From: an uncultured delta proteobacterium
GTDB taxonomy: Bacteria > Desulfobacterota > Desulfovibrionia > Desulfovibrionales > Desulfovibrionaceae
NCBI GenBank assembly: GCA_903835685.1
Contig: CAILNX010000032.1
Location: 1 to 64,000 of the forward strand
Direction of reading: 5' to 3'
Length of the DNA: 64,000 nt
How positions within the stretch are numbered: the stretch's first letter is position 1; each line of letters begins with the position of its first letter. Shown here piece by piece: positions 1-64,000 of this stretch. The notes under the pieces were generated by a model, which searched no databases, was not told the DNA's origin, and saw only the letters and a program-made list of their open reading frames with translations. The translations under genes were made by a program, and so were the position numbers.

Positions 1-2
1 AC

Positions 3-83
3 CTTGCGCATCATTTTGAACGTGATCCCAATGATGGATTTGATGTTGAAAAGGAACCGGCTGCGAAGCCTGCCGGTCTTTAG
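3..83 (+). CDS. Possible C-terminus of an IS200-type TnpA transposase (partial)
   Basis: The plus frame read from base 3 is open from the window edge to a TAG at 81-83. It encodes a 26-residue tail containing HHFERDPNDGFDVE. Short acidic tails of this kind are common at the end of small Y1 (HUH) transposases, where a His-His-Phe-Glu stretch follows the last helix. No catalytic motif lies inside the window, so the identity depends on the adjacent hairpins. The minus frame is also open here, and this could be chance coding potential. Confidence 0.35.
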   Translation, partial: LAHHFERDPNDGFDVEKEPAAKPAGL

Positions 84-111
84 CTGGACTTTCAGTCCGC
101 TGTAACAAAAC

Positions 112-132
112 CCACCAGCTTTTAGCTGGTGG
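112..132. repeat. Perfect 9-bp hairpin of the IS end
   Basis: CCACCAGCT (112-120) and AGCTGGTGG (124-132) form a perfect stem around a TTT loop. It is probably the right-end recognition hairpin of the IS200/IS605-like element, and it lies at the point where the minus-strand gene loses plausible protein sequence. Confidence 0.6.
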
Positions 133-139
133 TTGTTTA

Positions 140-848
140 GTATCCATATTCTTGGGTCTTTAACAATGGCTTCAATTAATGCCGTGCATAATTGCTTTCT
201 TCCTATGAAGTGTTCAAATCCCTTTTCGAGCAACATGTACAACCCGTCGCTTACTGCAAACGGGGAAGAATTGCCTGCAAGTGCATCTTGATCGGCTTGA
301 GCTTCTATTCTATCTAGCAGATCATGAAGCTCTGCTTCACTTTTTACTTTTTCAGTTGAGTCACCTTTTCGAATATAAATATCGCCACGTCTTATACCAA
401 AACTTTCTTTGGGGCAAAAATCTTTGCTGGCTAGAGCTGGAATGCGCCTTCTTTTCCTCTTTTTTGAAGAGCGAATGTATATAATTGAAAACAATTTTGT
501 AGAATTTTGAATATGTAACTCATGGTTGACTACGTCAACATCTATATCAAGGCCACACGCTTTTCTGATTTTATCGCGGAGCATTTTCGAGTCATACGGT
601 AAATGGGTGGCAATACCAAGTGGTTTCCAGGTTTTATCCTGTACTCCAACAATTATATATCCTCCACCTACGTTTTTAAATGCAAGGATATCTCGTGTAA
701 ATCCACAAAGTTCAATATCGTTTTCAATGTGTAAGAGTTCTTTATAGTCAAGCCATTCGCATTCGCATTTGCAATTTATTAAGTACCTGAGAGCGTCACT
801 GCTTATGTCGCCATCTTGTATCATTCTTTCAAGAACAGAAAAGTTCAT
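140..848 (-). pseudogene. AlbA_2/Schlafen-type DNA-binding domain protein, 3' end cut by the IS
   Basis: The minus frame opens at an ATG (848-846) preceded by AAGGGAGG at 5-nt spacing. It runs open for about 236 codons to the IS end, then continues as low-plausibility sequence to the window edge. Residues around 30-75 show the AlbA_2 (Schlafen AlbA-like, formerly divergent AAA_4) signature: WLDYKELLHIENDI, an RDILAFKN stretch and the GGGYIIVGVQD core. A KRKRRR basic stretch and a conserved-looking RRGDIYIRKGDST segment follow. AlbA_2 proteins act as DNA- or RNA-binding regulators and often occur in mobile or defence islands; the role here is unknown. Codon use is AT-rich, unlike the host genes to the right, indicating transfer. 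No in-frame stop is seen before the window edge, so a fused tail might be translated. Confidence 0.65.
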
Positions 849-1331
849 AGGCCTCCCTTGCAAAAGGACGGTTGGAAATATCTAGCTGAATTCCCAGACA
901 ATTCCTCAAAATTTAATGTTAACTGCTTAGCGTTAAGCAAGAAGCGAAAGATTTCTTTTCTTTGCTCGTTTAATTTGGTTCCCTTGGTGTACGATAACCT
1001 TATATTTTTTGTCAATGCCGTGGACGCTAACAGAATATATTTCTACTCGATACCCGATACCCCGGCGCTACCCCTGCCATGTTCAACCATCTCGCCAAGT
1101 TGCCGGAGTAGGGAACTTCCACCTTTTAAGACTCTGCTACCCTTCCTCTCATGACATTGCCTTCATGGATATTCCACGATTGCATTGGGAAATAGCCCTG
1201 ACTTACGAGCTGCCCCAGTACGGCGGCGAGAGCCCGCAGCCGCCGGGAGGGGGAGCGAGCACCGGATTCGCGCGGAGCGGGGCCATGGTTAAAGACGGAA
1301 GAAGAAATTTTGGGTGAAGGCAAAAATCTTA
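849..1331. other. AT-rich intergenic region with a GC-rich island
   Basis: No convincing gene is present. The left part is AT-rich and contains a short palindrome, GCTTAGCGTTAAGC at 925-938, about 80 nt upstream of the minus-strand AlbA_2 gene, which could be an operator. Near 1200 the base composition changes abruptly to a GC-rich segment of about 90 bases with an inverted repeat (CGGCGGC at 1221-1227, GCCGCCG at 1239-1245). Open frames here (for example 816-1154 and 1009-1317) have no ribosome binding site and no recognisable protein features. The composition change may mark the left boundary of the integrated replicon. Confidence 0.5.
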
Positions 1332-1375
1332 TTGACAGAAAAATAAACATATTTTATACATCCACCATAAATATG
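1332..1375 (+). promoter_or_regulatory. Sigma-70 promoter and candidate operator for the RHH gene
   Basis: TTGACA at 1332-1337 and TATACA at 1355-1360 are separated by 17 bases, a near-ideal sigma-70 promoter. An imperfect inverted repeat, CATATTTTAT (1348-1357) and ATAAATATG (1367-1375), overlaps the -10 box. RHH repressors such as CopG bind operators placed this way to repress their own promoter, so autoregulation by the product of the next gene is likely. Confidence 0.65.
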
Positions 1376-1384
1376 GGGGGCAGC

Positions 1385-1675
1385 ATGGCGAAACCAAAGA
1401 AAAACGAAGATGAAAAGCGGAAGAATGTCACCATCACGCTTGATCCTGAAGTTCTTCAACGCGTCGAAAAACTTGCAGATTTTATAGAAATTCCTCGCAG
1501 CAAAGCTTTTGAGAACTTGCTGATTATCGGCCTCGACATGATTGAGGATTTGGAAAAATTCAAGCTGATTACAATCGGCAAGTGGATTAAGCAAGGCACG
1601 AAACGATTGCGTGAGAGTTTCCAGCGGACTGCGGGAGAATTGGAAGAGGAGTCAAAGGCAACAGGCAAGGAATAA
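1385..1675 (+). CDS. Ribbon-helix-helix (CopG/Arc-like) protein
   Basis: The 96-residue protein starts at an ATG preceded by a GGGGGG purine tract; an upstream in-frame start at 1310 lies before the promoter and is rejected. Residues 14-50 match a ribbon-helix-helix fold: a VTITLDPEV strand, helix A with RVEKLADFIE, then IPRSKAFENLLIIGL. This family forms dimers that insert a beta ribbon in the DNA major groove. The charged C-terminus (about residues 70-96, rich in Glu and Lys) is longer than in CopG (45 residues) and may mediate oligomerisation. It lies between a sigma-70 promoter with a palindromic operator and the rep gene, suggesting copy control or autoregulation of the copG type. An orphan antitoxin is the alternative, but no toxin gene is adjacent. 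Confidence 0.8.
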   Translation: MAKPKKNEDEKRKNVTITLDPEVLQRVEKLADFIEIPRSKAFENLLIIGLDMIEDLEKFKLITIGKWIKQGTKRLRESFQRTAGELEEESKATGKE

Positions 1676-1721
1676 AAAAGAAGCCTTGGATCAAAGGGCG
1701 GCTACCCTCCCCAAGGCTTCT
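1674..1721 (-). terminator. Intrinsic terminator of the antisense RNA
   Basis: An 11-bp perfect stem, AGAAGCCTTGG (1679-1689) with CCAAGGCTTCT (1711-1721), encloses a loop that contains a smaller AGGG/CCCT hairpin. On the minus strand the stem is followed by TTTTTT then ATT, the canonical U-tract. On the plus strand no T-run follows, so the terminator is oriented toward the RHH gene. Its U-tract overlaps the RHH stop codon. Confidence 0.75.
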
Positions 1722-1754
1722 CGGCAAACACCCCTAAACAGTCGTTCAAGGGCT
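1674..1754 (-). ncRNA. Predicted counter-transcribed RNA of the replicon
   Basis: A minus-strand promoter at 1789-1761 should start transcription near 1754. An intrinsic terminator lies at 1721-1674, giving an RNA of about 80 nt fully complementary to the RHH-rep intergenic mRNA. In pMV158-like plasmids a small antisense RNA between copG and repB lowers Rep synthesis; the position and orientation here are equivalent. The RNA 5' end overlaps the first anti-Shine-Dalgarno repeat. This is sequence-based prediction only; the transcript is not shown. Confidence 0.6.
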
Positions 1755-1815
1755 CCTTTCTAGATAGGGATTCCCCGAAATCCTGTCAATGAAGGGCTCC
1801 TTGAAGGCAAAGGAG
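1748..1815 (+). promoter_or_regulatory. Direct repeats complementary to the rep ribosome binding site
   Basis: AAGGGCTCCTT occurs at 1748-1758 and again at 1792-1802. Each copy contains CTCCTT, which is complementary to the rep Shine-Dalgarno AAGGAG at 1810-1815. The proximal copy forms a 6-bp stem with a 7-nt loop that would hide the ribosome binding site. The distal copy can compete for the same bases and lies at the 5' end of the predicted antisense RNA. This suggests translational control of Rep by alternative RNA structures. Confidence 0.55.
1761..1789 (-). promoter_or_regulatory. Minus-strand sigma-70 promoter inside the RHH-rep gap
   Basis: Read on the minus strand, TTGACA (1789-1784) is followed by a 17-base spacer and TATCTA (1766-1761). 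No minus-strand gene lies downstream before the terminator at 1721-1674, so the unit most simply makes a short untranslated RNA. Confidence 0.7.
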
Positions 1816-1821
1816 TCTTTC

Positions 1822-3042
1822 ATGCTCGAAACATCCGTCAACACCCCTTGCACAGTCCTTGGCTTTGTCCCCTCTCCACTCCCAGCGGGTGCGCCACCTA
1901 GTAACACAGCACCCGCAAATTACAGAAGCGGCCCTTACCGTCTGCTACGACTCGGAGTGGACAGCCTTTACCTGTCCTTTTTCGGCGTCATATCGGCTGA
2001 TATGGACGCCACGCTTGCTGACCTCAAACTCAAGGGCCAGAACATTCTGCCCATTATCCGGTCACAGGCCCAAATCCGCCTCGGGGACCATCTTTTCGAG
2101 GTGAAGGGGTGGGGCCGGAAAAGATTTTCATACGTCATCGTTGACAACTGGTTCAATATCCAAATCGCAGGACCTGATTCAAAAAGTCTCCCCCTCGCCT
2201 ACGTCCAAATATCCAGCGAATTTCTTTCCGCCCATTCCGTACTTGAAGCTGTCGCCATCCTCTCCCCCCTGATAGCCCAGCTCGGGGCCGTGAGGGGCGA
2301 GGCCCGGGTGAGCCGTGTTGATCTGTTCGCGGATTTCATCGCGTATTGGGACGTTCAGGCTTTGGAGCCCGAAGCCTGGATCACTTACGCCAAGGTCAAG
2401 CGCAAGTACCATGAGAACAACCGGGCTTCTTCCTGGGACTTCGGCATGGGCGGGATGGTGTCGGCCCGGCTCTATGACAAGACCCTGGAAATCGGCAAAT
2501 CTCAAAAAGACTATCTCAAGGGCCTGTGGGCCGCTGCTGGGTGGAAGGATGAAACCGTCTGGCGCCTGGAATTTGAATTGAAACGTCAAGTCCTCAAGGA
2601 AATGAGCGTATCCTCTGTTCCCGAACTGGTCCAAAACCTCCCCGGCCTCTGGAAATACGGAACTGAGAAATGGCTTCGCCTTGCCCTCCCGGACCCACGC
2701 GACAGCAACCAAAGCCGTTGGCCCACCCATCCCGTGTGGTCGGCCTTGGCCGGTGTGAGCTGGGAAGGGTACGAGAGCCCCTTGCTCACCCGTGCCCGAA
2801 AGGAGCGTGTTCCTTCTGACGAGTATCTCTTCAAGGCCGGTCTGGCCCCTCTCACCTCATTCATGGTCCGTGAAGGCATAGCCGACATCTACGAGGCCTC
2901 CCGGCTCTTCTTGGCCAAGGCTACCCGTTACCACTTCGAGCAAAGTGGATTCCGCCTTGATGGTTTCGACAACTACATTGACGTCAAAGTGGCTGAGAAA
3001 TGCCGCAAGTTCAACTTGGTTATGGAGCCCCGCAACGTCTGA
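1822..3042 (+). CDS. Rolling-circle-type replication initiation factor (Rep_trans-like)
   Basis: The 406-residue protein starts at ATG 1822, six bases after an AAAGGAG site; an in-frame ATG at 1789 has no such site. The central part carries features of the phage/plasmid replication initiation factor family (PF02486): RVSRVDLFADF near residue 162, GMVSARLYDKTLEIGKS near 213, and a WRLEFELKR strand near 250. Members nick a double-strand origin and prime rolling-circle replication of plasmids, Tn916-type elements or filamentous phages. The catalytic Tyr cannot be assigned with certainty. The gene follows the RHH protein and predicted antisense RNA and precedes excisionase and integrase genes, so it probably replicates the excised element. 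Base composition is lower in GC than ettA beside it. Confidence 0.75.
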   Translation: MLETSVNTPCTVLGFVPSPLPAGAPPSNTAPANYRSGPYRLLRLGVDSLYLSFFGVISADMDATLADLKLKGQNILPIIRSQAQIRLGDHLFEVKGWGRKRFSYVIVDNWFNIQIAGPDSKSLPLAYVQISSEFLSAHSVLEAVAILSPLIAQLGAVRGEARVSRVDLFADFIAYWDVQALEPEAWITYAKVKRKYHENNRASSWDFGMGGMVSARLYDKTLEIGKSQKDYLKGLWAAAGWKDETVWRLEFELKRQVLKEMSVSSVPELVQNLPGLWKYGTEKWLRLALPDPRDSNQSRWPTHPVWSALAGVSWEGYESPLLTRARKERVPSDEYLFKAGLAPLTSFMVREGIADIYEASRLFLAKATRYHFEQSGFRLDGFDNYIDVKVAEKCRKFNLVMEPRNV

Positions 3043-3287
3043 TCTACCCTGAACCGGCGGCAAAGCTATGGAAACCGGATTATCTTCTCTCGGAAAGAAG
3101 GCGCTGGCCTGCCCCAGTATGTACGAGAGCCAATGTTAGCCGTCACTGCATCCTGGGCGAGGGTTGTGCCTGGACTCAAGGCCATCCTTCCCCCCAGGGG
3201 CAGGCCAGCACCTTGCCCGTTAGCGAAAAGATATGGAATTTCATGCGCTAGCAAAAAACGGTATGTGCTCATTCGGTAGAGGCAGAT

Positions 3288-3623
3288 ATGGAACTAACAA
3301 CCCTTCCCGAAATTCTCACCTCAAAGCAGGTAGCTGCGGTCTTGCTTGTCCACGATAGGACGGCTAGAGAACATTGGGAGAAGATGGGTGGGTTTCGGAT
3401 TGGTTCCAAATACCGTATGCATAGATCAAAATTGCTCAAGTACATGGGGGTAGAGGATGCCATTCTTCCGAGAGAGAGATCAGAAATGGCTGGGACAAGT
3501 CCGGCATGCAGGGAAGAAGCACCTTTCAGTCCCGTTCGATACGAAGGCACAGGCCAAGGCATGGGAAGCCGAGACCAGACTCAAGCAGTCTGCCAGGCCA
3601 AGTCACGGCATGGCCTGTGGTGA
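3288..3623 (+). CDS. Excisionase-like helix-turn-helix protein
   Basis: Residues 9-55 resemble a MerR/excisionase-type winged helix (HTH_17): LTSKQVAAVL, a helix with DRTAREHWEKMG, then FRIGSKYRMHRSKLLKYM. Such small proteins direct excision by tyrosine integrases. The first 245 bases upstream hold no clear gene. The frame runs on past the integrase start and overlaps it by 167 bases, in the frame one base behind. The tail after residue 56 (Pro, Arg and Gly-rich) looks like out-of-frame integrase sequence, so the natural C-terminus may have been extended by loss of a stop codon. Frameshifting into the integrase is unlikely, because a TAG sits directly before the integrase start in that frame. 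Confidence 0.6.
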   Translation: MELTTLPEILTSKQVAAVLLVHDRTAREHWEKMGGFRIGSKYRMHRSKLLKYMGVEDAILPRERSEMAGTSPACREEAPFSPVRYEGTGQGMGSRDQTQAVCQAKSRHGLW

Positions 3624-4500
3624 TTGGCTGGATCAGTACCTCGACTATTGCAAACTCCGCTTCGTCGGCCGTACCTACCAGACCAAGGTTCAAATCTTCC
3701 GAGAGTTCGTAGCCTTTGCAGGGCCAGGCATGAAGGTGGAAGGAATCACACCTGGCCTGGCACTGGACTACCAAAGGGATGTAGCCGAGCGCCGGACCCC
3801 GGGAGCGGCGAACGTCCACAGGACGCATTTGATGGCGGCCTGGTCATGGGGGCACAAGTTTCTGGCTTTCCCGTTGCCTGCCCCTTTCCTCCTCGTGGGC
3901 AAACTCCCTGCCAGGAAGAAAGAACGGTATATCCCTCCTATGTCCGACTTCCTCAAGGTTCTGGACGCCGCCGAAGGACAGGACCATGTACTTCTTCTGA
4001 CCTACCTGCACACGGCGGCCAGGAAGAACGAACTTTTCTCCGCTACTTGGTCAGACGTGGACTTCGGGGTCCAGCGGATTCGGCTCTGGACGAACAAGAC
4101 CGGGGGGAAAGGACGGAAGGCCGCGTGGATCGACATGACCGACGAACTGGCCCGGGTACTGGCATCCCATCGCAGAAAGAACCCGGACAGCCTCTTCCTG
4201 TTCACGAAGGCGAATGGCAAGCCGTACAGGAGCCGCCACACCTGGTTGAAACCTTTCTGCGCCCAGGTCGGGGTGAAGCCGTTCGACTTCCACTCGATAC
4301 GGCATTTGACGGCCACCTACCTCATTGATAAGCAGTTCCCTCTCCCTGTGGTGCAGTCCATCTTGAGGCATTCGAGCATTTCGGTCACGGCCATATACCT
4401 GCACTCCCTCCAGCCGCAGAAGGCGGCCCTCATGACCCTGCCCACGGGGAAAAGCCAACAGGAAGCCAACAGCTCAAAAATACATAAAGGAAATGAATAG
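3457..4500 (+). CDS. int: Tyrosine recombinase (phage-type integrase)
   Basis: The 347-residue integrase starts at ATG 3457: its frame has a TAG at 3451-3453 and a GGGGG site six bases upstream. An Arm-DNA-binding-like N-terminus (residues 1-45) and a SAM-like core-binding domain (about 50-140) precede the catalytic domain (about 160-330). The catalytic residues are visible: Arg in TAARKNELF, a beta-hairpin Lys in TNKTGGKGRK, His and Arg in HSIRHLTATYL, His in LRHSSIS and the nucleophile Tyr in TAIYLHS near residue 314. It catalyses site-specific integration and excision, presumably with the upstream HTH protein. The gene ends one base before the probable ettA start, so the attachment site should lie near here. 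Confidence 0.93.
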   Translation: MPFFRERDQKWLGQVRHAGKKHLSVPFDTKAQAKAWEAETRLKQSARPSHGMACGDWLDQYLDYCKLRFVGRTYQTKVQIFREFVAFAGPGMKVEGITPGLALDYQRDVAERRTPGAANVHRTHLMAAWSWGHKFLAFPLPAPFLLVGKLPARKKERYIPPMSDFLKVLDAAEGQDHVLLLTYLHTAARKNELFSATWSDVDFGVQRIRLWTNKTGGKGRKAAWIDMTDELARVLASHRRKNPDSLFLFTKANGKPYRSRHTWLKPFCAQVGVKPFDFHSIRHLTATYLIDKQFPLPVVQSILRHSSISVTAIYLHSLQPQKAALMTLPTGKSQQEANSSKIHKGNE

Positions 4501-4501
4501 C

Positions 4502-6190
4502 ATGGCGCAAGTTGAAGCGAACAAGATCATCTACTCCATGGTTGGAGTGAGCAAATTCTACGAGAAGAAACCCGTGCTGAAGGACATCTACCTGTCCTAT
4601 TTCTACGGGGCCAAGATCGGGGTCCTGGGCCTGAACGGCTCGGGCAAGAGCTCTCTGCTGCGCATCCTGGCAGGCGTGGACCACGATTTCCAGGGCAAGA
4701 CCATCTTGAGCCCTGGCCACACCGTGGGCTTTCTGGAGCAGGAGCCCGTGCTCGACGACACCAAGACCGTGCGCGAGGTGGTGGCCGAGGCCGTGCAGGA
4801 GATCGTGGACCTTTTGGCCGAGTTCGAGCGCATCAACGAGAAATTCGCCGAGCCCATGACCGACGACGAGATGGACAAGCTCATCTCCAAGCAGGCCGAG
4901 GTCCAGGAAAAGCTGGACGCCTGCAACGCCTGGGAGCTGGACAGCCGCCTGGACATGGCCATGGACGCCCTGCGCTGCCCGCCCCCGGACACCCCGGTCA
5001 AGGTCATCTCCGGCGGTGAGCGCCGCCGGGTGGCCCTGTGCCGTCTGCTCCTCCAGCAGCCGGACATCCTGCTCCTGGACGAGCCCACCAACCATCTGGA
5101 CGCCGAAACCGTGGCCTGGCTGGAGCACCACCTCCAGAAATACCCGGGCACGGTCATTGCCGTGACCCACGACCGCTATTTCCTGGACAATGTGGCCGGG
5201 TGGATTCTGGAGTTGGACCGGGGCCGGGGCATCCCCTGGAAGGGCAACTACTCCTCCTGGCTGGAGCAGAAGCAGGCCCGCCTGGCCCAGGAGGAAAAGA
5301 CCGAGAGCGAACGGCAGAAGACGCTCGAACGGGAACTGGAGTGGATACGCATGAGCCCCAAGGGCCGCCACGCCAAGAGCAAGGCCCGCATCAGCGCCTA
5401 TGAGGCCATGGTCAGCCAGGAGAGTGAGAAGAAGGCCAAGGACCTGGAAATCTACATCCCGCCCGGGCCGCGCCTGGGCGACCTGGTGGTGGAGGCCACG
5501 GGCGTGGCCAAGGCCTTTGGCGACCGGCTGCTGTTCGAGAACATGGATTTCCTCATTCCCCCCGGGGCCATCGTGGGCATCATCGGCCCCAACGGCGCGG
5601 GCAAGACCACGCTCTTCCGCATGATTACCGGGCTGGAAACCCCGGACGCCGGGAGCTTGCGCGTGGGGCCGTCGGTGAAGACGGCCTACGTGGACCAGGC
5701 CCGGGAGTCCCTGGACCCGGAAAAAACCGTGTACGAGGCCGTGAGCGAGGGCCGGGAGACGGTCATGCTCGGAACCCGGGAGGTCAATGCCCGGGCCTAC
5801 ATCGGCAAGTTCAACCTGACCGGCTCGGACCAGCAGAAGAAGGTCACGGCCCTGTCCGGGGGGGAGCGCAACCGGCTGCACATGGCCTGCATCTTAAAAT
5901 CCGGGGCCAACCTCCTGCTCCTGGACGAGCCCACCAACGACCTGGACGTGAACACCATGCGCGCCCTGGAAGACGCCCTGGAGAATTTCGCCGGGTGCGC
6001 GCTCATCGTGAGCCACGACCGCTGGTTTCTGGACCGGGTGGCCACGCACATGCTGGCCTTCGAAGGGGACAGCTCCGTGGTCTGGTTCGACGGCAATTAT
6101 TCGGAGTACGAGGCCGACCGCAAGGCCCGCCTGGGCGTGGCCGCCGACCAGCCGCATAGGATCAAGTACCGGCATTTCACCCGGGCCTAA
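4502..6190 (+). CDS. ettA: EttA, energy-dependent translational throttle (ABC-F)
   Basis: This soluble twin-ATPase of 562 residues binds the ribosomal E site and gates early elongation according to the ATP/ADP ratio. Domain 1 has Walker A GLNGSGKS (about residue 43), signature [10 protein letters not shown] and Walker [12 protein letters not shown]. Domain 2 has [10 protein letters not shown] (about 361), [10 protein letters not shown] and [11 protein letters not shown]. The long P-site tRNA-interaction linker between domains includes a [13 protein letters not shown] segment. No membrane segments are present. I chose ATG 4502 because the family begins MAQ and an AAAGGA site lies about 11 bases upstream; ATG 4493 is in frame but crowds that site. 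The mobile element ends directly upstream, so the native promoter may have been replaced. Confidence 0.93.
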
Positions 6191-6237
6191 GCTGGGCGTC
6201 CGGAAAGGAATAGTGTCTTTCACGAGGGGACACGGCA

Positions 6238-6270
6238 AAGAAATAATGGTTTTTTCTTCGTTCTTGTCTG
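6238..6270. repeat. AT-rich interspersed repeat, diverged copy
   Basis: The ettA-corA gap holds AAGAAATAATGG followed by a T-rich stretch ending TTCTTCGTTCTTG. It resembles in composition and arrangement (GAA-rich left arm, AATAAT core, TTC-rich right arm) the repeat at 17214 and 44303. It lies 70-100 bases upstream of corA. Confidence 0.35.
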
Positions 6271-6341
6271 ATCTGATTTGGCGGATGCAATACGGGCGGG
6301 GTCTTGGCGGGATTCAACCTGCCCGGCCGTGAGGAGAGGGC

Positions 6342-7412
6342 GTGTTCGAACAACTCCGGCGCAAGAGACATCAGGTGGGCCTGCCCCCGGGCACCCTGGA
6401 GACCCCGGGCCTCACCCTCCCGGACGCCGAGGTGCGCATCCAGGCCCTGGCCTATGGCCCGACTGATGCCCGGCATTACGACATCGCGGACATGCGGGAC
6501 TGCGGCCCCCTGCTGGGCCAGTCCCAGGTGCTCTGGATCGACGTGGACGGGGTGCACAGCGCCGGAGCCCTGCGCCAGGCCGGGGACCTGTTCGGCATCC
6601 ATCCCCTGATCCTGGAGGACATCTCCCACACCACCCAGCGGCCCAAGCTGGAGGACATGGAGAAGTACCTGTTCATCACGTGCAAGATGCTGCGCTATGA
6701 CGAAGAGAATCGTCGGGTCCTGGAGGAGCAGGGCAGCTTCGTGCTGGGACCCAACTACCTGGTCTCCTTTCAGGAGGCTGACGGCGGGGACGTGTTCGGG
6801 GAGATTCGGGAGCGGATCATGACCGGCAAGGGCCGGGCCAGGCGCATGGACGCGGACTATCTGCTCTACTGCCTCATGGATGCGGTGGTGGACAACTACT
6901 TCCTGGTCCTGGAAAAGGTCGGAGACCACATCGAGGACATGGAGGAGGCGGTTCTGTCCACGCCCTCGGCCTCCATGCTGGAGAACCTGCACGCCCTGCG
7001 CCGGGAGGCCCTGTTCCTGCGCAAGTACATCTGGCCCCTGCGCGAGGTGGTGGCCCGGCTCCAGACCAATGGCGGGACCCTGGTCCGGGAAGCCACCATG
7101 CCGTATTTCCGGGACCTCTACGACCACAGCATCCAGGTCATCGACACCATCGAGACCTTCCGGGACGTGCTGGCCGGGCTGTCCGACCTCTACCTTTCAG
7201 GCTTAAGCTTCAAGACCAACGAGATCATGAAGGTTTTGACCATGCTCTCCACCCTGTTCATCCCCCTGACCTTCCTGGCCGGGCTGTACGGCATGAATTT
7301 CAAGCACATGCCCGAACTGGAATGGGAGTGGGGGTATTACGGGGTGCTCGCGGTCATGGCCGCGACCAGCGTGGGCATGCTGATTTTCTTCCGGGGCAAG
7401 AAATGGCTGTAA
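6342..7412 (+). CDS. corA: CorA-type magnesium/cobalt transporter
   Basis: This inner-membrane channel for Mg2+ (and Co2+ or Ni2+) is 356 residues, typical for the family. A large cytoplasmic N-terminal funnel (about 1-290) with the long stalk helix precedes two transmembrane helices near the C-terminus. The invariant pore motif YGMNF is near residue 326, between the helices, and the positively charged end RGKKWL follows the second. Translation starts at GTG 6342, five bases after GAGGAG. The neighbours are ettA upstream and a flavoredoxin downstream, neither functionally linked. Its own promoter may lie in the AT-rich repeat upstream. Confidence 0.92.
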   Translation: MFEQLRRKRHQVGLPPGTLETPGLTLPDAEVRIQALAYGPTDARHYDIADMRDCGPLLGQSQVLWIDVDGVHSAGALRQAGDLFGIHPLILEDISHTTQRPKLEDMEKYLFITCKMLRYDEENRRVLEEQGSFVLGPNYLVSFQEADGGDVFGEIRERIMTGKGRARRMDADYLLYCLMDAVVDNYFLVLEKVGDHIEDMEEAVLSTPSASMLENLHALRREALFLRKYIWPLREVVARLQTNGGTLVREATMPYFRDLYDHSIQVIDTIETFRDVLAGLSDLYLSGLSFKTNEIMKVLTMLSTLFIPLTFLAGLYGMNFKHMPELEWEWGYYGVLAVMAATSVGMLIFFRGKKWL

Positions 7413-7470
7413 ACCCGGCGCGGCCTGGTCTCCGGACCTGGGCTCCGGCCGAACCATCTGCGAGGGGAAT

Positions 7471-8040
7471 ATGAAAAAATCATTCGGCGCCAAGACCCTG
7501 GTTTTCCCGACGCCCACCTGGGTGGTCGGAACCTATGGCCCGGACGGACGGGCCAACGCCATGACCATAGCCTGGGGGGGCATCTGCTGTTCCAGCCCGC
7601 CCATGCTGGCCATTTCCCTGCGCAGGGCCACCCATTCCTACCAGTCCATCCTGGACCGCAAGGCCTTCACCATCAACGTGCCTTCCGAGGACCAGGTCAA
7701 ATTCGCCGACTATTTCGGCCTGGTCTCCGGCCGGGACACGGACAAGTTCGCGGTCTCGGGCCTCACCCCGGTGAAAGCGGGCCTGGTGGACGCGCCCATC
7801 ATCGAGGAATTCCCCCTGGTGGTGGAATGCCGCCTGGTCCAAGTCTTGGAGCTGGGCCTGCATACGCAATTCGTGGGTGAAATCCTGGATGTGCGCTGCG
7901 AGGAGGACCTGCTGAACGAGGCCGGAGTCCCGGACCCGGGCAAGGTCCGTCCGGTGGTCTACGCCCCTGAGGCAAGGGGCTATTATGGCCTGGGGAAGTA
8001 TCTCGGCCCGGCTTTTTCCCTAGGAAAATCAGTGAAGTGA
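7471..8040 (+). CDS. flr: Flavoredoxin (FMN-binding flavin reductase-like protein)
   Basis: The 189-residue protein belongs to the flavin reductase-like domain family and matches Desulfovibrio flavoredoxin in length and sequence style. In D. gigas this FMN protein transfers electrons and is needed for thiosulfate reduction. Visible family features are the N-terminal PTPTWVVGTYGPDGRANAMT segment, AISLRRATHSYQSI, and the INVPSEDQVKFADYFGLVSG stretch that contacts FMN. It is cytoplasmic, with no signal peptide. The ATG lies after GAGGGG. It stands alone between corA and a small hypothetical gene. A general flavin reductase role remains possible. Confidence 0.83.
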   Translation: MKKSFGAKTLVFPTPTWVVGTYGPDGRANAMTIAWGGICCSSPPMLAISLRRATHSYQSILDRKAFTINVPSEDQVKFADYFGLVSGRDTDKFAVSGLTPVKAGLVDAPIIEEFPLVVECRLVQVLELGLHTQFVGEILDVRCEEDLLNEAGVPDPGKVRPVVYAPEARGYYGLGKYLGPAFSLGKSVK

Positions 8041-8162
8041 AAATATATTGCAAAAATCATTGCACCCGGCCGGAAGAGAATATAGACAGAAGGTGAAACT
8101 GCAGGCCTGTGCCTGAAGCAAGGCGTCTGAACCGCTGACAGGGCCGCAGACAGGTGATCCGT

Positions 8163-8429
8163 ATGATGGAAGCATTGGGGCGCATAGAGCCGCGCTCTCC
8201 TCTGGAGCATGGGCGGGGGCCTCTGGACAACGAGGCCTTCCGGCAGGAGTTCCTGCTGCACTGCCGGTTGCTCATGGAATACTACGACGACCTGGGCCTG
8301 TTCGTGGACGGGTGGCCCGGGGTCAACCGCACCGTGGTGATCAGGATCGTCATCGACCAGGATGAGTCGGTCACTCTGGAAGAGGCCCTTGATTTTCTGC
8401 TCATCCTGGTCACCCACCGCTTGAACTGA
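8163..8429 (+). CDS. Small conserved-looking protein of unknown function
   Basis: This 88-residue acidic protein is not recognised. It has no signal peptide or membrane segment. The middle (LHCRLLMEYYDDLGLFVDGW) and the end (ESVTLEEALDFLLILVTHRLN) look helical, and codon use matches the host genes, supporting coding. The start is uncertain: ATG 8163, ATG 8166 or an in-frame GTG at 8154; none has a strong ribosome binding site. It lies between the flavoredoxin and a glycosyltransferase in the same direction, with about 110-120 bases on each side. Confidence 0.55.
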   Translation: MMEALGRIEPRSPLEHGRGPLDNEAFRQEFLLHCRLLMEYYDDLGLFVDGWPGVNRTVVIRIVIDQDESVTLEEALDFLLILVTHRLN

Positions 8430-8544
8430 ACCCGCTCCGGCGCGGGGCTCCCGCCGTCTTTTCCCTTCCCGGCCATGGACAAAAGACCCCCCTTGAGGCT
8501 ATGTGGAATCCACTCGGATTACACATATTCCCTCGGATGTCGGC

Positions 8545-9219
8545 ATGTCCCCAGGCCTTGAATTCTCCATCATCACCCCCACGGCCGGGCGCAGGCTGAA
8601 AGGTCTGGACCGGGCCATCGCCAGCGTGGAGGTGGCCCTGGCCGAAGCCAAAGGCCGCCTGGCCCCGGATGGTCTGGAAATGCTCATCGGGTTCGACGGG
8701 ACCCGGGGCGTGCGTCCCTTGCGCAGCCCGCCCTTCGTGCGCTGCCTGGACCTGCCCCTGGACAACGATTGGGGCAACGGCATCCGGCCCATCCTGCTGA
8801 AGGCCGCCAGGGGCCGACGGGTCCTGTTTCTGGACGACGACAACCAGCTCACGCCCCAGGCCTTGAACATCTATCTGGACCACCCCCAGACCGAACTTGT
8901 CATCGGCCGCATCGACACCTCCCAGGCCTTTGCCGACAAACCCTTTCTGCCCCAGATTCTCCCGGGCCAGAGCCTCATCCGCCAGGGCAACGTGGACCCT
9001 TTGTGTATCTGCGCCACCCGGGAACTGGTGGTGGACCGCTGCGGCAACTGGCAGCATTCGGGCTATCCGGCCGACTACCTGAATATCATCACCTTCTCCC
9101 GCAGGGCCAAATCCCAGGAAGTCATCGAGGCGGTGGTGGGCCTCTACGACGCGGGCCGGAACCTGGACCCCGAGGAAGGGGGGGACCGCCGCATGCTCCC
9201 CCACGAGACCCAGAAATGA
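8545..9219 (+). CDS. Glycosyltransferase family 2-like protein
   Basis: The 224-residue protein is a short GT-A fold enzyme. It begins with the typical FSIITPTAGR strand, has EMLIGFDG in the second strand, and carries a metal-binding DDD in RVLFLDDDNQLTP near residue 97. The acceptor-side WQHSGYPADYLN segment follows. GT-A enzymes use nucleotide-sugars and a divalent cation. I chose ATG 8545 because the family usually starts just before the first strand; a GTG at 8503 is in frame. No membrane segment is present, and no polysaccharide cluster surrounds it, so substrate and acceptor are unknown. Confidence 0.7.
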   Translation: MSPGLEFSIITPTAGRRLKGLDRAIASVEVALAEAKGRLAPDGLEMLIGFDGTRGVRPLRSPPFVRCLDLPLDNDWGNGIRPILLKAARGRRVLFLDDDNQLTPQALNIYLDHPQTELVIGRIDTSQAFADKPFLPQILPGQSLIRQGNVDPLCICATRELVVDRCGNWQHSGYPADYLNIITFSRRAKSQEVIEAVVGLYDAGRNLDPEEGGDRRMLPHETQK

Positions 9220-9259
9220 GCCGCATTTTTGGCCCCACCCCGCCCTGGGCCTCGCGGCT

Positions 9260-9649
9260 CTAGACGTTCAGCTTGTAGCCCAGGTCCACGTCGCAGGCCG
9301 CCTGCCCCCCGCGAATCCCCCAGTTCTCCAGGGGATTCTCCTTCACGATGACCATGCACTCGGCCGGGTCCAGGCCCAGGCCCAGGAGCCGGTCGGCCAG
9401 GGAGCGGTACAGGACCCGCTTGGCCGCAAGGGTCCGGCCCGGGAACACGGTCATCTCGATGAGCAGGAAGTCCGGGGAGCGGCCCTGGCTGACCTCGAAA
9501 TCCTCGGGTTCGTACTCCAGGACCCGCTGGAAGCGGTCGGTGTCCGGGGTCTTGAACCCGTCCACGATGGCCCCATGCACGGCGTCCAGGATGGACTTCT
9601 TCTGTCCGGGGGTGCGGCCTTTGCGCATGTGCACCACGACTTGGGGCAT
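9260..9649 (-). CDS. Tautomerase family protein
   Basis: This 129-residue protein has Pro directly after the start Met (MPQVVVHMRKG), the hallmark N-terminal catalytic proline of the 4-oxalocrotonate tautomerase/MIF superfamily. Further family features are the GRTPGQKKSILDAVHGAI helix and a TVFPGRTLAAKRVLYRSLA segment, matching the longer Tautomerase_2 subgroup. Such enzymes catalyse keto-enol tautomerisation or related chemistry; the substrate is unknown. The ATG at 9649 follows AAGGAG by five bases; the frame extends upstream but without a better start. A cupin gene precedes it by 31 bases in the same direction, so the two are probably cotranscribed. Confidence 0.8.
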   Translation of the reverse strand: MPQVVVHMRKGRTPGQKKSILDAVHGAIVDGFKTPDTDRFQRVLEYEPEDFEVSQGRSPDFLLIEMTVFPGRTLAAKRVLYRSLADRLLGLGLDPAECMVIVKENPLENWGIRGGQAACDVDLGYKLNV

Positions 9650-9680
9650 GGGGGTCTCCTTGGTCAGGGGTTGGGCGAAC

Positions 9681-10073
9681 CTAAATCCACTGCGCCTCCA
9701 CCGTGCGCTCGCCACCTGCGTCCCCGGTGTTTTTTGTGCCCGCTGGCTCGAACAGCAGGACCTCGGCAAAGTCCGGGGCCTCGGGCTTGTGCTCCACGCC
9801 AGCCGAGATGATGATGAATTCCCCGGGATTCACGGGCACGAGGCGGTCGCGCAAATGCATGACCAAGCGTCCGGCGTGGACCAGGAACATTTCGTCCTCG
9901 TATTCGTGGGCGTGCCAGATGAACTCGCCCTCAAGCCGGGCCAGCTTCACGTGCATGTTCCCGACCTGCCCGGCGATGGCCGGGTTCCAGGGCTTGGCGA
10001 TCATCTCGAAACCGTGGGTCAGGTTGAAGACCCGGACAGGGGCAGGGGTAGGGGCAGGGGAGGATGCGGGCAT
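9681..10073 (-). CDS. Cupin domain protein
   Basis: The 130-residue protein carries one conserved beta-barrel (Cupin_2): residues 49-70 include FIWHAHEYEDEMFLVHAG, giving the His-x-His and Glu metal ligands, and GEFIIISAGVEHKPEA supplies the distal His. It probably binds a divalent metal and acts as a small isomerase, dioxygenase or sensor; the substrate is not evident. ATG 10073 follows AGGAG; an upstream in-frame start at 10136 would add an Arg-rich tail lacking support. The first 15 residues are Pro/Ala-rich. It is followed 31 bases on by the tautomerase, suggesting related roles in small-molecule processing. Confidence 0.82.
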   Translation of the reverse strand: MPASSPAPTPAPVRVFNLTHGFEMIAKPWNPAIAGQVGNMHVKLARLEGEFIWHAHEYEDEMFLVHAGRLVMHLRDRLVPVNPGEFIIISAGVEHKPEAPDFAEVLLFEPAGTKNTGDAGGERTVEAQWI

Positions 10074-10214
10074 GTTCGCTCCTGGTCGGGATCGGGTGCG
10101 GCCCGGGGAATCCCCGGGCGCCGTGGCTGAAAGCATAGCCCAGGGGTTCGGCCTTGGGCAAGGGCGGGATCGCCAGGAGGCGCGGCAGAAGAGGCGGCGA
10201 CTGAGGGCGCGGGG

Positions 10215-13200
10215 CTAATCCCCGGCCCCCACCAGCACCACCCCGTCCCGGCGTTCGGCCGCGTCCAGGCGGCGCAGCAGGTCCTTTTTCCACTTGGGGC
10301 CGCCGCTGGCCAGAGCCAGGTACTCCAGGGCGTGCAGGACCGGGTTGTGGCGGCGCATCTGCATGAGCGAGCGCTTGATGCCCACCTTGCAACTCGGGCA
10401 GCCCACCAGCACCGGGGTGTTCTTGGGCGAGTCGGCCAGGTCCTGGTCCAACTGTTCCTTCTTGCGCTGGCGCAGGTGGTTGTAGATGTGCGGGCTGGTC
10501 ATGGCCCCCAGGCCCGACTCCCCGCAGCAGAAGGGGGACAGGGCCGTCTCGGTGTGCAGGTAGTCGGCCAGGGCCTTGCGGTAGCCTTCGGCGGCCTTGG
10601 CCCCGGGCAGGCCCGAGAACTCGGCGTGGCAGGCGGCGTGGAAGATGAGCTTGTCCTCGTCGCCCAGGCGGTGGCGGAAGCGGAAGAGGCCCTGGGGTTT
10701 GTCCCGCTCCTCGGGCTCGGGCAACCGGGTCAGCACGTACTGGGACACGTCCTGGTAGTCCAGGGTCAGGCCGGTCTCCTGCTCCAGCCCGAAGCGGCCC
10801 ACGGCCTCCCGGCAGGTCCCGCAGGAGGTGAGCACGGTGTCGATCTTCCATCCGGCCACCCCGGCCTTGGCCAGGGTCTCGTGCACGGCCTGGACCGCGC
10901 GGTGGGTGTTGGTGTTGTAGGCCTCCACCAGTCCTGAGGCCAGCAGGGGATAGCCGCAGCACAGGTGCCGGTCGGGCAGGGCCACCCGGGTTCCGGCCTT
11001 GAGCAGCAGGTAGAGGGCGGCCATGCCGATGGACCGGGAGAAGAGCGAGGCCCCGCAGCCCGGGAAATAGAAGACGTCCTGTCCGACTGGCTGGCCCATT
11101 TGCCGACCCATTTCAGGGCCAGTCTCCTGGGGCTGGAACAGCGAGGCCCCGCCCAGGTCCAGGATCTCGGCCAGGTTGCGGAAGTCCAGGTGCGGCCCGG
11201 GTCCCTGGAACAGGGGATTTTCGGCCCGCTTGCGCCACAGGCTGGGGATGAGGCTTAAGGCCTTGTTCTGGGCGGCCTGGCCCACGGACAGGAGCTTGGC
11301 CGCCTTGGGCAGGCGCTCGGCCGGGTCCATGGCCAGGAACTGGAGGGCGCGGGTCTTGACCGGGTGCCCGCCCTGGCCCTTTTCCTCCAGAAAGGCGCGC
11401 ATGAGCAGGGCGGCCTTGGCCGAATCGATCTTGATGGGGCAGACGGCCGTGCATTTCCCGCAGGCCGTGCAGTGGTCCATGATGTCCCGCATCTCGCCCA
11501 AGAGGCCCTCGTCCGGGCGGCCGTCCTTGTGCTGGGAATAGTAGATGGCCTCGGTGAGCGCGCCCAGGGCGATGTTCTTGTTGCGCGGATGGTACATGAG
11601 CCCGGCCTGGGGGTGGTACATGGCGCAGGCCTGCTTGCATTTGCCGCAGCGGGTGCAGGCCTGGATGTTGCGCAAAAGCTCGGTGAGCCGCTCCTTGTCC
11701 TTGAGGGCCGTGGTGTCCAGGTCCTGGATCAGGCGGTTGAAGGAGAAGGTGTAGGGCTGGCGGGGCAGGATGCGTTGGGTCAGCTTGCCCGGGTTGAGCA
11801 CCCCGGCCGGGTCCACCCGGCGCTTGTACTCGCGCAGGGCCGCGATCTTCTCGTTGCTCAAGAACCCGATCTTGGTGATGCCCACCCCGTGCTCGCCGGT
11901 GATCTCCCCGCCCAGGCTCAAGACCTCGCGGAAGACCTCGTCCACGGCCTCGTAGGCCTGGGCCAGCATGTCCGGGTCATTGGAGTTCACCGGCAGGTTC
12001 ACGTGGCAGTTGCCGTCGCCCGCGTGCATGTGGTTGGCGATCTCGATGCGGGTGGCCACCAGGTCCTTGTGGATGCGCTCAATGGCCCGGTCCTGCTTGG
12101 GGAAGCGGTTGCGCAGGTCCTGGAAGAAGTAATAGACCTGGGCCTCGAACTCCTGGTCCGAGATGTCCTTGGCCGTCAGCTTCTTTTTCAGGATGTTGAA
12201 GGCCACCTCCCGCTCCATCTCGATGAATTCGTCGTCGGCCGGGACCCCGGGCAGTTCGCTGGCCCGGTTCAGGGCCTTGCGGTAGGCCTTGGCCAGGTAG
12301 ATGAGGTTCAGGTTCTCCAGAAACCCCGAGAAGTCCGGCACGCTGTCCAGGGGGATGACCACGTCTTCGTTGATCTTGAATCCCGAGGTGCGCCGGGCGA
12401 TGGCCGAGAGCTTGTGCCGGTCCTCCCAGAAGACCTCGGCCTGGCGGTCGTCCATGGCCACGAAGATGTCCACGTTGTCAAAGGGCTCGGCGATGTCCAC
12501 CACGTCCATGACCGCCTGGTCGATGGCGGCCTGGTCCCCGGAGTCGAGCTGGAGGATGAGCACCGAGATGGGGTCGCCCTCATACGTGGTGGATTTCTTC
12601 TTGTATTCGATGGCCTTGACGTATTTGGCCCCGAACTCCTCCAGGGCCGAGATCTTGACCTTGTCCCCGGCCGCCCGGATGAGGTCGCGCAAACGCACCA
12701 CTTCCCGGATGACCAGCATGGCGTTGTGCATGGACCGGCCGAAAAACTCCAGGCACAGGGTGCGGGAAATGGCTGGTTTCTCGTGCAGCAGGAAGCAGGC
12801 GTCGATGATGATCCCGTCCACGCCCTCTTTCTGCACCCCGGGCAGGCCGCCCAGGTATTTGTTGGTCACGTCCTTGCCCAGGCCGGTCTTGCGCACCTCG
12901 GCCCCGCTCAAGGTGATGGTGTCCCGGACTTGGCCGTTCTCCCCGCAGACCTCGAACACCGAGACCTCGTCCGGAAAAATCTTGTGCCCGGGGTGGTCCT
13001 TGCGGCGTACCTCGATGAGTTCGCCCTGGGCCGAGACCATGCGGAAGGACAGGATGTTGTCGATGGTGGTGCCGTACTCGAAGGCAAAGGGGCCGCCGGA
13101 GTTCTCGGAGATGTTCCCGCCCAGCGACGAGGCCGCCTTGGAGGCCGGGTCCACGGTGAGCAGCAGGCCCTTGGCCTCGGCGGCCTTGATGGCCTGCAGG

Positions 13201-13838
13201 GTGATGACCCCGGCCTGGGCGCAGAGGCTGTGGGCCTCGGGGTCCACGGAGATGATTTTTTTCAGTTTGGAGAGGCTCAAGACCACGGTGCGGGCCGAGG
13301 AGGGGATGGCCCCGCCGGTGAGCCCGGTGCCGCCCCCGCGCGGGATGATCCCGAAGCCCATCTCGTTGGCCAGGAGCACCACCTTGCGCACGTCCTCGGC
13401 ATTGTCCGGCAGGAGCACGGCCATGGGCAGCTCCAGGCGCAGGTCCGTGGCGTCCGTGGCGCACTCCACCAGGGAGTTGGGCCGGGTGACCATGGCCTCG
13501 GCCGGCAGGATGCGGGCCAGGCGCTGCAGGAGATTGGCCTTGAAGGCCGCGTCCGCGTCAAAGGAGGCCCAGAAGGCGTCCACGGCCTGGGCCAGGACCG
13601 TGGGATAGTCCCCGGACAGGGAGGGCCGGGCGATGTTCAAGCGTCGGGCCACGGATTCCCGGACCCAGGCCGGGTTCACAAAGGGGTTGTAGCGCACCAA
13701 AAAAAGTTCGCAGGCCAGGCTTGCGGCCAGTTCATGCACGCTGGTGGGCCAGCTTTCGTAGGCGTCGGCAGTGAGCCCGAAGACCCGGGTGAGCAGGTCT
13801 TCGTCGGAAATGGAAATATGTGGGCCGAGTTGCGGCAT
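10215..13838 (-). CDS. FAD-linked oxidase / Fe-S / cysteine-rich domain fusion (D-lactate dehydrogenase-like)
   Basis: This very large 1207-residue oxidoreductase joins three modules. FAD-binding_4 (about 140-285) shows GIIPRGGGTGLTGGA; the FAD-oxidase C-terminal domain (about 300-700) contains HAGDGNCHVN and GEHGVG. Two 4Fe-4S sites follow, CTRCGKCKQACAMYHP (about 729) and CTACGKCTAVCPIKID (about 790). Two cysteine-rich CCG domains end the protein (HLCCGYP near 961, FCCGESG and GCPSCK near the end). Similar fusions in Desulfovibrio are thought to oxidise D-lactate or other 2-hydroxy acids and pass electrons to the quinone or a cytoplasmic acceptor. I chose ATG 13838, preceded by GGAGG; the open frame extends 300 bases upstream into the glycosyltransferase gene and is rejected. 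Confidence 0.88.
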   Translation of the reverse strand: MPQLGPHISISDEDLLTRVFGLTADAYESWPTSVHELAASLACELFLVRYNPFVNPAWVRESVARRLNIARPSLSGDYPTVLAQAVDAFWASFDADAAFKANLLQRLARILPAEAMVTRPNSLVECATDATDLRLELPMAVLLPDNAEDVRKVVLLANEMGFGIIPRGGGTGLTGGAIPSSARTVVLSLSKLKKIISVDPEAHSLCAQAGVITLQAIKAAEAKGLLLTVDPASKAASSLGGNISENSGGPFAFEYGTTIDNILSFRMVSAQGELIEVRRKDHPGHKIFPDEVSVFEVCGENGQVRDTITLSGAEVRKTGLGKDVTNKYLGGLPGVQKEGVDGIIIDACFLLHEKPAISRTLCLEFFGRSMHNAMLVIREVVRLRDLIRAAGDKVKISALEEFGAKYVKAIEYKKKSTTYEGDPISVLILQLDSGDQAAIDQAVMDVVDIAEPFDNVDIFVAMDDRQAEVFWEDRHKLSAIARRTSGFKINEDVVIPLDSVPDFSGFLENLNLIYLAKAYRKALNRASELPGVPADDEFIEMEREVAFNILKKKLTAKDISDQEFEAQVYYFFQDLRNRFPKQDRAIERIHKDLVATRIEIANHMHAGDGNCHVNLPVNSNDPDMLAQAYEAVDEVFREVLSLGGEITGEHGVGITKIGFLSNEKIAALREYKRRVDPAGVLNPGKLTQRILPRQPYTFSFNRLIQDLDTTALKDKERLTELLRNIQACTRCGKCKQACAMYHPQAGLMYHPRNKNIALGALTEAIYYSQHKDGRPDEGLLGEMRDIMDHCTACGKCTAVCPIKIDSAKAALLMRAFLEEKGQGGHPVKTRALQFLAMDPAERLPKAAKLLSVGQAAQNKALSLIPSLWRKRAENPLFQGPGPHLDFRNLAEILDLGGASLFQPQETGPEMGRQMGQPVGQDVFYFPGCGASLFSRSIGMAALYLLLKAGTRVALPDRHLCCGYPLLASGLVEAYNTNTHRAVQAVHETLAKAGVAGWKIDTVLTSCGTCREAVGRFGLEQETGLTLDYQDVSQYVLTRLPEPEERDKPQGLFRFRHRLGDEDKLIFHAACHAEFSGLPGAKAAEGYRKALADYLHTETALSPFCCGESGLGAMTSPHIYNHLRQRKKEQLDQDLADSPKNTPVLVGCPSCKVGIKRSLMQMRRHNPVLHALEYLALASGGPKWKKDLLRRLDAAERRDGVVLVGAGD

Positions 13839-13927
13839 GGGTCCTCCGGAACGAAAACGGGCGCGTCTGGGGCGCGCCCGGAGAGGGGGAAATATAGGGC
13901 TGGGGAGGCCAGTTGGCAAGGGGCGGC

Positions 13928-14899
13928 CTAAACGGCGTTCTCGTAAGCCTCGGCCAGATGCAGGGCCACCTTGCGGTCGGACCAGCAGTTCTCCATGAAG
14001 GTCCGGCTGGCCGCGCCAATGGCTGCAACGCGGGCCGGGTCGGCGGCCAGGCCGCGCAGGGCCGCGCGCAGCTCCTCCCGGTTCCGGGCCACCACCCAGG
14101 GCAGGTCTTCGGTCCCGGCGAACTCCCGGATGCGGGCCGTGTTCCACTCGTCAAGGCCCGCGATGACCGCCAGGCCCTGGCTCAAGCCCTCCAGGCTGCT
14201 CACCCCGTAGTACCCCTGCATGTGGTCGAAGAGCACGTGGCACTCCCGCTTGCGGCGCAGGCAGAGGGCATTGGGCACGTCGTCCATGAGGTCCAGAGCC
14301 AGGGCCAGCCCAACGGCCTGTTCCTCGGCCACCACGGCCAGGAGGTCGTCGGTGTTTTTCAAGTCCTTGCGGGTGGGAGAATGGGCGATGCGCAGGGGGG
14401 AGTCGGGCCGGGCCGCGCGTTCGGTCGGGCTTAAAGGCATGAGCAGCGGGGCGTGGATGGGCACCAGGTTGGGCTGCCAGCGGGCCATGGGAAAGGGCTT
14501 CATCAGGTCCGGGGTGCTCACCAGGATGTTTGTGCGGCCCAGGCGCTCGTACTTGGCGATGTATTTCCCCGGGTCCGAGCGGTAGTCCGGGTGGCCGTGG
14601 TGGTGGTGCAGGATGCGCTTCCCGGCCATGAAGTCGGCGGGCAGAAAAGGCCCGATGCGCAGGTTCTCGTCAGCGGTCATGTGGAAATGAAAGAGGTCGG
14701 CCCGGCGCAGCAGGTCCTCCACCTCGCCCAGGCGCTCGGTCGGCAGTTTGGGCAGGAAGATGTCCTCCTCCCAGGCGTGGGTGTACCGGGACTCCAGGGT
14801 GATGAGCCGCACCCGGTGGGGGGTGTGGGCGTTTGTGGCCTTGCAGAACCCGATGGCGGTCCCGGCCGGGTCGTTCACGGCCATCATCAGGATGTTCAC
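13928..14899 (-). CDS. GT-B fold glycosyltransferase
   Basis: This 323-residue protein starts at a GTG eight bases after GGGAGA. The N-terminal Rossmann half has a His-rich segment (RILHHHHGHPDYRSDPGKYI) where acceptor binding is expected. The C-terminal half carries the GT4-like donor-site pattern GYYGVSSLEGLSQGLAVIA followed by a variable tail ending with an Ala/Glu-rich helix. No membrane segment is present. It begins 12 bases after the stop of an ATP-grasp gene, so both are cotranscribed. The pair suggests modification of a cell-surface or secondary metabolite, but the substrate cannot be read from sequence. Confidence 0.75.
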   Translation of the reverse strand: MNILMMAVNDPAGTAIGFCKATNAHTPHRVRLITLESRYTHAWEEDIFLPKLPTERLGEVEDLLRRADLFHFHMTADENLRIGPFLPADFMAGKRILHHHHGHPDYRSDPGKYIAKYERLGRTNILVSTPDLMKPFPMARWQPNLVPIHAPLLMPLSPTERAARPDSPLRIAHSPTRKDLKNTDDLLAVVAEEQAVGLALALDLMDDVPNALCLRRKRECHVLFDHMQGYYGVSSLEGLSQGLAVIAGLDEWNTARIREFAGTEDLPWVVARNREELRAALRGLAADPARVAAIGAASRTFMENCWSDRKVALHLAEAYENAV

Positions 14900-14911
14900 G
14901 CGAAAATCTCC

Positions 14912-16069
14912 CTAGGCCAGGATGTCCCGGGCGGCCTCGCGCACCTCTTCCAGGTCCGGCGAGCGCAGGATGTAGCCGTAGTCGCCGAGCACCCGGCTGA
15001 AGACCGAGAACATGCGTTCGTGGTGCACCACCAGGCCGTGGTGGCGGCCCAAAATGGTCTCGTGGGAACTGGCGTACTCCCGGGAGAACCTTCGGCCCAC
15101 GTAGCCGCAATAATAGGGCCAGGCGGGCTCGGCCTCGAAGCGGTTGCGGGTGACCACGCTGGCCCACTCCTGGTACATGTCGATGTCATTGGCGTAGTTG
15201 AACATGTCCGTGGCCAGGCCGATGGGCGGGCGGGGATTGGCGTCCAGGGCCAGAAGCCCCCCGCCCGAGCGGACCCGGAAGAATTCCAGATGGAAGAAGC
15301 ACTCCCGGATGTCCAGGGCGGCCAGGGCCTGGCGGCCCAGCCGGTCCAGGTCCGCCGGAATCTTCCGGCAGGTGTGGTAGAACAGATCCCGGTCGCCCCG
15401 GGCCACTTCCAGGATGCCGGAGCCGAAGCACAGGGCGGCGGTGAACACCGGCTGCCCATCCTGGTCGGCCAGGCCGTCGAAACTCCACAGGTCCCCGTCC
15501 ACGAACTCTTCCAGGAGGTAGGCGCCCGGGGCCTTTTCCCGGAAAAAGCGGTCCAGATCGGCCTCGTCCTCCAGGGTCAGGACTGCGGACGCGCCCATGC
15601 CCACGTCGGGCTTGGCGATCAGGGGATAGCCCCAGCGCCGGGCCAGGGTCAGGGCCTGGCCCAGGTCCGTGGCCAGTTCTCCCCGACAGGTGGGGACCCC
15701 GGCCTGGCGGAACAGGGCCTTCATCCGGGACCGCCGCAGGATGGCGTCCAGGTCCTTGGGGCGCGGGCCGAAGAGGTTGAAGTCCTCGCGCAAGGACGCC
15801 TCGGTGCGCATCCAGTATTCGTTGTGGGACTCCACCCGGTCCAGGCGGCCGTGACGGTGGGTGAAATAGCCCAAGGCCCGCAGGACCTGGTCGTCGTCCA
15901 GCAGGGACTCCACCCGGTAGTATTCGGTGAGCGAGGCCTTGAGATCGGCCCGCAGACTGTCGTAAGCCTCGTCCCCCAGGCCCAGGACATGGACCCCCTG
16001 GCTGTGCAGGGCCATGCAGAACTGGGCGTTGTTGGGCGGAAAATTGGGCGAAATATAGACAACGTTCAT
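14912..16069 (-). CDS. ATP-grasp enzyme of unknown substrate
   Basis: The 385-residue protein has an N-terminal pre-ATP-grasp part (NVVYISPNFPPNNAQFC) and a central ATP-grasp fold: YPLIAKPDVGMGASAV for the phosphate loop, AYLLEEFVDGDLWSFDG for adenine contact, and HLEFF with LLALDANPRPP for the Mg-binding Glu and Asn. Such enzymes join a carboxylate, through an acyl phosphate, to an amine or thiol. The C-terminal 90 residues (from about 295) carry many aromatic and His residues. The ATG at 16069 follows GGGGGGA; the longer upstream frame is in the divergent ilvE leader. Its pairing with a glycosyltransferase hints at a small peptide or sugar-conjugate pathway. Confidence 0.8.
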   Translation of the reverse strand: MNVVYISPNFPPNNAQFCMALHSQGVHVLGLGDEAYDSLRADLKASLTEYYRVESLLDDDQVLRALGYFTHRHGRLDRVESHNEYWMRTEASLREDFNLFGPRPKDLDAILRRSRMKALFRQAGVPTCRGELATDLGQALTLARRWGYPLIAKPDVGMGASAVLTLEDEADLDRFFREKAPGAYLLEEFVDGDLWSFDGLADQDGQPVFTAALCFGSGILEVARGDRDLFYHTCRKIPADLDRLGRQALAALDIRECFFHLEFFRVRSGGGLLALDANPRPPIGLATDMFNYANDIDMYQEWASVVTRNRFEAEPAWPYYCGYVGRRFSREYASSHETILGRHHGLVVHHERMFSVFSRVLGDYGYILRSPDLEEVREAARDILA

Positions 16070-16258
16070 ACGTCCCCCCGGCCGTGGCCTTTCTGACGGA
16101 TTTTCAAGGCTTACCTCGTTTTTTCGTGGGATACAAGGCGTCCCGGCCCTCTTTGGCCCCGGGCCACCTTGACCTTGCGGCCCTGATTCTTTAGCGTGCC
16201 GGGACCGCCGGGTGCAGAATTCCGGCAGGTCCAAGACCAGCCGAAGAGGGAGAAGCAC

Positions 16259-17182
16259 ATGGTCCAGAAATCCGAGAAAATTTGGTTTGACGGCAAGCTC
16301 GTGCCCTGGGACGAGGCCAATGTCCACGTCCTGACCCACACCCTGCACTACGGAGCAGGCGTGTTCGAGGGCATCCGGGCCTACCAGTGCACGGACGGCT
16401 CATCCGCCGTGTTCCGCCTGGAGGAGCACATCGAGCGCCTGCTCGATTCGGCCCACATCCTGAACTACACGGTCCCCTACACCCAGGACGAACTGGTCCA
16501 GGCCTGCGTGGACACCCTGAAGGTCAACAAGCTTCCGGCCGCGTACATCCGGCCGCTCATCTTCGTGGGCGACGGGGTCATGGGCGTGCACCCGGGCGAC
16601 AACCCCATCCGAGTGTGCATCGCCACCTGGCCCTGGGGCGCGTACCTGGGGGCCGAGGCCCTGGAAAAGGGCATCCGCATCAAGACCTCCACCTTCACCC
16701 GCCACCACGTCAACGTGATGATGACCAAGGCCAAATGCTGCGGCAATTACGTGAATTCGGTGCTGGCCAAGATGGAGGCCGTGGCCGACGGCTATCACGA
16801 GGCCCTCATGCTGGACACCCACGGGTACGTGTCCGAGGGCTCGGGCGAGAATTTCTTCGTGGTCCGCCACGGCGAGATCGAGACCCCGCCCCTGACCACG
16901 GTCCTGGGCGGCATCACCCGGGACTCCATCATGATCCTGGCCAAGGAGATGGGCCTGACCATCAAGGAGCAGTTCTTCACCCGGGACAAGGTGTACATTG
17001 CCGACGAGGCCTTTTTCACCGGCACTGCGGCCGAGATTACCCCCATCCGGGAACTGGACCGCCGCCAGATCGGCGAGGGCCACGCCGGGCCGATCACCAA
17101 GCGCTTCCAGCAGGAGTTCTTCAAGATCGTCAAGGGCGAGAACCCCAAGTACCGGCACTGGCTCCACCAATACGCCGTGTAA
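16259..17182 (+). CDS. ilvE: Branched-chain amino acid aminotransferase
   Basis: This cytoplasmic PLP enzyme transfers the amino group of glutamate to the keto acids of valine, leucine and isoleucine in the final biosynthetic step. The 307-residue length is normal for IlvE. Class IV features are [17 protein letters not shown] near the N-terminus, the catalytic Lys within [14 protein letters not shown], and [10 protein letters not shown] followed by GGITRDSI that bind the phosphate. ATG 16259 lies after AGAGGGAG. The gene is divergent from the ATP-grasp gene and is followed by an AT-rich repeat. D-amino acid aminotransferase is a less likely alternative because of the Phe-Glu-Gly-Ile-Arg motif. 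Confidence 0.92.
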
Positions 17183-17213
17183 CGCTGTGGTCGGGGAACA
17201 GAAGCCGGAGCGG

Positions 17214-17246
17214 ATGAAGAATAGGAATAATTATTTCTCATTCTTG
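17214..17246. repeat. AT-rich interspersed palindromic repeat, copy 1
   Basis: Bases 17214-17244 match 44303-44333 at 30 of 31 positions. The core is the palindrome AATAATTATT (17226-17235), with a GAA-rich left arm and a TTTCTCATTCTT right arm. It lies 32 bases after ilvE and about 200 bases before dnaX. Confidence 0.8.
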
Positions 17247-17365
17247 GTTCGTCTTGAAGGTCAACGGCGATTGCCGAGCGTCCGTTGGGAAGTTTCCCCG
17301 GATCGGGTAAGGCCATTCGGCCGTTAGCTCGGACAAGGCCGGTTGGGTGTCCATGAATCCAAGCG

Positions 17366-17403
17366 CCGCCCCTGGAACTCCAGGGGCGGGGCATTCCTTT
17401 TTT
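17366..17403 (+). terminator. Intrinsic terminator upstream of dnaX
   Basis: An 11-bp perfect GC-rich stem, CCGCCCCTGGA (17366-17376) with TCCAGGGGCGG (17379-17389), is followed by GGCATTCC and six T residues. It probably ends ilvE transcription. Being only 39 bases before the dnaX start, it could also act as an attenuator. Confidence 0.7.
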
Positions 17404-17441
17404 CCCTGGGTCCCAAAGCGGACCCGGCATCCGAGCAGCCC

Positions 17442-19358
17442 ATGACCAGCGCCAACCTGACCGCCAAGTACCGGCCCCAGACCTTTGCCTCGGTGGCCGG
17501 GCAGGAGTCCATCAAGGCCATCCTGTCCCGGGCCGCGCTCGAAGACAAGATCGCCCCGGCCTACCTGTTCAGCGGCACGCGCGGGGTGGGCAAGACCACC
17601 ATCGCCCGCATCTTCGCCAAGGCCGTGAACTGCCTGACCGCGCCCACGGCCGAGCCCTGCAACCAGTGCGCCCATTGCCGCCAGATCACGGCCGGTTCGG
17701 CCGTGGACGTGGTGGAGATCGACGGGGCCTCCAACCGGGGCATCGACGACGCCCGGCGCCTGAAAGAGGACATCGGGTACGCGCCGCTGGAATGCCGCTA
17801 CAAGGTGTTCATCATCGACGAGGCCCACATGCTCACCCGGGAGGCCTTCAACGCCCTCTTGAAGACCCTGGAGGAGCCCCCCCGGCACACCACCTTCATC
17901 ATGGCCACCACCGAACCGCACAAATTTCCAGCCACCATCATCAGCCGCTGCCAGCACTACGTGTTCAAGCGCCTGACCCAGCAGGGCCTGGCCTCCCATC
18001 TGGAGAACATCCTGGGCCGCGAGGGCGTGTCCTACGAGATGGGGGCCGTGAATCTTTTGGCCAAGCGCGGGGCCGGGAGCGTGCGTGACAGCATGTCGCT
18101 TCTGGGCCAGGTCTTGGCCCTGGGCGGGGCCGGGCTCACCGAGGCGGACACCCGCCAGGTCCTGGGCCTGGCCGGGCAGGACGTGTTCCTGGCCCTGGTG
18201 CAAAGCGTGCGGGACCACGACCTGGACGCCCTGTGCGGCCTGCTCAAGGACATCCTGGACCAGGGCCTGGACATCGGATTTTTCTTGAAGGAGCTGGCCG
18301 CCTGCTGGCGCAACCTGTTCCTGCTCAAGGAGTCCAAGGCCGTGTCCCTGGACCTCCTGGACCTGACCGAGGACGAGGCTGCGGCCTGGAAAGAGATCGC
18401 GGGCTCCCTGGACCTGGCCCACATCCACGCCAGCTGGCAGATGACCCTGGAAAGCCGCCAGCGGGTTTTGAAAAGCCTGGAGCCCGCCCTGGCCCTGGAG
18501 CTTCTGGTCCTGAACCTGGCCTATCTGCCCCGGCTCATCCCCTTGCACGACCTCGGACGGGGCGGGGGTGCTCCGGCTGGCGGATCGACAGGCGGAATGG
18601 GGGGCGGCAATGTGGCCGGAAATTTCGGGGGAGGCGCTCCACGGCCGCCCCAGGCCCCGCCCGGCCGCCCTGGCCCGGGCTCCTGGAGTCCGGCCGGGGG
18701 AGCGGCCCAGCCCCAGCGGACCTCTGTCCCGGCCCGGCCGACCAGCCCGGATTTGGGGCAGAATCAGGGGGCCGAATCCCCCCAGGCTTTCCATCAGGCT
18801 TCGGCCCAGCCCCCGGTCGCTCACCCGTCCCCTGCGCCTGAACCCGCCCAGGCCCGGGCCGCGACCGGCCAGGAGACCCAGGCCCCGGCGCAAGCCCCCG
18901 GCCAGCAACACGACCAACTCCTTGGCCAGCCCCAATCCCCGGCAGCCCCTGCCGACCCCGGCGCGGGCGTCGGCCCGGCTGGGCCTTCTCCCGAGGCCCC
19001 GACCTTCGAGGAGGTCTCGGCCTTCCTGAAAGGCAAGGTGGCGGCCGGGGATTGCTCCATTTCCCTGCACGGGACCACGGGCGGGTTCGAGGGCGACACC
19101 TTTGTGATCACCTGCACCAACGGCTTTCACGCCGACCGGCTGGACCAGGCCACCCTGGTGCGGACTCTGAAGGAGATGACCGGCCGGGACTTCCTGGTGG
19201 AGGTGCGCAAGCGGCCCGGGGCCGTGACCAAGACCCACGGGGAGCTGGTCCGGGAGGCCGAGGCCCACCCCCTGGTCCAGCGGCTGGTCAAGGAATTTCA
19301 GGCCCATGTGGGGGACATCGAACCCATGCGGGGCGGGGATGGCCCGGACAAGCCCTAG
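17442..19358 (+). CDS. dnaX: DNA polymerase III subunits gamma and tau
   Basis: The clamp-loader ATPase of the replisome is 638 residues long. AAA+ features are GTRGVGKTTIARI (about residue 46), a four-Cys zinc module (CLTAPTAEPCNQCAHC), DEAHML for Walker B and the sensor region TTFIMATTEPHKF. Domain III runs to about 375. A long Gly/Pro/Ala/Gln-rich linker (about 375-515) precedes a C-terminal segment that resembles a tau-type domain. I chose ATG 17442 since the family begins close to LTAKYRPQTF; the frame extends upstream through the terminator hairpin. It heads the dnaX-ybaB-recR cluster, a common arrangement. I did not find a clear slippery sequence for making gamma by frameshift. Confidence 0.93.
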   Translation: MTSANLTAKYRPQTFASVAGQESIKAILSRAALEDKIAPAYLFSGTRGVGKTTIARIFAKAVNCLTAPTAEPCNQCAHCRQITAGSAVDVVEIDGASNRGIDDARRLKEDIGYAPLECRYKVFIIDEAHMLTREAFNALLKTLEEPPRHTTFIMATTEPHKFPATIISRCQHYVFKRLTQQGLASHLENILGREGVSYEMGAVNLLAKRGAGSVRDSMSLLGQVLALGGAGLTEADTRQVLGLAGQDVFLALVQSVRDHDLDALCGLLKDILDQGLDIGFFLKELAACWRNLFLLKESKAVSLDLLDLTEDEAAAWKEIAGSLDLAHIHASWQMTLESRQRVLKSLEPALALELLVLNLAYLPRLIPLHDLGRGGGAPAGGSTGGMGGGNVAGNFGGGAPRPPQAPPGRPGPGSWSPAGGAAQPQRTSVPARPTSPDLGQNQGAESPQAFHQASAQPPVAHPSPAPEPAQARAATGQETQAPAQAPGQQHDQLLGQPQSPAAPADPGAGVGPAGPSPEAPTFEEVSAFLKGKVAAGDCSISLHGTTGGFEGDTFVITCTNGFHADRLDQATLVRTLKEMTGRDFLVEVRKRPGAVTKTHGELVREAEAHPLVQRLVKEFQAHVGDIEPMRGGDGPDKP

Positions 19359-19415
19359 GGGCCAGTCCGCGAAACACGAACCAACACGAATGAAGAATAC
19401 GGACAGGAGGATGAC

Positions 19416-19727
19416 GTGAAAGGCATGAACGACATGGTCCGCCAGGCCCAGGTGATGCACAAGAAGATGGTCAAGCTCCAGGAGGAGCTGAAAGAGAAGG
19501 TGGTCGAAGCCTCCAGCGGCGGCGGCATGGTCGTGGCCTCGGTGTCCGGGGGCATGCAGCTCAAGGCGCTGAAGATCGACCCGACCGTGCTCGAAGGCGG
19601 GGATGTGGAGATGCTTCAGGACCTGGTGGCCGCAGCCGTGAACGAGGCCTTGAAGAGGGCCAAGGAGATGAGCGAGCACGAGATGTCCCAGGTCACGGGC
19701 AACATCAAGATTCCTGGGATGTTCTGA
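19416..19727 (+). CDS. ybaB: YbaB/EbfC nucleoid-associated protein
   Basis: This small dimeric DNA-binding protein (103 residues) has the typical family layout: an N-terminal helix with VRQAQVMHKKMVKLQEEL, a Gly-rich SSGGGMVVASVSGG turn, and the LKIDPTVLEGGDVEMLQDLV strand-helix. It coats DNA and influences nucleoid structure and gene expression. The start is GTG 19416, with an AGGAGG site five bases upstream; ATG 19425 is possible but poorly spaced. It lies between dnaX and recR and shares one base with the recR start (TGATG), so translation is coupled. Confidence 0.93.
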   Translation: MKGMNDMVRQAQVMHKKMVKLQEELKEKVVEASSGGGMVVASVSGGMQLKALKIDPTVLEGGDVEMLQDLVAAAVNEALKRAKEMSEHEMSQVTGNIKIPGMF

Positions 19728-20341
19728 TGGCTGACGGGGACCGCCTGCCCGGCCCGCTCAAGGCCGTGGTGGAGGAACTGGCCCGCCTGCCGGGACTGGG
19801 GCCGAAATCCGCCCTGCGTGTGGGCCTGACCTTGCTCAAATGGCCGAGAGAGCGGTCCTCGGACCTGGGCCGCAAGATCGTGGAGCTGCGGGAGAAACTC
19901 TGCCTCTGCGAGCGTTGCGCGGGCCTGTCCGAGGCCAGCCCCTGCGATTTGTGCGACGATCCCCGGCGCGATCCGACCCAACTCTGTCTGGTCACGGAAT
20001 GGGACAGCGTCCTGGTCCTGGAGGAGAGCGGGCAGTTCAAGGGGACCTACCTGGTCCTGGGCGGGCTCTTGAACCCCCTGGACGGGGTCCAGCCCGCCAG
20101 CCTGGAGTTCGCTCGGCTGCGCGACCGCCTGGCCCAAGGCCAAGTCCAGGAACTCATCCTGGCCCTGGGCTCCACCCTGGAGGCCGAGACCACGGCCTCG
20201 TACATCAAGAACCTGCTGGCCGCCGACTTCCCGCACATCATCCTGACCCGCCTGGCCCAGGGCATCCCCCTGGGGTCGGAGGTCAAGTATATAGATAGGG
20301 AGACGCTCAAGCAGTCGCTCAAGTACCGGCAGAATCTCTAA
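19727..20341 (+). CDS. recR: Recombination mediator RecR
   Basis: RecR works with RecO (and RecF) to load RecA on gapped single-stranded DNA. The protein is 204 residues, standard length. It shows the helix-hairpin-helix LPGLGPKSALRVG near residue 21, the four-Cys zinc finger (CERCAGLSEASPCDLC), a Toprim domain with CLVTEWDSVLVLEESGQF, and the C-terminal GIPLGSEVKYIDRETL signature. Its ATG overlaps the ybaB stop. A strong bidirectional terminator follows, closing the dnaX-ybaB-recR operon. Confidence 0.95.
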   Translation: MADGDRLPGPLKAVVEELARLPGLGPKSALRVGLTLLKWPRERSSDLGRKIVELREKLCLCERCAGLSEASPCDLCDDPRRDPTQLCLVTEWDSVLVLEESGQFKGTYLVLGGLLNPLDGVQPASLEFARLRDRLAQGQVQELILALGSTLEAETTASYIKNLLAADFPHIILTRLAQGIPLGSEVKYIDRETLKQSLKYRQNL

Positions 20342-20358
20342 CGACTCTTTTCAAAAAC

Positions 20359-20391
20359 AAAAGGCGCGATCCGGAATGGACCGCGCCTTTT
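20359..20391. terminator. Bidirectional intrinsic terminator between recR and trpB2
   Basis: AAAAGGCGCG (20359-20368) pairs with CGCGCCTTTT (20382-20391) around a 13-base loop. Flanking A and T tracts allow termination on both strands, as expected between convergent genes. Confidence 0.85.
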
Positions 20392-20413
20392 CCATTTTGG
20401 ATTTCCGCCCTGT

Positions 20414-21754
20414 TCAGATCTTGGGGCAATCCTTCAAGGCCTCGTCAATAAGTTCCTGGGGCAATTCGTAGTTCTCCAGGGTGCCCTTCATGTAGGCCTC
20501 GTAGCTGGACAGGTCCAGGAGGCCGTGGCCGGAATAGGCGAAGACCACGGTCTCGTTCGGGCCAGCCTGCTTGGCCACCTCGATGGCCCCCTTGATGGCG
20601 TGGGAGGTCTCGGGCGCGGGCAGGAAGCCCTCGGTCTTCAGGAAAAGCAGGGCGGCCTCGAAGCACTCGTTCTGATAGTAGGCCCGGGGCTCTACCAGCC
20701 CGGCCTCGGCCAGGTTGCTGATGATGGGCGAGCCGCCGTGGTAGCGCAGCCCGCCTGCGTGGATGGGCGGGGGCATGAAGGACGCGCCCAGGGTGTGCAT
20801 CTTGAGCAGGGGGGTGAGCCCGGCCACGTCCCCGTGGTCGTAGCGGTACTGGCCCCGGGTCAGGCTGGGGCAGGCCTTGGGCTCCACGGCCACGAAGCGG
20901 ATGTTCTCCCCGGAAAGCTTGCGCCGCAGGAAAGGCAGGACCAGGCCGCCGAAATTGCTCCCGCCGCCCACGCAGCCCACCAGATAGTCCGGCTTCTCCC
21001 CGATCATGGCCAGCTGTTTTTCCGTCTCCTGGCCGATGATGGTCTGGTGCAACAGCACGTGGTTCAGCACCGAACCCAGGGTGTACTTGGTGTCCTCGTG
21101 GGTGGCCGCGTCCTCCACGGCCTCGGAGATGGCCAGGCCCAGGCTGCCCTTGCACCCCGGGTCCTTTTCCAGCATGGCCGCGCCGGTGCGGGTGGCTGTC
21201 GAGGGCGAGGGGAATATCTCCCCGCCGTAGGCGTTGATGAGCATGCGGCGATAGGGCTTCTGCTCGTAGCTGACCTTGACCATGTACACCGTGCATTTCA
21301 AGCCGAACATGGCGCAGGAGAAGGCCAGGGAGGTGCCCCACTGGCCCGCGCCGGTCTCGGTGGCCAGGCGTTTCACGCCCTGCATCTTGTTGTAATAGAC
21401 CTGGGGAACGGCCGTGTTGGGCTTGTGGGACCCGGCCGGAGAAACGGACTCGTCCTTGTAATAAATCTTGCACTTCACGCCCAGGGCGCGCTCCAGGCGC
21501 TCGGCCCGGATGAGCGGGGTGGGGCGGAACAGGCGGTAGATGTCCAGCACCGGCTCGGGGATGGCGATGAAGTTCTCGGCGGACACTTCCTGGGCGATGA
21601 GGGCGTCCGGGAAGATGGGGGCCAGCATGTCCGGGCTGATGGGCTGCTTGGTCTCCGGGTCCAGGGGCGGGGCCAGGGGCGTGGGCAGGTCGGGCAGGGC
21701 GTTGTACCACTGCCGGGGCATGTCTTTCTCGGGCAGAATGATTTTTTTGTCCAT
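20414..21754 (-). CDS. trpB: TrpB2-type tryptophan synthase beta chain
   Basis: The 446-residue PLP enzyme condenses indole with serine to give tryptophan. Its extended N-terminus (about 60 residues, [21 protein letters not shown]) identifies the TrpB2 class, which acts without TrpA. PLP-site features are the Lys of [11 protein letters not shown], the [12 protein letters not shown] loop and the [12 protein letters not shown] phosphate-binding stretch. TrpB2 proteins are thought to scavenge free indole. No other trp genes are adjacent. The start ATG lies at 21754 after AGGAGGA. It follows purN by 13 bases in the same direction, so the two may be cotranscribed. Confidence 0.92.
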
Positions 21755-21767
21755 GATGTCCTCCTAA

Positions 21768-22442
21768 TTAGAATCCTTGCTCCAACGGCGGACTGACCAG
21801 ACTCCCCAGGGTCACATCAGCCAGGGGGACGCCCGTCGGGGCCAGATGGACCTTGCGGCCCTGGACCGACAGCCGTCCCTGGGCCAGCCAGTGGATGGCC
21901 TGGGGATAGATGCGGTGCTCCAGGGCCAGGATGCGGCCGGCCAGGGCGTCCCCGTCGTCTCCGGCCAGGGCCGGGACCGCAGCCTGGATGACCACTGGCC
22001 CGTGGTCCATGATCTCGTCCACGAAATGCACGGTGCAGCCCGCGATCTTCACCCCATAGTCGGCCGCGTCGCGCGCCCCGTGGGTTCCGGCGAAGCTGGG
22101 CAGGAGCGCCGGGTGGATGTTCAGGACCCGGCCGGAAAAGGCGGCCAGAAAGCCCGGGGTGAGCATGCGCATGAACCCGGCCAGGATCACGGCCTCGGCC
22201 CCGGCCTGGCGGATGGCCCGGATCATGGCCGCATCAAAGGCCTCCCGGTCGGGATAGTCCGTGTGCGGCAGGGCCAGGGCGGGGATGTCGTGCTTCCTGG
22301 CCCGCTCCAGGCCAAAGGCCTCGGGCCTGTTGGACAGGACCAGCCCGATGCGGGCGTCGAGCACCCCGGCCTCGATGCGGTCGATGATGGCTTGCAGGTT
22401 GGACCCGCTTCCGGAGACCAGCACGGCAATGGACAGGGGCAT
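21768..22442 (-). CDS. purN: Phosphoribosylglycinamide formyltransferase
   Basis: PurN transfers the formyl group of 10-formyl-tetrahydrofolate to GAR in purine synthesis. The 224-residue protein has IAVLVSGSGSNLQAIID at the N-terminus for substrate phosphate binding, the catalytic Asn-x-His in LNIHPALLPSFAGTHG, and VHFVDEIMDHGPVV with the conserved Asp. I chose ATG 22442, preceded by AGGAGA at six bases; a longer frame reaches 22487 with no site. trpB2 follows 13 bases downstream. An AT-rich repeat lies 60-85 bases upstream of the start. Confidence 0.94.
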   Translation of the reverse strand: MPLSIAVLVSGSGSNLQAIIDRIEAGVLDARIGLVLSNRPEAFGLERARKHDIPALALPHTDYPDREAFDAAMIRAIRQAGAEAVILAGFMRMLTPGFLAAFSGRVLNIHPALLPSFAGTHGARDAADYGVKIAGCTVHFVDEIMDHGPVVIQAAVPALAGDDGDALAGRILALEHRIYPQAIHWLAQGRLSVQGRKVHLAPTGVPLADVTLGSLVSPPLEQGF

Positions 22443-22495
22443 GGTTTCTCCTGGGGCGGCGCGCCCCGCGCCGTTTTCGTGCGTCACAACCCGTT

Positions 22496-22528
22496 AAAAA
22501 GAAAAGAATAATTATCTTCTTCTTCCGT
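22496..22528. repeat. AT-rich interspersed repeat, diverged copy
   Basis: Contains AGAATAATTAT (22505-22515), the same core as the copies at 17214 and 44303, followed by CTTCTTCTTCCG. It lies between the purN start and the cobA-hemD stop, both on the minus strand. Confidence 0.5.
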
Positions 22529-22565
22529 CGATGGTGAAGAGCAACATCAAGCCTCTGGCCTTGGG

Positions 22566-24080
22566 CTACCCCTGCCGAGCCTGGGTCAGGGCCTGGGCCA
22601 GGGCCGGGATGGTGTAGTCCTCGGGCTGGATGTCGGCCTCAAAACCGTAGCCGGACAGGGTCTTGGCCGTGACCGGGCCGATGCAGGCGATCTTGAGATC
22701 GCCCCGGCGTCGCCGGATCTCCTCGGGGTCCACCAGCTTGAAGAAATTGTGCACGGTGCTCGAACTGGTGAAGGTCAGGAAGTGGATGGACCCGGACTCC
22801 AGGGCCTCCAGGATTTCCGAGGGGTCCTCCTGGGCCAGGGTGGTCTCGTACACGGGCAGGATTTCCACCACCGCCCCGGCCTTGGCCAGTTCCTCGGGCA
22901 GGACCTCCCGGGCCTCGCGCGCCCTGGGGATGAGCACCCGTTTCCCGGCCACCCCGCGCTCCAAAAGGCCGTCCACAATGGACTCGGCCACGTACTTCTC
23001 GGGCACGAAGTCCGGCAGGATGCCGCGCTTCTTGAGTTCGTCGGCCGTGGCCGGGCCGATGGCCGCCACCTGGATTCCGGCCAAGGCCCGGGCGTCCAGG
23101 AACAGCTCGGCCAGCTTGTCCCAGAAGAATTTCACCCCGTTCACCGAGGTGAACACCAGCCAGTCGTAGGCCGCCAGACCCAGCACGGCCTTTTCGAGAG
23201 GCTCGTCGTCCAGCACTTGGCTCACGGCAATGGTCGGAAATTCGTACACGCACCCGCCCATGTCCCGGATGAGTTTGGACAGGTCGCTGGCCTGCTCCCG
23301 GGCCCGGGTGACCACCACGCCCCGGCCGAACAGGGGCCGTTTCTCGAACCAGGCCAGCTTTTCGGCCAGTTCGCACACCCCGCCCACGATGATGATGGAG
23401 GGCGCGGCGAACTTGCGGCGGGCGGCCTCGTCAGCCACCTTCTCCAGGGTGGAGACCATGGACTGCTGATTGCAGCGGGTGCCCCAGCGCACCAGGGCTA
23501 CCGGGGTCTCGGGGTCCATGCCCGCGCCCATGAGGCGGGAGGCGATGTCCGGCAGGTTCTTCACGCCCATGTAGAAGACCAGGGTGCTCTTGCTCTGGGC
23601 GTAGGCCACCCAGTCGTGGGAGCTTTCGTCCTTGGTGGGGTCCTCGTGGCCGGTGATGAAGGCCACGGACGGGGTGAAACGGCGGTGGGTGATGGGGATG
23701 CCCGCGTAGGCGGCGGCGGCCACTCCAGCGGTCACGCCCGGGACCACCTCGAAGGTCAGCCCGGCCTCCACCAACTCCTCGGCCTCTTCCCCGCCCCGGC
23801 CAAAGACGTAGGGGTCCCCGCCTTTCAGCCGGGCCACGACCTTGCCGCTTTTGGCCAACTCCACGATGAGCTGATTGATCTTGTCCTGGGGCAGGGTGTG
23901 GTCCCCGCCTTTCTTGCCCACGTACAGGAACTCGGCCCCGGGCTTGGCATAGGCCAGGAATTCCTTGTTGGCCAAATAGTCGTAGACCACCACGTCAGCA
24001 GTCTCCAGAATCTCTTTGCCCCGAATGGTCATGAGCCCCGGATCACCCGGACCTGCCCCGATTAAATATACATTGGCCAT
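22566..24080 (-). CDS. cobA-hemD: Fused uroporphyrinogen-III methyltransferase / uroporphyrinogen-III synthase
   Basis: This 504-residue bifunctional enzyme makes uroporphyrinogen III (HemD part) and methylates it to precorrin-2 (CobA part), feeding siroheme, cobalamin and the alternative heme route used by sulfate reducers. The CobA domain (1-245) has VYLIGAGPGDPGLMTIRG, DVVVYD and the GGDPYVFGRGGEE and GVTAGVAAAAYAGIPITHR loops. HemD (about 255-504) shows VVVTRAREQASDL, FTSVNGVKFF and LTFTSSSTVHNFF. ATG 24080 begins at the conserved ANVYLIG. The upstream valS gene is separated by a terminator. Such fusions are known in Desulfovibrio and supply siroheme for dissimilatory sulfite reductase. 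Confidence 0.95.
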   Translation of the reverse strand: MANVYLIGAGPGDPGLMTIRGKEILETADVVVYDYLANKEFLAYAKPGAEFLYVGKKGGDHTLPQDKINQLIVELAKSGKVVARLKGGDPYVFGRGGEEAEELVEAGLTFEVVPGVTAGVAAAAYAGIPITHRRFTPSVAFITGHEDPTKDESSHDWVAYAQSKSTLVFYMGVKNLPDIASRLMGAGMDPETPVALVRWGTRCNQQSMVSTLEKVADEAARRKFAAPSIIIVGGVCELAEKLAWFEKRPLFGRGVVVTRAREQASDLSKLIRDMGGCVYEFPTIAVSQVLDDEPLEKAVLGLAAYDWLVFTSVNGVKFFWDKLAELFLDARALAGIQVAAIGPATADELKKRGILPDFVPEKYVAESIVDGLLERGVAGKRVLIPRAREAREVLPEELAKAGAVVEILPVYETTLAQEDPSEILEALESGSIHFLTFTSSSTVHNFFKLVDPEEIRRRRGDLKIACIGPVTAKTLSGYGFEADIQPEDYTIPALAQALTQARQG

Positions 24081-24120
24081 AACATACTCTTTTATATAAA
24101 AAGTTTGGGAAGGGGAGCCC

Positions 24121-24153
24121 GAGGGGAGAACCCTTTTCAAAGGGTTTCCCCTC
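24121..24153 (-). terminator. Intrinsic terminator of valS
   Basis: GGGTTTCCCCTC (24142-24153) and GAGGGGAGAACCC (24121-24133) form a strong stem with one bulge around a short A/T-rich loop. On the minus strand it follows the valS stop by 10 bases; a run of T lies about 20 bases later, after CTCCCCTTCCC. Confidence 0.65.
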
Positions 24154-24162
24154 GGTCTTCTC

Positions 24163-26820
24163 TTACTCTCCCTTGGCGCTCTCGAAGCGGGCGCGCAGGG
24201 CGTTCAGCTTGTCTTTTTTCTCGGCCCATTCCTTGGCCTTTTCCCGCTCCTTCTCCACCACCTCGGCCGGGGCCTTGGCGGTGAAGCCCTCATTGGCCAG
24301 CTTTCTTTCCACGGCCAGGAGCTCCTTGTCCAGCTTGCCCAGTTCCTTGTCCAGACGGGCCAGTTCGGCGTCAAAGTCCACGATGCCGGTCAGGGGCACG
24401 AACAGCTCGTTGCCGTTCACCACGGCCGTGCCCGAGGCCCGGGGGCCGCGCACGTCCGCTCCGGCCTGCACGGACTCCAGGCGGGCCAGGAAGGTGATGA
24501 GCCCGGCGTTGTCCTCGATGACCGCCCGGTCGTGCTCGGACCCGGTTTTCACCAGGAGCGACAGACGTTTGGCCGGGTCGATGAGCAGCTCCGAGCGGAT
24601 GGTGCGCACGGATGTGACCACGCCCTGGAATAGCTCCATGCGCCGGGCGCTTTCGGGGTCGGCCAGGGTCTCCACGGCCTCGGGAAAGGACTGGGCCGCG
24701 ATGTCCGTTCCGGCAAGGCCGGGCAGATGGACCCAGATTTCCTGGGTCACGAAGGGCATGATGGGGTGCAAAAGGACCATGGTCTCGGAGAGCACGGTCC
24801 ACAGGCAGCGCTGGGTCAGGGCCTTCTTGGCCTGGTCATCGGACTGCATGCGCGGCTTGATCATCTCCAGGTACCAGTCGCAGAACTCGCCCCAGATGAA
24901 GCGGTACAGGTTTTGTGCCGCGTCGTTGAAGCGGTATTCCAGGACGGCTGATTTCAGTTCGGCCTTTATTTCCTGGAGCCGGTGCAGAATCCAGCGGTCG
25001 GCCAGGTCCTCGGCCCGGGTCAGGTCGGCCTCGGGCACGGATTCGGGCAGGTTCATGAGCGCGAACCGGGCCGCGTTCCATATCTTGTTCACGAAATGGC
25101 GGTTGCCTTCGATGCGCTTTTCCGAGAGGCGGATGTCCCGGCCCATGGCCGCAAAGGCGGCCAGGGTGAAGCGCAGGGAGTCGGTGCCGTAGAGCTTGAT
25201 CATCTCCAGGGGGTCGATGACGTTGCCCGTGGACTTGCTCATCTTGCGGCCGGACTCGTCGCGCACCAGGGCGTGGATGTACACGTGCCGGAAGGGGATT
25301 TCCTCCTTGAAATGAATGCCCATCATCATCATGCGGGCCACCCAGAAGAAGAGGATGTCGAACCCGGTGACCAGCACCGAGGTGGGATACCAGGTCTGAA
25401 GGTCCTTGGTGTCCCCGGGCCAGCCCAGGGTGGAGAAGGGCCACAGGGCCGAGGAGAACCAGGTGTCCAGCACGTCCTCTTCCTGGGTCAGGGCCGCTGA
25501 CTGGCAGTGGGGGCAGACCGTGGGGTCCACCCGGGGCACGATGAGCTTGCCGCAGTCCGCGCAGGTCCAGGCCGGGATGCGGTGGCCCCACCATATCTGG
25601 CGGGAGATGCACCAGTCCCGGATGTTGTCCAGCCAGTCGTAGTAGACCTTGACCCAGTTGTCCGGGAATATCTGGGTCGCGCCGGGAACCGCGGCCCGGG
25701 CCTTGTCGGCCAGGGGCTTCACGGACACGAACCACTGGGTGGACACGTGGGGCTCGATGATTGACTTGCAGCGGTAGCACTCGCCCACGTTGTGGTCGTG
25801 CTCGGTCACGGATTCAAGCAGTCCCAGGGCGGCCAAGTCCTCGACCACCAGCTTGCGGCAGGCCTCTTTGGTCAGGCCCCGGTACTTTTCGGGCACGTTC
25901 TCGTTCATCAGCCCTTCGGCGTCGATGACCTGGATGACCTCCAGCCGGTGCCTGCGGCCCAGTTCGTAGTCGTTCATGTCGTGGGCCGGAGTGACTTTGA
26001 GGCAGCCGGTGCCGAACTCCTTGTCCACGTATTTGTCCGCGATGATGGGCATTTCCCGGCCCACCAGGGGCAGGACCACGGTCTTGCCCACCAGCATGTA
26101 GTAGCGCTCGTCCTCGGGATGCACGGCCACGGCCGTGTCCCCGAGCATGGTCTCGGGCCGGGTGGTGGCCACGGTCAGGTGCCCGGACCCGTCCGAGAGC
26201 GGATACTTGATCTTGTAGATGGCCCCTTTTCGCGGCGCGTACTCCACCTCGTCGTCGGCCAGGGCCGTGTGGCAGCGGTTGCACCAGTTGACGATGTAGT
26301 CACCCTTGTAGATGAGCCCGTCCTCGAACAGGCGGACAAAGACCTCGCGCACGGCCTTGGACAGGCCTTCGTCCAGGGTGAAGCGCTCCCGGGTCCAGTC
26401 CACGGACGCGCCCATGCGCCGAATCTGGTTCAGGATGCGGCTGCCGTAGTCCTTGCGCCACGCCCAGACCCGCTCGATGAAGGCCTCCCGGCCCAGGTCG
26501 TGCCGGGTCTTGCCCTCGGCTTTTAAGGCCCGCTCCACCACGTTCTGGGTGGCGATGCCCGCGTGGTCCGTGCCCGGGACCCAGAGCACGTTTTTGCCGA
26601 GCTGCCGGTGGAAGCGGCAGAGAATGTCCTGGAGGGTGATGTTTAAGGCGTGGCCCATGTGCAGGGCCCCGGTGACGTTGGGGGGCGGAATGACGATGGA
26701 ATAGGGCTCGCCCGGGGCGCTTGCTTCCGGGGAGAAGGCCTTGGTCTCCTCCCAGTGCTTGGCCCAGCGCTCTTCGACTTCCCAGGGCTCGTAGCCCTTG
26801 GGCAGATTGTTCTCGGACAT
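24163..26820 (-). CDS. valS: Valyl-tRNA synthetase
   Basis: ValS charges tRNA-Val and edits mischarged threonine. The 885-residue protein has the class I signature PPNVTGALHMGHALN (HMGH in place of HIGH, about residue 48), the CP1 editing domain with TTRPETMLGDTAVAVHP (about 215), KMSKSTGNVIDP (about 535), an anticodon-binding domain, and a C-terminal coiled coil (LDKELGKLDKELLAVERKLA). I chose ATG 26820, since GGAG lies ten bases upstream; a TTG start at 26835 is less likely. A terminator follows the stop. The gene is otherwise isolated from translation genes. Confidence 0.95.
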   Translation of the reverse strand: MSENNLPKGYEPWEVEERWAKHWEETKAFSPEASAPGEPYSIVIPPPNVTGALHMGHALNITLQDILCRFHRQLGKNVLWVPGTDHAGIATQNVVERALKAEGKTRHDLGREAFIERVWAWRKDYGSRILNQIRRMGASVDWTRERFTLDEGLSKAVREVFVRLFEDGLIYKGDYIVNWCNRCHTALADDEVEYAPRKGAIYKIKYPLSDGSGHLTVATTRPETMLGDTAVAVHPEDERYYMLVGKTVVLPLVGREMPIIADKYVDKEFGTGCLKVTPAHDMNDYELGRRHRLEVIQVIDAEGLMNENVPEKYRGLTKEACRKLVVEDLAALGLLESVTEHDHNVGECYRCKSIIEPHVSTQWFVSVKPLADKARAAVPGATQIFPDNWVKVYYDWLDNIRDWCISRQIWWGHRIPAWTCADCGKLIVPRVDPTVCPHCQSAALTQEEDVLDTWFSSALWPFSTLGWPGDTKDLQTWYPTSVLVTGFDILFFWVARMMMMGIHFKEEIPFRHVYIHALVRDESGRKMSKSTGNVIDPLEMIKLYGTDSLRFTLAAFAAMGRDIRLSEKRIEGNRHFVNKIWNAARFALMNLPESVPEADLTRAEDLADRWILHRLQEIKAELKSAVLEYRFNDAAQNLYRFIWGEFCDWYLEMIKPRMQSDDQAKKALTQRCLWTVLSETMVLLHPIMPFVTQEIWVHLPGLAGTDIAAQSFPEAVETLADPESARRMELFQGVVTSVRTIRSELLIDPAKRLSLLVKTGSEHDRAVIEDNAGLITFLARLESVQAGADVRGPRASGTAVVNGNELFVPLTGIVDFDAELARLDKELGKLDKELLAVERKLANEGFTAKAPAEVVEKEREKAKEWAEKKDKLNALRARFESAKGE

Positions 26821-27007
26821 AGGGTGCGTCTCCAATGGAAAAATGACGTGCGACCGGCCATTCTATAGGATGCCGGGGCGGGGCGCAAGCCGGGGGGATG
26901 AGAGTTGAAGCGCAAGGAGGGAGCGAGAGAGGATACGTGAGGCCGGGGCTGACAGGCACCGGGGGGAAGCCCTGGCCCCAGCATCCCTGACACGGGAGGG
27001 CAGGGCT

Positions 27008-27274
27008 TTAGGGCTTGTACACTGTGCCCCGGAATCCGGCCCGATAGACCAGCAGTCGATCTTCTTCCACAGTGAACAGAATGCGCACCCGTCCCACGCG
27101 CAAACGGTAATCGCGGGAATGGCCCGTCAGCTTTTTCACGTCCAGGCCGGTAAAATCTCCAGTGATGGCACGGCCTATGGACTCTTTGATCTTCTGGCGC
27201 AATGCGGCGGGCAGGGAAAGAATGAACTCGTTGGCTCGCCGGGAGATTTCAAATCGGCGCAGCCCCTTCACCAC
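27008..27274 (-). CDS. RelE/ParE family toxin
   Basis: The 88-residue basic protein shows the RelE-type fold: an N-terminal helix pair (FEISRRANEFILSLPAALRQKIKESI), then strands with VKKLTGHSRDYRLRVGRVRILFTVEEDRLLVYRAGFRG. The RLRVGRVRILF and Arg-rich end are typical of ribosome-dependent mRNA interferases. It starts at a GTG at 27274 overlapping the last codons of the upstream gene by seven bases, the usual arrangement of a type II toxin with its antitoxin. ParE-type gyrase inhibition cannot be excluded. Confidence 0.8.
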   Translation of the reverse strand: MVKGLRRFEISRRANEFILSLPAALRQKIKESIGRAITGDFTGLDVKKLTGHSRDYRLRVGRVRILFTVEEDRLLVYRAGFRGTVYKP

Positions 27275-27480
27275 TGGCGCATGGCCTTTTCCAGGTCGAG
27301 GGTCTTTCCCTGGACCGAATCGGCCAGGGCCTGCTCACGGGCCTTGGCATCTCCGGGGGTCAAGATCAGGTCCTCCTGGTCCAAGGCCTCCAGCCAGCGG
27401 TCAAAGGCCTCGGGGTCAACCAGGGCCGCGCCGTCCGGGGCGAAGCTCTTGAAAAAAGGCATGGTTTCAATGCGTTTCAT
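27268..27480 (-). CDS. Antitoxin of the RelE-like toxin
   Basis: This 70-residue acidic protein precedes and overlaps the RelE-like gene. ATG 27480 is preceded by GGGAGG at seven bases; the longer frame to 27672 enters the neighbouring peptidase terminus and is rejected. The N-terminus (RIETMPFFKSFAPDGA) is unusual, and no ribbon-helix-helix or Phd fold is obvious; the middle (DPEAFDRWLEALDQEDLI) and the end (AREQALADSVQGKTLDLEKAM) are helical, suitable for wrapping a toxin. Identity is based on position and size, so it is likely but unproven. Confidence 0.65.
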   Translation of the reverse strand: MKRIETMPFFKSFAPDGAALVDPEAFDRWLEALDQEDLILTPGDAKAREQALADSVQGKTLDLEKAMRQW

Positions 27481-27602
27481 ATGCTGACCTCCCTGGGCCG
27501 GTGCGAACAAGGGCCAGTTCCGTCCCTTTGGCCTCAGACCTAAACGAAGCCTCGGGCAATGGCAAGCGGGCTGCCAGAAAGGGCCGGGAAGGTCCTTTCC
27601 CC

Positions 27603-30503
27603 CTACAACGCCCGGGTAATGGCAAACCCCCGGCCTGACCCCTTCAATGACTCCTCCGGCCCGAGCACGCACACCCGGCCCTTATCCGCCACCACCTGAA
27701 GGGCCGTGGCAAACCCGCGCATGGCCTGGGCCGTGCAGGCCAGGGCCTCGTCCCGCGTCTTCTGGCGGAAGTCCTCGGTCTCGCCCGTGAAATGGCGCAT
27801 GAGCGCGGTGAAGGACTTGCCGTCCGGGAGCTGATAGGCGTCCATCTCGCCGATGGCCCCGATGACCGCCTTTTCCAGGCTATCCGTATCCAGGCTCATG
27901 TCCGCCACATGTTCGGCGGCCGCGTCAAAGATGTCCAGGGTGGCCGCCAGGTTCGGGTCCCGGTAGGAGACCAGGGCCAGGGACCCGGACAGGCGGTCGA
28001 AGAGGCAAAAGGCCCCGTAGGCCCCGCCCCGCACCCGCACCCGCTCCCAGAGATAGCCCGCCCGCAGATGCCGCACCACCACGGGCATGGACCCGTTAAA
28101 GCGAACCCCGGCCGCGTACACGTCCGCCCCCTTGCCCACGTAGTGGACCTGGGCCGGGACGGCCAGGCCCTCGGGCGCGGGCAGGTCCGGGATGGTCCGG
28201 GGCATGGCCGGGAATCCGCCTGTTGGCAATACCTCCACCAGACCGGCCAGGCGGCTGGCGGCCTCGTCCAGGCCCGGAGCCTGGGCCGTGGCGCTGGCCG
28301 TCAGGCCCGCCCGGGTCAGGACCAGCCGCCGGACCTCCTCCATATCCGCGACCACCGAGGGGAAATCCCGGTCCACCCGCTCGGCCAACTCCCGCAGGAA
28401 AAAGAGCTGGGACAGGCCGTGCAGGCGCTCGTTGCCCGCGCCAGCCAGGGACAGGGCGGCCTTGATCCGCAAGGCCACGAAGGAGTGCCCGCCCGGGATG
28501 AGGTGCTCCTCCATCCCGGCCTTGGACTCCAGCACGATCTGGCGCAGGCGCTCCTGGTCGTTCAGCCGGGCCGTGGTCAGGACATCGGTGAGGATGGCGA
28601 AGAGATCGGCCACCCGGTCGGGCGCGGTCTTGCCCCGCAGGAAGAGCAGGGAGCGTGGGGTCTTGGGCTGGCTTAAGGTCGGCAGGACCACGGTCTGGGA
28701 CTCGATGCCGCCCGTGCGCCCGGCTATGCGCCGGGTCAGGGTCTCGAAGCTCTGGTCGGCCGTGCCGGACTCGAGCAAAGCCTGGCCGAAGACCGGGACC
28801 AGGGGCAACAGACGCTCGGGCAGGGTCGAGAGGTCAAAGCCCAGGTCCAAATACAGGATGCCCGAGGTGGGCAGGTCCGTGCGGAACAGGGGCACGCCGG
28901 ACACCGTGGATTCCCGGAAGGGGACCTGGGCGTTTTTTAAAGGCAGGTCCGCGACCTTGAGCCGGGGGATGAGGGCCAGGGCCTCGGGGCTGTCCTGGGC
29001 CTGCTGCATCCGGTCCAGGACCTCGGCCTGCTCCATGGCCTTGGCCAGGCCCTTGGGGCCGATGCGCTCGGCCACGGCCGTGAGCGTGGCCTTTTCCCGG
29101 GCGTTCATGCGCGCGGCCTCCTCCGGGTCCGGGACCAGGAGCACCCGGGTGCGGTGGGGGTTTTCGGTCAAGCCCCGGGCCAGGAGGGCCTCGAAATACC
29201 CGTGTTTCCCGGCCTTGGCCGCCTTGGCCTTGATCCGGTCCAAAGGCTTCTGGAAGGCCAGCAGGGCCAGGGGGTCCTGGTCGTGCAGCCAGGTGGACAG
29301 GGAGCGGAACATGAGGGAGAGCCCGCGCGGAAAGGACCCGGTGTTGTTCTCCCGCAGGGCGAACTCCACGGAGTTTAAGCCCGCCTCCACGGCCTCGGGG
29401 TCCAGGCCCTCCTTGGACAGGCGGGCGCATTCCTTGAGCACGATGCGCTCCACCTTGCCCGCGTCCGAGGCCCGCATGCCCTTTAAGCCCACGGAGAAAT
29501 ACATCTGGCGCAAATCCAACTCCAGGCCCACCCCGGCCAGGTCCTCGCCTAGGCCCGAGTCCAGCAGGGCCTTGCGCAGGGGGGAGGAGGGCAGGCCGAT
29601 CAAGATGTGCTCCAGCACGCGCAGGGCGAAATTGGCCTCGGGCTCGGCCGTGTGGCCCAAAAGGAAATTCACGGTGCACATGGCCGAATCCCCGGCCGAG
29701 TCAGCGGCATAGGGCCGCACCATCCGCCGGGGCTTGGCGAAGAGGCCCTGGGCAGGCACCTGGGAATCCACGGGCCGGGCCTTGAATTCGTCCAGGAAGG
29801 AGGCCAGCAGGGCCAGGCGGTCGTTTTCCGGGTCGTCGCCGGAGAAATAGAACCAGCCGTTGGAGGGGTGGTAGTAGCGCTCATGGAAGCCCCGGAATTT
29901 GGGCCAGGTCAACTTGGGGATGACCCGGGGGTCGCCGCCGGAATCCAGGCCGTAGGGGCTGTCCGGAAAGAGCGAGCGCTGGGAGTATTCGGCCAGGAGT
30001 CCATCGGGCGAGGAATAGGCCCCCTTCATCTCGTTGTAGACCACGCCCTTATAGTTCAGCCCGCCGCCTTGGACCGGATCGAGCCGCCAGCCCTCCTGCA
30101 TGAGCAGCCAGGGCGAGAGCCGGGGGTGGAGCACGGCGTCCAGATACACGTCGGCCAAGTTGTGGAAGTCGGTCACATTGGTGGAGGCCACGGGATAGCA
30201 GGTCTTGTCCGGAAAGGTCAGGGCGTTCAGGAAGGTCTGGAGCGAGCCTTTCAAAAGTTCCACGAAGGGCTCCTTCACCGGGTACTTGCGCGAGCCGCAG
30301 AGCACCGAGTGCTCCAGGATGTGGGCCACGCCCGTGGAGTCCGGGGGCGGGGTGCGGAAGGAGGCCCCGAAGACCTTGTTCTCGTCTTCGCCGGACAGGG
30401 TCAGGAGGCGGGCGCCGGTGCGCTCGTGGCGATAGATGCGGGCCAGGGCGGAGAGTTCCGCGATCTGGCGGCGGCCGGTCTGGACAAAGCCGTGGCTGGA
30501 CAT
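27603..30503 (-). CDS. M16C zinc metallopeptidase (presequence protease-like)
   Basis: This 966-residue peptidase resembles PreP. The inverted zinc motif HILEH (HxxEH) in GVAHILEHSVLCGS is near residue 62; the downstream Glu ligand lies in the NEMKGAYSSPD region near residue 160. Four structural domains and the insert typical of M16C fit the length. Such enzymes cut unstructured peptides in a closed chamber. No signal peptide is seen, so it is probably cytoplasmic. ATG 30503 follows AAGGAT. It is expressed from the shared region with the RsbW-like gene, facing away from it. The toxin-antitoxin pair lies beyond its 3' end. Confidence 0.88.
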   Translation of the reverse strand: MSSHGFVQTGRRQIAELSALARIYRHERTGARLLTLSGEDENKVFGASFRTPPPDSTGVAHILEHSVLCGSRKYPVKEPFVELLKGSLQTFLNALTFPDKTCYPVASTNVTDFHNLADVYLDAVLHPRLSPWLLMQEGWRLDPVQGGGLNYKGVVYNEMKGAYSSPDGLLAEYSQRSLFPDSPYGLDSGGDPRVIPKLTWPKFRGFHERYYHPSNGWFYFSGDDPENDRLALLASFLDEFKARPVDSQVPAQGLFAKPRRMVRPYAADSAGDSAMCTVNFLLGHTAEPEANFALRVLEHILIGLPSSPLRKALLDSGLGEDLAGVGLELDLRQMYFSVGLKGMRASDAGKVERIVLKECARLSKEGLDPEAVEAGLNSVEFALRENNTGSFPRGLSLMFRSLSTWLHDQDPLALLAFQKPLDRIKAKAAKAGKHGYFEALLARGLTENPHRTRVLLVPDPEEAARMNAREKATLTAVAERIGPKGLAKAMEQAEVLDRMQQAQDSPEALALIPRLKVADLPLKNAQVPFRESTVSGVPLFRTDLPTSGILYLDLGFDLSTLPERLLPLVPVFGQALLESGTADQSFETLTRRIAGRTGGIESQTVVLPTLSQPKTPRSLLFLRGKTAPDRVADLFAILTDVLTTARLNDQERLRQIVLESKAGMEEHLIPGGHSFVALRIKAALSLAGAGNERLHGLSQLFFLRELAERVDRDFPSVVADMEEVRRLVLTRAGLTASATAQAPGLDEAASRLAGLVEVLPTGGFPAMPRTIPDLPAPEGLAVPAQVHYVGKGADVYAAGVRFNGSMPVVVRHLRAGYLWERVRVRGGAYGAFCLFDRLSGSLALVSYRDPNLAATLDIFDAAAEHVADMSLDTDSLEKAVIGAIGEMDAYQLPDGKSFTALMRHFTGETEDFRQKTRDEALACTAQAMRGFATALQVVADKGRVCVLGPEESLKGSGRGFAITRAL

Positions 30504-30568
30504 GGACGATCCTTGGTTTGAAGGTGAAGGCGTCGCTCGCGTCGCGTTCCGGAATCGGCCGGTCTTTC

Positions 30569-30615
30569 GCGAGCGCGTAAGAATAAGAAATTACTATTTT
30601 TATCTTCCGTTCTTG
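30569..30615. repeat. AT-rich interspersed repeat, diverged copy with GCGAGCGCGTAA arm
   Basis: GCGAGCGCGTAA at 30569-30580 is repeated identically at 62408-62419. The AT-rich part that follows (AGAATAAGAAATTAC, then TTTTTATCTTCCG) resembles the repeat family. It lies in the divergent gap, about 70-110 bases upstream of the peptidase start. Confidence 0.5.
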
Positions 30616-30794
30616 GGCTGATCTCTTTCGGGAGCGCCACACTAGGGTGCATGTTCCCGGGCTCGGGGTCAAGAGGCTGTCTGAAGGGGGCGTGACCGGG
30701 CCGGAAGCCTGCGCCCAGTCCGGAAATCCGCGCCGTGGTGCGGACTTGCGCCCTGGCCTGGGGCGGGGTATGAGGAGACCGGCGGAGGTTTCCC

Positions 30795-31220
30795 ATGCCC
30801 AGGTACACATTCAGCACCGAGGCCCAGGCTGCGGCGGGTCGGGATCTGGCCCGGGCGGCCATTTTTCTCCTGGGGGAGTTCGTGGCTGACGAGGACCTGC
30901 TGTTCGACCTGGACCTGGCCCTGACCGAGGCCAGCACCAACGTGGTCCGCCACGCCTACCAGAGTCCGGGCGGCCAGCTCGAAATCACCCTGGATATCCG
31001 CCCCGGGGAGCACGTGGTCCTGGAGGTGGTGGACACCGGGCCGTGCATCGACCAGGCCCGGGTGACCTTTGAGACCCCGGACCCCACCTGCGAGGGCGGT
31101 CGGGGCTTTTTCCTCATGAAGCGCCTTACCGACGATTTTGAAATCCTGCGCTCCTGTGACCGCAACGTGATCCGCATGCGCAAAAACATCAGGAAGGAAG
31201 CATGGGTGCGTTCGAGCTAG
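30795..31220 (+). CDS. RsbW-like anti-sigma factor serine kinase
   Basis: The 141-residue protein is a small GHKL ATPase of the HATPase_c_2 family. The N-box is DLALTEASTNVVRHAYQ with Glu and Asn for Mg-ATP, and the G1 box is VLEVVDTGPCID; GGRGFFLMKRLTDDFE forms the ATP lid. Such proteins bind a sigma factor or response protein and phosphorylate a STAS partner on Ser. The STAS gene follows with a 19-base overlap, forming a complete partner-switching pair, but no sigma factor or PP2C phosphatase is adjacent. The ATG follows GGAGG. Confidence 0.88.
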   Translation: MPRYTFSTEAQAAAGRDLARAAIFLLGEFVADEDLLFDLDLALTEASTNVVRHAYQSPGGQLEITLDIRPGEHVVLEVVDTGPCIDQARVTFETPDPTCEGGRGFFLMKRLTDDFEILRSCDRNVIRMRKNIRKEAWVRSS

Positions 31221-31546
31221 GCCGGGAAAGCGGGCTGGTGACCGTGACCTTGAAGGGCCACATCACCATGGAGATCACGGACGAGCTCAAGCGCGCCCTG
31301 ATCTCCACCCTGGACGAGGACACCTGCCTGGGGCTGGTCCTGGAGCTTTCGGCCGTGACCTTTCTGGACAGCTCGGGCATCGGCGTGCTCATCGCGGCCA
31401 ACACCCGGATGCGCGGCCAGGGTCGGCCGGTGTTCCTGCTGCGGCCCAGCACCCAGGTTTTGAAAACCCTGGAGATGGTCCAGGTCCTGCCCTATTTCCG
31501 GGTGGTGGCCGATCCCGAGGCCATTGCCGAACAGCTCGGGCTCTGA
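31202..31546 (+). CDS. STAS-domain anti-anti-sigma factor
   Basis: The 114-residue protein is a single STAS domain. The phosphoacceptor loop VTFLDSSGIGVLIAA (about residue 55) holds the conserved DSSG Ser target of the RsbW-type kinase. The unphosphorylated form would sequester the kinase and release its target. The gene overlaps the kinase gene by 19 bases, so expression is coupled. The last helix (DPEAIAEQLGL) is family-typical. The target system is unknown; a glycosyltransferase gene follows eight bases later and may be part of the same transcript. Confidence 0.92.
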   Translation: MGAFELGRESGLVTVTLKGHITMEITDELKRALISTLDEDTCLGLVLELSAVTFLDSSGIGVLIAANTRMRGQGRPVFLLRPSTQVLKTLEMVQVLPYFRVVADPEAIAEQLGL

Positions 31547-31553
31547 GAGGCCC

Positions 31554-32822
31554 ATGGACCAGCCGCCCTCCACCCCGCCCGTCACTTCCTCGGACGCCCG
31601 GCCCGAGCCCCGGCCCGCCCGTCCTGTTCGGCCCGGCTTTTCCCGGGCCGCGCCCCGGGTTCTGGTGCTCACCAGCCAGTATTTCCTGTGCGGGGAGGTG
31701 CTGGCGGCCTTGAAGCGCCTGAGCGTGCCCCATCTTTTTTTGTCCACGGGCGGCAAAAGCGCGGGCCTGGACGAATTCCTGACCTCCCTGGGTCGGGCCG
31801 TGACCGGGTTCCGGCCGGATTTCGTGCTCACGGTGAATCATCTGGGCGTGGACCACGAGGGCGTGCTGGTCACGATCCTGGAGAAGCTGGGCCTGCCCCT
31901 GGCCTCCTGGTTCGTGGACAATCCCCGGCTGGTCCTGCCCCTGTACCGTGAGCCCAAGACCTCGCGTACGGCCATCTTCACCTGGGACGCGGACAACCTG
32001 GAGGACCTGGCGGGCCTGGGATTTAGCCCGGTCTTCTACCTGCCCCTGGCCGCCGACCCCGAGCGCTTCCGGGTGCCCCGGGCGGCCTGTCCGGCGGCCT
32101 GGAAATCGGACATCTCCTTTGTGGGCAACTCCATGACCTACAAGGTGGGCAACCGCTTGAAGGACTCCCGGCCCTCCCGGGACTTGATCCTGGCCTACCG
32201 GGACCTGGCCGCGGCCTTCGGGGCCAGTTCCGAGCGCTCCGTGGCCCGGTTCCTGGAGCAGGAGCACCCGGCCCTGTTCGCCAGCTTCCTGGCCCTGCCC
32301 GGGGTGTCCCGCAAGCTGGCTTACGAGACGCTCATCACCTGGGAGTCCACCCGGCAGTACCGCAACGCCTGCCTGGAGCGGATCATGCCCCTGAATCCGC
32401 TCATCGCCGGGGACAAGGGCTGGAAGATCCAGTTCAAGGGGCTGACCGGGTGGCGGAGCCTGCCCGAGCTGTCCTATTACGAGGACCTGCCGCTTTTCTA
32501 TCCCAACCAGAAGATCAACTTCAACTGCACCAGCCAGCAGATGAAGGGCGCGGTGAACCAGCGGGTCTTCGACGTGCCCATGGCCGGGGCCTTTCTGCTC
32601 ACGGACCACCGCCGCCAGATGGAGGACCTCTTCGAGCCCGGCCGGGAGGTCATCTTCTACCGCGAGCCCGAGGAAATCCCGGACCTCGCGGCCCGCTGGC
32701 TGGCCGACGAGCCCGGCCGCCTCAAGGTGGCCCTGGCCGCCCGGGCCCGGGTCCTGGCCGAGCACACCTACGACAAGCGCATGCTCCGTCTGCTCGCGCT
32801 CATGCGCCAGTCCTTCGCCTGA
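31554..32822 (+). CDS. CgeB-like glycosyltransferase
   Basis: The 422-residue protein resembles the CgeB/DUF3880 group of GT-B transferases. A Pro/Arg-rich N-terminus (about 30 residues) precedes VLVLTSQYFLCGEVLAAL. It includes the group's typical PDFVLTVNHLGVDHEG and ASWFVDNPRL patterns, the SDISFVGNSMTY segment and the C-terminal donor-binding GAFLLTDHRRQMEDLFEPG. Such enzymes occur in spore coats and in flagellin or surface glycosylation. The ATG at 31554 lies eight bases after the STAS stop, with GAGAGG upstream. Its coupling to a partner switch suggests surface glycosylation controlled by regulation, though this is inference. Confidence 0.75.
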   Translation: MDQPPSTPPVTSSDARPEPRPARPVRPGFSRAAPRVLVLTSQYFLCGEVLAALKRLSVPHLFLSTGGKSAGLDEFLTSLGRAVTGFRPDFVLTVNHLGVDHEGVLVTILEKLGLPLASWFVDNPRLVLPLYREPKTSRTAIFTWDADNLEDLAGLGFSPVFYLPLAADPERFRVPRAACPAAWKSDISFVGNSMTYKVGNRLKDSRPSRDLILAYRDLAAAFGASSERSVARFLEQEHPALFASFLALPGVSRKLAYETLITWESTRQYRNACLERIMPLNPLIAGDKGWKIQFKGLTGWRSLPELSYYEDLPLFYPNQKINFNCTSQQMKGAVNQRVFDVPMAGAFLLTDHRRQMEDLFEPGREVIFYREPEEIPDLAARWLADEPGRLKVALAARARVLAEHTYDKRMLRLLALMRQSFA

Positions 32823-32878
32823 AAGCCCTCCGCCTGCCTGCAAATTGAAGCTGCCGGTTCTCCAGGCTGGAATTTCGC

Positions 32879-32917
32879 TTGACAAAAGATGCTGAACCTT
32901 AATAGTAACAATTATCA
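32879..32917 (+). promoter_or_regulatory. Promoter and candidate PerR box of perR
   Basis: TTGACA (32879-32884), an 18-base spacer and TAGTAA (32903-32908) form a sigma-70-type promoter. A 15-base AT-rich element at 32903-32917 (TAGTAACAATTATCA) matches the Bacillus PerR box TTATAATnATTATAA at 10 of 14 defined positions and overlaps the -10 box, so autorepression by PerR is likely. Confidence 0.55.
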
Positions 32918-32934
32918 TTTCAGACGAGGTGCCT

Positions 32935-33363
32935 ATGAACGCCCCCAGCGGACAGCGGGCCTCGCGTCAGCGCGAGGTCATTCTTCGGGAACTGTGCGGC
33001 TTGCGCTGCCATCCCACGGCCGACGAGCTCTATGACCGGGTGCGCAAGACCCTGCCCAGGATCAGCCTGGGCACGGTCTACCGCAACCTGGAGCTCATGA
33101 CTGAAAACGGGCTCATCCTGAAGCTCGGACCCGGGGAGAGGCGGCGTTTCGACGGGAACGCTCACCCCCATCCCCATGTGCGCTGCCTGGCCTGCGGCCG
33201 GGTGGACGACATCGCCCCGGAGCTTGAGCCCCCGGCCCTGACCGATGCGGACCTTCAGGGCTATCAGATCATCGGATGCACCATCGAATACACGGGCATC
33301 TGCCCGGATTGTCGGCAGGCCTCTCCGGCCTTTCTGGGAACGGTCCCGCCCGGCGAAGATTGA
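32935..33363 (+). CDS. perR: PerR-like Fur family peroxide regulator
   Basis: This 142-residue repressor senses peroxide through iron-catalysed histidine oxidation. The winged helix (about 10-75) contains HPTADELYDRVRKTLPRISLGTVYRNLELM. The metal region has the HPHPHVRCLACG stretch and a second CPDC near the end, giving both His ligands and the structural zinc Cys pairs. ATG 32935 follows GAGG; a GTG at 32929 is less likely. The gene heads an oxidative-stress cluster (rbr, dfx, rub, roo) and has a PerR-like box over its own promoter. Fur itself is the alternative, but genomic context favours PerR. Confidence 0.88.
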   Translation: MNAPSGQRASRQREVILRELCGLRCHPTADELYDRVRKTLPRISLGTVYRNLELMTENGLILKLGPGERRRFDGNAHPHPHVRCLACGRVDDIAPELEPPALTDADLQGYQIIGCTIEYTGICPDCRQASPAFLGTVPPGED

Positions 33364-33453
33364 TCGGCCAGGAACGTGACTTTTGTGCGTCCCCCCTGGA
33401 CGCCACGGTCATTTGATGGCATAAACTCACGTACGACCCCAAGGAGAACCCCC

Positions 33454-34029
33454 ATGGCTTGTTTGAAAGGCTCCCGCACGGAAAAAAACATCCTGACCGC
33501 CTTTGCTGGCGAGTCCCAGGCCCGCAACCGCTATTCCTACTTTGCCTCCAAGGCCAAGAAGGACGGCTATGAGCAGATCGCGGCCGTGTTCGCCGAGACT
33601 GCGGACCAGGAAAAAGAGCACGCCAAGCGCCTGTTCAAGTTCCTGGAGGGCGGGGACCTGGAGATCACCGCCGCCTTCCCGGCCGGGGCCATCCGCTCCA
33701 CCCTGGAGAATCTGAAGGCCTCGGTGGGCGGCGAGTACCACGAGCAGACCAGCATGTACCCGGAATTCGCCGCCATCGCCCGCGAGGAAGGCTTCGGCGC
33801 CATCGCCACGGTGTTCGAGGCCATTGCCGTGGCCGAGCGGTTCCATGAGAAGCGCTTCCAGGCCCTGGCCGCGAACATCGAGAAGGAGGCCGTATTCAAG
33901 AAATCCTCCAAAGTGACCTGGCGCTGCCGCAATTGCGGGTATACCCATGAAGGCGAGGCCGCCCCGGAAAAGTGCCCGGCCTGCGACCACCCCAAGGCCC
34001 ATTTTGAAATTGCCTGTGAGAACTGGTAA
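33454..34029 (+). CDS. rbr: Rubrerythrin
   Basis: The 191-residue protein reduces hydrogen peroxide with electrons from rubredoxin. The ferritin-like diiron domain (1-145) shows LTAFAGESQARNRY, ETADQEKEHAKR and FEAIAVAERFHEKRF, supplying the Glu and His ligands. The C-terminal rubredoxin-like domain has CRNCGYTHEG and CPACDHP. ATG 33454 follows AAGGAGAA. It lies 90 bases after perR and 21 bases before dfx, probably in one transcript. Length and layout match the Desulfovibrio vulgaris protein closely. Confidence 0.97.
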   Translation: MACLKGSRTEKNILTAFAGESQARNRYSYFASKAKKDGYEQIAAVFAETADQEKEHAKRLFKFLEGGDLEITAAFPAGAIRSTLENLKASVGGEYHEQTSMYPEFAAIAREEGFGAIATVFEAIAVAERFHEKRFQALAANIEKEAVFKKSSKVTWRCRNCGYTHEGEAAPEKCPACDHPKAHFEIACENW

Positions 34030-34050
34030 CAACAGCAAGGAGGACGTTCC

Positions 34051-34443
34051 ATGGCTATTGAATGCGGACAGATTTACAAATGTGAGTTGTGCGGCAACAT
34101 CGTCCTGGCCATCCATCCCGGCGGGGGCGATCTGGTCTGCTGCGGGCAGCCCATGAAACAGATGGTCGAAAACACCGTGGACGCGGCCAAGGAAAAGCAC
34201 GTCCCGGTCATCGAGAAGACCGAGAAGGGCTACAAGGTCAAGGTCGGCGCCGTGGCCCACCCCATGGAGGAGAAACACTACATCGAGTGGATCGAACTCT
34301 GTGTGGGGAACACCGTTTTCTGCAAAATTCTGGGTCCGGGCCAGGCCCCCGAGGCCGAGTTCTGCGTCTGCCCCAGCCTCACCGGCCCGGTCGCGGTCCG
34401 GGAATACTGCAACATCCACGGCCTGTGGAAGTCCCAACTGTAG
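34051..34443 (+). CDS. dfx: Desulfoferrodoxin (2Fe superoxide reductase)
   Basis: This 130-residue protein reduces superoxide to peroxide. The N-terminal desulforedoxin domain carries the Fe(Cys)4 centre from Cys11, Cys14, Cys30 and Cys31. The catalytic Fe(His)4Cys centre is formed by His in [18 protein letters not shown] and the terminal CNIHGLW motif. It is cytoplasmic. Electrons normally come from rubredoxin, encoded next. The ATG follows AAGGAGG. A stem-loop after the stop (34473-34513) may attenuate transcription before rub. Confidence 0.96.
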
Positions 34444-34472
34444 ACCAGGGACGTCTGAATTCGACCCCAAAA

Positions 34473-34513
34473 CGACCCTGCGCCAGGAAGTCTTTCCGGC
34501 GCGGGGTCGTCTC
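34473..34513 (+). terminator. Stem-loop between dfx and rub
   Basis: CGACCCTGCGCC (34473-34484) pairs with GGCGCGGGGTCG (34498-34509), followed by TCTCTT. It is probably a weak terminator or attenuator that could set rub-roo expression apart from rbr-dfx. Confidence 0.55.
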
Positions 34514-34617
34514 TTCCGTGGGCATCGCGGCCGCTGTTGACAGGCGGTAAGGCTCCTGACAAAAGGGATGCTCGCGCGTCAGTTGAAGTAAATGACACCC
34601 AAGCCAAGGAGAATGCC

Positions 34618-34776
34618 ATGAAGTACGTGTGCAATGTGTGCGGCTACGTCTATGATCCGGCCCAGGGCGATTCCGACGGCAACATCCCGGAAGGCACCGC
34701 GTTCGAGGATCTGCCCGACGATTGGTGCTGCCCCATCTGTGGCGCCTCCAAGGACAACTTCAGCCCCGAAGACTAG
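34618..34776 (+). CDS. rub: Rubredoxin
   Basis: The 52-residue iron protein has one Fe(Cys)4 site from [10 protein letters not shown] and [10 protein letters not shown], the standard rubredoxin layout. It shuttles single electrons to desulfoferrodoxin, rubrerythrin and ROO, whose genes flank it. ATG 34618 has AAGGAG nine bases upstream; the longer upstream frame lacks a ribosome binding site. The roo start is 30 bases downstream. Confidence 0.97.
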
Positions 34777-34806
34777 CCTCCTGGTCTTCCCCCTTTCGAG
34801 GACACC

Positions 34807-36018
34807 ATGCGACCGGTTGAAATAAAGAAAGACATCTTCTGGGTGGGCGTGGTGGACTGGAACAGCCGCGATTTCCACGGCTATTCCCGCTCCCCCATGG
34901 GCACGACCTACAACGCCTTTGTGATCAAGGACGAAAAAACCGTCCTCATCGACTCGGCCAAGGCCAGCTTCCTGGATATGTTCCTGTGCTGCTTGTCCCA
35001 GGCCACGCCCTTGGACCAGATCGACTATCTGGTGGTCAACCACTTGGAGCCCGATCACGCGGGCTGCCTGCCCCGCCTGGTGGAGCTGGTCAAGCCCGAG
35101 AAGATCTTCTGCTCCCCCCTGGGCGAAAAGGCCCTGCGCTCCTACTACCACCATTCCAAGGACTGGCCCATCCAGGTCATGCCCTCGGGTTCGGAGCTCT
35201 CCATCGGCCAGCGGACGCTGAAATTCTACGAGACCCGCATGCTGCACTGGCCGGACAACATGCTGACCTACTGCCCCGAGGCTGCCATCGCCTTTTCCTC
35301 GGACGCCTTCGGCCAGAACTGGGCCTCGGGCGAGCGTTTCGCCGACCAGGTGGACCGGGGCGTCCTGGACCGGCTCATGGCCGAATACTACGCCAACATC
35401 GTGCTGCCCTATTCCCCCCAGGTGCTCAAAACCCTGGAAGAGCTGGGCAAGCTGGGCCTGAACCTGGACATGCTCTGTCCGGACCATGGGCTCATCTGGC
35501 GGGGAAAGGCCGACGTGGTCCACGCGATGACCTCCTACCAGAACTTCGCCCTGCAGAAGCCCGTGAACAAGGCGGTCATCGCCTATGACACCATGTGGCA
35601 CTCCACGGAGAAGATGGCCCTGTCCATTGCCGACGGCCTGATCGACGCGGGGGTCAGCGTGCGGGTCATGAACGTCAAGGAGAATCACCACAGCCGGGTC
35701 ATGAGCGAACTCTTCGACGCCGCAGCCTTCATCGTGGGTTCGCCCACGCACAACAATGGCATCCTGCCCGGGGTGGCCGATCTCATGACCTATGTGAAGG
35801 GCCTGCGCCCCCAGAACAAGATCGGGGCCTGCTTCGGGTCCTTCGGCTGGTCCGGGGAATGCGTGAATATCCTCACCGATTGGTTGAAAACCATGAAGAT
35901 GGACCTGGTGGAGCCTGCGGTGAAGGTGAAGAACGCCCCGGACCATCAGGTCTTCCAACAGTGCTACGACCTGGGGACCAAGGTGGCCGAGGCCATCAAG
36001 GTGAAGCTCGCGGGCTGA
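34807..36018 (+). CDS. roo: Rubredoxin:oxygen oxidoreductase (flavodiiron protein)
   Basis: This cytoplasmic 403-residue enzyme reduces oxygen to water (or NO to N2O) with electrons from rubredoxin. The metallo-beta-lactamase-like domain (1-250) supplies the diiron ligands HLEPDHAG, the His of MLHWPDN, the Asp of SSDAFG and the His of CPDHGLIW. The flavodoxin domain (about 255-400) binds FMN at YDTMWHSTEKMA, with SPTHNNGILP and FGSFGWSGE loops. Gene order rub-roo follows the known Desulfovibrio arrangement. A terminator follows directly. Confidence 0.96.
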   Translation: MRPVEIKKDIFWVGVVDWNSRDFHGYSRSPMGTTYNAFVIKDEKTVLIDSAKASFLDMFLCCLSQATPLDQIDYLVVNHLEPDHAGCLPRLVELVKPEKIFCSPLGEKALRSYYHHSKDWPIQVMPSGSELSIGQRTLKFYETRMLHWPDNMLTYCPEAAIAFSSDAFGQNWASGERFADQVDRGVLDRLMAEYYANIVLPYSPQVLKTLEELGKLGLNLDMLCPDHGLIWRGKADVVHAMTSYQNFALQKPVNKAVIAYDTMWHSTEKMALSIADGLIDAGVSVRVMNVKENHHSRVMSELFDAAAFIVGSPTHNNGILPGVADLMTYVKGLRPQNKIGACFGSFGWSGECVNILTDWLKTMKMDLVEPAVKVKNAPDHQVFQQCYDLGTKVAEAIKVKLAG

Positions 36019-36039
36019 TTCATCCTGGAACGAGAAATG

Positions 36040-36073
36040 AAAAGGGCGGTCTCCTGGGGGGCCGCCCTTTTTC
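36040..36073. terminator. Terminator after roo
   Basis: AAAAGGGCGG (36040-36049) pairs with CCGCCCTTTT (36062-36071) with a following T. It can act on both strands, between roo and the convergent exosortase-like gene. Confidence 0.85.
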
Positions 36074-36106
36074 ATGGCGTGAGGGTCACGGACCTTAAAG
36101 CCAGTC

Positions 36107-37321
36107 TCAGCCCGGGTTTCGGCTTGGGGCGGCGGGGTCCGCCTGCCGCCCCGGACGCCGGGCGAACAGCCAACCGGCCGTTGCCAGGCTTGCAACAGCA
36201 TAGAAGTAATCCCCGCCGGTCAGGAAAAACAAGGAGGCCTTGGAGGCCACCATTTTCAAGCCTGCCCAGTCGTCCAGGAGCGGGCGGAACAGGACGACGT
36301 ACTCTTCCAGGAAAGAGACGAAGAGGTCCATTCCGTAAAACAGCGAGAGCAAGGACAGGTGCAAAAGCGCTGCGCTGAGTCTGGCCAGGCCAGGGAAATA
36401 CGGCAGGACCAGGATCAAGGGCAGCGTCAGCAGGACCAGGAGATACAGCGGATAGGCGCTGAATTCCTTCTGGTAGTCCACGGTATTGACCCCGACCATC
36501 CCGGGATGGGCAGGGGAATCCGGAGCGAGAGCGGGAATTGCGAATCTGAGGCCGTATCCGCTGTCGGAGATGCTCCCCCGGACCCTCGTCTCGTCCCTGG
36601 GCGCGCGGTATCCGCTGGATTCAGGAACCATCCGGGCCAGGGTCTGCTCCACGGCCTGATTCTGCTGGTCAATGAGCCCCTGGATCATGCTTATGGGAAG
36701 CAGCGAGGTCACTTTCATATAGGACTGCCCCCAATGGAACAGGACCACCAGGGTCAGCACGACGCAGGCCAGCCAGGCCAACAGCCCCTTGGCCAGCGGG
36801 AACCGGGACAGGTCGAACTCCTGGGAGAAGAGGAGGAACAGCCCGGAGGCCACCAGCACGGTGAGAATCTGCCCGACGTATTCATGAATGAGGTCAAAGG
36901 TCCCGGGCCAGAAGAGCAGGACATAATAGAGGGAGGTAATCCTGGCCAGGTTGAACAGGGAGATGGCCAGGACCCCGGCGAACAGTCCCCTGATCCTGGC
37001 CCAGGGCCCAAGGGCCACGGCGGACAGGGCCGCCACGTACAGCAGGATCGCGCCCAGGGCCTCGCACCCCAAACCGACGACCAACTGGCCCGACGGGTTG
37101 CCGATCAGGGAATTCCCGTCCAGATGGACCGGATGCATGGGGCTTATGGTGTTGATGAGCCAGGCCGCGGGCCGGGCGGTCAGCTCGGTCTGGATGAACA
37201 GGGGAAGCCTGGGCTCGGACAGGAGGGAGACGAGCTGAAGCAGCCCGAAAAAGAGCGCGAATTTGCCCAGAAAGAAGAGCCTCGGCCTGTTCTGGAAAAA
37301 GGCGGGCAGGGCCGAGGTCAC
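36107..37321 (-). CDS. Exosortase/archaeosortase-like membrane protein
   Basis: This 404-residue polytopic protein carries the exosortase triad: Cys in VVGLGCEALGAILLYVA (about residue 84), Arg in FNLARITSLYYVL (about 126), and His in FDLIHEYVGQ (about 145). These membrane proteases recognise short C-terminal sorting signals of surface proteins. The first 200 residues contain about seven helices. A soluble loop (about 205-280) and more helices extend to 404, so it is longer than minimal exosortases. The start is a GTG at 37321, with GGGAAC upstream. No PEP-CTERM-type target or polysaccharide genes are nearby. I assign the family with good but not full confidence. Confidence 0.75.
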   Translation of the reverse strand: MTSALPAFFQNRPRLFFLGKFALFFGLLQLVSLLSEPRLPLFIQTELTARPAAWLINTISPMHPVHLDGNSLIGNPSGQLVVGLGCEALGAILLYVAALSAVALGPWARIRGLFAGVLAISLFNLARITSLYYVLLFWPGTFDLIHEYVGQILTVLVASGLFLLFSQEFDLSRFPLAKGLLAWLACVVLTLVVLFHWGQSYMKVTSLLPISMIQGLIDQQNQAVEQTLARMVPESSGYRAPRDETRVRGSISDSGYGLRFAIPALAPDSPAHPGMVGVNTVDYQKEFSAYPLYLLVLLTLPLILVLPYFPGLARLSAALLHLSLLSLFYGMDLFVSFLEEYVVLFRPLLDDWAGLKMVASKASLFFLTGGDYFYAVASLATAGWLFARRPGRQADPAAPSRNPG

Positions 37322-37361
37322 GGTCGTGTTCCCAAATCAACTCCCCCCGTGCGGCGCAACC

Positions 37362-39953
37362 CTAGGCCCCGTCCTCACCCTTGCGCCTTAAGGCCAGGGC
37401 CTTTTTCACCACGGCCGCCAGCACGGTCTTGTTCACCGGCTTCATGAGGAAGCCTAAGTCCATCTCCGCCGCCCTCTCGGGAGTGAGGGTCTGGCTGAAC
37501 CCGGTGCACAGGATCACCGGCAGGTCCGGGTTGATGGCCCGCAGCCGAGAGGCCAGCTCCACCCCGGTCATGCGAGGCATGGTCTGGTCGGTGATGGCCA
37601 GGTCGTAGGCCTCGGGATTGGGCTCGAACAGGGACAGGGCCTCGAATCCGTCCGAGGCCACCACCACGTGGTAGCCCAGGCGCTCCAGCATCTGCCGGGC
37701 CGCGTCCACCAACGGCTCCTCGTCGTCCACGAACAGGATGCGGCCCTGGCCCGGGGCCGGGTCCGGCTCGGGCAGGACCGGGCTCTCCTCCGGGCTGTCG
37801 ATGCGTGGCAGGTACACGCTGACCACCGTGCCCCGGCCCAGTTCGCTCTCCACCTGCACGTCCCCACCCAGGTGCTTGACGATGCCGTGCACCACGGCCA
37901 GGCCCATGCCCGTGCCCTCGTCCCGCTTCTTGGTGGTGAAAAAGGGATCGAAGATGCGGTCCATGATCCCTGGGTCGATGCCATGCCCGGAGTCCCGGAC
38001 CTGGAGCAGGACGTAAGGCCCGGGCTCCACGTCCTTGAACATGGAGGCGGCCTCGCCGTCCAGGTCCTGGGCGATCAGACGCACTTCCAGGCTGCCCACG
38101 GTCTCGCGCATGGCGTAGGAGGAATTGGCGCACAGGTTCATGACCACCTGATGGATCTGGGTGGGGTCGGCAAAGACCTTGAGCGGCCTCTTCTCGATAT
38201 CCGTGTGGATTTCTATGGTCTTGGGCAGGGAGGCATTGAGGAGTTTTAAGGCCTCCTTGACGATCAGGTCCACGCGCACGGGCCGAAGCTCCAGCTCGCT
38301 CTGCCGAGAGAAGGCCAGGATCTGCTTGACCAGCTCGTCGGCCCGCTTGCTGGCGTCCAGGACCCGTTGGAGATTGCGCCGGGTGGGCGAGGCCTCGGGC
38401 AGGTCGTCCAGGGACAGCTCGGTGTACCCGATGATGGCCCCCAAGATATTGTTGAAATCATGGGCGATGCCCCCGGCCAGGGTGCCCAGGGCCTCCATTT
38501 TCTGGGCCTGGCGCTGGCGCTTTTCCGCGCCCTCCTCATGGGTCACGTCCCGGAGCACGGCCACGAATCCCGAGGCCTCCTCGGCCCGGTACGGGGCCAC
38601 CGAGGCCTCCACGGTGTACGGCCCGCCGTCCTCCCGGCGTCCGCCCAGGCGTCCGGTCCAGGGCTCGCCCCGGGTCAGGGCGCTGGTCACCTGGCGGGCA
38701 TAGGCCTCGCCGAAGCGCTCCACGGCCAGGGCGCGCAGGTCTCGGCCCAGAAGATGTTTGGGGTCCCGGCCGGAGACCAGGGACCAGGCCGGGCTCACGT
38801 AGCGGACCAGGCCCTGCTCGTCTAAGAGCAGCACGGTGTCCTGGGCCTGCTCCAGGGCCTGGACCAGTTGGGCGGCCCGGCCCAGGCCAGCCTCTTCGCT
38901 GGCGTCCCGCAACAGTCCCACCAGCCGTCCGCCCCGCAAGGCGGCCTTGAGGATGAGCACCCGTTCCCGGCCTTCGTCCAGACAGACCCGGCCCTGGACG
39001 CTGACCGGCTCGGTCTGCTGCCTGGCCTGCTCCAGGGCCTTGGCCGCGGTCTGGCGCAAGGCCGGGGGCAGGCTTTCGGTCAGGCGCTCCAGACTCGGGG
39101 TGATTTCATCCGGGGTGAACCCGAGGAGGCGGAACAGTTCCTGGGACCAGCGCATGGAGCGGTCGGCCAGATCCTGGTCGAAGCTGCCCGAGCGGCCAAG
39201 GATTTCGGCCTGATGGAAGCGTTCCTCGTCGCGGGTCAGGGCAACGATCCGGGCTCCCAGGCGGTTCAGGACCAGGCCCCCGCTCCGCCAGGAGAAGATC
39301 AGCACGAGCCAGAACGCAGCCCCCAGGGCCAGGAAGATTCCCAGGTTGCGCATCCGTATGGGGCTGGGTCCGGCCAGGTCCCGCTCCAGCCCGGCCCGCA
39401 GTTCGGCCTCGGCGTCGGCCGCCAGATTGATGAAGGTTTTCAGCAGCCGCTCCAGGGCCAAGGCCTGCTCCCGGCCGACCACGGTCGCCCCGAAGGGGAA
39501 GCGGTCTTGGATCAGGGGGGACATCTCCCCGGACAGGCTGCGCAAGGCCCCGATCTTGGAGGCCAGGGCCCCGGCGTCGGGAGAGACGGCCGGATCTTCG
39601 TTCGGGGGCAGGGCGGTGGCCAGTCCCTGCACCCGGCGTATGGCCTCGCGCACGTGCTCGCTGAAATTCCTGTCCGGATTGGCGCCAAAGGCCTGGGCGG
39701 AGGGCTCCTTGAGGCTGCCGGGTCCCTCGGCCATGGTGGCGTCCAGGGAGCGCAGGGCCAGGAAGGATTCGTACACCGCCTCGCGCAGGGCAGCGGCCCG
39801 GGCGGTGAAGGTGCGCACCAGGCGAGACTCCTGGTGAAAATCCAGGATCATGACCAGGGCTCCCAGGATCAGGAGAAGGCCGGGCAGGATCATGGCCGTG
39901 CGGGCCAGGGGCAGGCGCGAGGGCGCGGGAGTGCGGGGCAGGGCTTGGTTCAT
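37362..39953 (-). CDS. Hybrid sensor histidine kinase with receiver
   Basis: The 863-residue kinase spans the membrane twice (about residues 20-38 and 203-222), enclosing a helical periplasmic sensor. Two PAS domains follow (about 255-350 and 365-480). The HisKA phosphorylation site is in GGIAHDFNNILG (about residue 497). The ATPase domain has NLCANSSYAM, VRDSGHGIDP and GTGMGLAVVHG. A C-terminal receiver (about 745-860) has DDEEPLVDA, phosphoacceptor Asp in AITDQTMPRM and Lys in FLMKPVN. It follows a sigma-54 activator gene by nine bases, so both form a two-component system. The stimulus is unknown. Confidence 0.9.
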   Translation of the reverse strand: MNQALPRTPAPSRLPLARTAMILPGLLLILGALVMILDFHQESRLVRTFTARAAALREAVYESFLALRSLDATMAEGPGSLKEPSAQAFGANPDRNFSEHVREAIRRVQGLATALPPNEDPAVSPDAGALASKIGALRSLSGEMSPLIQDRFPFGATVVGREQALALERLLKTFINLAADAEAELRAGLERDLAGPSPIRMRNLGIFLALGAAFWLVLIFSWRSGGLVLNRLGARIVALTRDEERFHQAEILGRSGSFDQDLADRSMRWSQELFRLLGFTPDEITPSLERLTESLPPALRQTAAKALEQARQQTEPVSVQGRVCLDEGRERVLILKAALRGGRLVGLLRDASEEAGLGRAAQLVQALEQAQDTVLLLDEQGLVRYVSPAWSLVSGRDPKHLLGRDLRALAVERFGEAYARQVTSALTRGEPWTGRLGGRREDGGPYTVEASVAPYRAEEASGFVAVLRDVTHEEGAEKRQRQAQKMEALGTLAGGIAHDFNNILGAIIGYTELSLDDLPEASPTRRNLQRVLDASKRADELVKQILAFSRQSELELRPVRVDLIVKEALKLLNASLPKTIEIHTDIEKRPLKVFADPTQIHQVVMNLCANSSYAMRETVGSLEVRLIAQDLDGEAASMFKDVEPGPYVLLQVRDSGHGIDPGIMDRIFDPFFTTKKRDEGTGMGLAVVHGIVKHLGGDVQVESELGRGTVVSVYLPRIDSPEESPVLPEPDPAPGQGRILFVDDEEPLVDAARQMLERLGYHVVVASDGFEALSLFEPNPEAYDLAITDQTMPRMTGVELASRLRAINPDLPVILCTGFSQTLTPERAAEMDLGFLMKPVNKTVLAAVVKKALALRRKGEDGA

Positions 39954-39962
39954 GGGAAGGAC

Positions 39963-41696
39963 CTACGGCTCCAGGCCGAATTCGCGCAGTTTGCGGTACA
40001 GGGTCTGGCGGCTGATGCCGAGCGTCCGGGCCGCCCGGGCCTTCTTGCCCCCGGCCAGGCGGATGGCCTCCAGGATGTCCTTGGAGGCCGAGGTGGGATC
40101 AATGGGGGGGCGTCCCAAGGGGCGCGGCGCGGCGCAGGTTTCCCCGGCCAGGGTCTCGCTGATTTCACTGGGCAGGTGGGCCGGGGTGATCTGGTCGCCC
40201 TGGCAGAGGATGAAGCCGTGCTCCAGCGCGTGCTTGAGCTCCCGCACATTGCCCGGCCAGGGGTAGCGCAGGAACAGGGACAGGGCCTCGCGGTCCAGGC
40301 CGGTCACGTTCTTGCGGAAGGTTTCGTTGAAGACCTTGAGGAAATGCTCGGTGATGAGCGGGATGTCCTCCCGGCGTTCGCGCAAGGGGGGCAGGCGCAG
40401 TTCGATGACCTTCAAGCGGTAGAAGAGGTCCTCCCGGAATTCCCGCCGGGCGATCTTGTCCCGCAAATCCGAATTGGTGGCCGCGATGACCCGGACATTG
40501 ACCTTGATGGTCCCGGATTCGCCCACCCGCTCGAACTCCTTTTCCTGGAGCACGCGCAAGAGCTTGATCTGGGTGCCGAGCGGCATCTCGCCCACCTCGT
40601 CCAGGAGGATGGAGCCGGTGTTGGCCAACTGGAAGCGGCCCACCTTGTCCTTGATCGCGCCGGTGAAGGCCCCTTTGACGTGGCCGAAGAGTTCGGACTC
40701 CAGCAGGCTCTCGGTCAGGGCCGAGCAGTTCACCTTGACCAGGGGGCTGGCGGAGCGCGCCCCGGCATGGTGCAGGGCCTCGGCCACCAGCTCCTTGCCC
40801 GTGCCCGACTCCCCGGTGATGAGCACCCCGGTGTCCGTGTCGGACAGGACCTTGAGCAGGGAATAGAGCTCCTGCATCTTGGAGCTTTTGCCTACGATGC
40901 CGTAAAAGCCCGGCCGTTCGCCCAAACGGGTCTCCAGCCGGTGCAGAAGGCTCACGTCGCGCAGGACCAGGGCCGCGCCCAAAAAAAGATCCTGGCCGCC
41001 GAAAAGGGGCGCGCCCGAGACCTCCACCACCTGGTCCGGCCTGCGGGAATGCCCGCACTCCACCCGGCAGGCCCGCACGGCCTGGCGTTGGCTTAAGGTC
41101 TGGTGCAGGACCCGGGCGCAGGCCAGGGAGCAGGCCCCGGCGTGGGATTCGTAGTCCTGGCCCTGGACCCGCTCCACCCCGCAAATGGTCTGGGCCGAGC
41201 GGTTGGCCTCCAGGACCCGGCCTTTTTCGTCCACGCTGACGATGCCGTCCTGCACCCCCCGGAACACGGCCTCCAGATGGCCCCTGGCCCGGTCGCCCTC
41301 GGTTCGGAGCAGGTCCCGCTCGTCGGCCAGGTGCTTGTGTTTCAAGGCCTGTTTGACCACGCGCAACAGATCGTCCTTGCGCACGGGCTTGACCAGATAG
41401 TCGAAGGCCCCCAGGCGCAGGGCCTCGGAGGCGGTGCCCACGCTGGGCTGGCCCGTGACCAGGACCAGGGGGCAGGTCAGGCCCCGGTCGTTCAGTTCGC
41501 GCAAGAGGTCGATGCCCGAGGGGCCGCCCAGGGAGATGTCCGTGATCACCAGGTCAAAGGCGCTTAAGTCCAGGGCCGCGCAGGCGGCGGTAAATCCGTC
41601 GGCCGGAGTGGGGGACAGGCCTTCGCGGCGCAGGTGGGCGCAGAACACCTCCCGGATGTCCTCCTCGTCGTCAACCACCAGAATTCGTTCATTCAT
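39963..41696 (-). CDS. NtrC-family sigma-54-dependent response regulator
   Basis: The 577-residue regulator has a receiver (1-120) with DDEEDIREV, phosphoacceptor Asp in [10 protein letters not shown] and Lys in [12 protein letters not shown]-like domain follows (about 140-260), an unusual middle insert. The AAA+ domain (about 275-510) shows GESGTGKE, the sigma-54 contact loop GAFTGA and DEVGEMP. A Fis-type helix-turn-helix ends the protein ([18 protein letters not shown]). It activates RNA polymerase with sigma-54 after phosphorylation, presumably by the hybrid kinase encoded nine bases downstream. Targets are not evident. Confidence 0.93.
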
Positions 41697-41918
41697 GCCT
41701 GGTCGTCCCCATGGTCACGGTGTCGGCCGCCCCTTGTCCCCTTCCTGATGTTCCATACTGGAAAGGATCGGGGAAAAAAAGCCCCGGGGGTTTAAGCGAG
41801 TTCTTGAGGGCTGAGAGCTCTTCTGCTACGATGGCCCATTGATCGCGCGCGCGAGCGACTCTCCTGCCGCTTCTGGCTTATCGGCGGGTTCAAGCGGTTT
41901 CATTACCGGAGGTCCGCG

Positions 41919-42152
41919 ATGAAGCATTCCGTGGTGGTGTCCAACCTGATCCCCATCCGGCAGCATTCCGAAGAGGTGCTGCACTGGTTCGACGCCCTTT
42001 CGGATGAGGAGTACGCCCGCTACCGCTCAGGGGAGATGCGCATCCCCTCGGATATCTACCGGAAGCTGACCGCCATTTTAGAGGCTGCGGACAAGATTCG
42101 GGCGCGGCTCTCGGAAGAGTCGTGCATGTTTTCGGAGACGTTTCTGGGCTGA
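41919..42152 (+). CDS. Small hypothetical protein before the hopanoid genes
   Basis: The 77-residue protein is not recognised. It is soluble with helical segments (EEVLHWFDALSDEEYARYRSGE and RKLTAILEAADKIRARL). ATG 41919 has GGAGG nine bases upstream and host-like codon use, so it is probably real. The 222-base gap from the regulator on its left is AT-mixed with no visible element. It may be cotranscribed with the cyclase gene 55 bases downstream. Confidence 0.65.
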   Translation: MKHSVVVSNLIPIRQHSEEVLHWFDALSDEEYARYRSGEMRIPSDIYRKLTAILEAADKIRARLSEESCMFSETFLG

Positions 42153-42207
42153 GCAGGGGAGCCCTCCCCGACTGGCCTTTTTTGTAAGGCCGTGCAACCG
42201 GAGTGAA

Positions 42208-44271
42208 GTGATTTTTCCCATGGTCAAGAAGCCTCCCCTCCCTGTTACAGCCCCTGGGGCCGCCACGAAAAAGAAGTCCGGCCCTGCTGTCGCGCCCGAC
42301 GCCCTGACCCTGGCCCTGGATGAACTCCGTGCCCGTTTTCTGGGCACCCAGAGCCCCGAGGGCTGGTGGGTGTTTGACCTGGAGGCGGACGCCACCATCA
42401 CGGCCGAATACATCCTGTACCACCGGTTCATGGGCCAGACCATTGAGCCGGGGCTTAAAAAAAGGCTGTGCGCCCATTTGCGGGCCAAGCAGGCCCCGGA
42501 CGGCGGCTGGCCCCTGCACGACCTGGACGGCCAGGCCGACGTGAGCGCCTCGGTCAAGGCCTATTTCGGCCTGAAGGTGGCCGGGGAGGACAAGGACGCA
42601 CCGCACATGGTCCGGGCCAGGCAGATCATCCTGTCCCTGGGTGGGGCCGCAGCCACCAATGTCTTCACCCGCTTCACCCTGGCCATCTTTGGCCAGTTGC
42701 CCTGGCGCTGCGTGCCCTGCATGCCCATCGAGATCATGCTCTTGCCCGAGTGGTTCTTCTTTCACTTGAGCAAGGTCTCCTACTGGTCCCGCACGGTCAT
42801 CGTGCCCCTGCTCATCCTCTACGCCCACCGGCCGGTGTGCCCCCTGGGACTTTCCGAGCAGATCCAGGAACTCTTCGTGACCGCCTCGGACCGGCTCTAC
42901 AACCTGGACCGCTGGGTTCCCCGGAATTGGCGCAAGAACCTGTTCATCGCCCTGGACCGTGTGCTCAAGGTGATCGAGCCACATTTCCCCACAAGCGCCA
43001 AGGCCGAGGCCCTGCGCCGGGCCGAAGCCTGGATGCGGCGGCGCATGGCCGGGGAGGGCGGAATCGGCGGGATTTTCCCGGCCATGGTCAATGCCGTGGA
43101 GGCCCTGCGGGTGCTCGGCCATTCGGACAACGACCCGGACGCCCTGCGCGGGGCCAAGGCCGTGGAGGACCTCCTGGCCGACCATGGAGGAGAGACGGCC
43201 TTCTGCCAGCCCTGCCTCTCTCCGGTCTGGGACACCTGCCTCATGCTCACGGCCCAGTTGGAGGCCGGGGAATCCCCGGACAGCCCCGGGGTGCGCCGAA
43301 CCGTGGACTGGCTCTACGCCAAACAGATTTTTCTGGCGGGCGACTGGCAGGACCGCGCGCCGGGCCTGGCCCCGGGCGGCTGGGCCTTCCAGTTCGAGAA
43401 CGATTTCTACCCGGACTTCGACGACACGGCCATGGTGCTCATGGCCCTGCTCCGGGCCGGGGCCATGGACACCCCCGAGCGCCGCGAGCGCGTGGGCCAG
43501 GCCGTGAACTGGCTCATCGGCCTGCAAGGCTCGGACGGGGGCTGGGGGGCTTTCGACAAGGACAACAACGCCCTGTACTTGAACGACATCCCCTTTGCCG
43601 ACCACGGCGCGCTCATGGACCCCAGCACCTCGGATTTGACCGCCCGGTGCATCGAGGTCCTGTCCATGCTGGGCTATGGCCGGGATTTCCCGCCCGTGGC
43701 CCGGGGCCTGGCCTTTTTGCGCCAGGAGCAGGAGGCCTCCGGGGCCTGGTTCGGCCGCTGGGGCGTGAACTACCTCTACGGAACCTGGTCCGTGCTCTCG
43801 GCCCTGCGCCAGGTGGGCGAGGACATGGGCCAGCCCTCGGTGCGCCGGGCCGTGGCCTGGATCGAGTCCCGCCAGAATCCCGACGGCGGGTGGGGCGAGT
43901 CCTGTTACAGCTACAACGAGCCCGCCCTGGCCGGGCATGGGGCCAGCACGGCCTCCCAGACCGCCTGGGCCTTGCTGGGCCTTCTGGCTGCCGGGGAAGT
44001 GGACTCGGCCGCGACCAAAAAGGGCGTGGACAACCTGCTGGCCACCCGCGCCCCGGGCGGGGTCTGGGAGGAGACGCTGTATACCGGCACGGGATTCCCC
44101 CGGGTCTTCTATCTGCGCTACCACGGCTATTCCCAGTATTTCCCCCTCTGGGCTCTGGGGCTGTACCGGCGCTTGAGCCAGGGCGGGGAGAGCCTCCAGT
44201 GCCTGCGGACCCTGCCCGCGCCGGCCGGGCTGAATCTGCCCGCCCTGCACGGCAGGACTGATCCGGCCTAG
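42208..44271 (+). CDS. shc: Squalene-hopene cyclase
   Basis: This membrane-associated cyclase converts squalene to hopene, the core of hopanoid lipids. The 687-residue length is normal. The catalytic Asp motif is DFDDTA (about residue 405), and several QW-type repeats are visible (SDGGWGAF, NPDGGWGES, GGVWEETL). The start is either GTG 42208 (GGAG four bases before) or ATG 42220; I used the first. It heads a cluster with hpnN, a periplasmic binding protein, a TPR lipoprotein and hpnH. Confidence 0.95.
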   Translation: MIFPMVKKPPLPVTAPGAATKKKSGPAVAPDALTLALDELRARFLGTQSPEGWWVFDLEADATITAEYILYHRFMGQTIEPGLKKRLCAHLRAKQAPDGGWPLHDLDGQADVSASVKAYFGLKVAGEDKDAPHMVRARQIILSLGGAAATNVFTRFTLAIFGQLPWRCVPCMPIEIMLLPEWFFFHLSKVSYWSRTVIVPLLILYAHRPVCPLGLSEQIQELFVTASDRLYNLDRWVPRNWRKNLFIALDRVLKVIEPHFPTSAKAEALRRAEAWMRRRMAGEGGIGGIFPAMVNAVEALRVLGHSDNDPDALRGAKAVEDLLADHGGETAFCQPCLSPVWDTCLMLTAQLEAGESPDSPGVRRTVDWLYAKQIFLAGDWQDRAPGLAPGGWAFQFENDFYPDFDDTAMVLMALLRAGAMDTPERRERVGQAVNWLIGLQGSDGGWGAFDKDNNALYLNDIPFADHGALMDPSTSDLTARCIEVLSMLGYGRDFPPVARGLAFLRQEQEASGAWFGRWGVNYLYGTWSVLSALRQVGEDMGQPSVRRAVAWIESRQNPDGGWGESCYSYNEPALAGHGASTASQTAWALLGLLAAGEVDSAATKKGVDNLLATRAPGGVWEETLYTGTGFPRVFYLRYHGYSQYFPLWALGLYRRLSQGGESLQCLRTLPAPAGLNLPALHGRTDPA

Positions 44272-44297
44272 GGCAGCGTTCTGGAAATTTGAGCGAC

Positions 44298-44335
44298 CCA
44301 GAATGAAGAATAAGAATAATTATTTCTCATTCTGG
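44298..44335. repeat. AT-rich interspersed palindromic repeat, copy 2
   Basis: CCAGAATGA (44298-44306) and TCATTCTGG (44327-44335) form a perfect 9-bp inverted repeat around AATAATTATT (44315-44324). Bases 44303-44333 match copy 1 at 30 of 31 positions. GAGCG before and GCGCGCTC after also mirror each other. It lies 27 bases after shc. Confidence 0.85.
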
Positions 44336-44372
44336 CGCGCTCCGGAAACAAGCCCAGGCCGGAATAAAAAAT

Positions 44373-44402
44373 AAAGGCAGCTCCCGCTTGTGGGGGGCCT
44401 TT
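44373..44402 (+). terminator. Weak terminator-like hairpin before hpnN
   Basis: AAAGGC (44373-44378) pairs with GCCTTT (44397-44402), with CTCCC and GGGGG inside the loop able to extend it. Only a short T-rich run follows, so termination would be partial. Confidence 0.45.
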
Positions 44403-44493
44403 GATTGTTGTTCGCGATGCTTGATTCCCCCCGGCCCTCAAGCCGGGATCACCGGCCCGGGACGATCCCGGGCTCTTTGTTCGGAGTGTGTGC

Positions 44494-47208
44494 ATGAGTC
44501 TTGGCCGTAAAATCCAGGAAGCCGCCCTGGAATGGGTCTGGCGGGTGGTCTCCCGGTATCCCTGGCAGATCATCGTGGCTGGCGCGGTCCTGGCCGTCGT
44601 CTGCGCCACGGCCTCGTCCCTGTTCCTGCGCCTGAACGCGGACCAGGACGCCTTGGTGTCCAAGGATCTGCCCTACCAGAAGCGCTACCTGGAACATGTG
44701 GAGAATTTCGGGGACCAGGAATACCTCTACGTGGTCATCCGCACCAGGGGCAGCGAGGAGGGCAAGAAGAAGGCCGCGGCCTTCTCGGATGTCGTGGCCG
44801 CGCGGCTTCAGGGCCACCCAGACCTGATTCAGGCCGTGTACCACCGCATGCGGCCCCGGGACATGGGGCCGGGCGCGCTGCTCTTCGCCTCCCTGGACGA
44901 GGCCCGCACCCTGGCCTCCTCCCTGACCTTTGCCGGGCCGCTCATCAACGGCTATCTGGCCGAACCCAGCCTGGCCCGGCTGTTCGCCACGGCCGGGGAC
45001 GCCCTTTCGGGCAGGGACGCGACTTCGGCATCGAGCGCGGCCAATGCCGACCCGGCCCTGTTCGGCGCGGCCCTGGGCGGCCTGGACGCCCTCCTGGCCC
45101 GCATGCAGGCCCGGCTCGCCTCGGCATCCCCGGCATCCCCGCCGGAACCGGGCTTCGGCCTGGACGATCTGGGCGCCCAGCATTTCTTCACGGCCAATGG
45201 CCAGCTCCTGGTCATGCGCATCCTTCCGGCCAAGGATTTCGGGACCATGGACGTGGTGGGCAAGCCCCTGGAGCTGGTGCGCCAGGCCATGGCCGAGGCC
45301 CGGGTGGCTGTTGGGGGCGTGGAGGCCGGGCTGACCGGTCGGCCGGTCCTCCAGGCCGACGAGATGTCCACCACGGATCGGGACATGACCCTGGCCGGGG
45401 CCTTGGCCGCCGTGCTCATGATCCTGCTCTTCGTCTTCGTGCTGCGCGACTGGCTGCGGCCCCTGCTCATCATGGCCAGCCTGGCCATGGCCGAGGCCTG
45501 GACTTTCGGGTTCGCCCTCATCACCCTGGGCGAGCTGAATCTTCTGTCCATCGTCTTTGCCCTGGTCATGGCCGGTCTGGGCGTGGGCTACGGCATCCAC
45601 GTGGTCCTGCGCCACGCCTACGCCACGCGCCAGGGCCTGAATTCCGAGGCGGCCGTGCGCGAGGCCGTGCTCACCCAGGGCACCGGGGTGTTCCTGAACG
45701 CGGGCACCACCATGTCCGCCTTCCTGGCCGTGCTCGGCTCGGATTTCGTGGGCCTGGCCCATCTGGGCCTGGTGGCTGGCGCGGGCATCCTGTTCTGTCT
45801 CCTGGCCCAACTCTTCGTGCTCCCGGCCCTGCTCCTGGTCCTGGGGCGGCGCGGACATTTGAGCCCTGCCCGGGCCGACCTGACCTCCCTGCCCTGGCTG
45901 GAAGGGGTCACGGACCATTCCAAGGCCGTGCTGTTTGTGCTCATCCTCTCGGCCGTGGGCCTTTTGCCCTGGTTTCTCAAGGTGGGCTTCAACTACAATG
46001 TCCTGGAGCTTCAGGCCAAGGGCCTGGAGTCCGTGGCCTATGAGCGCGCCCTGGTGGAGGAGTCCGACGAGTCCACCTGGTACGCCATCGCGGCCGCCCA
46101 GGACTTGGACGAGGTGCGGGCCCTGAAGGAGCGCTTCGCGGCCCAGCCGGGCGTTGGCAAGATCGAGTCCATCCTGGATTTCCTGCCCCCGGACCAGGCG
46201 GCCAAGGCCGCGCTGTACCGCCAGGCCGAAATCCTTCTGGCCCCGGTCCCGGACCCGGAGCGGGTCCCGGCCCAGGTGGACGGTCTGGCCCTGGCCGCCT
46301 CCTTGGACCATCTGTCCGAAGGTCTGGAATCCCTGGAGGAAAAGCTTTTTGCCGCCGGGGCTAAGGAGGAGCTGGCCCGCACCGAACAGGTCCTGGCCAC
46401 CCTGGCCTCCCTGTCCGCCTCGCTCAAGGCCGACCCGTCCCTGGCCGTCCGGCTCTCGGGCCTGCAACTGGGCCTGGGCCAGGAGCTGGTCAGCCTCCTG
46501 GACTGGTTCAAGGACAGCCTGGGCACCGAGACCGTGACCCCGGACTCCCTGCCTCCGGCCCTGAAGGACATCTACATGGGCAAGGACGGCCGCTTCCAGA
46601 TCAAGATTTCGCCCACGGGCGACGTGTGGGACTTTGACAATTTGAAGGCCTTTGTGGAGTCCCTGCGGGCCGTGGACCCGAGCGTGAGCGGGGTGCCGGT
46701 GGGCTTTCTGGAGTCGGCCCAGCTCATGCACCGCACCTTCCTGTCCGCCGGGCTGTGGACCCTGGTCCTGGTCAGCCTGCTCTTCATCGGCTATTCGCGC
46801 AGCCTGGAATACCTGGCCCTGGCGCTGCTGCCCCTGGGATTCGGCCTGGTCTGGCTCATGGAGTACATGGGCCTGACCGGGCTCCATTTCAACCTGGCCA
46901 ATTTCTTCGCCATCCCCATGCTCATCGGGGTGGGGGTGGACGGCGGGGTGCATCTGTTGGCCCGCCGCCAGGAGCTGGGCTCGGCCCACGGCATCTTCCT
47001 CACCAGCTCGCCCATGGCCGTGGCTTTAAGCGTGGCCACCACGGTCATCGGGTTCTGCGGGCTCCTGGCGGCCCACCACCGGGGCCTGGCCTCCCTGGGC
47101 GCGGTCATGGTCATCGGGTCCGTCACCTGCATGGTCGGGTGCCTGCTCATCCTGCCCGCAGCCATGAAACTCTCCAGCGCCCTGCGCTTCAAGCGAGGTT
47201 TGCGATGA
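44494..47208 (+). CDS. hpnN: HpnN-like RND/MMPL hopanoid transporter
   Basis: This 904-residue inner-membrane protein belongs to the MMPL/RND group; HpnN carries hopanoids to the outer membrane. It has one transmembrane helix near residue 25, a large periplasmic domain, a first membrane bundle (about 285-470), a second periplasmic domain and a second bundle (about 745-895). The FALVMAGLGVGYGIHVVLRH and IPMLIGVGVDGGVHLLARR segments are the paired helix-4-like motifs with Gly/Asp relay residues. ATG 44494 has GGAG seven bases upstream. Its stop overlaps the next start (ATGA). Confidence 0.88.
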   Translation: MSLGRKIQEAALEWVWRVVSRYPWQIIVAGAVLAVVCATASSLFLRLNADQDALVSKDLPYQKRYLEHVENFGDQEYLYVVIRTRGSEEGKKKAAAFSDVVAARLQGHPDLIQAVYHRMRPRDMGPGALLFASLDEARTLASSLTFAGPLINGYLAEPSLARLFATAGDALSGRDATSASSAANADPALFGAALGGLDALLARMQARLASASPASPPEPGFGLDDLGAQHFFTANGQLLVMRILPAKDFGTMDVVGKPLELVRQAMAEARVAVGGVEAGLTGRPVLQADEMSTTDRDMTLAGALAAVLMILLFVFVLRDWLRPLLIMASLAMAEAWTFGFALITLGELNLLSIVFALVMAGLGVGYGIHVVLRHAYATRQGLNSEAAVREAVLTQGTGVFLNAGTTMSAFLAVLGSDFVGLAHLGLVAGAGILFCLLAQLFVLPALLLVLGRRGHLSPARADLTSLPWLEGVTDHSKAVLFVLILSAVGLLPWFLKVGFNYNVLELQAKGLESVAYERALVEESDESTWYAIAAAQDLDEVRALKERFAAQPGVGKIESILDFLPPDQAAKAALYRQAEILLAPVPDPERVPAQVDGLALAASLDHLSEGLESLEEKLFAAGAKEELARTEQVLATLASLSASLKADPSLAVRLSGLQLGLGQELVSLLDWFKDSLGTETVTPDSLPPALKDIYMGKDGRFQIKISPTGDVWDFDNLKAFVESLRAVDPSVSGVPVGFLESAQLMHRTFLSAGLWTLVLVSLLFIGYSRSLEYLALALLPLGFGLVWLMEYMGLTGLHFNLANFFAIPMLIGVGVDGGVHLLARRQELGSAHGIFLTSSPMAVALSVATTVIGFCGLLAAHHRGLASLGAVMVIGSVTCMVGCLLILPAAMKLSSALRFKRGLR

Positions 47209-48062
47209 AACAAACGTCTCTTTCGCCCGTGGCGGCATTGATCCTGGCCGTTTTTGGCTGTGCGGTTCTGGGATGGACCAGTCCGGCCCAGGCCGGACCT
47301 TCGGATTTCCTCATCATCCAGCCCGGGCAGCCGGGCAGCCCGGCCGAGGCCCAGCCGGTCATGGACCGTTTGGCCGCCTACCTGTCCAAAAAGACCGGCG
47401 AGACGGTCACGGGCAAGTATTTCAACCTGCTGGAAGAGGGGCTGGCGGCTGTCCCGGCCGAGAAGCCGGGCTGGGGCATCGTGGGCCTGGGCTTCTACGC
47501 CCAGTACGGGAAGAAGTTCGGCCTGACGCCCCTGGCCTCCACCCGTCCCTCGGGCCGGGCCAAGGACGTCTGGCGTCTGGTGGTCCCCACGAACGGCCCG
47601 GACGACTGGCGCACGCTCACGGGCGAGGTCCGGGGCATGGGGCTGTTCGAGAAAAAAGCCGCACCCTGCCTCCTGTTCCGGGGTGTGACCCCGGTCCCGG
47701 CCAGCCAGCCCTTCACCCTGGAAGGCACGGGCAACCCCCTGAAGTCCCTGCGCGACGCGGCCAAGGGCAAGATCGCGGGCAGCGTGCTGGACCAGGTCCA
47801 GTATGACGCCCTGGCCTCCCTGCCCCAGGCCGGAGAACTGAAAACCATCCATACATCGGCCGAACTGCCGACCAGCCCGGTGGTCGCCTTTGGCCCGGCA
47901 GGCCCGGCGCAGTCCAAGATCGGCCAGGCCCTCACGGCCATGAAGGCCGATCCCGAGGCGGCTGAGCTCTTGACCCTGCTGCTCACCGACGGCTTCGGCC
48001 CGCCGGACGCGGACCTGGCCAAGCTGCTGCTGGAGAACGAGAATGCCGCCTGCCCGCGCTAG
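47205..48062 (+). CDS. PhnD-like periplasmic substrate-binding protein
   Basis: The 285-residue protein begins with a Sec signal peptide (about 1-30, cleavage after AQA). The mature part has the look of phosphate/phosphonate-type binding proteins: VMDRLAAYLSKKTGETVTGKYF near the start, and VPTNGPDDWRTLTGEVRGMGL and KIAGSVLDQVQYDALA in the middle. Its start overlaps the hpnN stop by four bases. No ABC permease or ATPase is adjacent, so it may act as a lipid- or ligand-binding partner of hpnN; that is inference. The assignment is at fold level only. Confidence 0.65.
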   Translation: MKQTSLSPVAALILAVFGCAVLGWTSPAQAGPSDFLIIQPGQPGSPAEAQPVMDRLAAYLSKKTGETVTGKYFNLLEEGLAAVPAEKPGWGIVGLGFYAQYGKKFGLTPLASTRPSGRAKDVWRLVVPTNGPDDWRTLTGEVRGMGLFEKKAAPCLLFRGVTPVPASQPFTLEGTGNPLKSLRDAAKGKIAGSVLDQVQYDALASLPQAGELKTIHTSAELPTSPVVAFGPAGPAQSKIGQALTAMKADPEAAELLTLLLTDGFGPPDADLAKLLLENENAACPR

Positions 48063-48834
48063 AACCCTGATTCTTCTTCTGGTCCTGCTCGCGAGTCTCG
48101 GGGCCTGCGCCAAGTCCGTCAAGCCCCAGGCCGAGACCACCCCGTTCTTCCCGGCCTGCACCCGGGCCGAGGCCGAGGCTCACGCGGCCCGGGCGGCCAC
48201 GGACCCGGAGGAGGCCAAGCGGGCCGCGGCCTGCTTCGTCTTTCTCATCGAGCATGAGAACTATCCCCCGCCCGCGCCGCCCCAGGACCCGGACTGCGCC
48301 GGGCCGGAGCCCAAGGGCAACTGCTTCTCCAAGGCCAAGGACGCGGCCAGGGGCCGAGCCGTGGCCCAGTTCGCGGTCCAGGCCAGGCCCCGGGACGGCG
48401 CGGCCCATTACCTCCTGGCCTATCTCACCGGGCTGGCGGCCGAGGCCAATCCCTGGAACGGGCTTGACCTCGTGCCCGTCATAGAGCAAGAAGCCCTCCA
48501 GGCCTCCCAACTGGACCCGGGCGTGGACTATGCCGGACCCGACCGCGCGCTGGGCGAACTTTACCTGCGCGCGCCCGGGCCGCCCCTGTCCGTGGGCGAT
48601 TCCGAAAAGGCCCTGCGGCACTTCCGCCGGGCCGTGGAACTGGCCCCGGGCCATGCCGCAAACCGCCTGGGCCTGGCCCAGGCCCTCATGGCCGAAGAGG
48701 AGCCCCGGGAGGCCTGCACGGCCCTGGCCGCCCTGTTCGAGACCCTGCCCCCGGCCGAGGCCAGGGGCCAGGAGGCCTGGGAAAAGGGCCTGGCCGCGCT
48801 CAAGAAGATCTGCTCCTCGGCCATCAAGCGCTGA
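48043..48834 (+). CDS. TPR-containing lipoprotein
   Basis: The 263-residue protein starts with a lipoprotein signal peptide (lipobox LASLGAC, Cys about residue 22). The C-terminal part (about 185-245) has TPR-like repeats such as EKALRHFRRAVELAPGHAANRLGLAQALM, similar to TatT-type lipoproteins. The region with FVFLIEHENYPPPAPP is Pro-rich. It overlaps the preceding gene by 20 bases and precedes hpnH by 42 bases, so it belongs to the hopanoid cluster. It could help deliver or organise lipids at the envelope. Confidence 0.72.
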   Translation: MPPARARTLILLLVLLASLGACAKSVKPQAETTPFFPACTRAEAEAHAARAATDPEEAKRAAACFVFLIEHENYPPPAPPQDPDCAGPEPKGNCFSKAKDAARGRAVAQFAVQARPRDGAAHYLLAYLTGLAAEANPWNGLDLVPVIEQEALQASQLDPGVDYAGPDRALGELYLRAPGPPLSVGDSEKALRHFRRAVELAPGHAANRLGLAQALMAEEEPREACTALAALFETLPPAEARGQEAWEKGLAALKKICSSAIKR

Positions 48835-48876
48835 GGTCCAAATATCCCGCCCCACCGGGGCAAAAGGACGTTTGCC

Positions 48877-49884
48877 GTGGGTATTCCTGCTGTCCAGATC
48901 GCGCGCATCGGCGCGTATATCATGAAACAGACCCTGAAAGGGGTGAAGCGCTATCCCCTGGTGCTCATGCTCGAACCGCTCTTCCAGTGCAACCTGCGCT
49001 GCAAGGGCTGCGGCAAGGTGGAGCAGCCCGCTTCCGTGCTGAACCAGCGCTTAAGCGTGGAGGAATGCGAACAGGCCGCCCTGGAATGCGGAGCCCCCAT
49101 CGTGTCCATTCCCGGCGGCGAGCCCCTGCTGCACCCGGACCTGCCCGAGATCGTCCGGCGTCTGACCGCCCAGAAGCGCTTTGTGTACCTGTGCACCAAC
49201 GCCCTTTTGGTGCCCGAGCGCATCCACGAATTCACCCCCTCGCCCTACTTGACCTTCAACGTGCACCTGGACGGCCTGGCCGAGCGCCACGACGCCCTGG
49301 TCTGCCGGGAAGGGACCTTTGACCAGGCCACGGCCTCCATCCGCCAGCTCCTGGATAAGGGCTTCCGGGTGACCACCAACTCCACCTTTTTCAACGACGA
49401 AATCCCGGAGCGCGCCGCCGCCCTGTTTGACCACCTGACCGCCCTGGGCGTGGAAGGCATCACCGTGGCCCCGGGCTTCCAGTACGAGGGGGCCAGGGAC
49501 CAGGACAATTTCCTGGGCCTGGACCGCTCCAAGCAACTCTTTCAGCGCATCTTCGCCCTGGGCAAGGGCAAGTCCTGGAGGTTCAACCACTCCATCCTGT
49601 ACCTGGACTTTCTGGTCGGGAACCAGGACTACGCCTGTTCGCCCTGGGGCAACCCCACCCGCAACGTGTTCGGCTGGCAGCGGCCCTGCTATCTCCTGGA
49701 CGACGGGTACGCGCCCACCTTCAAGGACCTGATGGAGCGCACGGACTGGGACCGCTACGGCCGGGGCCGGGACCCGCGCTGCGCCGAATGCATGGTGCAC
49801 TGCGGGTACGAGCCCACGGCGGTCATGGACGCGGCCAAGCACCCCATAAAGGCCCTTCTGGCCAGCCTGCGCGGAGTGGTCTAG
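48877..49884 (+). CDS. hpnH: Hopanoid biosynthesis radical SAM protein HpnH
   Basis: HpnH adds the adenosyl group to diploptene, the first step toward extended C35 hopanoids. The 335-residue protein has the radical SAM motif CNLRCKGCGK (about residue 28) for the 4Fe-4S cluster, the GGEPLLHPDL SAM-binding stretch and a C-terminal Cys-rich part (RCAECMVHCGYEPTAV). The start is a GTG with AAAAGGACG upstream. Its stop is directly followed by the serB ATG. Presence of hpnH implies extended hopanoids; later genes such as hpnG are not in the window. Confidence 0.93.
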   Translation: MGIPAVQIARIGAYIMKQTLKGVKRYPLVLMLEPLFQCNLRCKGCGKVEQPASVLNQRLSVEECEQAALECGAPIVSIPGGEPLLHPDLPEIVRRLTAQKRFVYLCTNALLVPERIHEFTPSPYLTFNVHLDGLAERHDALVCREGTFDQATASIRQLLDKGFRVTTNSTFFNDEIPERAAALFDHLTALGVEGITVAPGFQYEGARDQDNFLGLDRSKQLFQRIFALGKGKSWRFNHSILYLDFLVGNQDYACSPWGNPTRNVFGWQRPCYLLDDGYAPTFKDLMERTDWDRYGRGRDPRCAECMVHCGYEPTAVMDAAKHPIKALLASLRGVV

Positions 49885-51105
49885 ATGGGCGAGATTCTCC
49901 TGGTCACCATCTCGGGCGAGGACCGGCCCGGGCTGACCAAGATTCTGACCGGAATCCTGTCCGAATACCGGGTGGACATCCTGGACATCGGCCAGGCCGT
50001 GATCCATAGCACCCTGTCCCTGGGCTTTCTCATCCACATCCCGGCCGACGCCGCCTCGGCCCCCCTGCTCAAAGACATCCTGTTCACGGCCTACGAACTG
50101 GGCTTCAACGCCAAGTTCACCCCGGTGAGCGAGAAGGACTACGCCACCTGGGTCTCGGCCCAGGGCAAGCCCCGGCACATCGTGACCATCCTGGGCCGGA
50201 CCATCGGGGCCGAGGACATCCATCTGGTCAGCGAGGTCATTGCGGACAACGGGCTGAACATCGACGTCATCACCCGGCTTTCCGGCCGCATCCCCCTGGG
50301 GGCCGAGGGCCTGAACCGCCGGGCCTGCGTGGAGCTGTCCGTGCGCGGCGTGCCCAAGGACCTGGGGAACCTGCGCAAGAGCTTTCTGGACATCGCCGCC
50401 CTGCGGGGCATCGACATCGCCCTGCAGGAGGACAACGTCTTCCGCCGCAACCGGCGTCTGGTGGCCTTTGACATGGACTCCACCCTGATCCAGGCCGAGG
50501 TCATCGACGAGCTGGCCGCCGAGGCCGGGGTGGGCGAGGAGGTGCGGAAAGTCACCGAGGCGGCCATGCGCGGGGAGCTGGACTTCCCGGGCAGCCTGCG
50601 CCGCCGCCTGTCCCTGCTGGAAGGCCTGCCCGTGGCCACCCTGGACAAGGTCTACGAGCGCATCCAGCTTACCGAGGGGGCCAGGCGGCTCATCTCCAAC
50701 CTGAAGCGCTTCGGGTACAAGACGGCCATCATTTCCGGCGGGTTCACCTATTTCGGCAAGAAGCTCCAGGCCCTGCTCGGGGTGGACTACGTGTTCGCCA
50801 ACGAGCTGGAGATCGTGGACGGCAGGCTCACGGGCAAGGTGGTCGGCCCCATCGTGGACGGCCCGCGCAAGGCCGAGCTGCTCCGGGAGATCGCCCAGGC
50901 CGAGCACATCGACCTCCAGCAGGTCATTGCCGTGGGCGACGGGGCCAACGACCTGCCCATGCTGGCCCTGGCCGGAATGGGCGTGGCCTTCAACGCCAAG
51001 CCCGTGGTGCGCCAGGGCGCGGACCAGTCCATCTCGGCCCTGGGCCTGGACGGCATCCTGTATTTGATCGGGCTGAAGGACCGGGAGACTTTGGACGCGG
51101 GGTAG
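49885..51105 (+). CDS. serB: Phosphoserine phosphatase with two ACT domains
   Basis: SerB removes phosphate from phosphoserine, the last step of serine synthesis. The 406-residue form has two N-terminal ACT domains (about 1-85 and 95-175) that may sense serine. The HAD domain carries the nucleophile in AFDMDSTLIQAEVIDELA (about residue 196), the IISGGFTYF loop, Lys of DGPRKAELL and GDGANDLPML. It abuts the hpnH stop with no gap, so it may be translated from the same mRNA, although no pathway link is obvious. A terminator follows. Confidence 0.95.
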   Translation: MGEILLVTISGEDRPGLTKILTGILSEYRVDILDIGQAVIHSTLSLGFLIHIPADAASAPLLKDILFTAYELGFNAKFTPVSEKDYATWVSAQGKPRHIVTILGRTIGAEDIHLVSEVIADNGLNIDVITRLSGRIPLGAEGLNRRACVELSVRGVPKDLGNLRKSFLDIAALRGIDIALQEDNVFRRNRRLVAFDMDSTLIQAEVIDELAAEAGVGEEVRKVTEAAMRGELDFPGSLRRRLSLLEGLPVATLDKVYERIQLTEGARRLISNLKRFGYKTAIISGGFTYFGKKLQALLGVDYVFANELEIVDGRLTGKVVGPIVDGPRKAELLREIAQAEHIDLQQVIAVGDGANDLPMLALAGMGVAFNAKPVVRQGADQSISALGLDGILYLIGLKDRETLDAG

Positions 51106-51119
51106 GGCCGCGCCCATGA

Positions 51120-51146
51120 AAAAAGCCCGGACCAGCCGGGCTTTCC
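51120..51146. terminator. Terminator between serB and the TPR gene
   Basis: AAAGCCCGG (51122-51130) pairs with CCGGGCTTT (51136-51144) around ACCAG, with A and T tracts on each side. Suitable for both convergent genes. Confidence 0.8.
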
Positions 51147-51193
51147 TAAAATATTCATCTCTCCGCGCCGTCGCACGGCCGCCGCGACAAATC

Positions 51194-51997
51194 CTATTTA
51201 CACATCTTCTTCCTGGCAAAGGCGAGCATCTTGGCCGCCTGGTCGAATCCCGGCTGCAGGTTCAGCGCCCGGTTGGCCGCCTCCTCCACCTTGTCCCACT
51301 TGGCCCAGTCGATGTACAGCCGCCCGATGTTGAACCACAGGTACTCGTCGGCCGGGGCCAGCTCCAGGGCCTTCTTGTAGTACTGCTCGGCCATGGCGTA
51401 GTCCTGGAGCTTGCGCAGGGCGATGCCGATGCGGTTGTATAGGTGCATGGCGTTGGGGTCTCGGGACAGGGCGTCCTGGAGATAGCCAAAGGCGTCCCGG
51501 AACTGCCCGGCCTGGATGAGCCGGTCCGCGATGTCCGCCACCAGGTTGGTGTCGCCCTTGGCCGCAGCCAGGAGCTTGTCGAAAATCTCCCGGGCCTTGT
51601 CGATCTCCTTGGCCTCGATGTGCGCCTGGGCCCTGAGCATGGCCGCATCGTGCTTGCCGGCCATGTCGTCGGCCTGGAGCTTGATCTCGTCGTTCATGCC
51701 CCGCTGGACCTCGCCGAAGACCTCCTTCAAGGTCATGGCCAGGTCCCGCTCCTTGCCCGGGGTGTAGGGCACCATGAGCGGGTAGTATTGGCAGAAGAGC
51801 TTGTTGGCCGCCAGATGCTCCAGGCCCAACTGGATGAGCTTCTCGAACTCGGCCCGCTCGGCCTTCATCAGGGGATTCTTGCACACGGTCACCACGGCCT
51901 CGTACAGGGCCTGGGTGGCGGGCAGAATTTTGTCCTGCTTGAGGTAGGTGTTCAACCCGGCCAGCATCTTTCTGGCCTTGATCAGGTCCTGGGTCAT
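51194..51997 (-). CDS. TPR-repeat protein
   Basis: This 267-residue soluble protein has TPR-type repeats in the C-terminal half (about 125-265), for example FGYLQDALSRDPNAMHLYNR, YAMAEQYYKKALELAPADEY and DKVEEAANRALNLQPG. The N-terminal part (MTQDLIKARKMLAGLNTYLK) is helical. The ATG at 51997 follows GGGGAGA and is 20 bases after carA. It may be a scaffold; no specific partner is evident. It is the last gene of the six-gene minus-strand operon. Confidence 0.8.
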   Translation of the reverse strand: MTQDLIKARKMLAGLNTYLKQDKILPATQALYEAVVTVCKNPLMKAERAEFEKLIQLGLEHLAANKLFCQYYPLMVPYTPGKERDLAMTLKEVFGEVQRGMNDEIKLQADDMAGKHDAAMLRAQAHIEAKEIDKAREIFDKLLAAAKGDTNLVADIADRLIQAGQFRDAFGYLQDALSRDPNAMHLYNRIGIALRKLQDYAMAEQYYKKALELAPADEYLWFNIGRLYIDWAKWDKVEEAANRALNLQPGFDQAAKMLAFARKKMCK

Positions 51998-52017
51998 GGC
52001 GTCTCCCCGTGTTGGTG

Positions 52018-53142
52018 CTATTTCCCGGTCCGTTCTCGGACCATGTCCCGGAAGCGTCCGAAGAAGTAACGGGAATCGTGCGGCCCGGGCGCGGCCTCGG
52101 GATGGTACTGGATGGCGATGACCGGCTTGGTCCTGTGGGCAAAGCCCTCCAGGGTCTGGTCGTTCAAGTTCACATGGGTGGGGACCACGTCCGGGCAGCA
52201 ACTCAAATCCACGCAGAACCCGTGGTTCTGGGAGGAAATCTCGATCTTGCCCGTGGTCAGGTCCTTGACCGGGTGGTTGCAGCCGTGGTGCCCGAAGGGC
52301 AGCTTGAAGGTGGTCCCGCCCAGGGCCAGGCCCAGGAGCTGGTGGCCCAGGCAGATGCCCGCCACCGGATGGGTCTCCACCAGGGATTTGAAGGTGTCCA
52401 CGGCCTCGGTCAGGGCGGCCGGGTCGCCGGGTCCGTTGGAGATGAACACCGCGTCGGCATTCAAGGCGCGCACCTGCTCGGCCGTGGTGGACCAGGGCAC
52501 GGTGAGCACGTCAAAGCCCAGCTCGGTGAGCAGGCGCAGGATGTTCCATTTGACCCCGAAATCAAAGACCACCACCCGGGGACCCCTGTCCCGCCAAGCG
52601 TAGCCGTCCTTGACGCTCACCGTGCGCGGCCCGGTGGAGGTCCAGGCGTAGGGCTCCAGCGTGCCCACCTTGTCGCCCAGGCTCAAGCCCTCCATCTCGG
52701 GAATGGCCTTGGCCCGGGCGGACAGCTTGGCCGGGTCCAACTCCTGGGTGGAGATGAGCCCGCGCATGGCCCCTTTGAGGCGCAGGTGGGTGGTCAAGGC
52801 CCGGGTGTCGATGCCCTCGATGCCCAGCACCCCGCTCGCGCGCAGGTATTCGGGCAGGGACATGGTGGAGCGCCAGTTCGAGGGCTTCTTGCAGCACTCC
52901 TTGACGATGAATCCGTCCAAATACAGGCGCTTGGACTCCACGTCCTGAGGATTGACCCCGTAGTTGCCGATGAGCGGGTAGGTCATGCACACCATCTGCC
53001 CGGCATAGGAGGGATCGGTGAGAATCTCCTGGTAGCCGGTCATGCCGGTGTTGAAAATGACCTCTCCCTGGGTTTCCCCGGGGCCGGTAAAGGACGTCCC
53101 CCCGAACCAGGTTCCGTCTTCGAGGGCCAGAATGGCTTTCAT
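52018..53142 (-). CDS. carA: Carbamoyl phosphate synthase small subunit
   Basis: CarA is the glutaminase subunit that supplies ammonia to CarB for carbamoyl phosphate, used in arginine and pyrimidine synthesis. The 374-residue protein has the N-terminal CarA domain ([26 protein letters not shown]) and a class I glutamine amidotransferase domain: nucleophile in [13 protein letters not shown] (about residue 268), and His-Glu in [14 protein letters not shown]. Its start overlaps the kdsB stop by four bases. carB is not next to it. Confidence 0.96.
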
Positions 53143-53897
53143 GGGCGTTTACTCTCCATAAGCATCTTGGTGACCGTGTCGATGTCCTCGGGCCGGTCCA
53201 CGCCCTGGCTTTTCCTGGCGGTCAGGCTGACCCGCACCGGGATGCCGTTCTCCAGAAAGCGGAGCTGCTCCAACTCTTCCAGGGCCTCCAGCCTTCCTCG
53301 GGGCAGGGCCGCGAAGCGGCGCAGGGCCTCCAGGCGGAAGGCGTACAACCCGATATGCAGCAGGTAGTCCCGGTGCTCGGCGTCGCGGCCGAAGGGAATG
53401 CCCGCTCGGGAGAAATAAAGCGCGTTTCCGTCCTGGGCAAGGACCACCTTGACCCGATCCGGGCTTTTGGCCTGATCCGGGGGCATGGCCGTGGCCAGGG
53501 TGGCCACCCGGGTGGCCGGGCCTCGTTCCGGATCGGTGAACGGGGCCACCAGTTCCGAGAGCATGGCCGGTTCCAGGGCCGGTTCGTCGCCCTGGATGTT
53601 CACGATCACGTGCTCGTCCGAGGCCCCGAGAATTTCGGCCGCCTCCAGGACCCGGTCCGTACCGCTGGCGTGTTCGGCCGAGGTCATGACCACCGGGATG
53701 CCCAGACCCTCAGCTGCGTCGCGGATGCGGCCGTCGTCCGTGGCCAGGACCACCCGGGACAGTTCCGGGCACAGGCTGGCCCGCTCGAAGACATGGGCCA
53801 GCATGGGGCGGCCGAGGATCATGGCCAGGGGCTTTCCAGGGAACCTGCTGGAGGCGAAGCGGGCCGGAATGATGCCCAGCATGGGCGGTCTGGTCAT
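53139..53897 (-). CDS. kdsB: CMP-Kdo synthetase
   Basis: KdsB activates Kdo with CTP for lipopolysaccharide assembly. The 252-residue protein has the nucleotide-binding [17 protein letters not shown] start, TDRVLEAA, and [10 protein letters not shown] with metal-binding Asp. Its start overlaps the waaA stop by four bases, so they are translationally coupled. The context waaA-kdsB supports the assignment. Confidence 0.95.
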
Positions 53898-55228
53898 GGA
53901 TGTCCCCCGGGCCTTGCCGGCCTATACTCTGCTTTGAGGCGTTCGGCAATACAGCGGCAGGCCCCCAGCGCGCCGCCCCGCAAAGGCGCGAAATAGGCCT
54001 CGGCTCGGGCCTGGACCGCCTCCTTGGGCTCGGGCCGGTCCAGGTGCTCCAGCAGGCAGGCCGCAGCCTGGCCAGCGGTCTCCACCTGAGCGATGAGGCC
54101 CTTCTCGGCCACGCCCCGGCCCACCCAGGCGAAATTCTTCCAGTGCGGACCCAGGACCGGGACGAGCCCGCATTCCAGGGCCTCCAGGAAATTCTGCCCG
54201 CCTAAGGGAGCCAGGGACCCGCCCACAAAGGCGGCCCGGGCCAGGCACAGGGCCGGGGTCATCTCCCCGAACACGTCCCACAGGATCACCGTGCCCGGGG
54301 CCACGGCCTGCCGGGTGCGGGACCGTTCGGCCCAGGCCGGGGCAAGGCCCGGGAGTCTGGCCCGCCAGGCCGTCAGGCGGTGCATGTGCCGGGGGAACAC
54401 CCCGATGACCGTCTCGGGACGGGCCGCGCGCACGGCCGCGATCATGTCCGCGACCTGGTCCTCCTCCTCCTCGCGCACCGAGGCCAGGACCAGGAAGGGG
54501 ACCTCCTCGGGGAGCAGGGCGGCCAGGGGATTCTCCTCCCGGGCCAGGGACCGGGCGGACTGGATGCGGTCGAATTTGATGTTGGGCGCGGCCTGCACCC
54601 GCTCCGGCCCGAAGAGCACCCCGAAGCGGGCCGCGTCCGAGGCGGAGATGGCCTGCACGAAGGCCGGGGCCAGGCCCTGCCAGAGCCTTGGCCAGAGCAG
54701 GTAGCGGGCCAGACTGCGGGTGGTCATGCGGCCGTTCAGGATCAGGGCCGGAATCTTGGCCTGGGCCAAGGCCGAGAGTAGGCCGGGCCACAACTCGGCC
54801 TCCACCAGGGCCATGACCTTGGGGGCCACGCAGGCCACGGCCCGGGCCATGATCCGGGGCCGGTCCAGGGGAAAGAAGGCGGTCTTCACCCCGATGCGCC
54901 AGTCGGACAGGGTCTCGTTGCGCAGGGCCCGGTTCAGGATGTCCAGGCCCTGGCGGGTGCCCGAAGTGGCCAGCACCGATAAGGGGGGGGCCAGGCTCTC
55001 GTCCTGGTCGAACAGGGCCGGACCCAGGCGCTTCAAGATTTCCACGGCCAGATGGGCCTCGCCGGCCGAGGCGGCCTGAATCCACAAATCGGCCCGGGGC
55101 AGGGGGTCGCGCAGGGTGCGCGCGGCCCAGCCGTCGGCCAGGCGGGGATTGCGGCGGAGCAGGGGCAGGGCCAGGCCGAAGCCCAGGTCGTAGGCCCGGG
55201 CGGCCAGGTTCACCAGGTCCAGGGGCAC
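53894..55228 (-). CDS. waaA: Kdo transferase
   Basis: WaaA (KdtA) attaches Kdo to lipid A precursors at the inner membrane. The 444-residue protein has a hydrophobic N-terminal segment, the GT30 acceptor domain with [14 protein letters not shown] (about residue 52) and [12 protein letters not shown], and the GT-B donor domain with [10 protein letters not shown] and [19 protein letters not shown]. Gene order ddl-waaA-kdsB is tight: four bases separate it from ddl and four overlap kdsB. Confidence 0.94.
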
Positions 55229-55231
55229 GGG

Positions 55232-56146
55232 CTATTCCCCCCCCGGGACGGCCAGCCCGAGTTCGATCAGCCGGGCCACCAGGGCCTCGAAATTCAGGCC
55301 CACCCGGGCGGCGGACTGGGGCAGGAGGCTGGTGGCGGTCATGCCCGGCAGGGTGTTCACCTCCAGGAGCCAGGGCTCCCCCTGGTGCATGATGAAATCC
55401 GCCCGGCTGTAGCCGCGCAGGCCCAAGGCCTTATGGGCGGCCACGGCCAACTCCTGGATGCGTCGGGTCTGGTCCTCGGGGATGGGGGCCGGGCAGATCT
55501 CCTCGGCCCCTTGGGGGGTGTACTTGGCCGCGTAGTCGAAAAAGGCCGCCCCGGCTGCCGGGCGGATGAGGATCAGCGGCAGGGGCTCCCCGTCCAGGAC
55601 CCCGCAGGTCACTTCCTCACCCGGGATGAGTTCCTCGACCAGGGCCTCCTCGCCAAGGGCGAACACCGCGGCGCAGGCCGGGCCGAAGTCCTCGATGCGC
55701 TCCACCTTGCCCGCGCCCAGGCTGGAGCCGCCCATGTTCGGCTTGACGAAGACCGGCAGGCGCAAGGCCTCGGGAAACACCGCCGGAACGTTCCGGGGGA
55801 TGAGTGCCCAGGCCGGGGTGGGAATCCCTGAGTCCGCGAACAGCACCTTGGAGGCGGCCTTGTGCAGGGCCAAAAACGACCCGGCCGGTCCGGCCCCCTG
55901 ATAGGGGCAGCCCACCCGGTCCAGCATGGCCTGGATCAGGCCGTCCTCGCCGGGCGAGCCGTGCAGGTTGATGAAGGCGAAGTCGCAGGCCCGCGCCCGG
56001 GCCGGGAGATCGGCAAAGGAGGTCAGGGGGTCCAGGAAATCCACCTCGTGGCCCAGGGCGGTCAGGGCCGAACGGATCTTTTCCCCTCCGGACAGGGAGA
56101 CCTCACGCTCGCTCGACCAGCCGCCCGCAATCAAAAGTACTCGCAT
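55232..56146 (-). CDS. ddl: D-alanine--D-alanine ligase
   Basis: Ddl makes the D-Ala-D-Ala dipeptide for peptidoglycan. The 304-residue ATP-grasp enzyme shows LLIAGGWSSEREVSLSGG at the start, PVFVKPNMGGSSLGAGKV for the phosphate loop, ELIPGEEVTCGVL and WLLEVNTLPGMT with the Mg ligands. ATG 56146 follows AAGGAG and lies inside the 3' end of the HD gene, overlapping it by 44 bases. Ddl and waaA are adjacent, linking wall and LPS synthesis. Confidence 0.95.
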   Translation of the reverse strand: MRVLLIAGGWSSEREVSLSGGEKIRSALTALGHEVDFLDPLTSFADLPARARACDFAFINLHGSPGEDGLIQAMLDRVGCPYQGAGPAGSFLALHKAASKVLFADSGIPTPAWALIPRNVPAVFPEALRLPVFVKPNMGGSSLGAGKVERIEDFGPACAAVFALGEEALVEELIPGEEVTCGVLDGEPLPLILIRPAAGAAFFDYAAKYTPQGAEEICPAPIPEDQTRRIQELAVAAHKALGLRGYSRADFIMHQGEPWLLEVNTLPGMTATSLLPQSAARVGLNFEALVARLIELGLAVPGGE

Positions 56147-56789
56147 GCAACTCCTTCTCCAGGAGACGGCCGAAGAGCCGCTCCAGTTCCCGGGCCTGAG
56201 CGTGGGCCAGGCCGATGCGTTTGCGGAGGTCCTCGGTCTTGCCGTAGCGGTCCAGCAGGTCCTTGAAGCGGCGCTCCAGGGAGACCAGGTCGTTGTGCTG
56301 CACCCGCTTGTCCCCGTAGATCACGGCCAGGGGCAGGAAATATTTGCGGATGTCCACCTCGTACGGCCAGTACACGTGGTGCAGGACGCCCTGGGCCAGG
56401 GCCGGGTTTTTCGTCAGGGACACGGCCCAGGAGGCCCCGAGCTGGGAATGGCTGCCCCCGTGCTCGATGGTGAAGGCCTTGGCCAGGTCGTGCAGCAGGG
56501 CCGAGGCCCGCACCGTGGGCACGGAAACGGAAAGTCCCGCCTCGCGCGCGCCCAGGGCCAGGAAGGTGGCCACCCGGGCCACCAGCAGGCTGTGGCCCCG
56601 GATGTGCTCGGGCATGTCGTAGCGGCCCCAATAGGCCAGACAGGTGGCGTCGTCAGGGATGTCCCAGTCCGGATGCTCGGGATCGCACGAACAGGGGGCC
56701 GGGGCGTTGGCGTACAGGGACAGGTTCGACAATTGGCCAGGGGCTGGGGTGCCGGGGACCTGGGTGGGGGTGGGTACGGTATTGTTCAT
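56103..56789 (-). CDS. HD-domain phosphohydrolase
   Basis: The 228-residue protein has an HD superfamily core: His in HIRGHSLLVARVA (about residue 65), His-Asp in SALLHDLAKAFTI, and a distal metal ligand in the LHHVYWPYEV region. These enzymes hydrolyse nucleotides or related phosphates; the substrate is unknown. A Pro-rich N-terminus of about 35 residues includes a CSCDPEHPDWD stretch. It overlaps ddl by 44 bases and opens the six-gene operon to the left. The start ATG at 56789 lacks a strong ribosome binding site. Confidence 0.78.
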   Translation of the reverse strand: MNNTVPTPTQVPGTPAPGQLSNLSLYANAPAPCSCDPEHPDWDIPDDATCLAYWGRYDMPEHIRGHSLLVARVATFLALGAREAGLSVSVPTVRASALLHDLAKAFTIEHGGSHSQLGASWAVSLTKNPALAQGVLHHVYWPYEVDIRKYFLPLAVIYGDKRVQHNDLVSLERRFKDLLDRYGKTEDLRKRIGLAHAQARELERLFGRLLEKELHASTFDCGRLVERA

Positions 56790-57113
56790 GGGTGCGTCCG
56801 TTCAAGGCCGCGCTCATGGGCCAGGAGCGGGCCGAACGCGAACTCTCTAGCAAGGGGCCGGGAAAAAAGCAAAGTGGCGGCCTCGGGGGCAGGGACCATA
56901 TGGCCCGGCCGATTTCCCGGGATTGTTCGGGTTTCCCCGGCAGCCGGGACCGAGGGGACCAGCCCATGAAAATTTTCTCTTGAATTTTTTGGGAGCCGAT
57001 TTTATGGAGGGGACAGGATCGAGAACGGGGTAATGACGAGCCCGTGGCAACGGCCGGTTGCCGAGGCGGCGGGTTGTCTGGTGGCAATCTTTTTCAGTCA
57101 GGAGGGTTGTGGT
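56790..57113. other. Intergenic region between HD gene and dsrC
   Basis: This divergent gap contains the dsrC promoter candidate at 56980-57008 and GC-rich sequence near the HD start. No small gene is convincing; the in-frame start at 57033 upstream of dsrC has no ribosome binding site. Promoters for the minus-strand operon are expected in the first half but I cannot identify one. Confidence 0.5.
56980..57008 (+). promoter_or_regulatory. Candidate promoter of dsrC
   Basis: TTGAAT (56980-56985) and TATGGA (57003-57008) are 17 bases apart in an AT-rich patch, giving an untranslated leader of about 100 bases before the dsrC ATG. Confidence 0.45.
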
Positions 57114-57431
57114 ATGGCTTTTGTCGAATACAAAGGCAAAAAGTTCGAGGTGGATGAGGACGGGTTCCTGCTCAAATACGAAGACTGGAACCAGGAGTGG
57201 GTCGAGTACGTCAAGGACAGCGAAGGCATCGCCGAACTCTCCGACGAACACAACAAGACCATTGAATTTCTGCGCGACTACTACGAGAAGAACGGCATCG
57301 CGCCCATGGTCCGCATCCTGTCCAAGGTCACGGGTTTCAAGCTGAAGCACATCTATGAACTGTTCCCCTCCGGACCCGGCAAGGGCGCCTGCAAGATGGC
57401 CGGCCTGCCCAAGCCCACCGGCTGCGTCTAG
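57114..57431 (+). CDS. dsrC: DsrC, sulfite reductase-associated sulfur carrier
   Basis: DsrC receives the sulfur released by DsrAB as a trisulfide between two cysteines and passes it to the membrane complex DsrMKJOP in dissimilatory sulfate reduction. The 105-residue protein carries both Cys93 (KGACKMAG) and the penultimate Cys104 (PTGCV), so it is a true DsrC and not a TusE homologue with one Cys. The start ATG has GGAGG eight bases upstream. It stands alone with its own candidate promoter and a perfect terminator, as is usual for this highly expressed gene. Confidence 0.97.
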   Translation: MAFVEYKGKKFEVDEDGFLLKYEDWNQEWVEYVKDSEGIAELSDEHNKTIEFLRDYYEKNGIAPMVRILSKVTGFKLKHIYELFPSGPGKGACKMAGLPKPTGCV

Positions 57432-57447
57432 ACCGGACTTGTCCAGC

Positions 57448-57483
57448 AAAAAAAAGCGGAGGCCCGGGCCTCCGCTTTTTTTT
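57448..57483. terminator. Perfect palindromic bidirectional terminator
   Basis: Bases 57448-57483 form a perfect palindrome: eight A, GCGGAGGCCC, its complement, then eight T. It ends dsrC on the plus strand and phoU on the minus strand. Confidence 0.95.
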
Positions 57484-57499
57484 GTGCTTTTTACAAGCC

Positions 57500-58165
57500 T
57501 TAGGCCTGGCAGCGGTGCTTGATCTCCTCGCCCTTGACGATGAAGATGACCGCCTCGGCCAGGTTGGTGCACAGGTCGGCCACCCGCTCGATGTGCTTGG
57601 CGGCCATGATGTGGTGCACCCCGCGCTCGGCGATGCGCGATTCGTCCAGCATGTCCGTGATGACCTTGCGCATGATCTTGTAGTGCAGGTCGTCGGCGGC
57701 CTGGTCCCGCACGCAGATGGAGGCGGCCAGTTGCACGTCGCCCTCCACAAAGGCCCGGATGGCGTCGGAGAGCATCTCCTGGGCGATGCGGGCCAGCTTG
57801 TCCATGTTGGGGTCGAGCGGCAGGGGCGGCCGGGTGCTCAAGAACACGGTGCGGTGGGCCAGGTTCACGGCCTCGTCCCCGATGCGCTCCATGTTCATGG
57901 TCATGCGCATGGAGCCCACGATGGCCCGCAGGTCCCCGGCCATGGGCTGGGTCAGGGCCAATAGCTCCAGGTTGAACTGGTCCAGTTGGTTCTCGATTTC
58001 GTTGATCTCCACGTCGCCGTGGATGACCGATTCGGCCAGGTCGCTGTCCAGGACCAGAAAGGCCTTGATGGCGTCGTTCAAGGCTTTCCGGGTCATGGCC
58101 GCCATGGTCAGAACCTGCTTTTTCAGTTCGTCCATGCGCTGGGTGATGTAGGCGCGCTGTTCCAT
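57500..58165 (-). CDS. phoU: PhoU phosphate signalling protein
   Basis: PhoU modulates the Pst transporter and the PhoR kinase. The 221-residue all-helical protein has two repeats with metal-binding patterns, EINEIENQLDQFNLEL and DLRAIVGSMRMTMNMERIGDEAVN in the first half, and HHIMAAKHIERVADLCTNLAE in the second. ATG 58165 follows GGAGAA; the much longer open frame continues into pstB and is rejected. It lies 20 bases after pstB. Confidence 0.94.
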   Translation of the reverse strand: MEQRAYITQRMDELKKQVLTMAAMTRKALNDAIKAFLVLDSDLAESVIHGDVEINEIENQLDQFNLELLALTQPMAGDLRAIVGSMRMTMNMERIGDEAVNLAHRTVFLSTRPPLPLDPNMDKLARIAQEMLSDAIRAFVEGDVQLAASICVRDQAADDLHYKIMRKVITDMLDESRIAERGVHHIMAAKHIERVADLCTNLAEAVIFIVKGEEIKHRCQA

Positions 58166-58185
58166 TGTGTTCTCCAGCGGGAAGT

Positions 58186-58941
58186 TTAACCGAAACGTCC
58201 GGTGATGTAATCCTCGGTGCGGCGTTCTTTGGGCTTGGTGAACAGGGTTTCGGTCTTGTCCACCTCGATGAGCTTGCCCATGTAGAAGAAGGCCGTGCGG
58301 TCCGAGACCCGGGCGGCTTGCTGCATGCTGTGGGTGACGATGACGATGGTCAGCTTTTTCTTGAGCTCGTGGATCAGATCCTCGATTTTCTGGGTGGCGA
58401 TGGGGTCCAGCGCCGAGGCCGGTTCGTCCATGAGCAGGACCTCGGGCTCCACGGCCAGGGCCCGGGCGATGCACAGGCGCTGCTGCTGGCCGCCGGAAAG
58501 TCCCAGGGCCGAGGAGTGCAGCCGGTCGCGCACCTCCTTCCACAGGGCCGCGTCCTTGAGGCTTTCCTCCACCCGGTTGGCGATGAATTCCTTGTCCTTG
58601 ATCCCGTTGACCCGGGGACCGTAGGCCACGTTCTCGAAAATGGTCTTGGGAAAGGGGTTGGGCTTCTGAAAGACCATGCCCACCCGGCGGCGCAGGGTGA
58701 CCACGTCCACATCCGCGGCGTAGATGTCTTCCTCGTCCAACAGAAGCTTTCCCTGGGCCTTGGTTCCGGGAATGAGGTCATTCATGCGGTTCAAACAGCG
58801 CAAATAGGTGCTCTTGCCGCATCCCGAGGGGCCGATCAGGGCTGTGACCTGGTTCTCGCCTATGTCCAGGCTGATGTCTTCCAGGGCCTTGAATTCCCCG
58901 TAATAGAAATCAAGCCCGATGGATTTCACTTTGATGTTCAT
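58186..58941 (-). CDS. pstB: Phosphate ABC transporter ATPase
   Basis: PstB powers high-affinity phosphate uptake through PstCA. The 251-residue ATPase has Walker [17 protein letters not shown] (about residue 36), the signature [16 protein letters not shown], Walker [17 protein letters not shown] and the switch His in [15 protein letters not shown] 58941 starts at the family-typical [11 protein letters not shown] 58953 is also in frame. The other pst genes are not here; upstream lies the AMIN-domain gene. Confidence 0.95.
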
Positions 58942-59072
58942 GGGACCCCGCATTGATGATCGCTGAGGAGAGGCTTCCAGCCGCGTCGAAGTCCCGGTCT
59001 ATCCCGAACCGGTTACGAAAACACCGCCCAATTGTTACAAGTGGGTGACTTCTTGCCCGGAAACCAAGGGTT

Positions 59073-59930
59073 TCAGCGCGGAACACGTACGGTCAACCCT
59101 TCGGGACCATTGGAAAAAGAAGCCCTGATCGGGCTGGACTTGGCCTTCTCGTCAAAGACCAGAACCAGGCGCAAAAAGTCCGGGTGCTGGCCCACGACCA
59201 CGGCCCGGACAAAACTTTTGTCCACCTCCTGGGAGGGCTTCAAAGATTGGCTCCACTGGCCGTGCAGGTCGATGGCCAGTTTTTTGGGGTTGTCCAGGTT
59301 TATGGAGGTGTAGCGCTCGATCTTGCGGTCGGTGCGGATGAGGAGCACGAACTCGTCCCGGCCCGGGGTCAGGGTGAGGCCCAGCACGCGGCCGGGGCTG
59401 GGCTGGACCACTGGCTTGGCCGGGGTTTTGGCTGCCGGGACTGACTGGGCCGGGGGCTGGGCCGGAGGCTTGACCGGGGTCTTGGCTGGAGTCGGGGCAG
59501 GCTCGGCGCGGGTGGCGTTGGACCTGTTTGCGCTGGCCTGGGCGGGCGTGGTCCGGTTGGCGGCCGCCGGGACCTGGGCCGTGGCATTGGCCAGGTCGGG
59601 CCTGGCGGCCAGGCGGGCCGCGACCATGGTGGCGTTGGGCGAAATATTGGCCGCAGTGTTGGCTGAAGTGTTGGCCGAAGGGATGGCCCGGCCCTCGCCG
59701 GGCAGGCGCAACTGGCTGGGTCGGGTCTGTTCCGGGGACGGGGCGTCGGGCGCGAGCCTTACGGGCGCGGTCTCCTGGAACGTGGACGGGGTCCGGGGGC
59801 CTTCGGGCCCAGGGGCCGGTCGCCCGGGAAAAGCCCAGAAGGCCAGGGCAAAGGACAGGGCCGAGGCCGTGAGCAGAAGGACCACGGCGCGCAGGTTGAG
59901 CCTGGCCGGAGGCTGCTGGAATCGGGGCAT
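59073..59930 (-). CDS. AMIN-domain envelope protein
   Basis: The 285-residue protein has one N-terminal transmembrane segment (about 13-33), then a low-complexity Pro/Ala/Thr/Asn linker (about 40-175) and a C-terminal AMIN-like domain (about 180-285) with EFVLLIRTDRKIERYTSINL and KKLAIDLHGQW. AMIN domains bind peptidoglycan or secretin partners in the periplasm. The start ATG is at 59930. An 80-codon gene ends 11 bases upstream, so both may be cotranscribed. The linker is unusually repetitive (PSANTSANTAANISPNA). Confidence 0.7.
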   Translation of the reverse strand: MPRFQQPPARLNLRAVVLLLTASALSFALAFWAFPGRPAPGPEGPRTPSTFQETAPVRLAPDAPSPEQTRPSQLRLPGEGRAIPSANTSANTAANISPNATMVAARLAARPDLANATAQVPAAANRTTPAQASANRSNATRAEPAPTPAKTPVKPPAQPPAQSVPAAKTPAKPVVQPSPGRVLGLTLTPGRDEFVLLIRTDRKIERYTSINLDNPKKLAIDLHGQWSQSLKPSQEVDKSFVRAVVVGQHPDFLRLVLVFDEKAKSSPIRASFSNGPEGLTVRVPR

Positions 59931-59941
59931 GAGGAGGTGAC

Positions 59942-60184
59942 CTAGCCTGTGTCGCGCAGGATTCTGCCCGTGTTCCGGGTCATGGCTTCCACGCTTTCGA
60001 TGAAATCAGCCTTGGAGCCGAGCATTTCCCGGTTGAACTTGTAGTAGTTCAGGCGCAGGCGCAGGAGATCCCCGGTCACCGTGGTGTCGTTCTCGATGAC
60101 CAGGCTGATCATGTCCCACATCTGGGCCTGCGTCGTGCGCGGGGTGGGCATGGCTGCGGCCATTTTTTCAGCGATTCTGCCCAT
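59942..60184 (-). CDS. Small conserved-looking protein of unknown function
   Basis: The 80-residue protein is not recognised. It is soluble and helical (TQAQMWDMISLVIENDTTVTG, RLRLNYYKFNREMLGSKADF). Start ATG 60184 has CAAGGAT upstream. It lies 11 bases before the AMIN-domain gene, suggesting a shared transcript and possibly an envelope role. A TTGACA on the minus strand near 60260 has no matching -10. Confidence 0.6.
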   Translation of the reverse strand: MGRIAEKMAAAMPTPRTTQAQMWDMISLVIENDTTVTGDLLRLRLNYYKFNREMLGSKADFIESVEAMTRNTGRILRDTG

Positions 60185-60361
60185 GCTTGATCCTTGAGGG
60201 GGATGGAATGCGGCCCCCTGCCTCTCTCATTCTCCCCTTGGCCCTAAACCCGTCCACTGTCAATCCCGGCCGGGCTGGAACGCAACTTGCTTCGATCCAG
60301 CCGATGCGGTCGATTTGGCCGGAAATGACCGGTCTTGATTCCTGATGTTCCTGGAGCGCGC

Positions 60362-61852
60362 ATGAACTATTCGAGGATGCAGGCCGATGTCCTGGTGCTG
60401 GGCGCGGGCCTGGCCGGAATGCGGGCGGCCTGGGCTGCGGCCCAGGCCGGGCCTGGGCTTTCCGTGGTCCTGGTCTCGGCCCAGGCCGGTCCTTCGGGCT
60501 CCTCTTTCGCCAATCCCAACAACATGCTGGGCATGCAGGTCCCGCGCACGGACCAGGAGACCGAATCCCTGGTCCGGGAGGTCCAGGATTTGGCCCGGCC
60601 GGGCCGGGTCGATCCACGACTGGTGGATATCCTGGCCCGGGAGGCCCGGGACCGGTATGAGGACCTGCGCGGCCTGGGGCTGCGCTTCAAGGGCGACGGC
60701 CAGGGCGTGGTCCAGCGCCAGGCCGGATGTTTCTGCCCGGATCAGGCCGGGGCCGTGATCTTCACCCATCTGGCCCAGGCCCATGCGGCCTTTTCCGCCC
60801 GGGTCCAGGACCTGGGCGTGCGCCAACTGCCCGGCCTGCGGGTGCGCGAACTGGTTCCGGGCCGGGGAAACGGGGTTTCCGTGGCCGGGGCCTGGCTGGA
60901 GAGCCGAAGCGACCGCTCCCTGGTCCTGGCCCGGGCCAAGGCCGTGGTCCTGGCCCTGGGCGGCCCGGCCCCGTTGTTCTCCTTCAATCTGTGCCGGGGC
61001 CAGGGCCAGGCCTGGGGGGATTCCTACGCCATCCTGGAGGCGGCCGGGGCTCGGCTCATCAATGCCGGGTATCTTCAGTTCTTGTGGGGCGAGACGGTCA
61101 GCGGGGCCTTCTGGTCCCTGGACGAACTGGGCCGTGCCGGGGTCCTGGTGCGCACGCCCGACGGACGGTCGCGCAAGGTCCGGGACCTCCTGGACAAGAC
61201 CGAGTTCGAACGCCTGGCCTCCCTGGCCGAGGCCCGGCGGCAGCACTGCCCGGCGGCTTACGACCGTCCCGACGCGGACCTGGATCGCTTTGCGGCCGGG
61301 CTGCTGGATTCTCGGGGGGTGCTCAAGGTGCGCGACCCGGAGGGGGTCTGGCGCGCCGTGGCCCCTCTGGCCCATGCTGGAAACGGCGGGGCCAGGGTGG
61401 ACGAATGGGGCCGCACGGGGGTGGACGGACTGTATGCTTGCGGGGAGTGCGCCTCGGGCATGCACGGGGCCAACCGGGTGGGCGGGGCCATGGTCCTGGC
61501 CACCCAGGTGTTCGGACGGCGGGCCGGGGAAGAGGCCGCGCGCCGGGCCATGGGCCGCGCCCTGCCCCTGGTGGGCCGGGTCTGGCCGGAAAGTGTGCTC
61601 GGAGAAAGAGGGCGGGAGGATGCCGGGGATTTCCTGCGCTTGGCCTGGCTCAAGGAGAACATGCAGCGCCACGCCGTGCTCGGCGGACGCCCGGGGCTTT
61701 CAGGATTTCACGCCCGCCTGGCCGAGATCCAGGGCCTGGGCGGGCCGGATTTCGACCTGGCCCTGCGCTCGGCCCGGGCCGTGACCTCGGCCCTGGTTCA
61801 GGAGGCCGCGCGCCCGGCCAGGACCTGTTCCTCGATCACGGCTGCGGCCTGA
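60362..61852 (+). CDS. FAD-dependent oxidoreductase (aspartate oxidase/fumarate reductase-like)
   Basis: The 496-residue flavoprotein belongs to the fumarate reductase/L-aspartate oxidase group. It has the N-terminal dinucleotide fold ADVLVLGAGLAGMRAAWAA (about residue 7), a Ser/Asn-rich SGSSFANPNNMLGMQ loop where FAD binds, and the C-terminal GVDGLYACGECASGMHGANR signature. The GECASGMHGANRVGG stretch is typical for NadB and SdhA. A catalytic Arg pair is not obvious. No Fe-S partner gene adjoins it. ATG 60362 follows GGAG; the longer frame to 60335 is not supported. Its 3' end overlaps gmhB by 55 bases in the opposite direction. Confidence 0.75.
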   Translation: MNYSRMQADVLVLGAGLAGMRAAWAAAQAGPGLSVVLVSAQAGPSGSSFANPNNMLGMQVPRTDQETESLVREVQDLARPGRVDPRLVDILAREARDRYEDLRGLGLRFKGDGQGVVQRQAGCFCPDQAGAVIFTHLAQAHAAFSARVQDLGVRQLPGLRVRELVPGRGNGVSVAGAWLESRSDRSLVLARAKAVVLALGGPAPLFSFNLCRGQGQAWGDSYAILEAAGARLINAGYLQFLWGETVSGAFWSLDELGRAGVLVRTPDGRSRKVRDLLDKTEFERLASLAEARRQHCPAAYDRPDADLDRFAAGLLDSRGVLKVRDPEGVWRAVAPLAHAGNGGARVDEWGRTGVDGLYACGECASGMHGANRVGGAMVLATQVFGRRAGEEAARRAMGRALPLVGRVWPESVLGERGREDAGDFLRLAWLKENMQRHAVLGGRPGLSGFHARLAEIQGLGGPDFDLALRSARAVTSALVQEAARPARTCSSITAAA

Positions 61853-62361
61853 ACCAGGTCGTCCACGACCCAGTCGGCCAGGTCCTTGCAGATCGCTTCC
61901 TGATCCGCGCCCTTGCCCGTGCGCACCAGGATGGTCCGCGCGCCCACGTTTTTCCCCAGCTCCACATCGCAGAGCTTGTCCCCGATGACCACGCAGTCCT
62001 TGGGGTCGAACTCCAGGTCCCGCGATGCCCAGGCGATCATGCGCGTCTCGGGCTTGCGGCAGGAGCACTCCTCTTCTGGCGTGTGCGGGCAGTAGTAGAT
62101 GGCCTCGAAGCGCACCCCGTGCGGAGCCAGCAGGGCGGCCAGGCGCTCGTGCATGGCTTCCACCGTGGGGTGGTCGAAGTACCCCCGGTTCACCCCGGAC
62201 TGGTTGGTGATGAGCACCAGCTTGCAGCCCAGTTCGGTCAGGCGCTTCAGGCCCTGGGCCGCGCCCGGGAGCAGCTCCACGCCCTCGGGATCGGCCAAAT
62301 AATGCTTGTCGTAAATGACCGTGCCGTCGCGGTCCAGAAGCACGAAGAGGGGGGCGGACAT
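61798..62361 (-). CDS. gmhB: D-glycero-D-manno-heptose 1,7-bisphosphate phosphatase
   Basis: GmhB removes the C7 phosphate in LPS heptose synthesis. The 187-residue HAD phosphatase has FVLLDRDGTVIYDK with the two catalytic Asp, ITNQSGVNRGYF, a four-residue zinc site in CPHTPEEECSCRKP, and VIGDKLCDVELGKNVG. ATG 62361 follows GGAGA. It overlaps the 3' end of the flavoprotein gene by 55 bases. Together with waaA and kdsB this supports a full LPS inner core. Confidence 0.92.
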   Translation of the reverse strand: MSAPLFVLLDRDGTVIYDKHYLADPEGVELLPGAAQGLKRLTELGCKLVLITNQSGVNRGYFDHPTVEAMHERLAALLAPHGVRFEAIYYCPHTPEEECSCRKPETRMIAWASRDLEFDPKDCVVIGDKLCDVELGKNVGARTILVRTGKGADQEAICKDLADWVVDDLVQAAAVIEEQVLAGRAAS

Positions 62362-62405
62362 GGGTTCTCCTTGGTTCGCGGGCTGCTCCGACTCAGCAGT
62401 ATCTT

Positions 62406-62448
62406 GCGCGAGCGCGTAACGCGGAAAAAGAATCGTTGTTTTCAATCT
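62406..62448. repeat. AT-rich interspersed repeat, diverged copy with GCGAGCGCGTAA arm
   Basis: GCGAGCGCGTAA at 62408-62419 is identical to 30569-30580, and a GAAAAAGAATCGTTGTTTTC part follows. It lies about 50-90 bases upstream of the gmhB start. Confidence 0.45.
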
Positions 62449-62525
62449 GGACCGAGCCTGCGCCAAGAAGGCCTCGGGTCAAGTCCCCGCATTCCCTTGG
62501 CCGGATGGCGACAGGCGGTGCTGCA

Positions 62526-62560
62526 ACACGAAGAAAATATTATTTTATTCTCTTCTTCCG
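62526..62560. repeat. AT-rich interspersed repeat, diverged copy
   Basis: ACGAAGAAAATATTATTTTA followed by TTCTCTTCTTCCG matches the arrangement of the family, sharing CTTCTTCCG with the copy at 22496. It lies just after the dedA stop. Confidence 0.45.
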
Positions 62561-62581
62561 GGTATTTTCGTGGACGCGACA

Positions 62582-63241
62582 CTAGGCCTTCTTCTGGTCC
62601 GGGGCGGTAAGCTTGCGCTGGCGCAGATACTCGATGACCCCGGGCAGGACGGACAGGACGATGATGGCGTAGATGACCAGGGTGAAATTCTTTTTCACGA
62701 AGGGCAGATTGCCGAAGGCCAGGCCCAGGCCGGACAGGGACCCCACCCAGAACAGCCCGCCGAACACGCTGTAGGTGATGAACCGGGCGTAGCGCATGCG
62801 GCCGATCCCGGCCACGAAGGGCGCGAAGGTGCGGATCACCGGCACGAAACGGGCGATGATGATGGTCTTTCCCCCGTGATGCTCGTAGAACTGCTGGGCT
62901 CGGAACAGATAACCCTTGTTCAGCAGGCGGCTGGTCTCCCGGGTGAACACGGCCGGGCCGACCCGGCGTCCGATCCAGTAGTTCAGGGTGTCCCCGGTCA
63001 CGGCCGAGGCGCTGAGCAGAAGGACAATCCAGCCGATGTCCAGGTATCCGGCCCCGCACATGGCCCCGATGGTGAAGAGCAGGGAGTCCCCGGGCAGAAA
63101 CGGGGTGATCACCAGCCCGGTCTCGCAGAAGATGATCAGGCACAGGATGAGGTAGGTCCACAGGCCGTAGTGGGTGACCATGGCGTTCAAGTATTTGTCG
63201 ATGTGCAGGAGAAAATCGACGCAGGTGAGCAGGATGTCCAT
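62582..63241 (-). CDS. DedA-family membrane protein
   Basis: The 219-residue inner-membrane protein is of the DedA/SNARE-associated (VTT) family, which contributes to undecaprenyl-phosphate or lipid flipping and envelope integrity. It shows the family motifs FCETGLVITPFLPGDSLLFT, GDTLNYWIGRRVG and the amphipathic FVPVIRTFAPFVAGIGRM. Five or six hydrophobic segments are visible. ATG 63241 follows GGAG. The longer frame upstream to 63559 overlaps the divergent cytochrome leader and is rejected. Confidence 0.93.
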   Translation of the reverse strand: MDILLTCVDFLLHIDKYLNAMVTHYGLWTYLILCLIIFCETGLVITPFLPGDSLLFTIGAMCGAGYLDIGWIVLLLSASAVTGDTLNYWIGRRVGPAVFTRETSRLLNKGYLFRAQQFYEHHGGKTIIIARFVPVIRTFAPFVAGIGRMRYARFITYSVFGGLFWVGSLSGLGLAFGNLPFVKKNFTLVIYAIIVLSVLPGVIEYLRQRKLTAPDQKKA

Positions 63242-63440
63242 GGGCGCTCCGGGCAGGCGGCTCCCGTTTCCTGGCCGAAAGGCCGCGCGGGGCACTACCT
63301 CATACGTCAAAGCGGCCGCAAGGACAAGATTGGCCCGGCCCCAGGCCCGGGATGGAATATCCCAGCGGAAAGACCGGTCAGGCATCTTTTCAGACGGCGT
63401 CAGGTGCGCTAAGGAATCCGAAACCCTTAAGGAGATGCAT

Positions 63441-63737
63441 ATGAAACATTTCGCTCTTGCCCTGGCCGCCGCCCTTCTGGCTGCTGGCCTGTTGACCCCG
63501 CCCCTTCTGGCCCAGGCCCAGACCATCGACGCCGGGGCCGTGGTCAAGGAGCGCTGCACGGTCTGTCACGACACCAAGCGCATCTGCCGCATGCTCGGCG
63601 CGCGTGACCGGCAGGGCTGGTTCGAAACCGCCACCCGCATGGTCAAGAACGGGGCCAGGGTCAATCCGGCCGAGGTGGAGGCCGTGGCCAGTCATCTGGC
63701 CAAGCTGCCCAAGGGCGACCCCAGTCTCTGCAAATAG
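63441..63737 (+). CDS. Monoheme c-type cytochrome
   Basis: The 98-residue protein has a Sec signal peptide (about 1-28, ending AQA) and one heme-binding motif CTVCH (about residue 41). A conserved WFETATRMVKNGARV segment probably carries the Met ligand, and a VASHLAKL helix follows. It is therefore a small periplasmic electron carrier of the cytochrome c553 size class, although the sequence is closer to single heme domains of larger dehydrogenases. ATG 63441 has AAGGAG six bases upstream; ATG 63435 would abut that site. Confidence 0.85.
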   Translation: MKHFALALAAALLAAGLLTPPLLAQAQTIDAGAVVKERCTVCHDTKRICRMLGARDRQGWFETATRMVKNGARVNPAEVEAVASHLAKLPKGDPSLCK

Positions 63738-63789
63738 GCCCGGCGCGAAAAGGCCCTGTGCCGGGGTCTGCGCCAAGGGGGAGAAGGCC

Positions 63790-64000
63790 ATGAACCAGGT
63801 TCTGGTGTACATGACCGCCGAGAGCGTGGACCAGGCTCGCCGCCTGGGCCGGACCCTGGTGGAGCGCCGCCTGGCGGCCTGCGTGAACATCCTGCCGGAC
63901 ATGCAGTCCCTGTACTGGTGGGACGGGGCCGTGCAGGAAGGACAGGAGGCCGTGCTGGTGGCCAAGACCCGCGAGGACCTGGCCCCGGCCCTGACCGAGG
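63790..64000 (+). CDS. cutA: CutA1 divalent-ion tolerance protein (partial)
   Basis: The first 70 residues are visible; the gene continues off the window. MNQVLVYMTAESVDQARRL, RRLAACVNILPDMQSLYWWDGAV and AVLVAKTREDLAP match the small trimeric CutA family, linked to copper tolerance. The ATG is preceded by GGGGGAGAAGG. It lies 52 bases after the cytochrome gene and may be cotranscribed. Confidence 0.93.
   Translation, partial: MNQVLVYMTAESVDQARRLGRTLVERRLAACVNILPDMQSLYWWDGAVQEGQEAVLVAKTREDLAPALTE

Follow-up and report, generated by a model that had tools for sequence, protein, structure and literature searches.

Several plasmids offer points of comparison for the locus described herein. In pT181, the accounts consulted place the double-strand origin inside the rep coding region and describe an antisense RNA of 87 nt directed against the rep leader, together with a pre-emptor switch that ends transcription. 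Excerpts on pSK41 describe an RNAI of about 83 nt that has two stem-loops and causes a hairpin to form over the ribosome site; there, unlike in the element studied here, the initiator is of the RepA_N type and replication is theta. For pMV158, the parts consulted report a Rep_2 initiator and an RNAII of 48 nt and a single hairpin, which acts beside the ribosome site (PMC5703833, PMC4485353). Finally, partial accounts of pIP501 describe the CopR repressor and an antisense RNA, RNAIII, with attenuation like that of pT181.

The window, by which we mean the whole 64,000-nt stretch of DNA analysed, includes that portion of a small, chromosomally integrated plasmid-like element which serves replication and its control; the host is a sulfate reducer, an assignment borne out by dsrA, which scored above its family cut-off in the same genome. 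An RHH-like gene and a minus-strand promoter-terminator unit are followed, in a row, by rep and by genes for an excisionase-like protein and a tyrosine integrase:

1-141, no strand: end of a repeated sequence, IS-like by eye, at the contig edge, truncating the element on the left
142-848, minus: SLFN/AlbA_2-domain gene (P0004), candidate cargo (PF04326, E 2.8e-11)
1332-1360, plus: promoter driving the predicted RHH-rep operon (TTGACA 1332-1337, 17 nt, TATACA 1355-1360)
1340-1355, no strand: palindrome AAAATAAACATATTTT in the promoter spacer, reaching the first base of the -10 box
1362-1379, no strand: imperfect palindrome CCACCATAAATATGGGGG downstream of the -10 box, over the expected start point
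1385-1675, plus: RHH (CopG-like) repressor gene (P0002), 96 aa (RHH_1, E 0.011, below the cut-off)
1673-1721, minus: intrinsic terminator closing the antisense unit, a stem over 1721-1679 followed by T6
1674-1754, minus: predicted antisense RNA of about 81 nt with two hairpins (fold -41.6 kcal/mol)
1741-1759, plus: leader segment I, the pre-emptor (direct repeat D4 and folding), mostly covered by the predicted antisense RNA
1761-1789, minus: predicted antisense promoter (TTGACA 1789-1784, 17 nt, TATCTA 1766-1761)
1789-1808, plus: leader segment II, of which 1791-1808 can pair with I or 1789-1802 with III
1810-1824, plus: leader segment III, comprising the Shine-Dalgarno (AAGGAG, 1810-1815) and the start codon of rep (ATG, 1822-1824)
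1822-3042, plus: rep, 406 aa, a rolling-circle initiator of the Rep_trans fold (motif R216-Y218-K220-E223)
1885-1916, plus: covarying hairpin at the 5' end of rep, its stem formed by 1885-1892 and 1909-1916
3098-3214, no strand: 18-nt inverted repeat (pair I1) in the gap from rep to xis, 94% identical, its arms 81 nt apart
3288-3623, plus: excisionase-like helix-turn-helix gene, xis (HTH_17 E 0.0024 and TIGR01764 E 0.00027, both below the cut-off)
3457-4500, plus: tyrosine integrase gene, int (PF00589, E 2.6e-22)
4500-4513, no strand: probable right boundary of the element, at the start of homology in relatives

The succession of putative repressor, predicted counter-transcript and rep, in what would be one operon, is that of pMV158 copG-RNAII-repB, whose logic the sequence-only reading had extended to this locus. 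The repressor part of that comparison fits, and the sequence upholds a module of repressor-like gene, counter-transcript unit and rep within an integrated element that has a tyrosine integrase; its pMV158 type is not supported, as the leader here is predicted to be of the pre-emptor type, and the Rep fold and the size of the predicted antisense RNA, a two-hairpin molecule, rule pMV158 out as the model. The locus is closer to pT181 and the staphylococcal Rep_trans plasmids, with which it shares the Rep_trans fold and active-site motif, and whose origin within rep, leader antisense RNA and pre-emptor switch all have predicted counterparts here. It differs in the RHH-like gene, a CopG-type repressor being absent from the pT181 accounts consulted, and in the Rep itself, which has 406 aa, is very distant, and is encoded in a dsrA-bearing chromosome. 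The predicted RNA also resembles pSK41 RNAI in its size, its two hairpins and the hairpin that closes the ribosome site, while the pairing of a small repressor with an antisense RNA recalls CopR/RNAIII/repR of pIP501, where, unlike here, the repressor is an HTH protein transcribed apart from repR and control stops transcription.

The left end of the element is missing at the contig edge and repeat, and the repeat recurs identically at the starts of two other contigs of the same genome, C58 (window 1-141) and C62 (window 24-142). The AlbA_2 gene is truncated by it, with an ORF open into the repeat. On the right, homology of the best-matching relatives with the locus of the next gene begins at 4512-4514; no direct repeat of at least 10 nt that could mark the attachment site was found between 4301-4700 and 1-1400. 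The inverted repeat at 3098-3214 may be a single-strand origin or part of an attachment site. Among ORFs up to 4500, in an element whose left part is missing, we recognised by eye no inovirus morphogenesis genes and no conjugation genes or transfer origin, and saw no coat, Zot or secretin genes on the stretch that leads from the contig edge to the integrase. An Rfam scan of 1-4600 gave two weak matches (E 2 and 3.5), neither inside the control module. The lost left end and the truncated AlbA_2 gene would suit a dead element that has forfeited excision and replication, but rep, xis and int are all open and the catalytic residues of Rep are intact. We give this a substantial chance, short of an even one; it is compatible with the mechanism proposed below and incompatible with present mobility.

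The RHH gene and rep would form one operon, behind a sigma-70-type promoter that agrees with what had been read from the sequence. The palindrome previously placed over the -10 box is in fact two sites, one in the spacer, touching the first -10 base only, and one downstream, CCACCATAAATATGGGGG, which is a candidate operator for the RHH protein. The ORF itself is present, although profile support for its identity is weak (besides RHH_1, PHROG 4738, a repressor family, at E 0.0016). TTGACA occurs 10 times on both strands of the 64 kb, two of these at the RHH and antisense promoters. A consensus tool with a loop limit of 8, run over 800-4600, listed neither of these promoters nor the antisense terminator; it returned one promoter and one terminator, both elsewhere, against shuffle expectations of 2.1 and 5.3.

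The minus-strand unit is present in the letters as first described, with its TTGACA, 17-nt spacer, TATCTA and a strong terminator from 1721. Our own scan found 15 strict T6 terminators in the 64 kb (8 minus, 7 plus; shuffle mean 4.0, n = 5), and the antisense terminator, at -26.6 kcal/mol, is the strongest on either strand. Since the search of relatives turned up neither the same RHH gene nor a clear antisense unit, this part of the module lacks comparative support, and the antisense RNA and RHH module are predicted from a single sequence; a loose terminator scan gave minus-strand matches in 26 of 48 relatives, at no common place that we could see. This lack of visible conservation, the weak -10 box (3 of 6 positions matching the consensus) and a closed leader that is itself the predicted minimum would favour a locus that makes no antisense RNA, in which the minus-strand terminator serves just to keep stray transcription out of the RHH gene, while Rep is damped constitutively by the leader hairpin. 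Against this stand the perfect -35 box, the 17-nt spacing, an RNA start predicted to fall in the middle of segment I, and an I:II pairing that would be left with no obvious purpose, and we judge such an arrangement unlikely, if well short of negligible.

Folding of the leader gave two strong, mutually exclusive states, and in these models it looks like the pre-emptor switch of pT181 and pSK41. The unblocked equilibrium depends on the 5' end chosen: II:III and I:II reached 0.81 and 0.17 from 1676, 0.995 and 0.000 from 1600 or earlier, and 0.50 and 0.45 from 1741. Because this equilibrium already favours the closed form, the open form would require co-transcriptional folding. Among 500 shuffles that kept the Shine-Dalgarno and start, one folded equally well with the Shine-Dalgarno open, eight closed it equally tightly with 1722-1754 blocked, and one matched both the nascent stability and the blocked-state closure. 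The II:III hairpin has no T-run behind it, in which it departs from the terminating leader of pT181, and the strict scan lists no plus-strand terminator at that place; translation is therefore a likelier target than transcription.

We took the rep start to be ATG 1822 rather than ATG 1789 of the longest ORF because of the Shine-Dalgarno at 1810-1815, an assignment that we infer from the sequence. The structure model of Rep (pLDDT 90, pTM 0.85) replaced an earlier one built from 12 rows, which was poor (pLDDT 59.7) and was discarded. It shows the crescent-shaped Rep_trans fold: in Foldseek, the sole PDB entries with E below 0.001 were the Rep_trans initiators 4cij, 4cwe and 4cwc (E 5e-10 to 5e-8). 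Their Z scores were 13.3, 11.5 and 11.3, respectively, the next entry reaching 6.3. Across 37 aligned rows, D167, D171, G208, R216, Y218, K220, E223, R248 and E250 are invariant; the R-x-Y-x-K-x2-E spacing is that of the RepDE active site, given as R189/Y191/K193/E196 in the part of the report consulted (PMC4797284), and which of the acidic residues would bind metal we infer. The window Rep had no Pfam match, PF02486 being absent at E up to 1; PF02486 matched 3 of the 37 rows at E up to 0.1 (best 0.0047). As it stays short of the PF02486 gathering score, we class Rep as Rep_trans by fold and motif, not as a scored member of that family; the earlier call of a Rep_trans-like rep thus holds for fold and intact R-Y-K-E motif and not for the Pfam score. 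MOBT relaxases are related to Rep_trans proteins and, in the excerpt consulted, bear an additional helix-turn-helix domain (PMC11389934). With that kinship and a tyrosine integrase present, Rep could be a mobilisation relaxase, the hairpin an origin of transfer and the whole an integrative mobilisable element. We consider this improbable, as the distant relatives include an inovirus and 1.7-1.8 kb plasmids, in which Rep most likely serves replication, and a rep-internal origin is the pT181 pattern in the accounts consulted.

The conserved hairpin within the 5' part of rep is new, and is probably the double-strand origin, a candidate identified from sequence comparison. Of 50 loci, the window counted, 46 have it close to the rep 5' end. 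Across 45 rows, 96.3% of stem cells are paired; both sides change in 6 of 7 pairs (0 of 500 shuffles), while one of five covariation measures fails to exceed shuffles. Its stability z is -3.75 in the window and unremarkable in two relatives (0.10 and -1.02). The encoded peptide, residues 22-32, falls within the low-confidence N-terminus of the Rep model. In viral_contigs, a motif-first 16-mer search gave four loci, one adjoining rep; the pattern with GTGCG gave two, both beside rep and int, of which L149 may duplicate L103, and the GGTACG version none. In 395 genomes of the phylum, the pattern had three sites in two genomes: one in the window, one in a known rep relative and one in an element lacking rep. 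Read backwards, it had two sites. Beside more distant reps (L015-L027, L056-L075; up to 3 mismatches) the core was absent except in L060, L073 having two 3-mismatch matches away from rep. By title, the four papers listed with the motif letters are unrelated. Least probable of all, a structured RNA regulating rep translation would account for the proximity to the rep start and for the many relatives with paired ribosome sites (pairing above the shuffle mean in 34 of 43), but sits poorly with the scarcity of G-U for an RNA (2 of 294 cells), with a position that in 39 of 46 loci falls within the ORF and in the other 7 precedes the listed start, and with retention in L152, a derivative in which no rep was found.

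Taken together, we lean modestly towards an integrated rolling-circle element with an RHH repressor, an antisense pre-emptor leader switch, a Rep_trans Rep and an origin hairpin in rep. The RHH protein would repress the operon promoter, and Rep would be made only when the ribosome site is free. In the nascent leader, to judge by folding, I would pair with II and leave the Shine-Dalgarno of III open; the antisense RNA, given its anatomy, would cover I, freeing II to pair with III and close the site. Integrase and excisionase would release a circle, on which Rep would nick the hairpin in its own gene. In the chromosomal state, two brakes may hold Rep low, because nicking a chromosomal origin would presumably be harmful.

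The relative loci are integrated rep-int elements. An integrase lies within 1200 nt downstream of rep in 42 of 48, and a different gene of 180-360 aa directly upstream in 37 of 48. Put to the refuting test that the sequence-only reading had set, the adjacency of RHH and rep proved mostly not general, as none of 49 rep-bearing loci (the 48 and L082; phmmer E up to 0.1) has a P0002-like gene, which leaves the local module unrefuted; P0002 likewise had no relatives in plasmids, 296 other genomes of the class or viral_contigs. RHH-like genes picked by eye upstream of rep in L029 (a Mesotoga plasmid), L060/L117, L069, L073, L074 and L120 were left out of the count; Pfam gave sub-cut-off matches for L073 (RHH_1, E 0.064) and L120 (CopG_antitoxin, E 0.0018, 830 nt away) and no RHH family for the others. 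The statement that no such integrated replicon was known in this group proved too strong, with distant rep homologues in 8 of 287 other genomes of the family, several with xis and int alongside. Single-protein scans confirmed no close relatives in viral_contigs or genome_contigs. Besides the window genome, record titles of members name Nitrosomonas, other Beta- and Gammaproteobacteria, Deltaproteobacteria and Planctomycetes. Among distant rep relatives are 1.7-1.8 kb plasmids whose annotation hardly goes beyond rep, if at all, and an inovirus, Synechococcus phage Yong-M4-251, in which a Rep homologue is likewise followed by an integrase.

A candidate anti-phage gene lies upstream in about half of the sampled loci (16 of 29 by PADLOC at E up to 0.001, with a single gene examined per locus except for two in L089). 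The first batch, the window AlbA_2 gene (PDC-S50, E 7.6e-10) and nine genes chosen by eye, matched in 10 of 10, some weakly; the second, taken in locus order and passing over loci already picked or already seen with defence-like domains, in 1 of 10; and the third, the skipped L087, L089, L097 and L099 plus five further loci, in 5 of 9, L111 weakly. Over the gapless run L083-L103 (20 loci, L093 without upstream cargo DNA), 10 of 20 matched, 7 at E below 1e-20. Some matches are lone methyltransferases, which are not necessarily defence genes.

A bolder reading, which we consider less likely than not, is that rolling-circle replicons of this integrated kind form a widespread family, akin to the replicons of inoviruses and mini-plasmids, with no capsid gene noticed by rep, a variable and often anti-phage cargo slot, a covarying rep hairpin as origin, and a swappable copy-control cassette, in most members a 180-360 aa protein of unknown family with a paired ribosome site and here a repressor with a pT181-like antisense switch. 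If so, a burst of replication after excision could increase the dosage of defence cargo, and the slot would connect small replicons with the spread of anti-phage systems. The short hairpin serves as a marker for the rep-int family and allows a direct nicking assay. Further, if the mechanism proposed herein is true, pT181-style control, with the origin in rep and an antisense pre-emptor, which has been studied in plasmids of Gram-positive bacteria, would also reach elements integrated in Gram-negative genomes.

The element occupies the start of a 122-kb contig, whose first 64 kb make up the window, and is read mainly from one strand:

1-141: repeat, shared with the beginnings of two other contigs of the same genome (C58 and C62)
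1332-4500, plus strand: row of promoter, RHH-like gene, leader, rep, gap, excisionase-like gene and tyrosine integrase
1674-1754, minus strand: predicted antisense RNA of ~81 nt
1741-1759, 1789-1808 and 1810-1824, plus strand: leader segments I, II and III, the last with the Shine-Dalgarno (SD) sequence and rep start
1822-3042, plus strand: rep, with a hairpin at 1885-1916

Because the window starts at the contig start, the element is open on its left, where the 1-141 repeat cuts an AlbA_2-domain gene; the repeat's end looks IS-like by eye. Its right edge probably lies between 4500 and 4513, since homology with the next locus begins at 4512-4514 in the best-matching relatives; by eye, that locus looks like an ABC-F ATPase gene. 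With its excisionase-like gene and integrase, the element would be able to excise. The 245-nt gap between rep and the excisionase-like gene contains a long inverted repeat with 18-nt arms (3098-3214), which could be a single-strand origin. The source genome encodes dsrA, above its family cut-off.

Rep had no meaningful Pfam match, and its assignment comes from predicted fold and active-site motif. A model built from 37 rows (mean pLDDT 90, with residues 1-23 and 30-34 below 50) retrieved three Rep_trans initiators as the only PDB entries with E <0.001 (E 5e-10 to 5e-8), at Z of 13.3, 11.5 and 11.3, the next-best structure reaching 6.3. Counterparts of the RepDE active-site residues, as named in a passage of PMC4797284, occur at equal spacing and are invariant in 37/37 rows; Rep would be a nicking enzyme. 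Sequence profiles gave a fainter signal: a 14-row profile touched 4cwe (E 0.0061), and a 37-row profile reached 4cij only at E 0.15.

The 5' end of rep is near-identical in DNA between the window and a relative, L060, though the two Reps are 37% identical, and the same DNA recurs in a viral contig (L082) whose adjoining Rep is 43% identical. A genome scan with these three Reps as queries yielded 48 loci (L117 and L060 are one place and were counted once). When L082 and the window are added, a hairpin element near the rep 5' end is present in 46 of 50 loci, that of L110 being detected by the second of two scans only; none was found by these scans in L118, L121, L129 or L130 (L129 covered by the first only). 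Across 45 aligned rows (42 distinct; L123 excluded for internal duplication), 96.3% of hairpin cells are paired, falling to 24-51% when partners are slid by 1-3 columns, and only 2/294 cells are G-T. Six of seven pairs show changes on both sides, with 40 such cells against 9.0 in shuffles and 0/500 shuffles as high, a figure that is not a probability because related rows inflate covariation counts; further pair types showed no excess (379/500 shuffles as high). The hairpin lies within the longest rep ORF in 39/46 loci, in one frame throughout, and upstream of the listed rep start in seven, its loop preceding that start by 37-46 nt in L117, L120 and L125. According to parts of PMC5703833, the pT181 family has its origin inside rep, and the protein sequence encoded by that origin region is dispensable. 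We infer that the conserved hairpin is the double-strand origin.

A rep-less relative, L152, comes from the same genome as L117 and retains three stretches 73-87% identical to it: the upstream region, the leader with hairpin and the start of the integrase region. No rep was found in L152, so the hairpin is retained there without the gene. L152 has an integrase, near a tRNA-Leu; that of L117 is near a tRNA-Ala. L152 is possibly a non-autonomous derivative. A long stretch upstream of the hairpin, holding several inverted repeats, is similar in L117, L125 and L152.

Upstream of the hairpin, the rep start with a good SD is the ATG at 1822. The leader holds an 18-nt repeat twice (83% identity, 11 nt exact), so that segment II can pair with I or III. 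By itself this repeat is only slightly out of the ordinary, the 64 kb having 15 exact 11-nt repeats spaced within 60 nt. When the growing transcript was folded in silico, I:II came out best for ends from 1800 to 1820, and II:III took over at end 1830; at equilibrium the closed form wins, increasingly with longer 5' sequence. Blocking the antisense region left the SD with an unpaired probability of 0.027. Among 500 shuffles of the left part that retained SD and start, 1 folded as well with the SD open, 6 were equally stable overall, 6 were equally stable when nascent, 8 gave equally tight SD closure when the region was blocked, and 1 matched nascent stability and SD closure jointly. In the minus-strand unit the -35 is perfect and the -10 poor, and no strict terminator in the window is stronger than its own; a consensus promoter/terminator tool listed none of the three. 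Its RNA, if transcribed, may act on this switch.

Paired ribosome sites recur among relatives, since 34 of the 43 loci (out of 48) with a usable start exceed the shuffle mean in pairing and 19 lie within the lowest 10% in unpaired probability (mean unpaired 0.246 vs 0.368 in shuffles); starts were chosen mechanically, and a few are probably wrong. In 42/48 loci (L082 plus 47 from the genome scan, 39 having at least 1500 nt downstream) the same strand carries an integrase no more than 1200 nt downstream of rep; this integrase is partial in L121, L123 and L124. Just upstream of rep, 37/48 loci carry a gene of 180-360 aa, in similarity clusters of 28 and 9, which ends roughly 180-370 nt before the hairpin (L082-L128); two members tested had no Pfam match. 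Variable cargo lies upstream of this gene (L084-L124). PADLOC matched in 16 of 29 loci scanned in three batches, window included and partly chosen by eye, the matches including GajA, a retron-type reverse transcriptase, Upx, NsnA, PDC-S20 and methyltransferases. Ten chosen cargo genes yielded Pfam domains including TIR, reverse transcriptase, OLD-like TOPRIM, GmrSD, KAP and DNA methylase, two of the ten having none.

A tree of 37 Reps puts the window row outside the starred group (98/99) of the five rows from its own family and the long-branched L130, with no settled place among the remaining rows; its identity is up to 46% to Pseudomonadota-type rows vs 21-23% to its own family's five. Distant rep homologues occur in 8/287 other genomes of the family, 16/394 other genomes of the phylum sample, five plasmid records (four of 1.7-1.8 kb) and two Synechococcus phages, of which the one looked up is classed as an inovirus. 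Many inoviruses use Rep_trans initiators, as stated in part of PMC6668415. By eye, L025, L067, L070, L071, L072 and L075 place distant homologues beside Zot- or secretin-like genes, as inovirus-like prophages. The two annotated genes of a 1724-bp Mesotoga plasmid (L029) are rep and a 73-aa gene, RHH-like by eye and lacking a Pfam match.

We found no paper whose title describes such elements, the hairpin, or a Rep_trans gene controlled by CopG together with a pre-emptor, and novelty is provisional because subscription papers lay mostly outside the literature searched. Other tyrosine-integrase islands carrying defence genes are described in passages of PMC12595487, from whose main text the whole word "rolling-circle" is absent. 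The sequence-only reading had likened the module to that of pMV158-type plasmids; what it saw in the sequence stands, with small corrections. The RNAII of pMV158 is 48 nt with one hairpin (PMC5703833, PMC4485353), whereas the RNA predicted here would fold into two. The logic proposed here is that of two other plasmids treated in sections of PMC5703833: pT181, with an 87-nt antisense RNA and a pre-emptor, in which transcription is stopped, and pSK41, with an RNA of ~83 nt and two stem-loops, in which the ribosome site is closed. Among the loci compared, only the window was seen to combine an RHH-like gene with a predicted antisense unit. Its control is best described as repression by an RHH protein, which would bind DNA, together with a pT181/pSK41-like antisense switch on an initiator of Rep_trans fold whose origin would lie inside rep.
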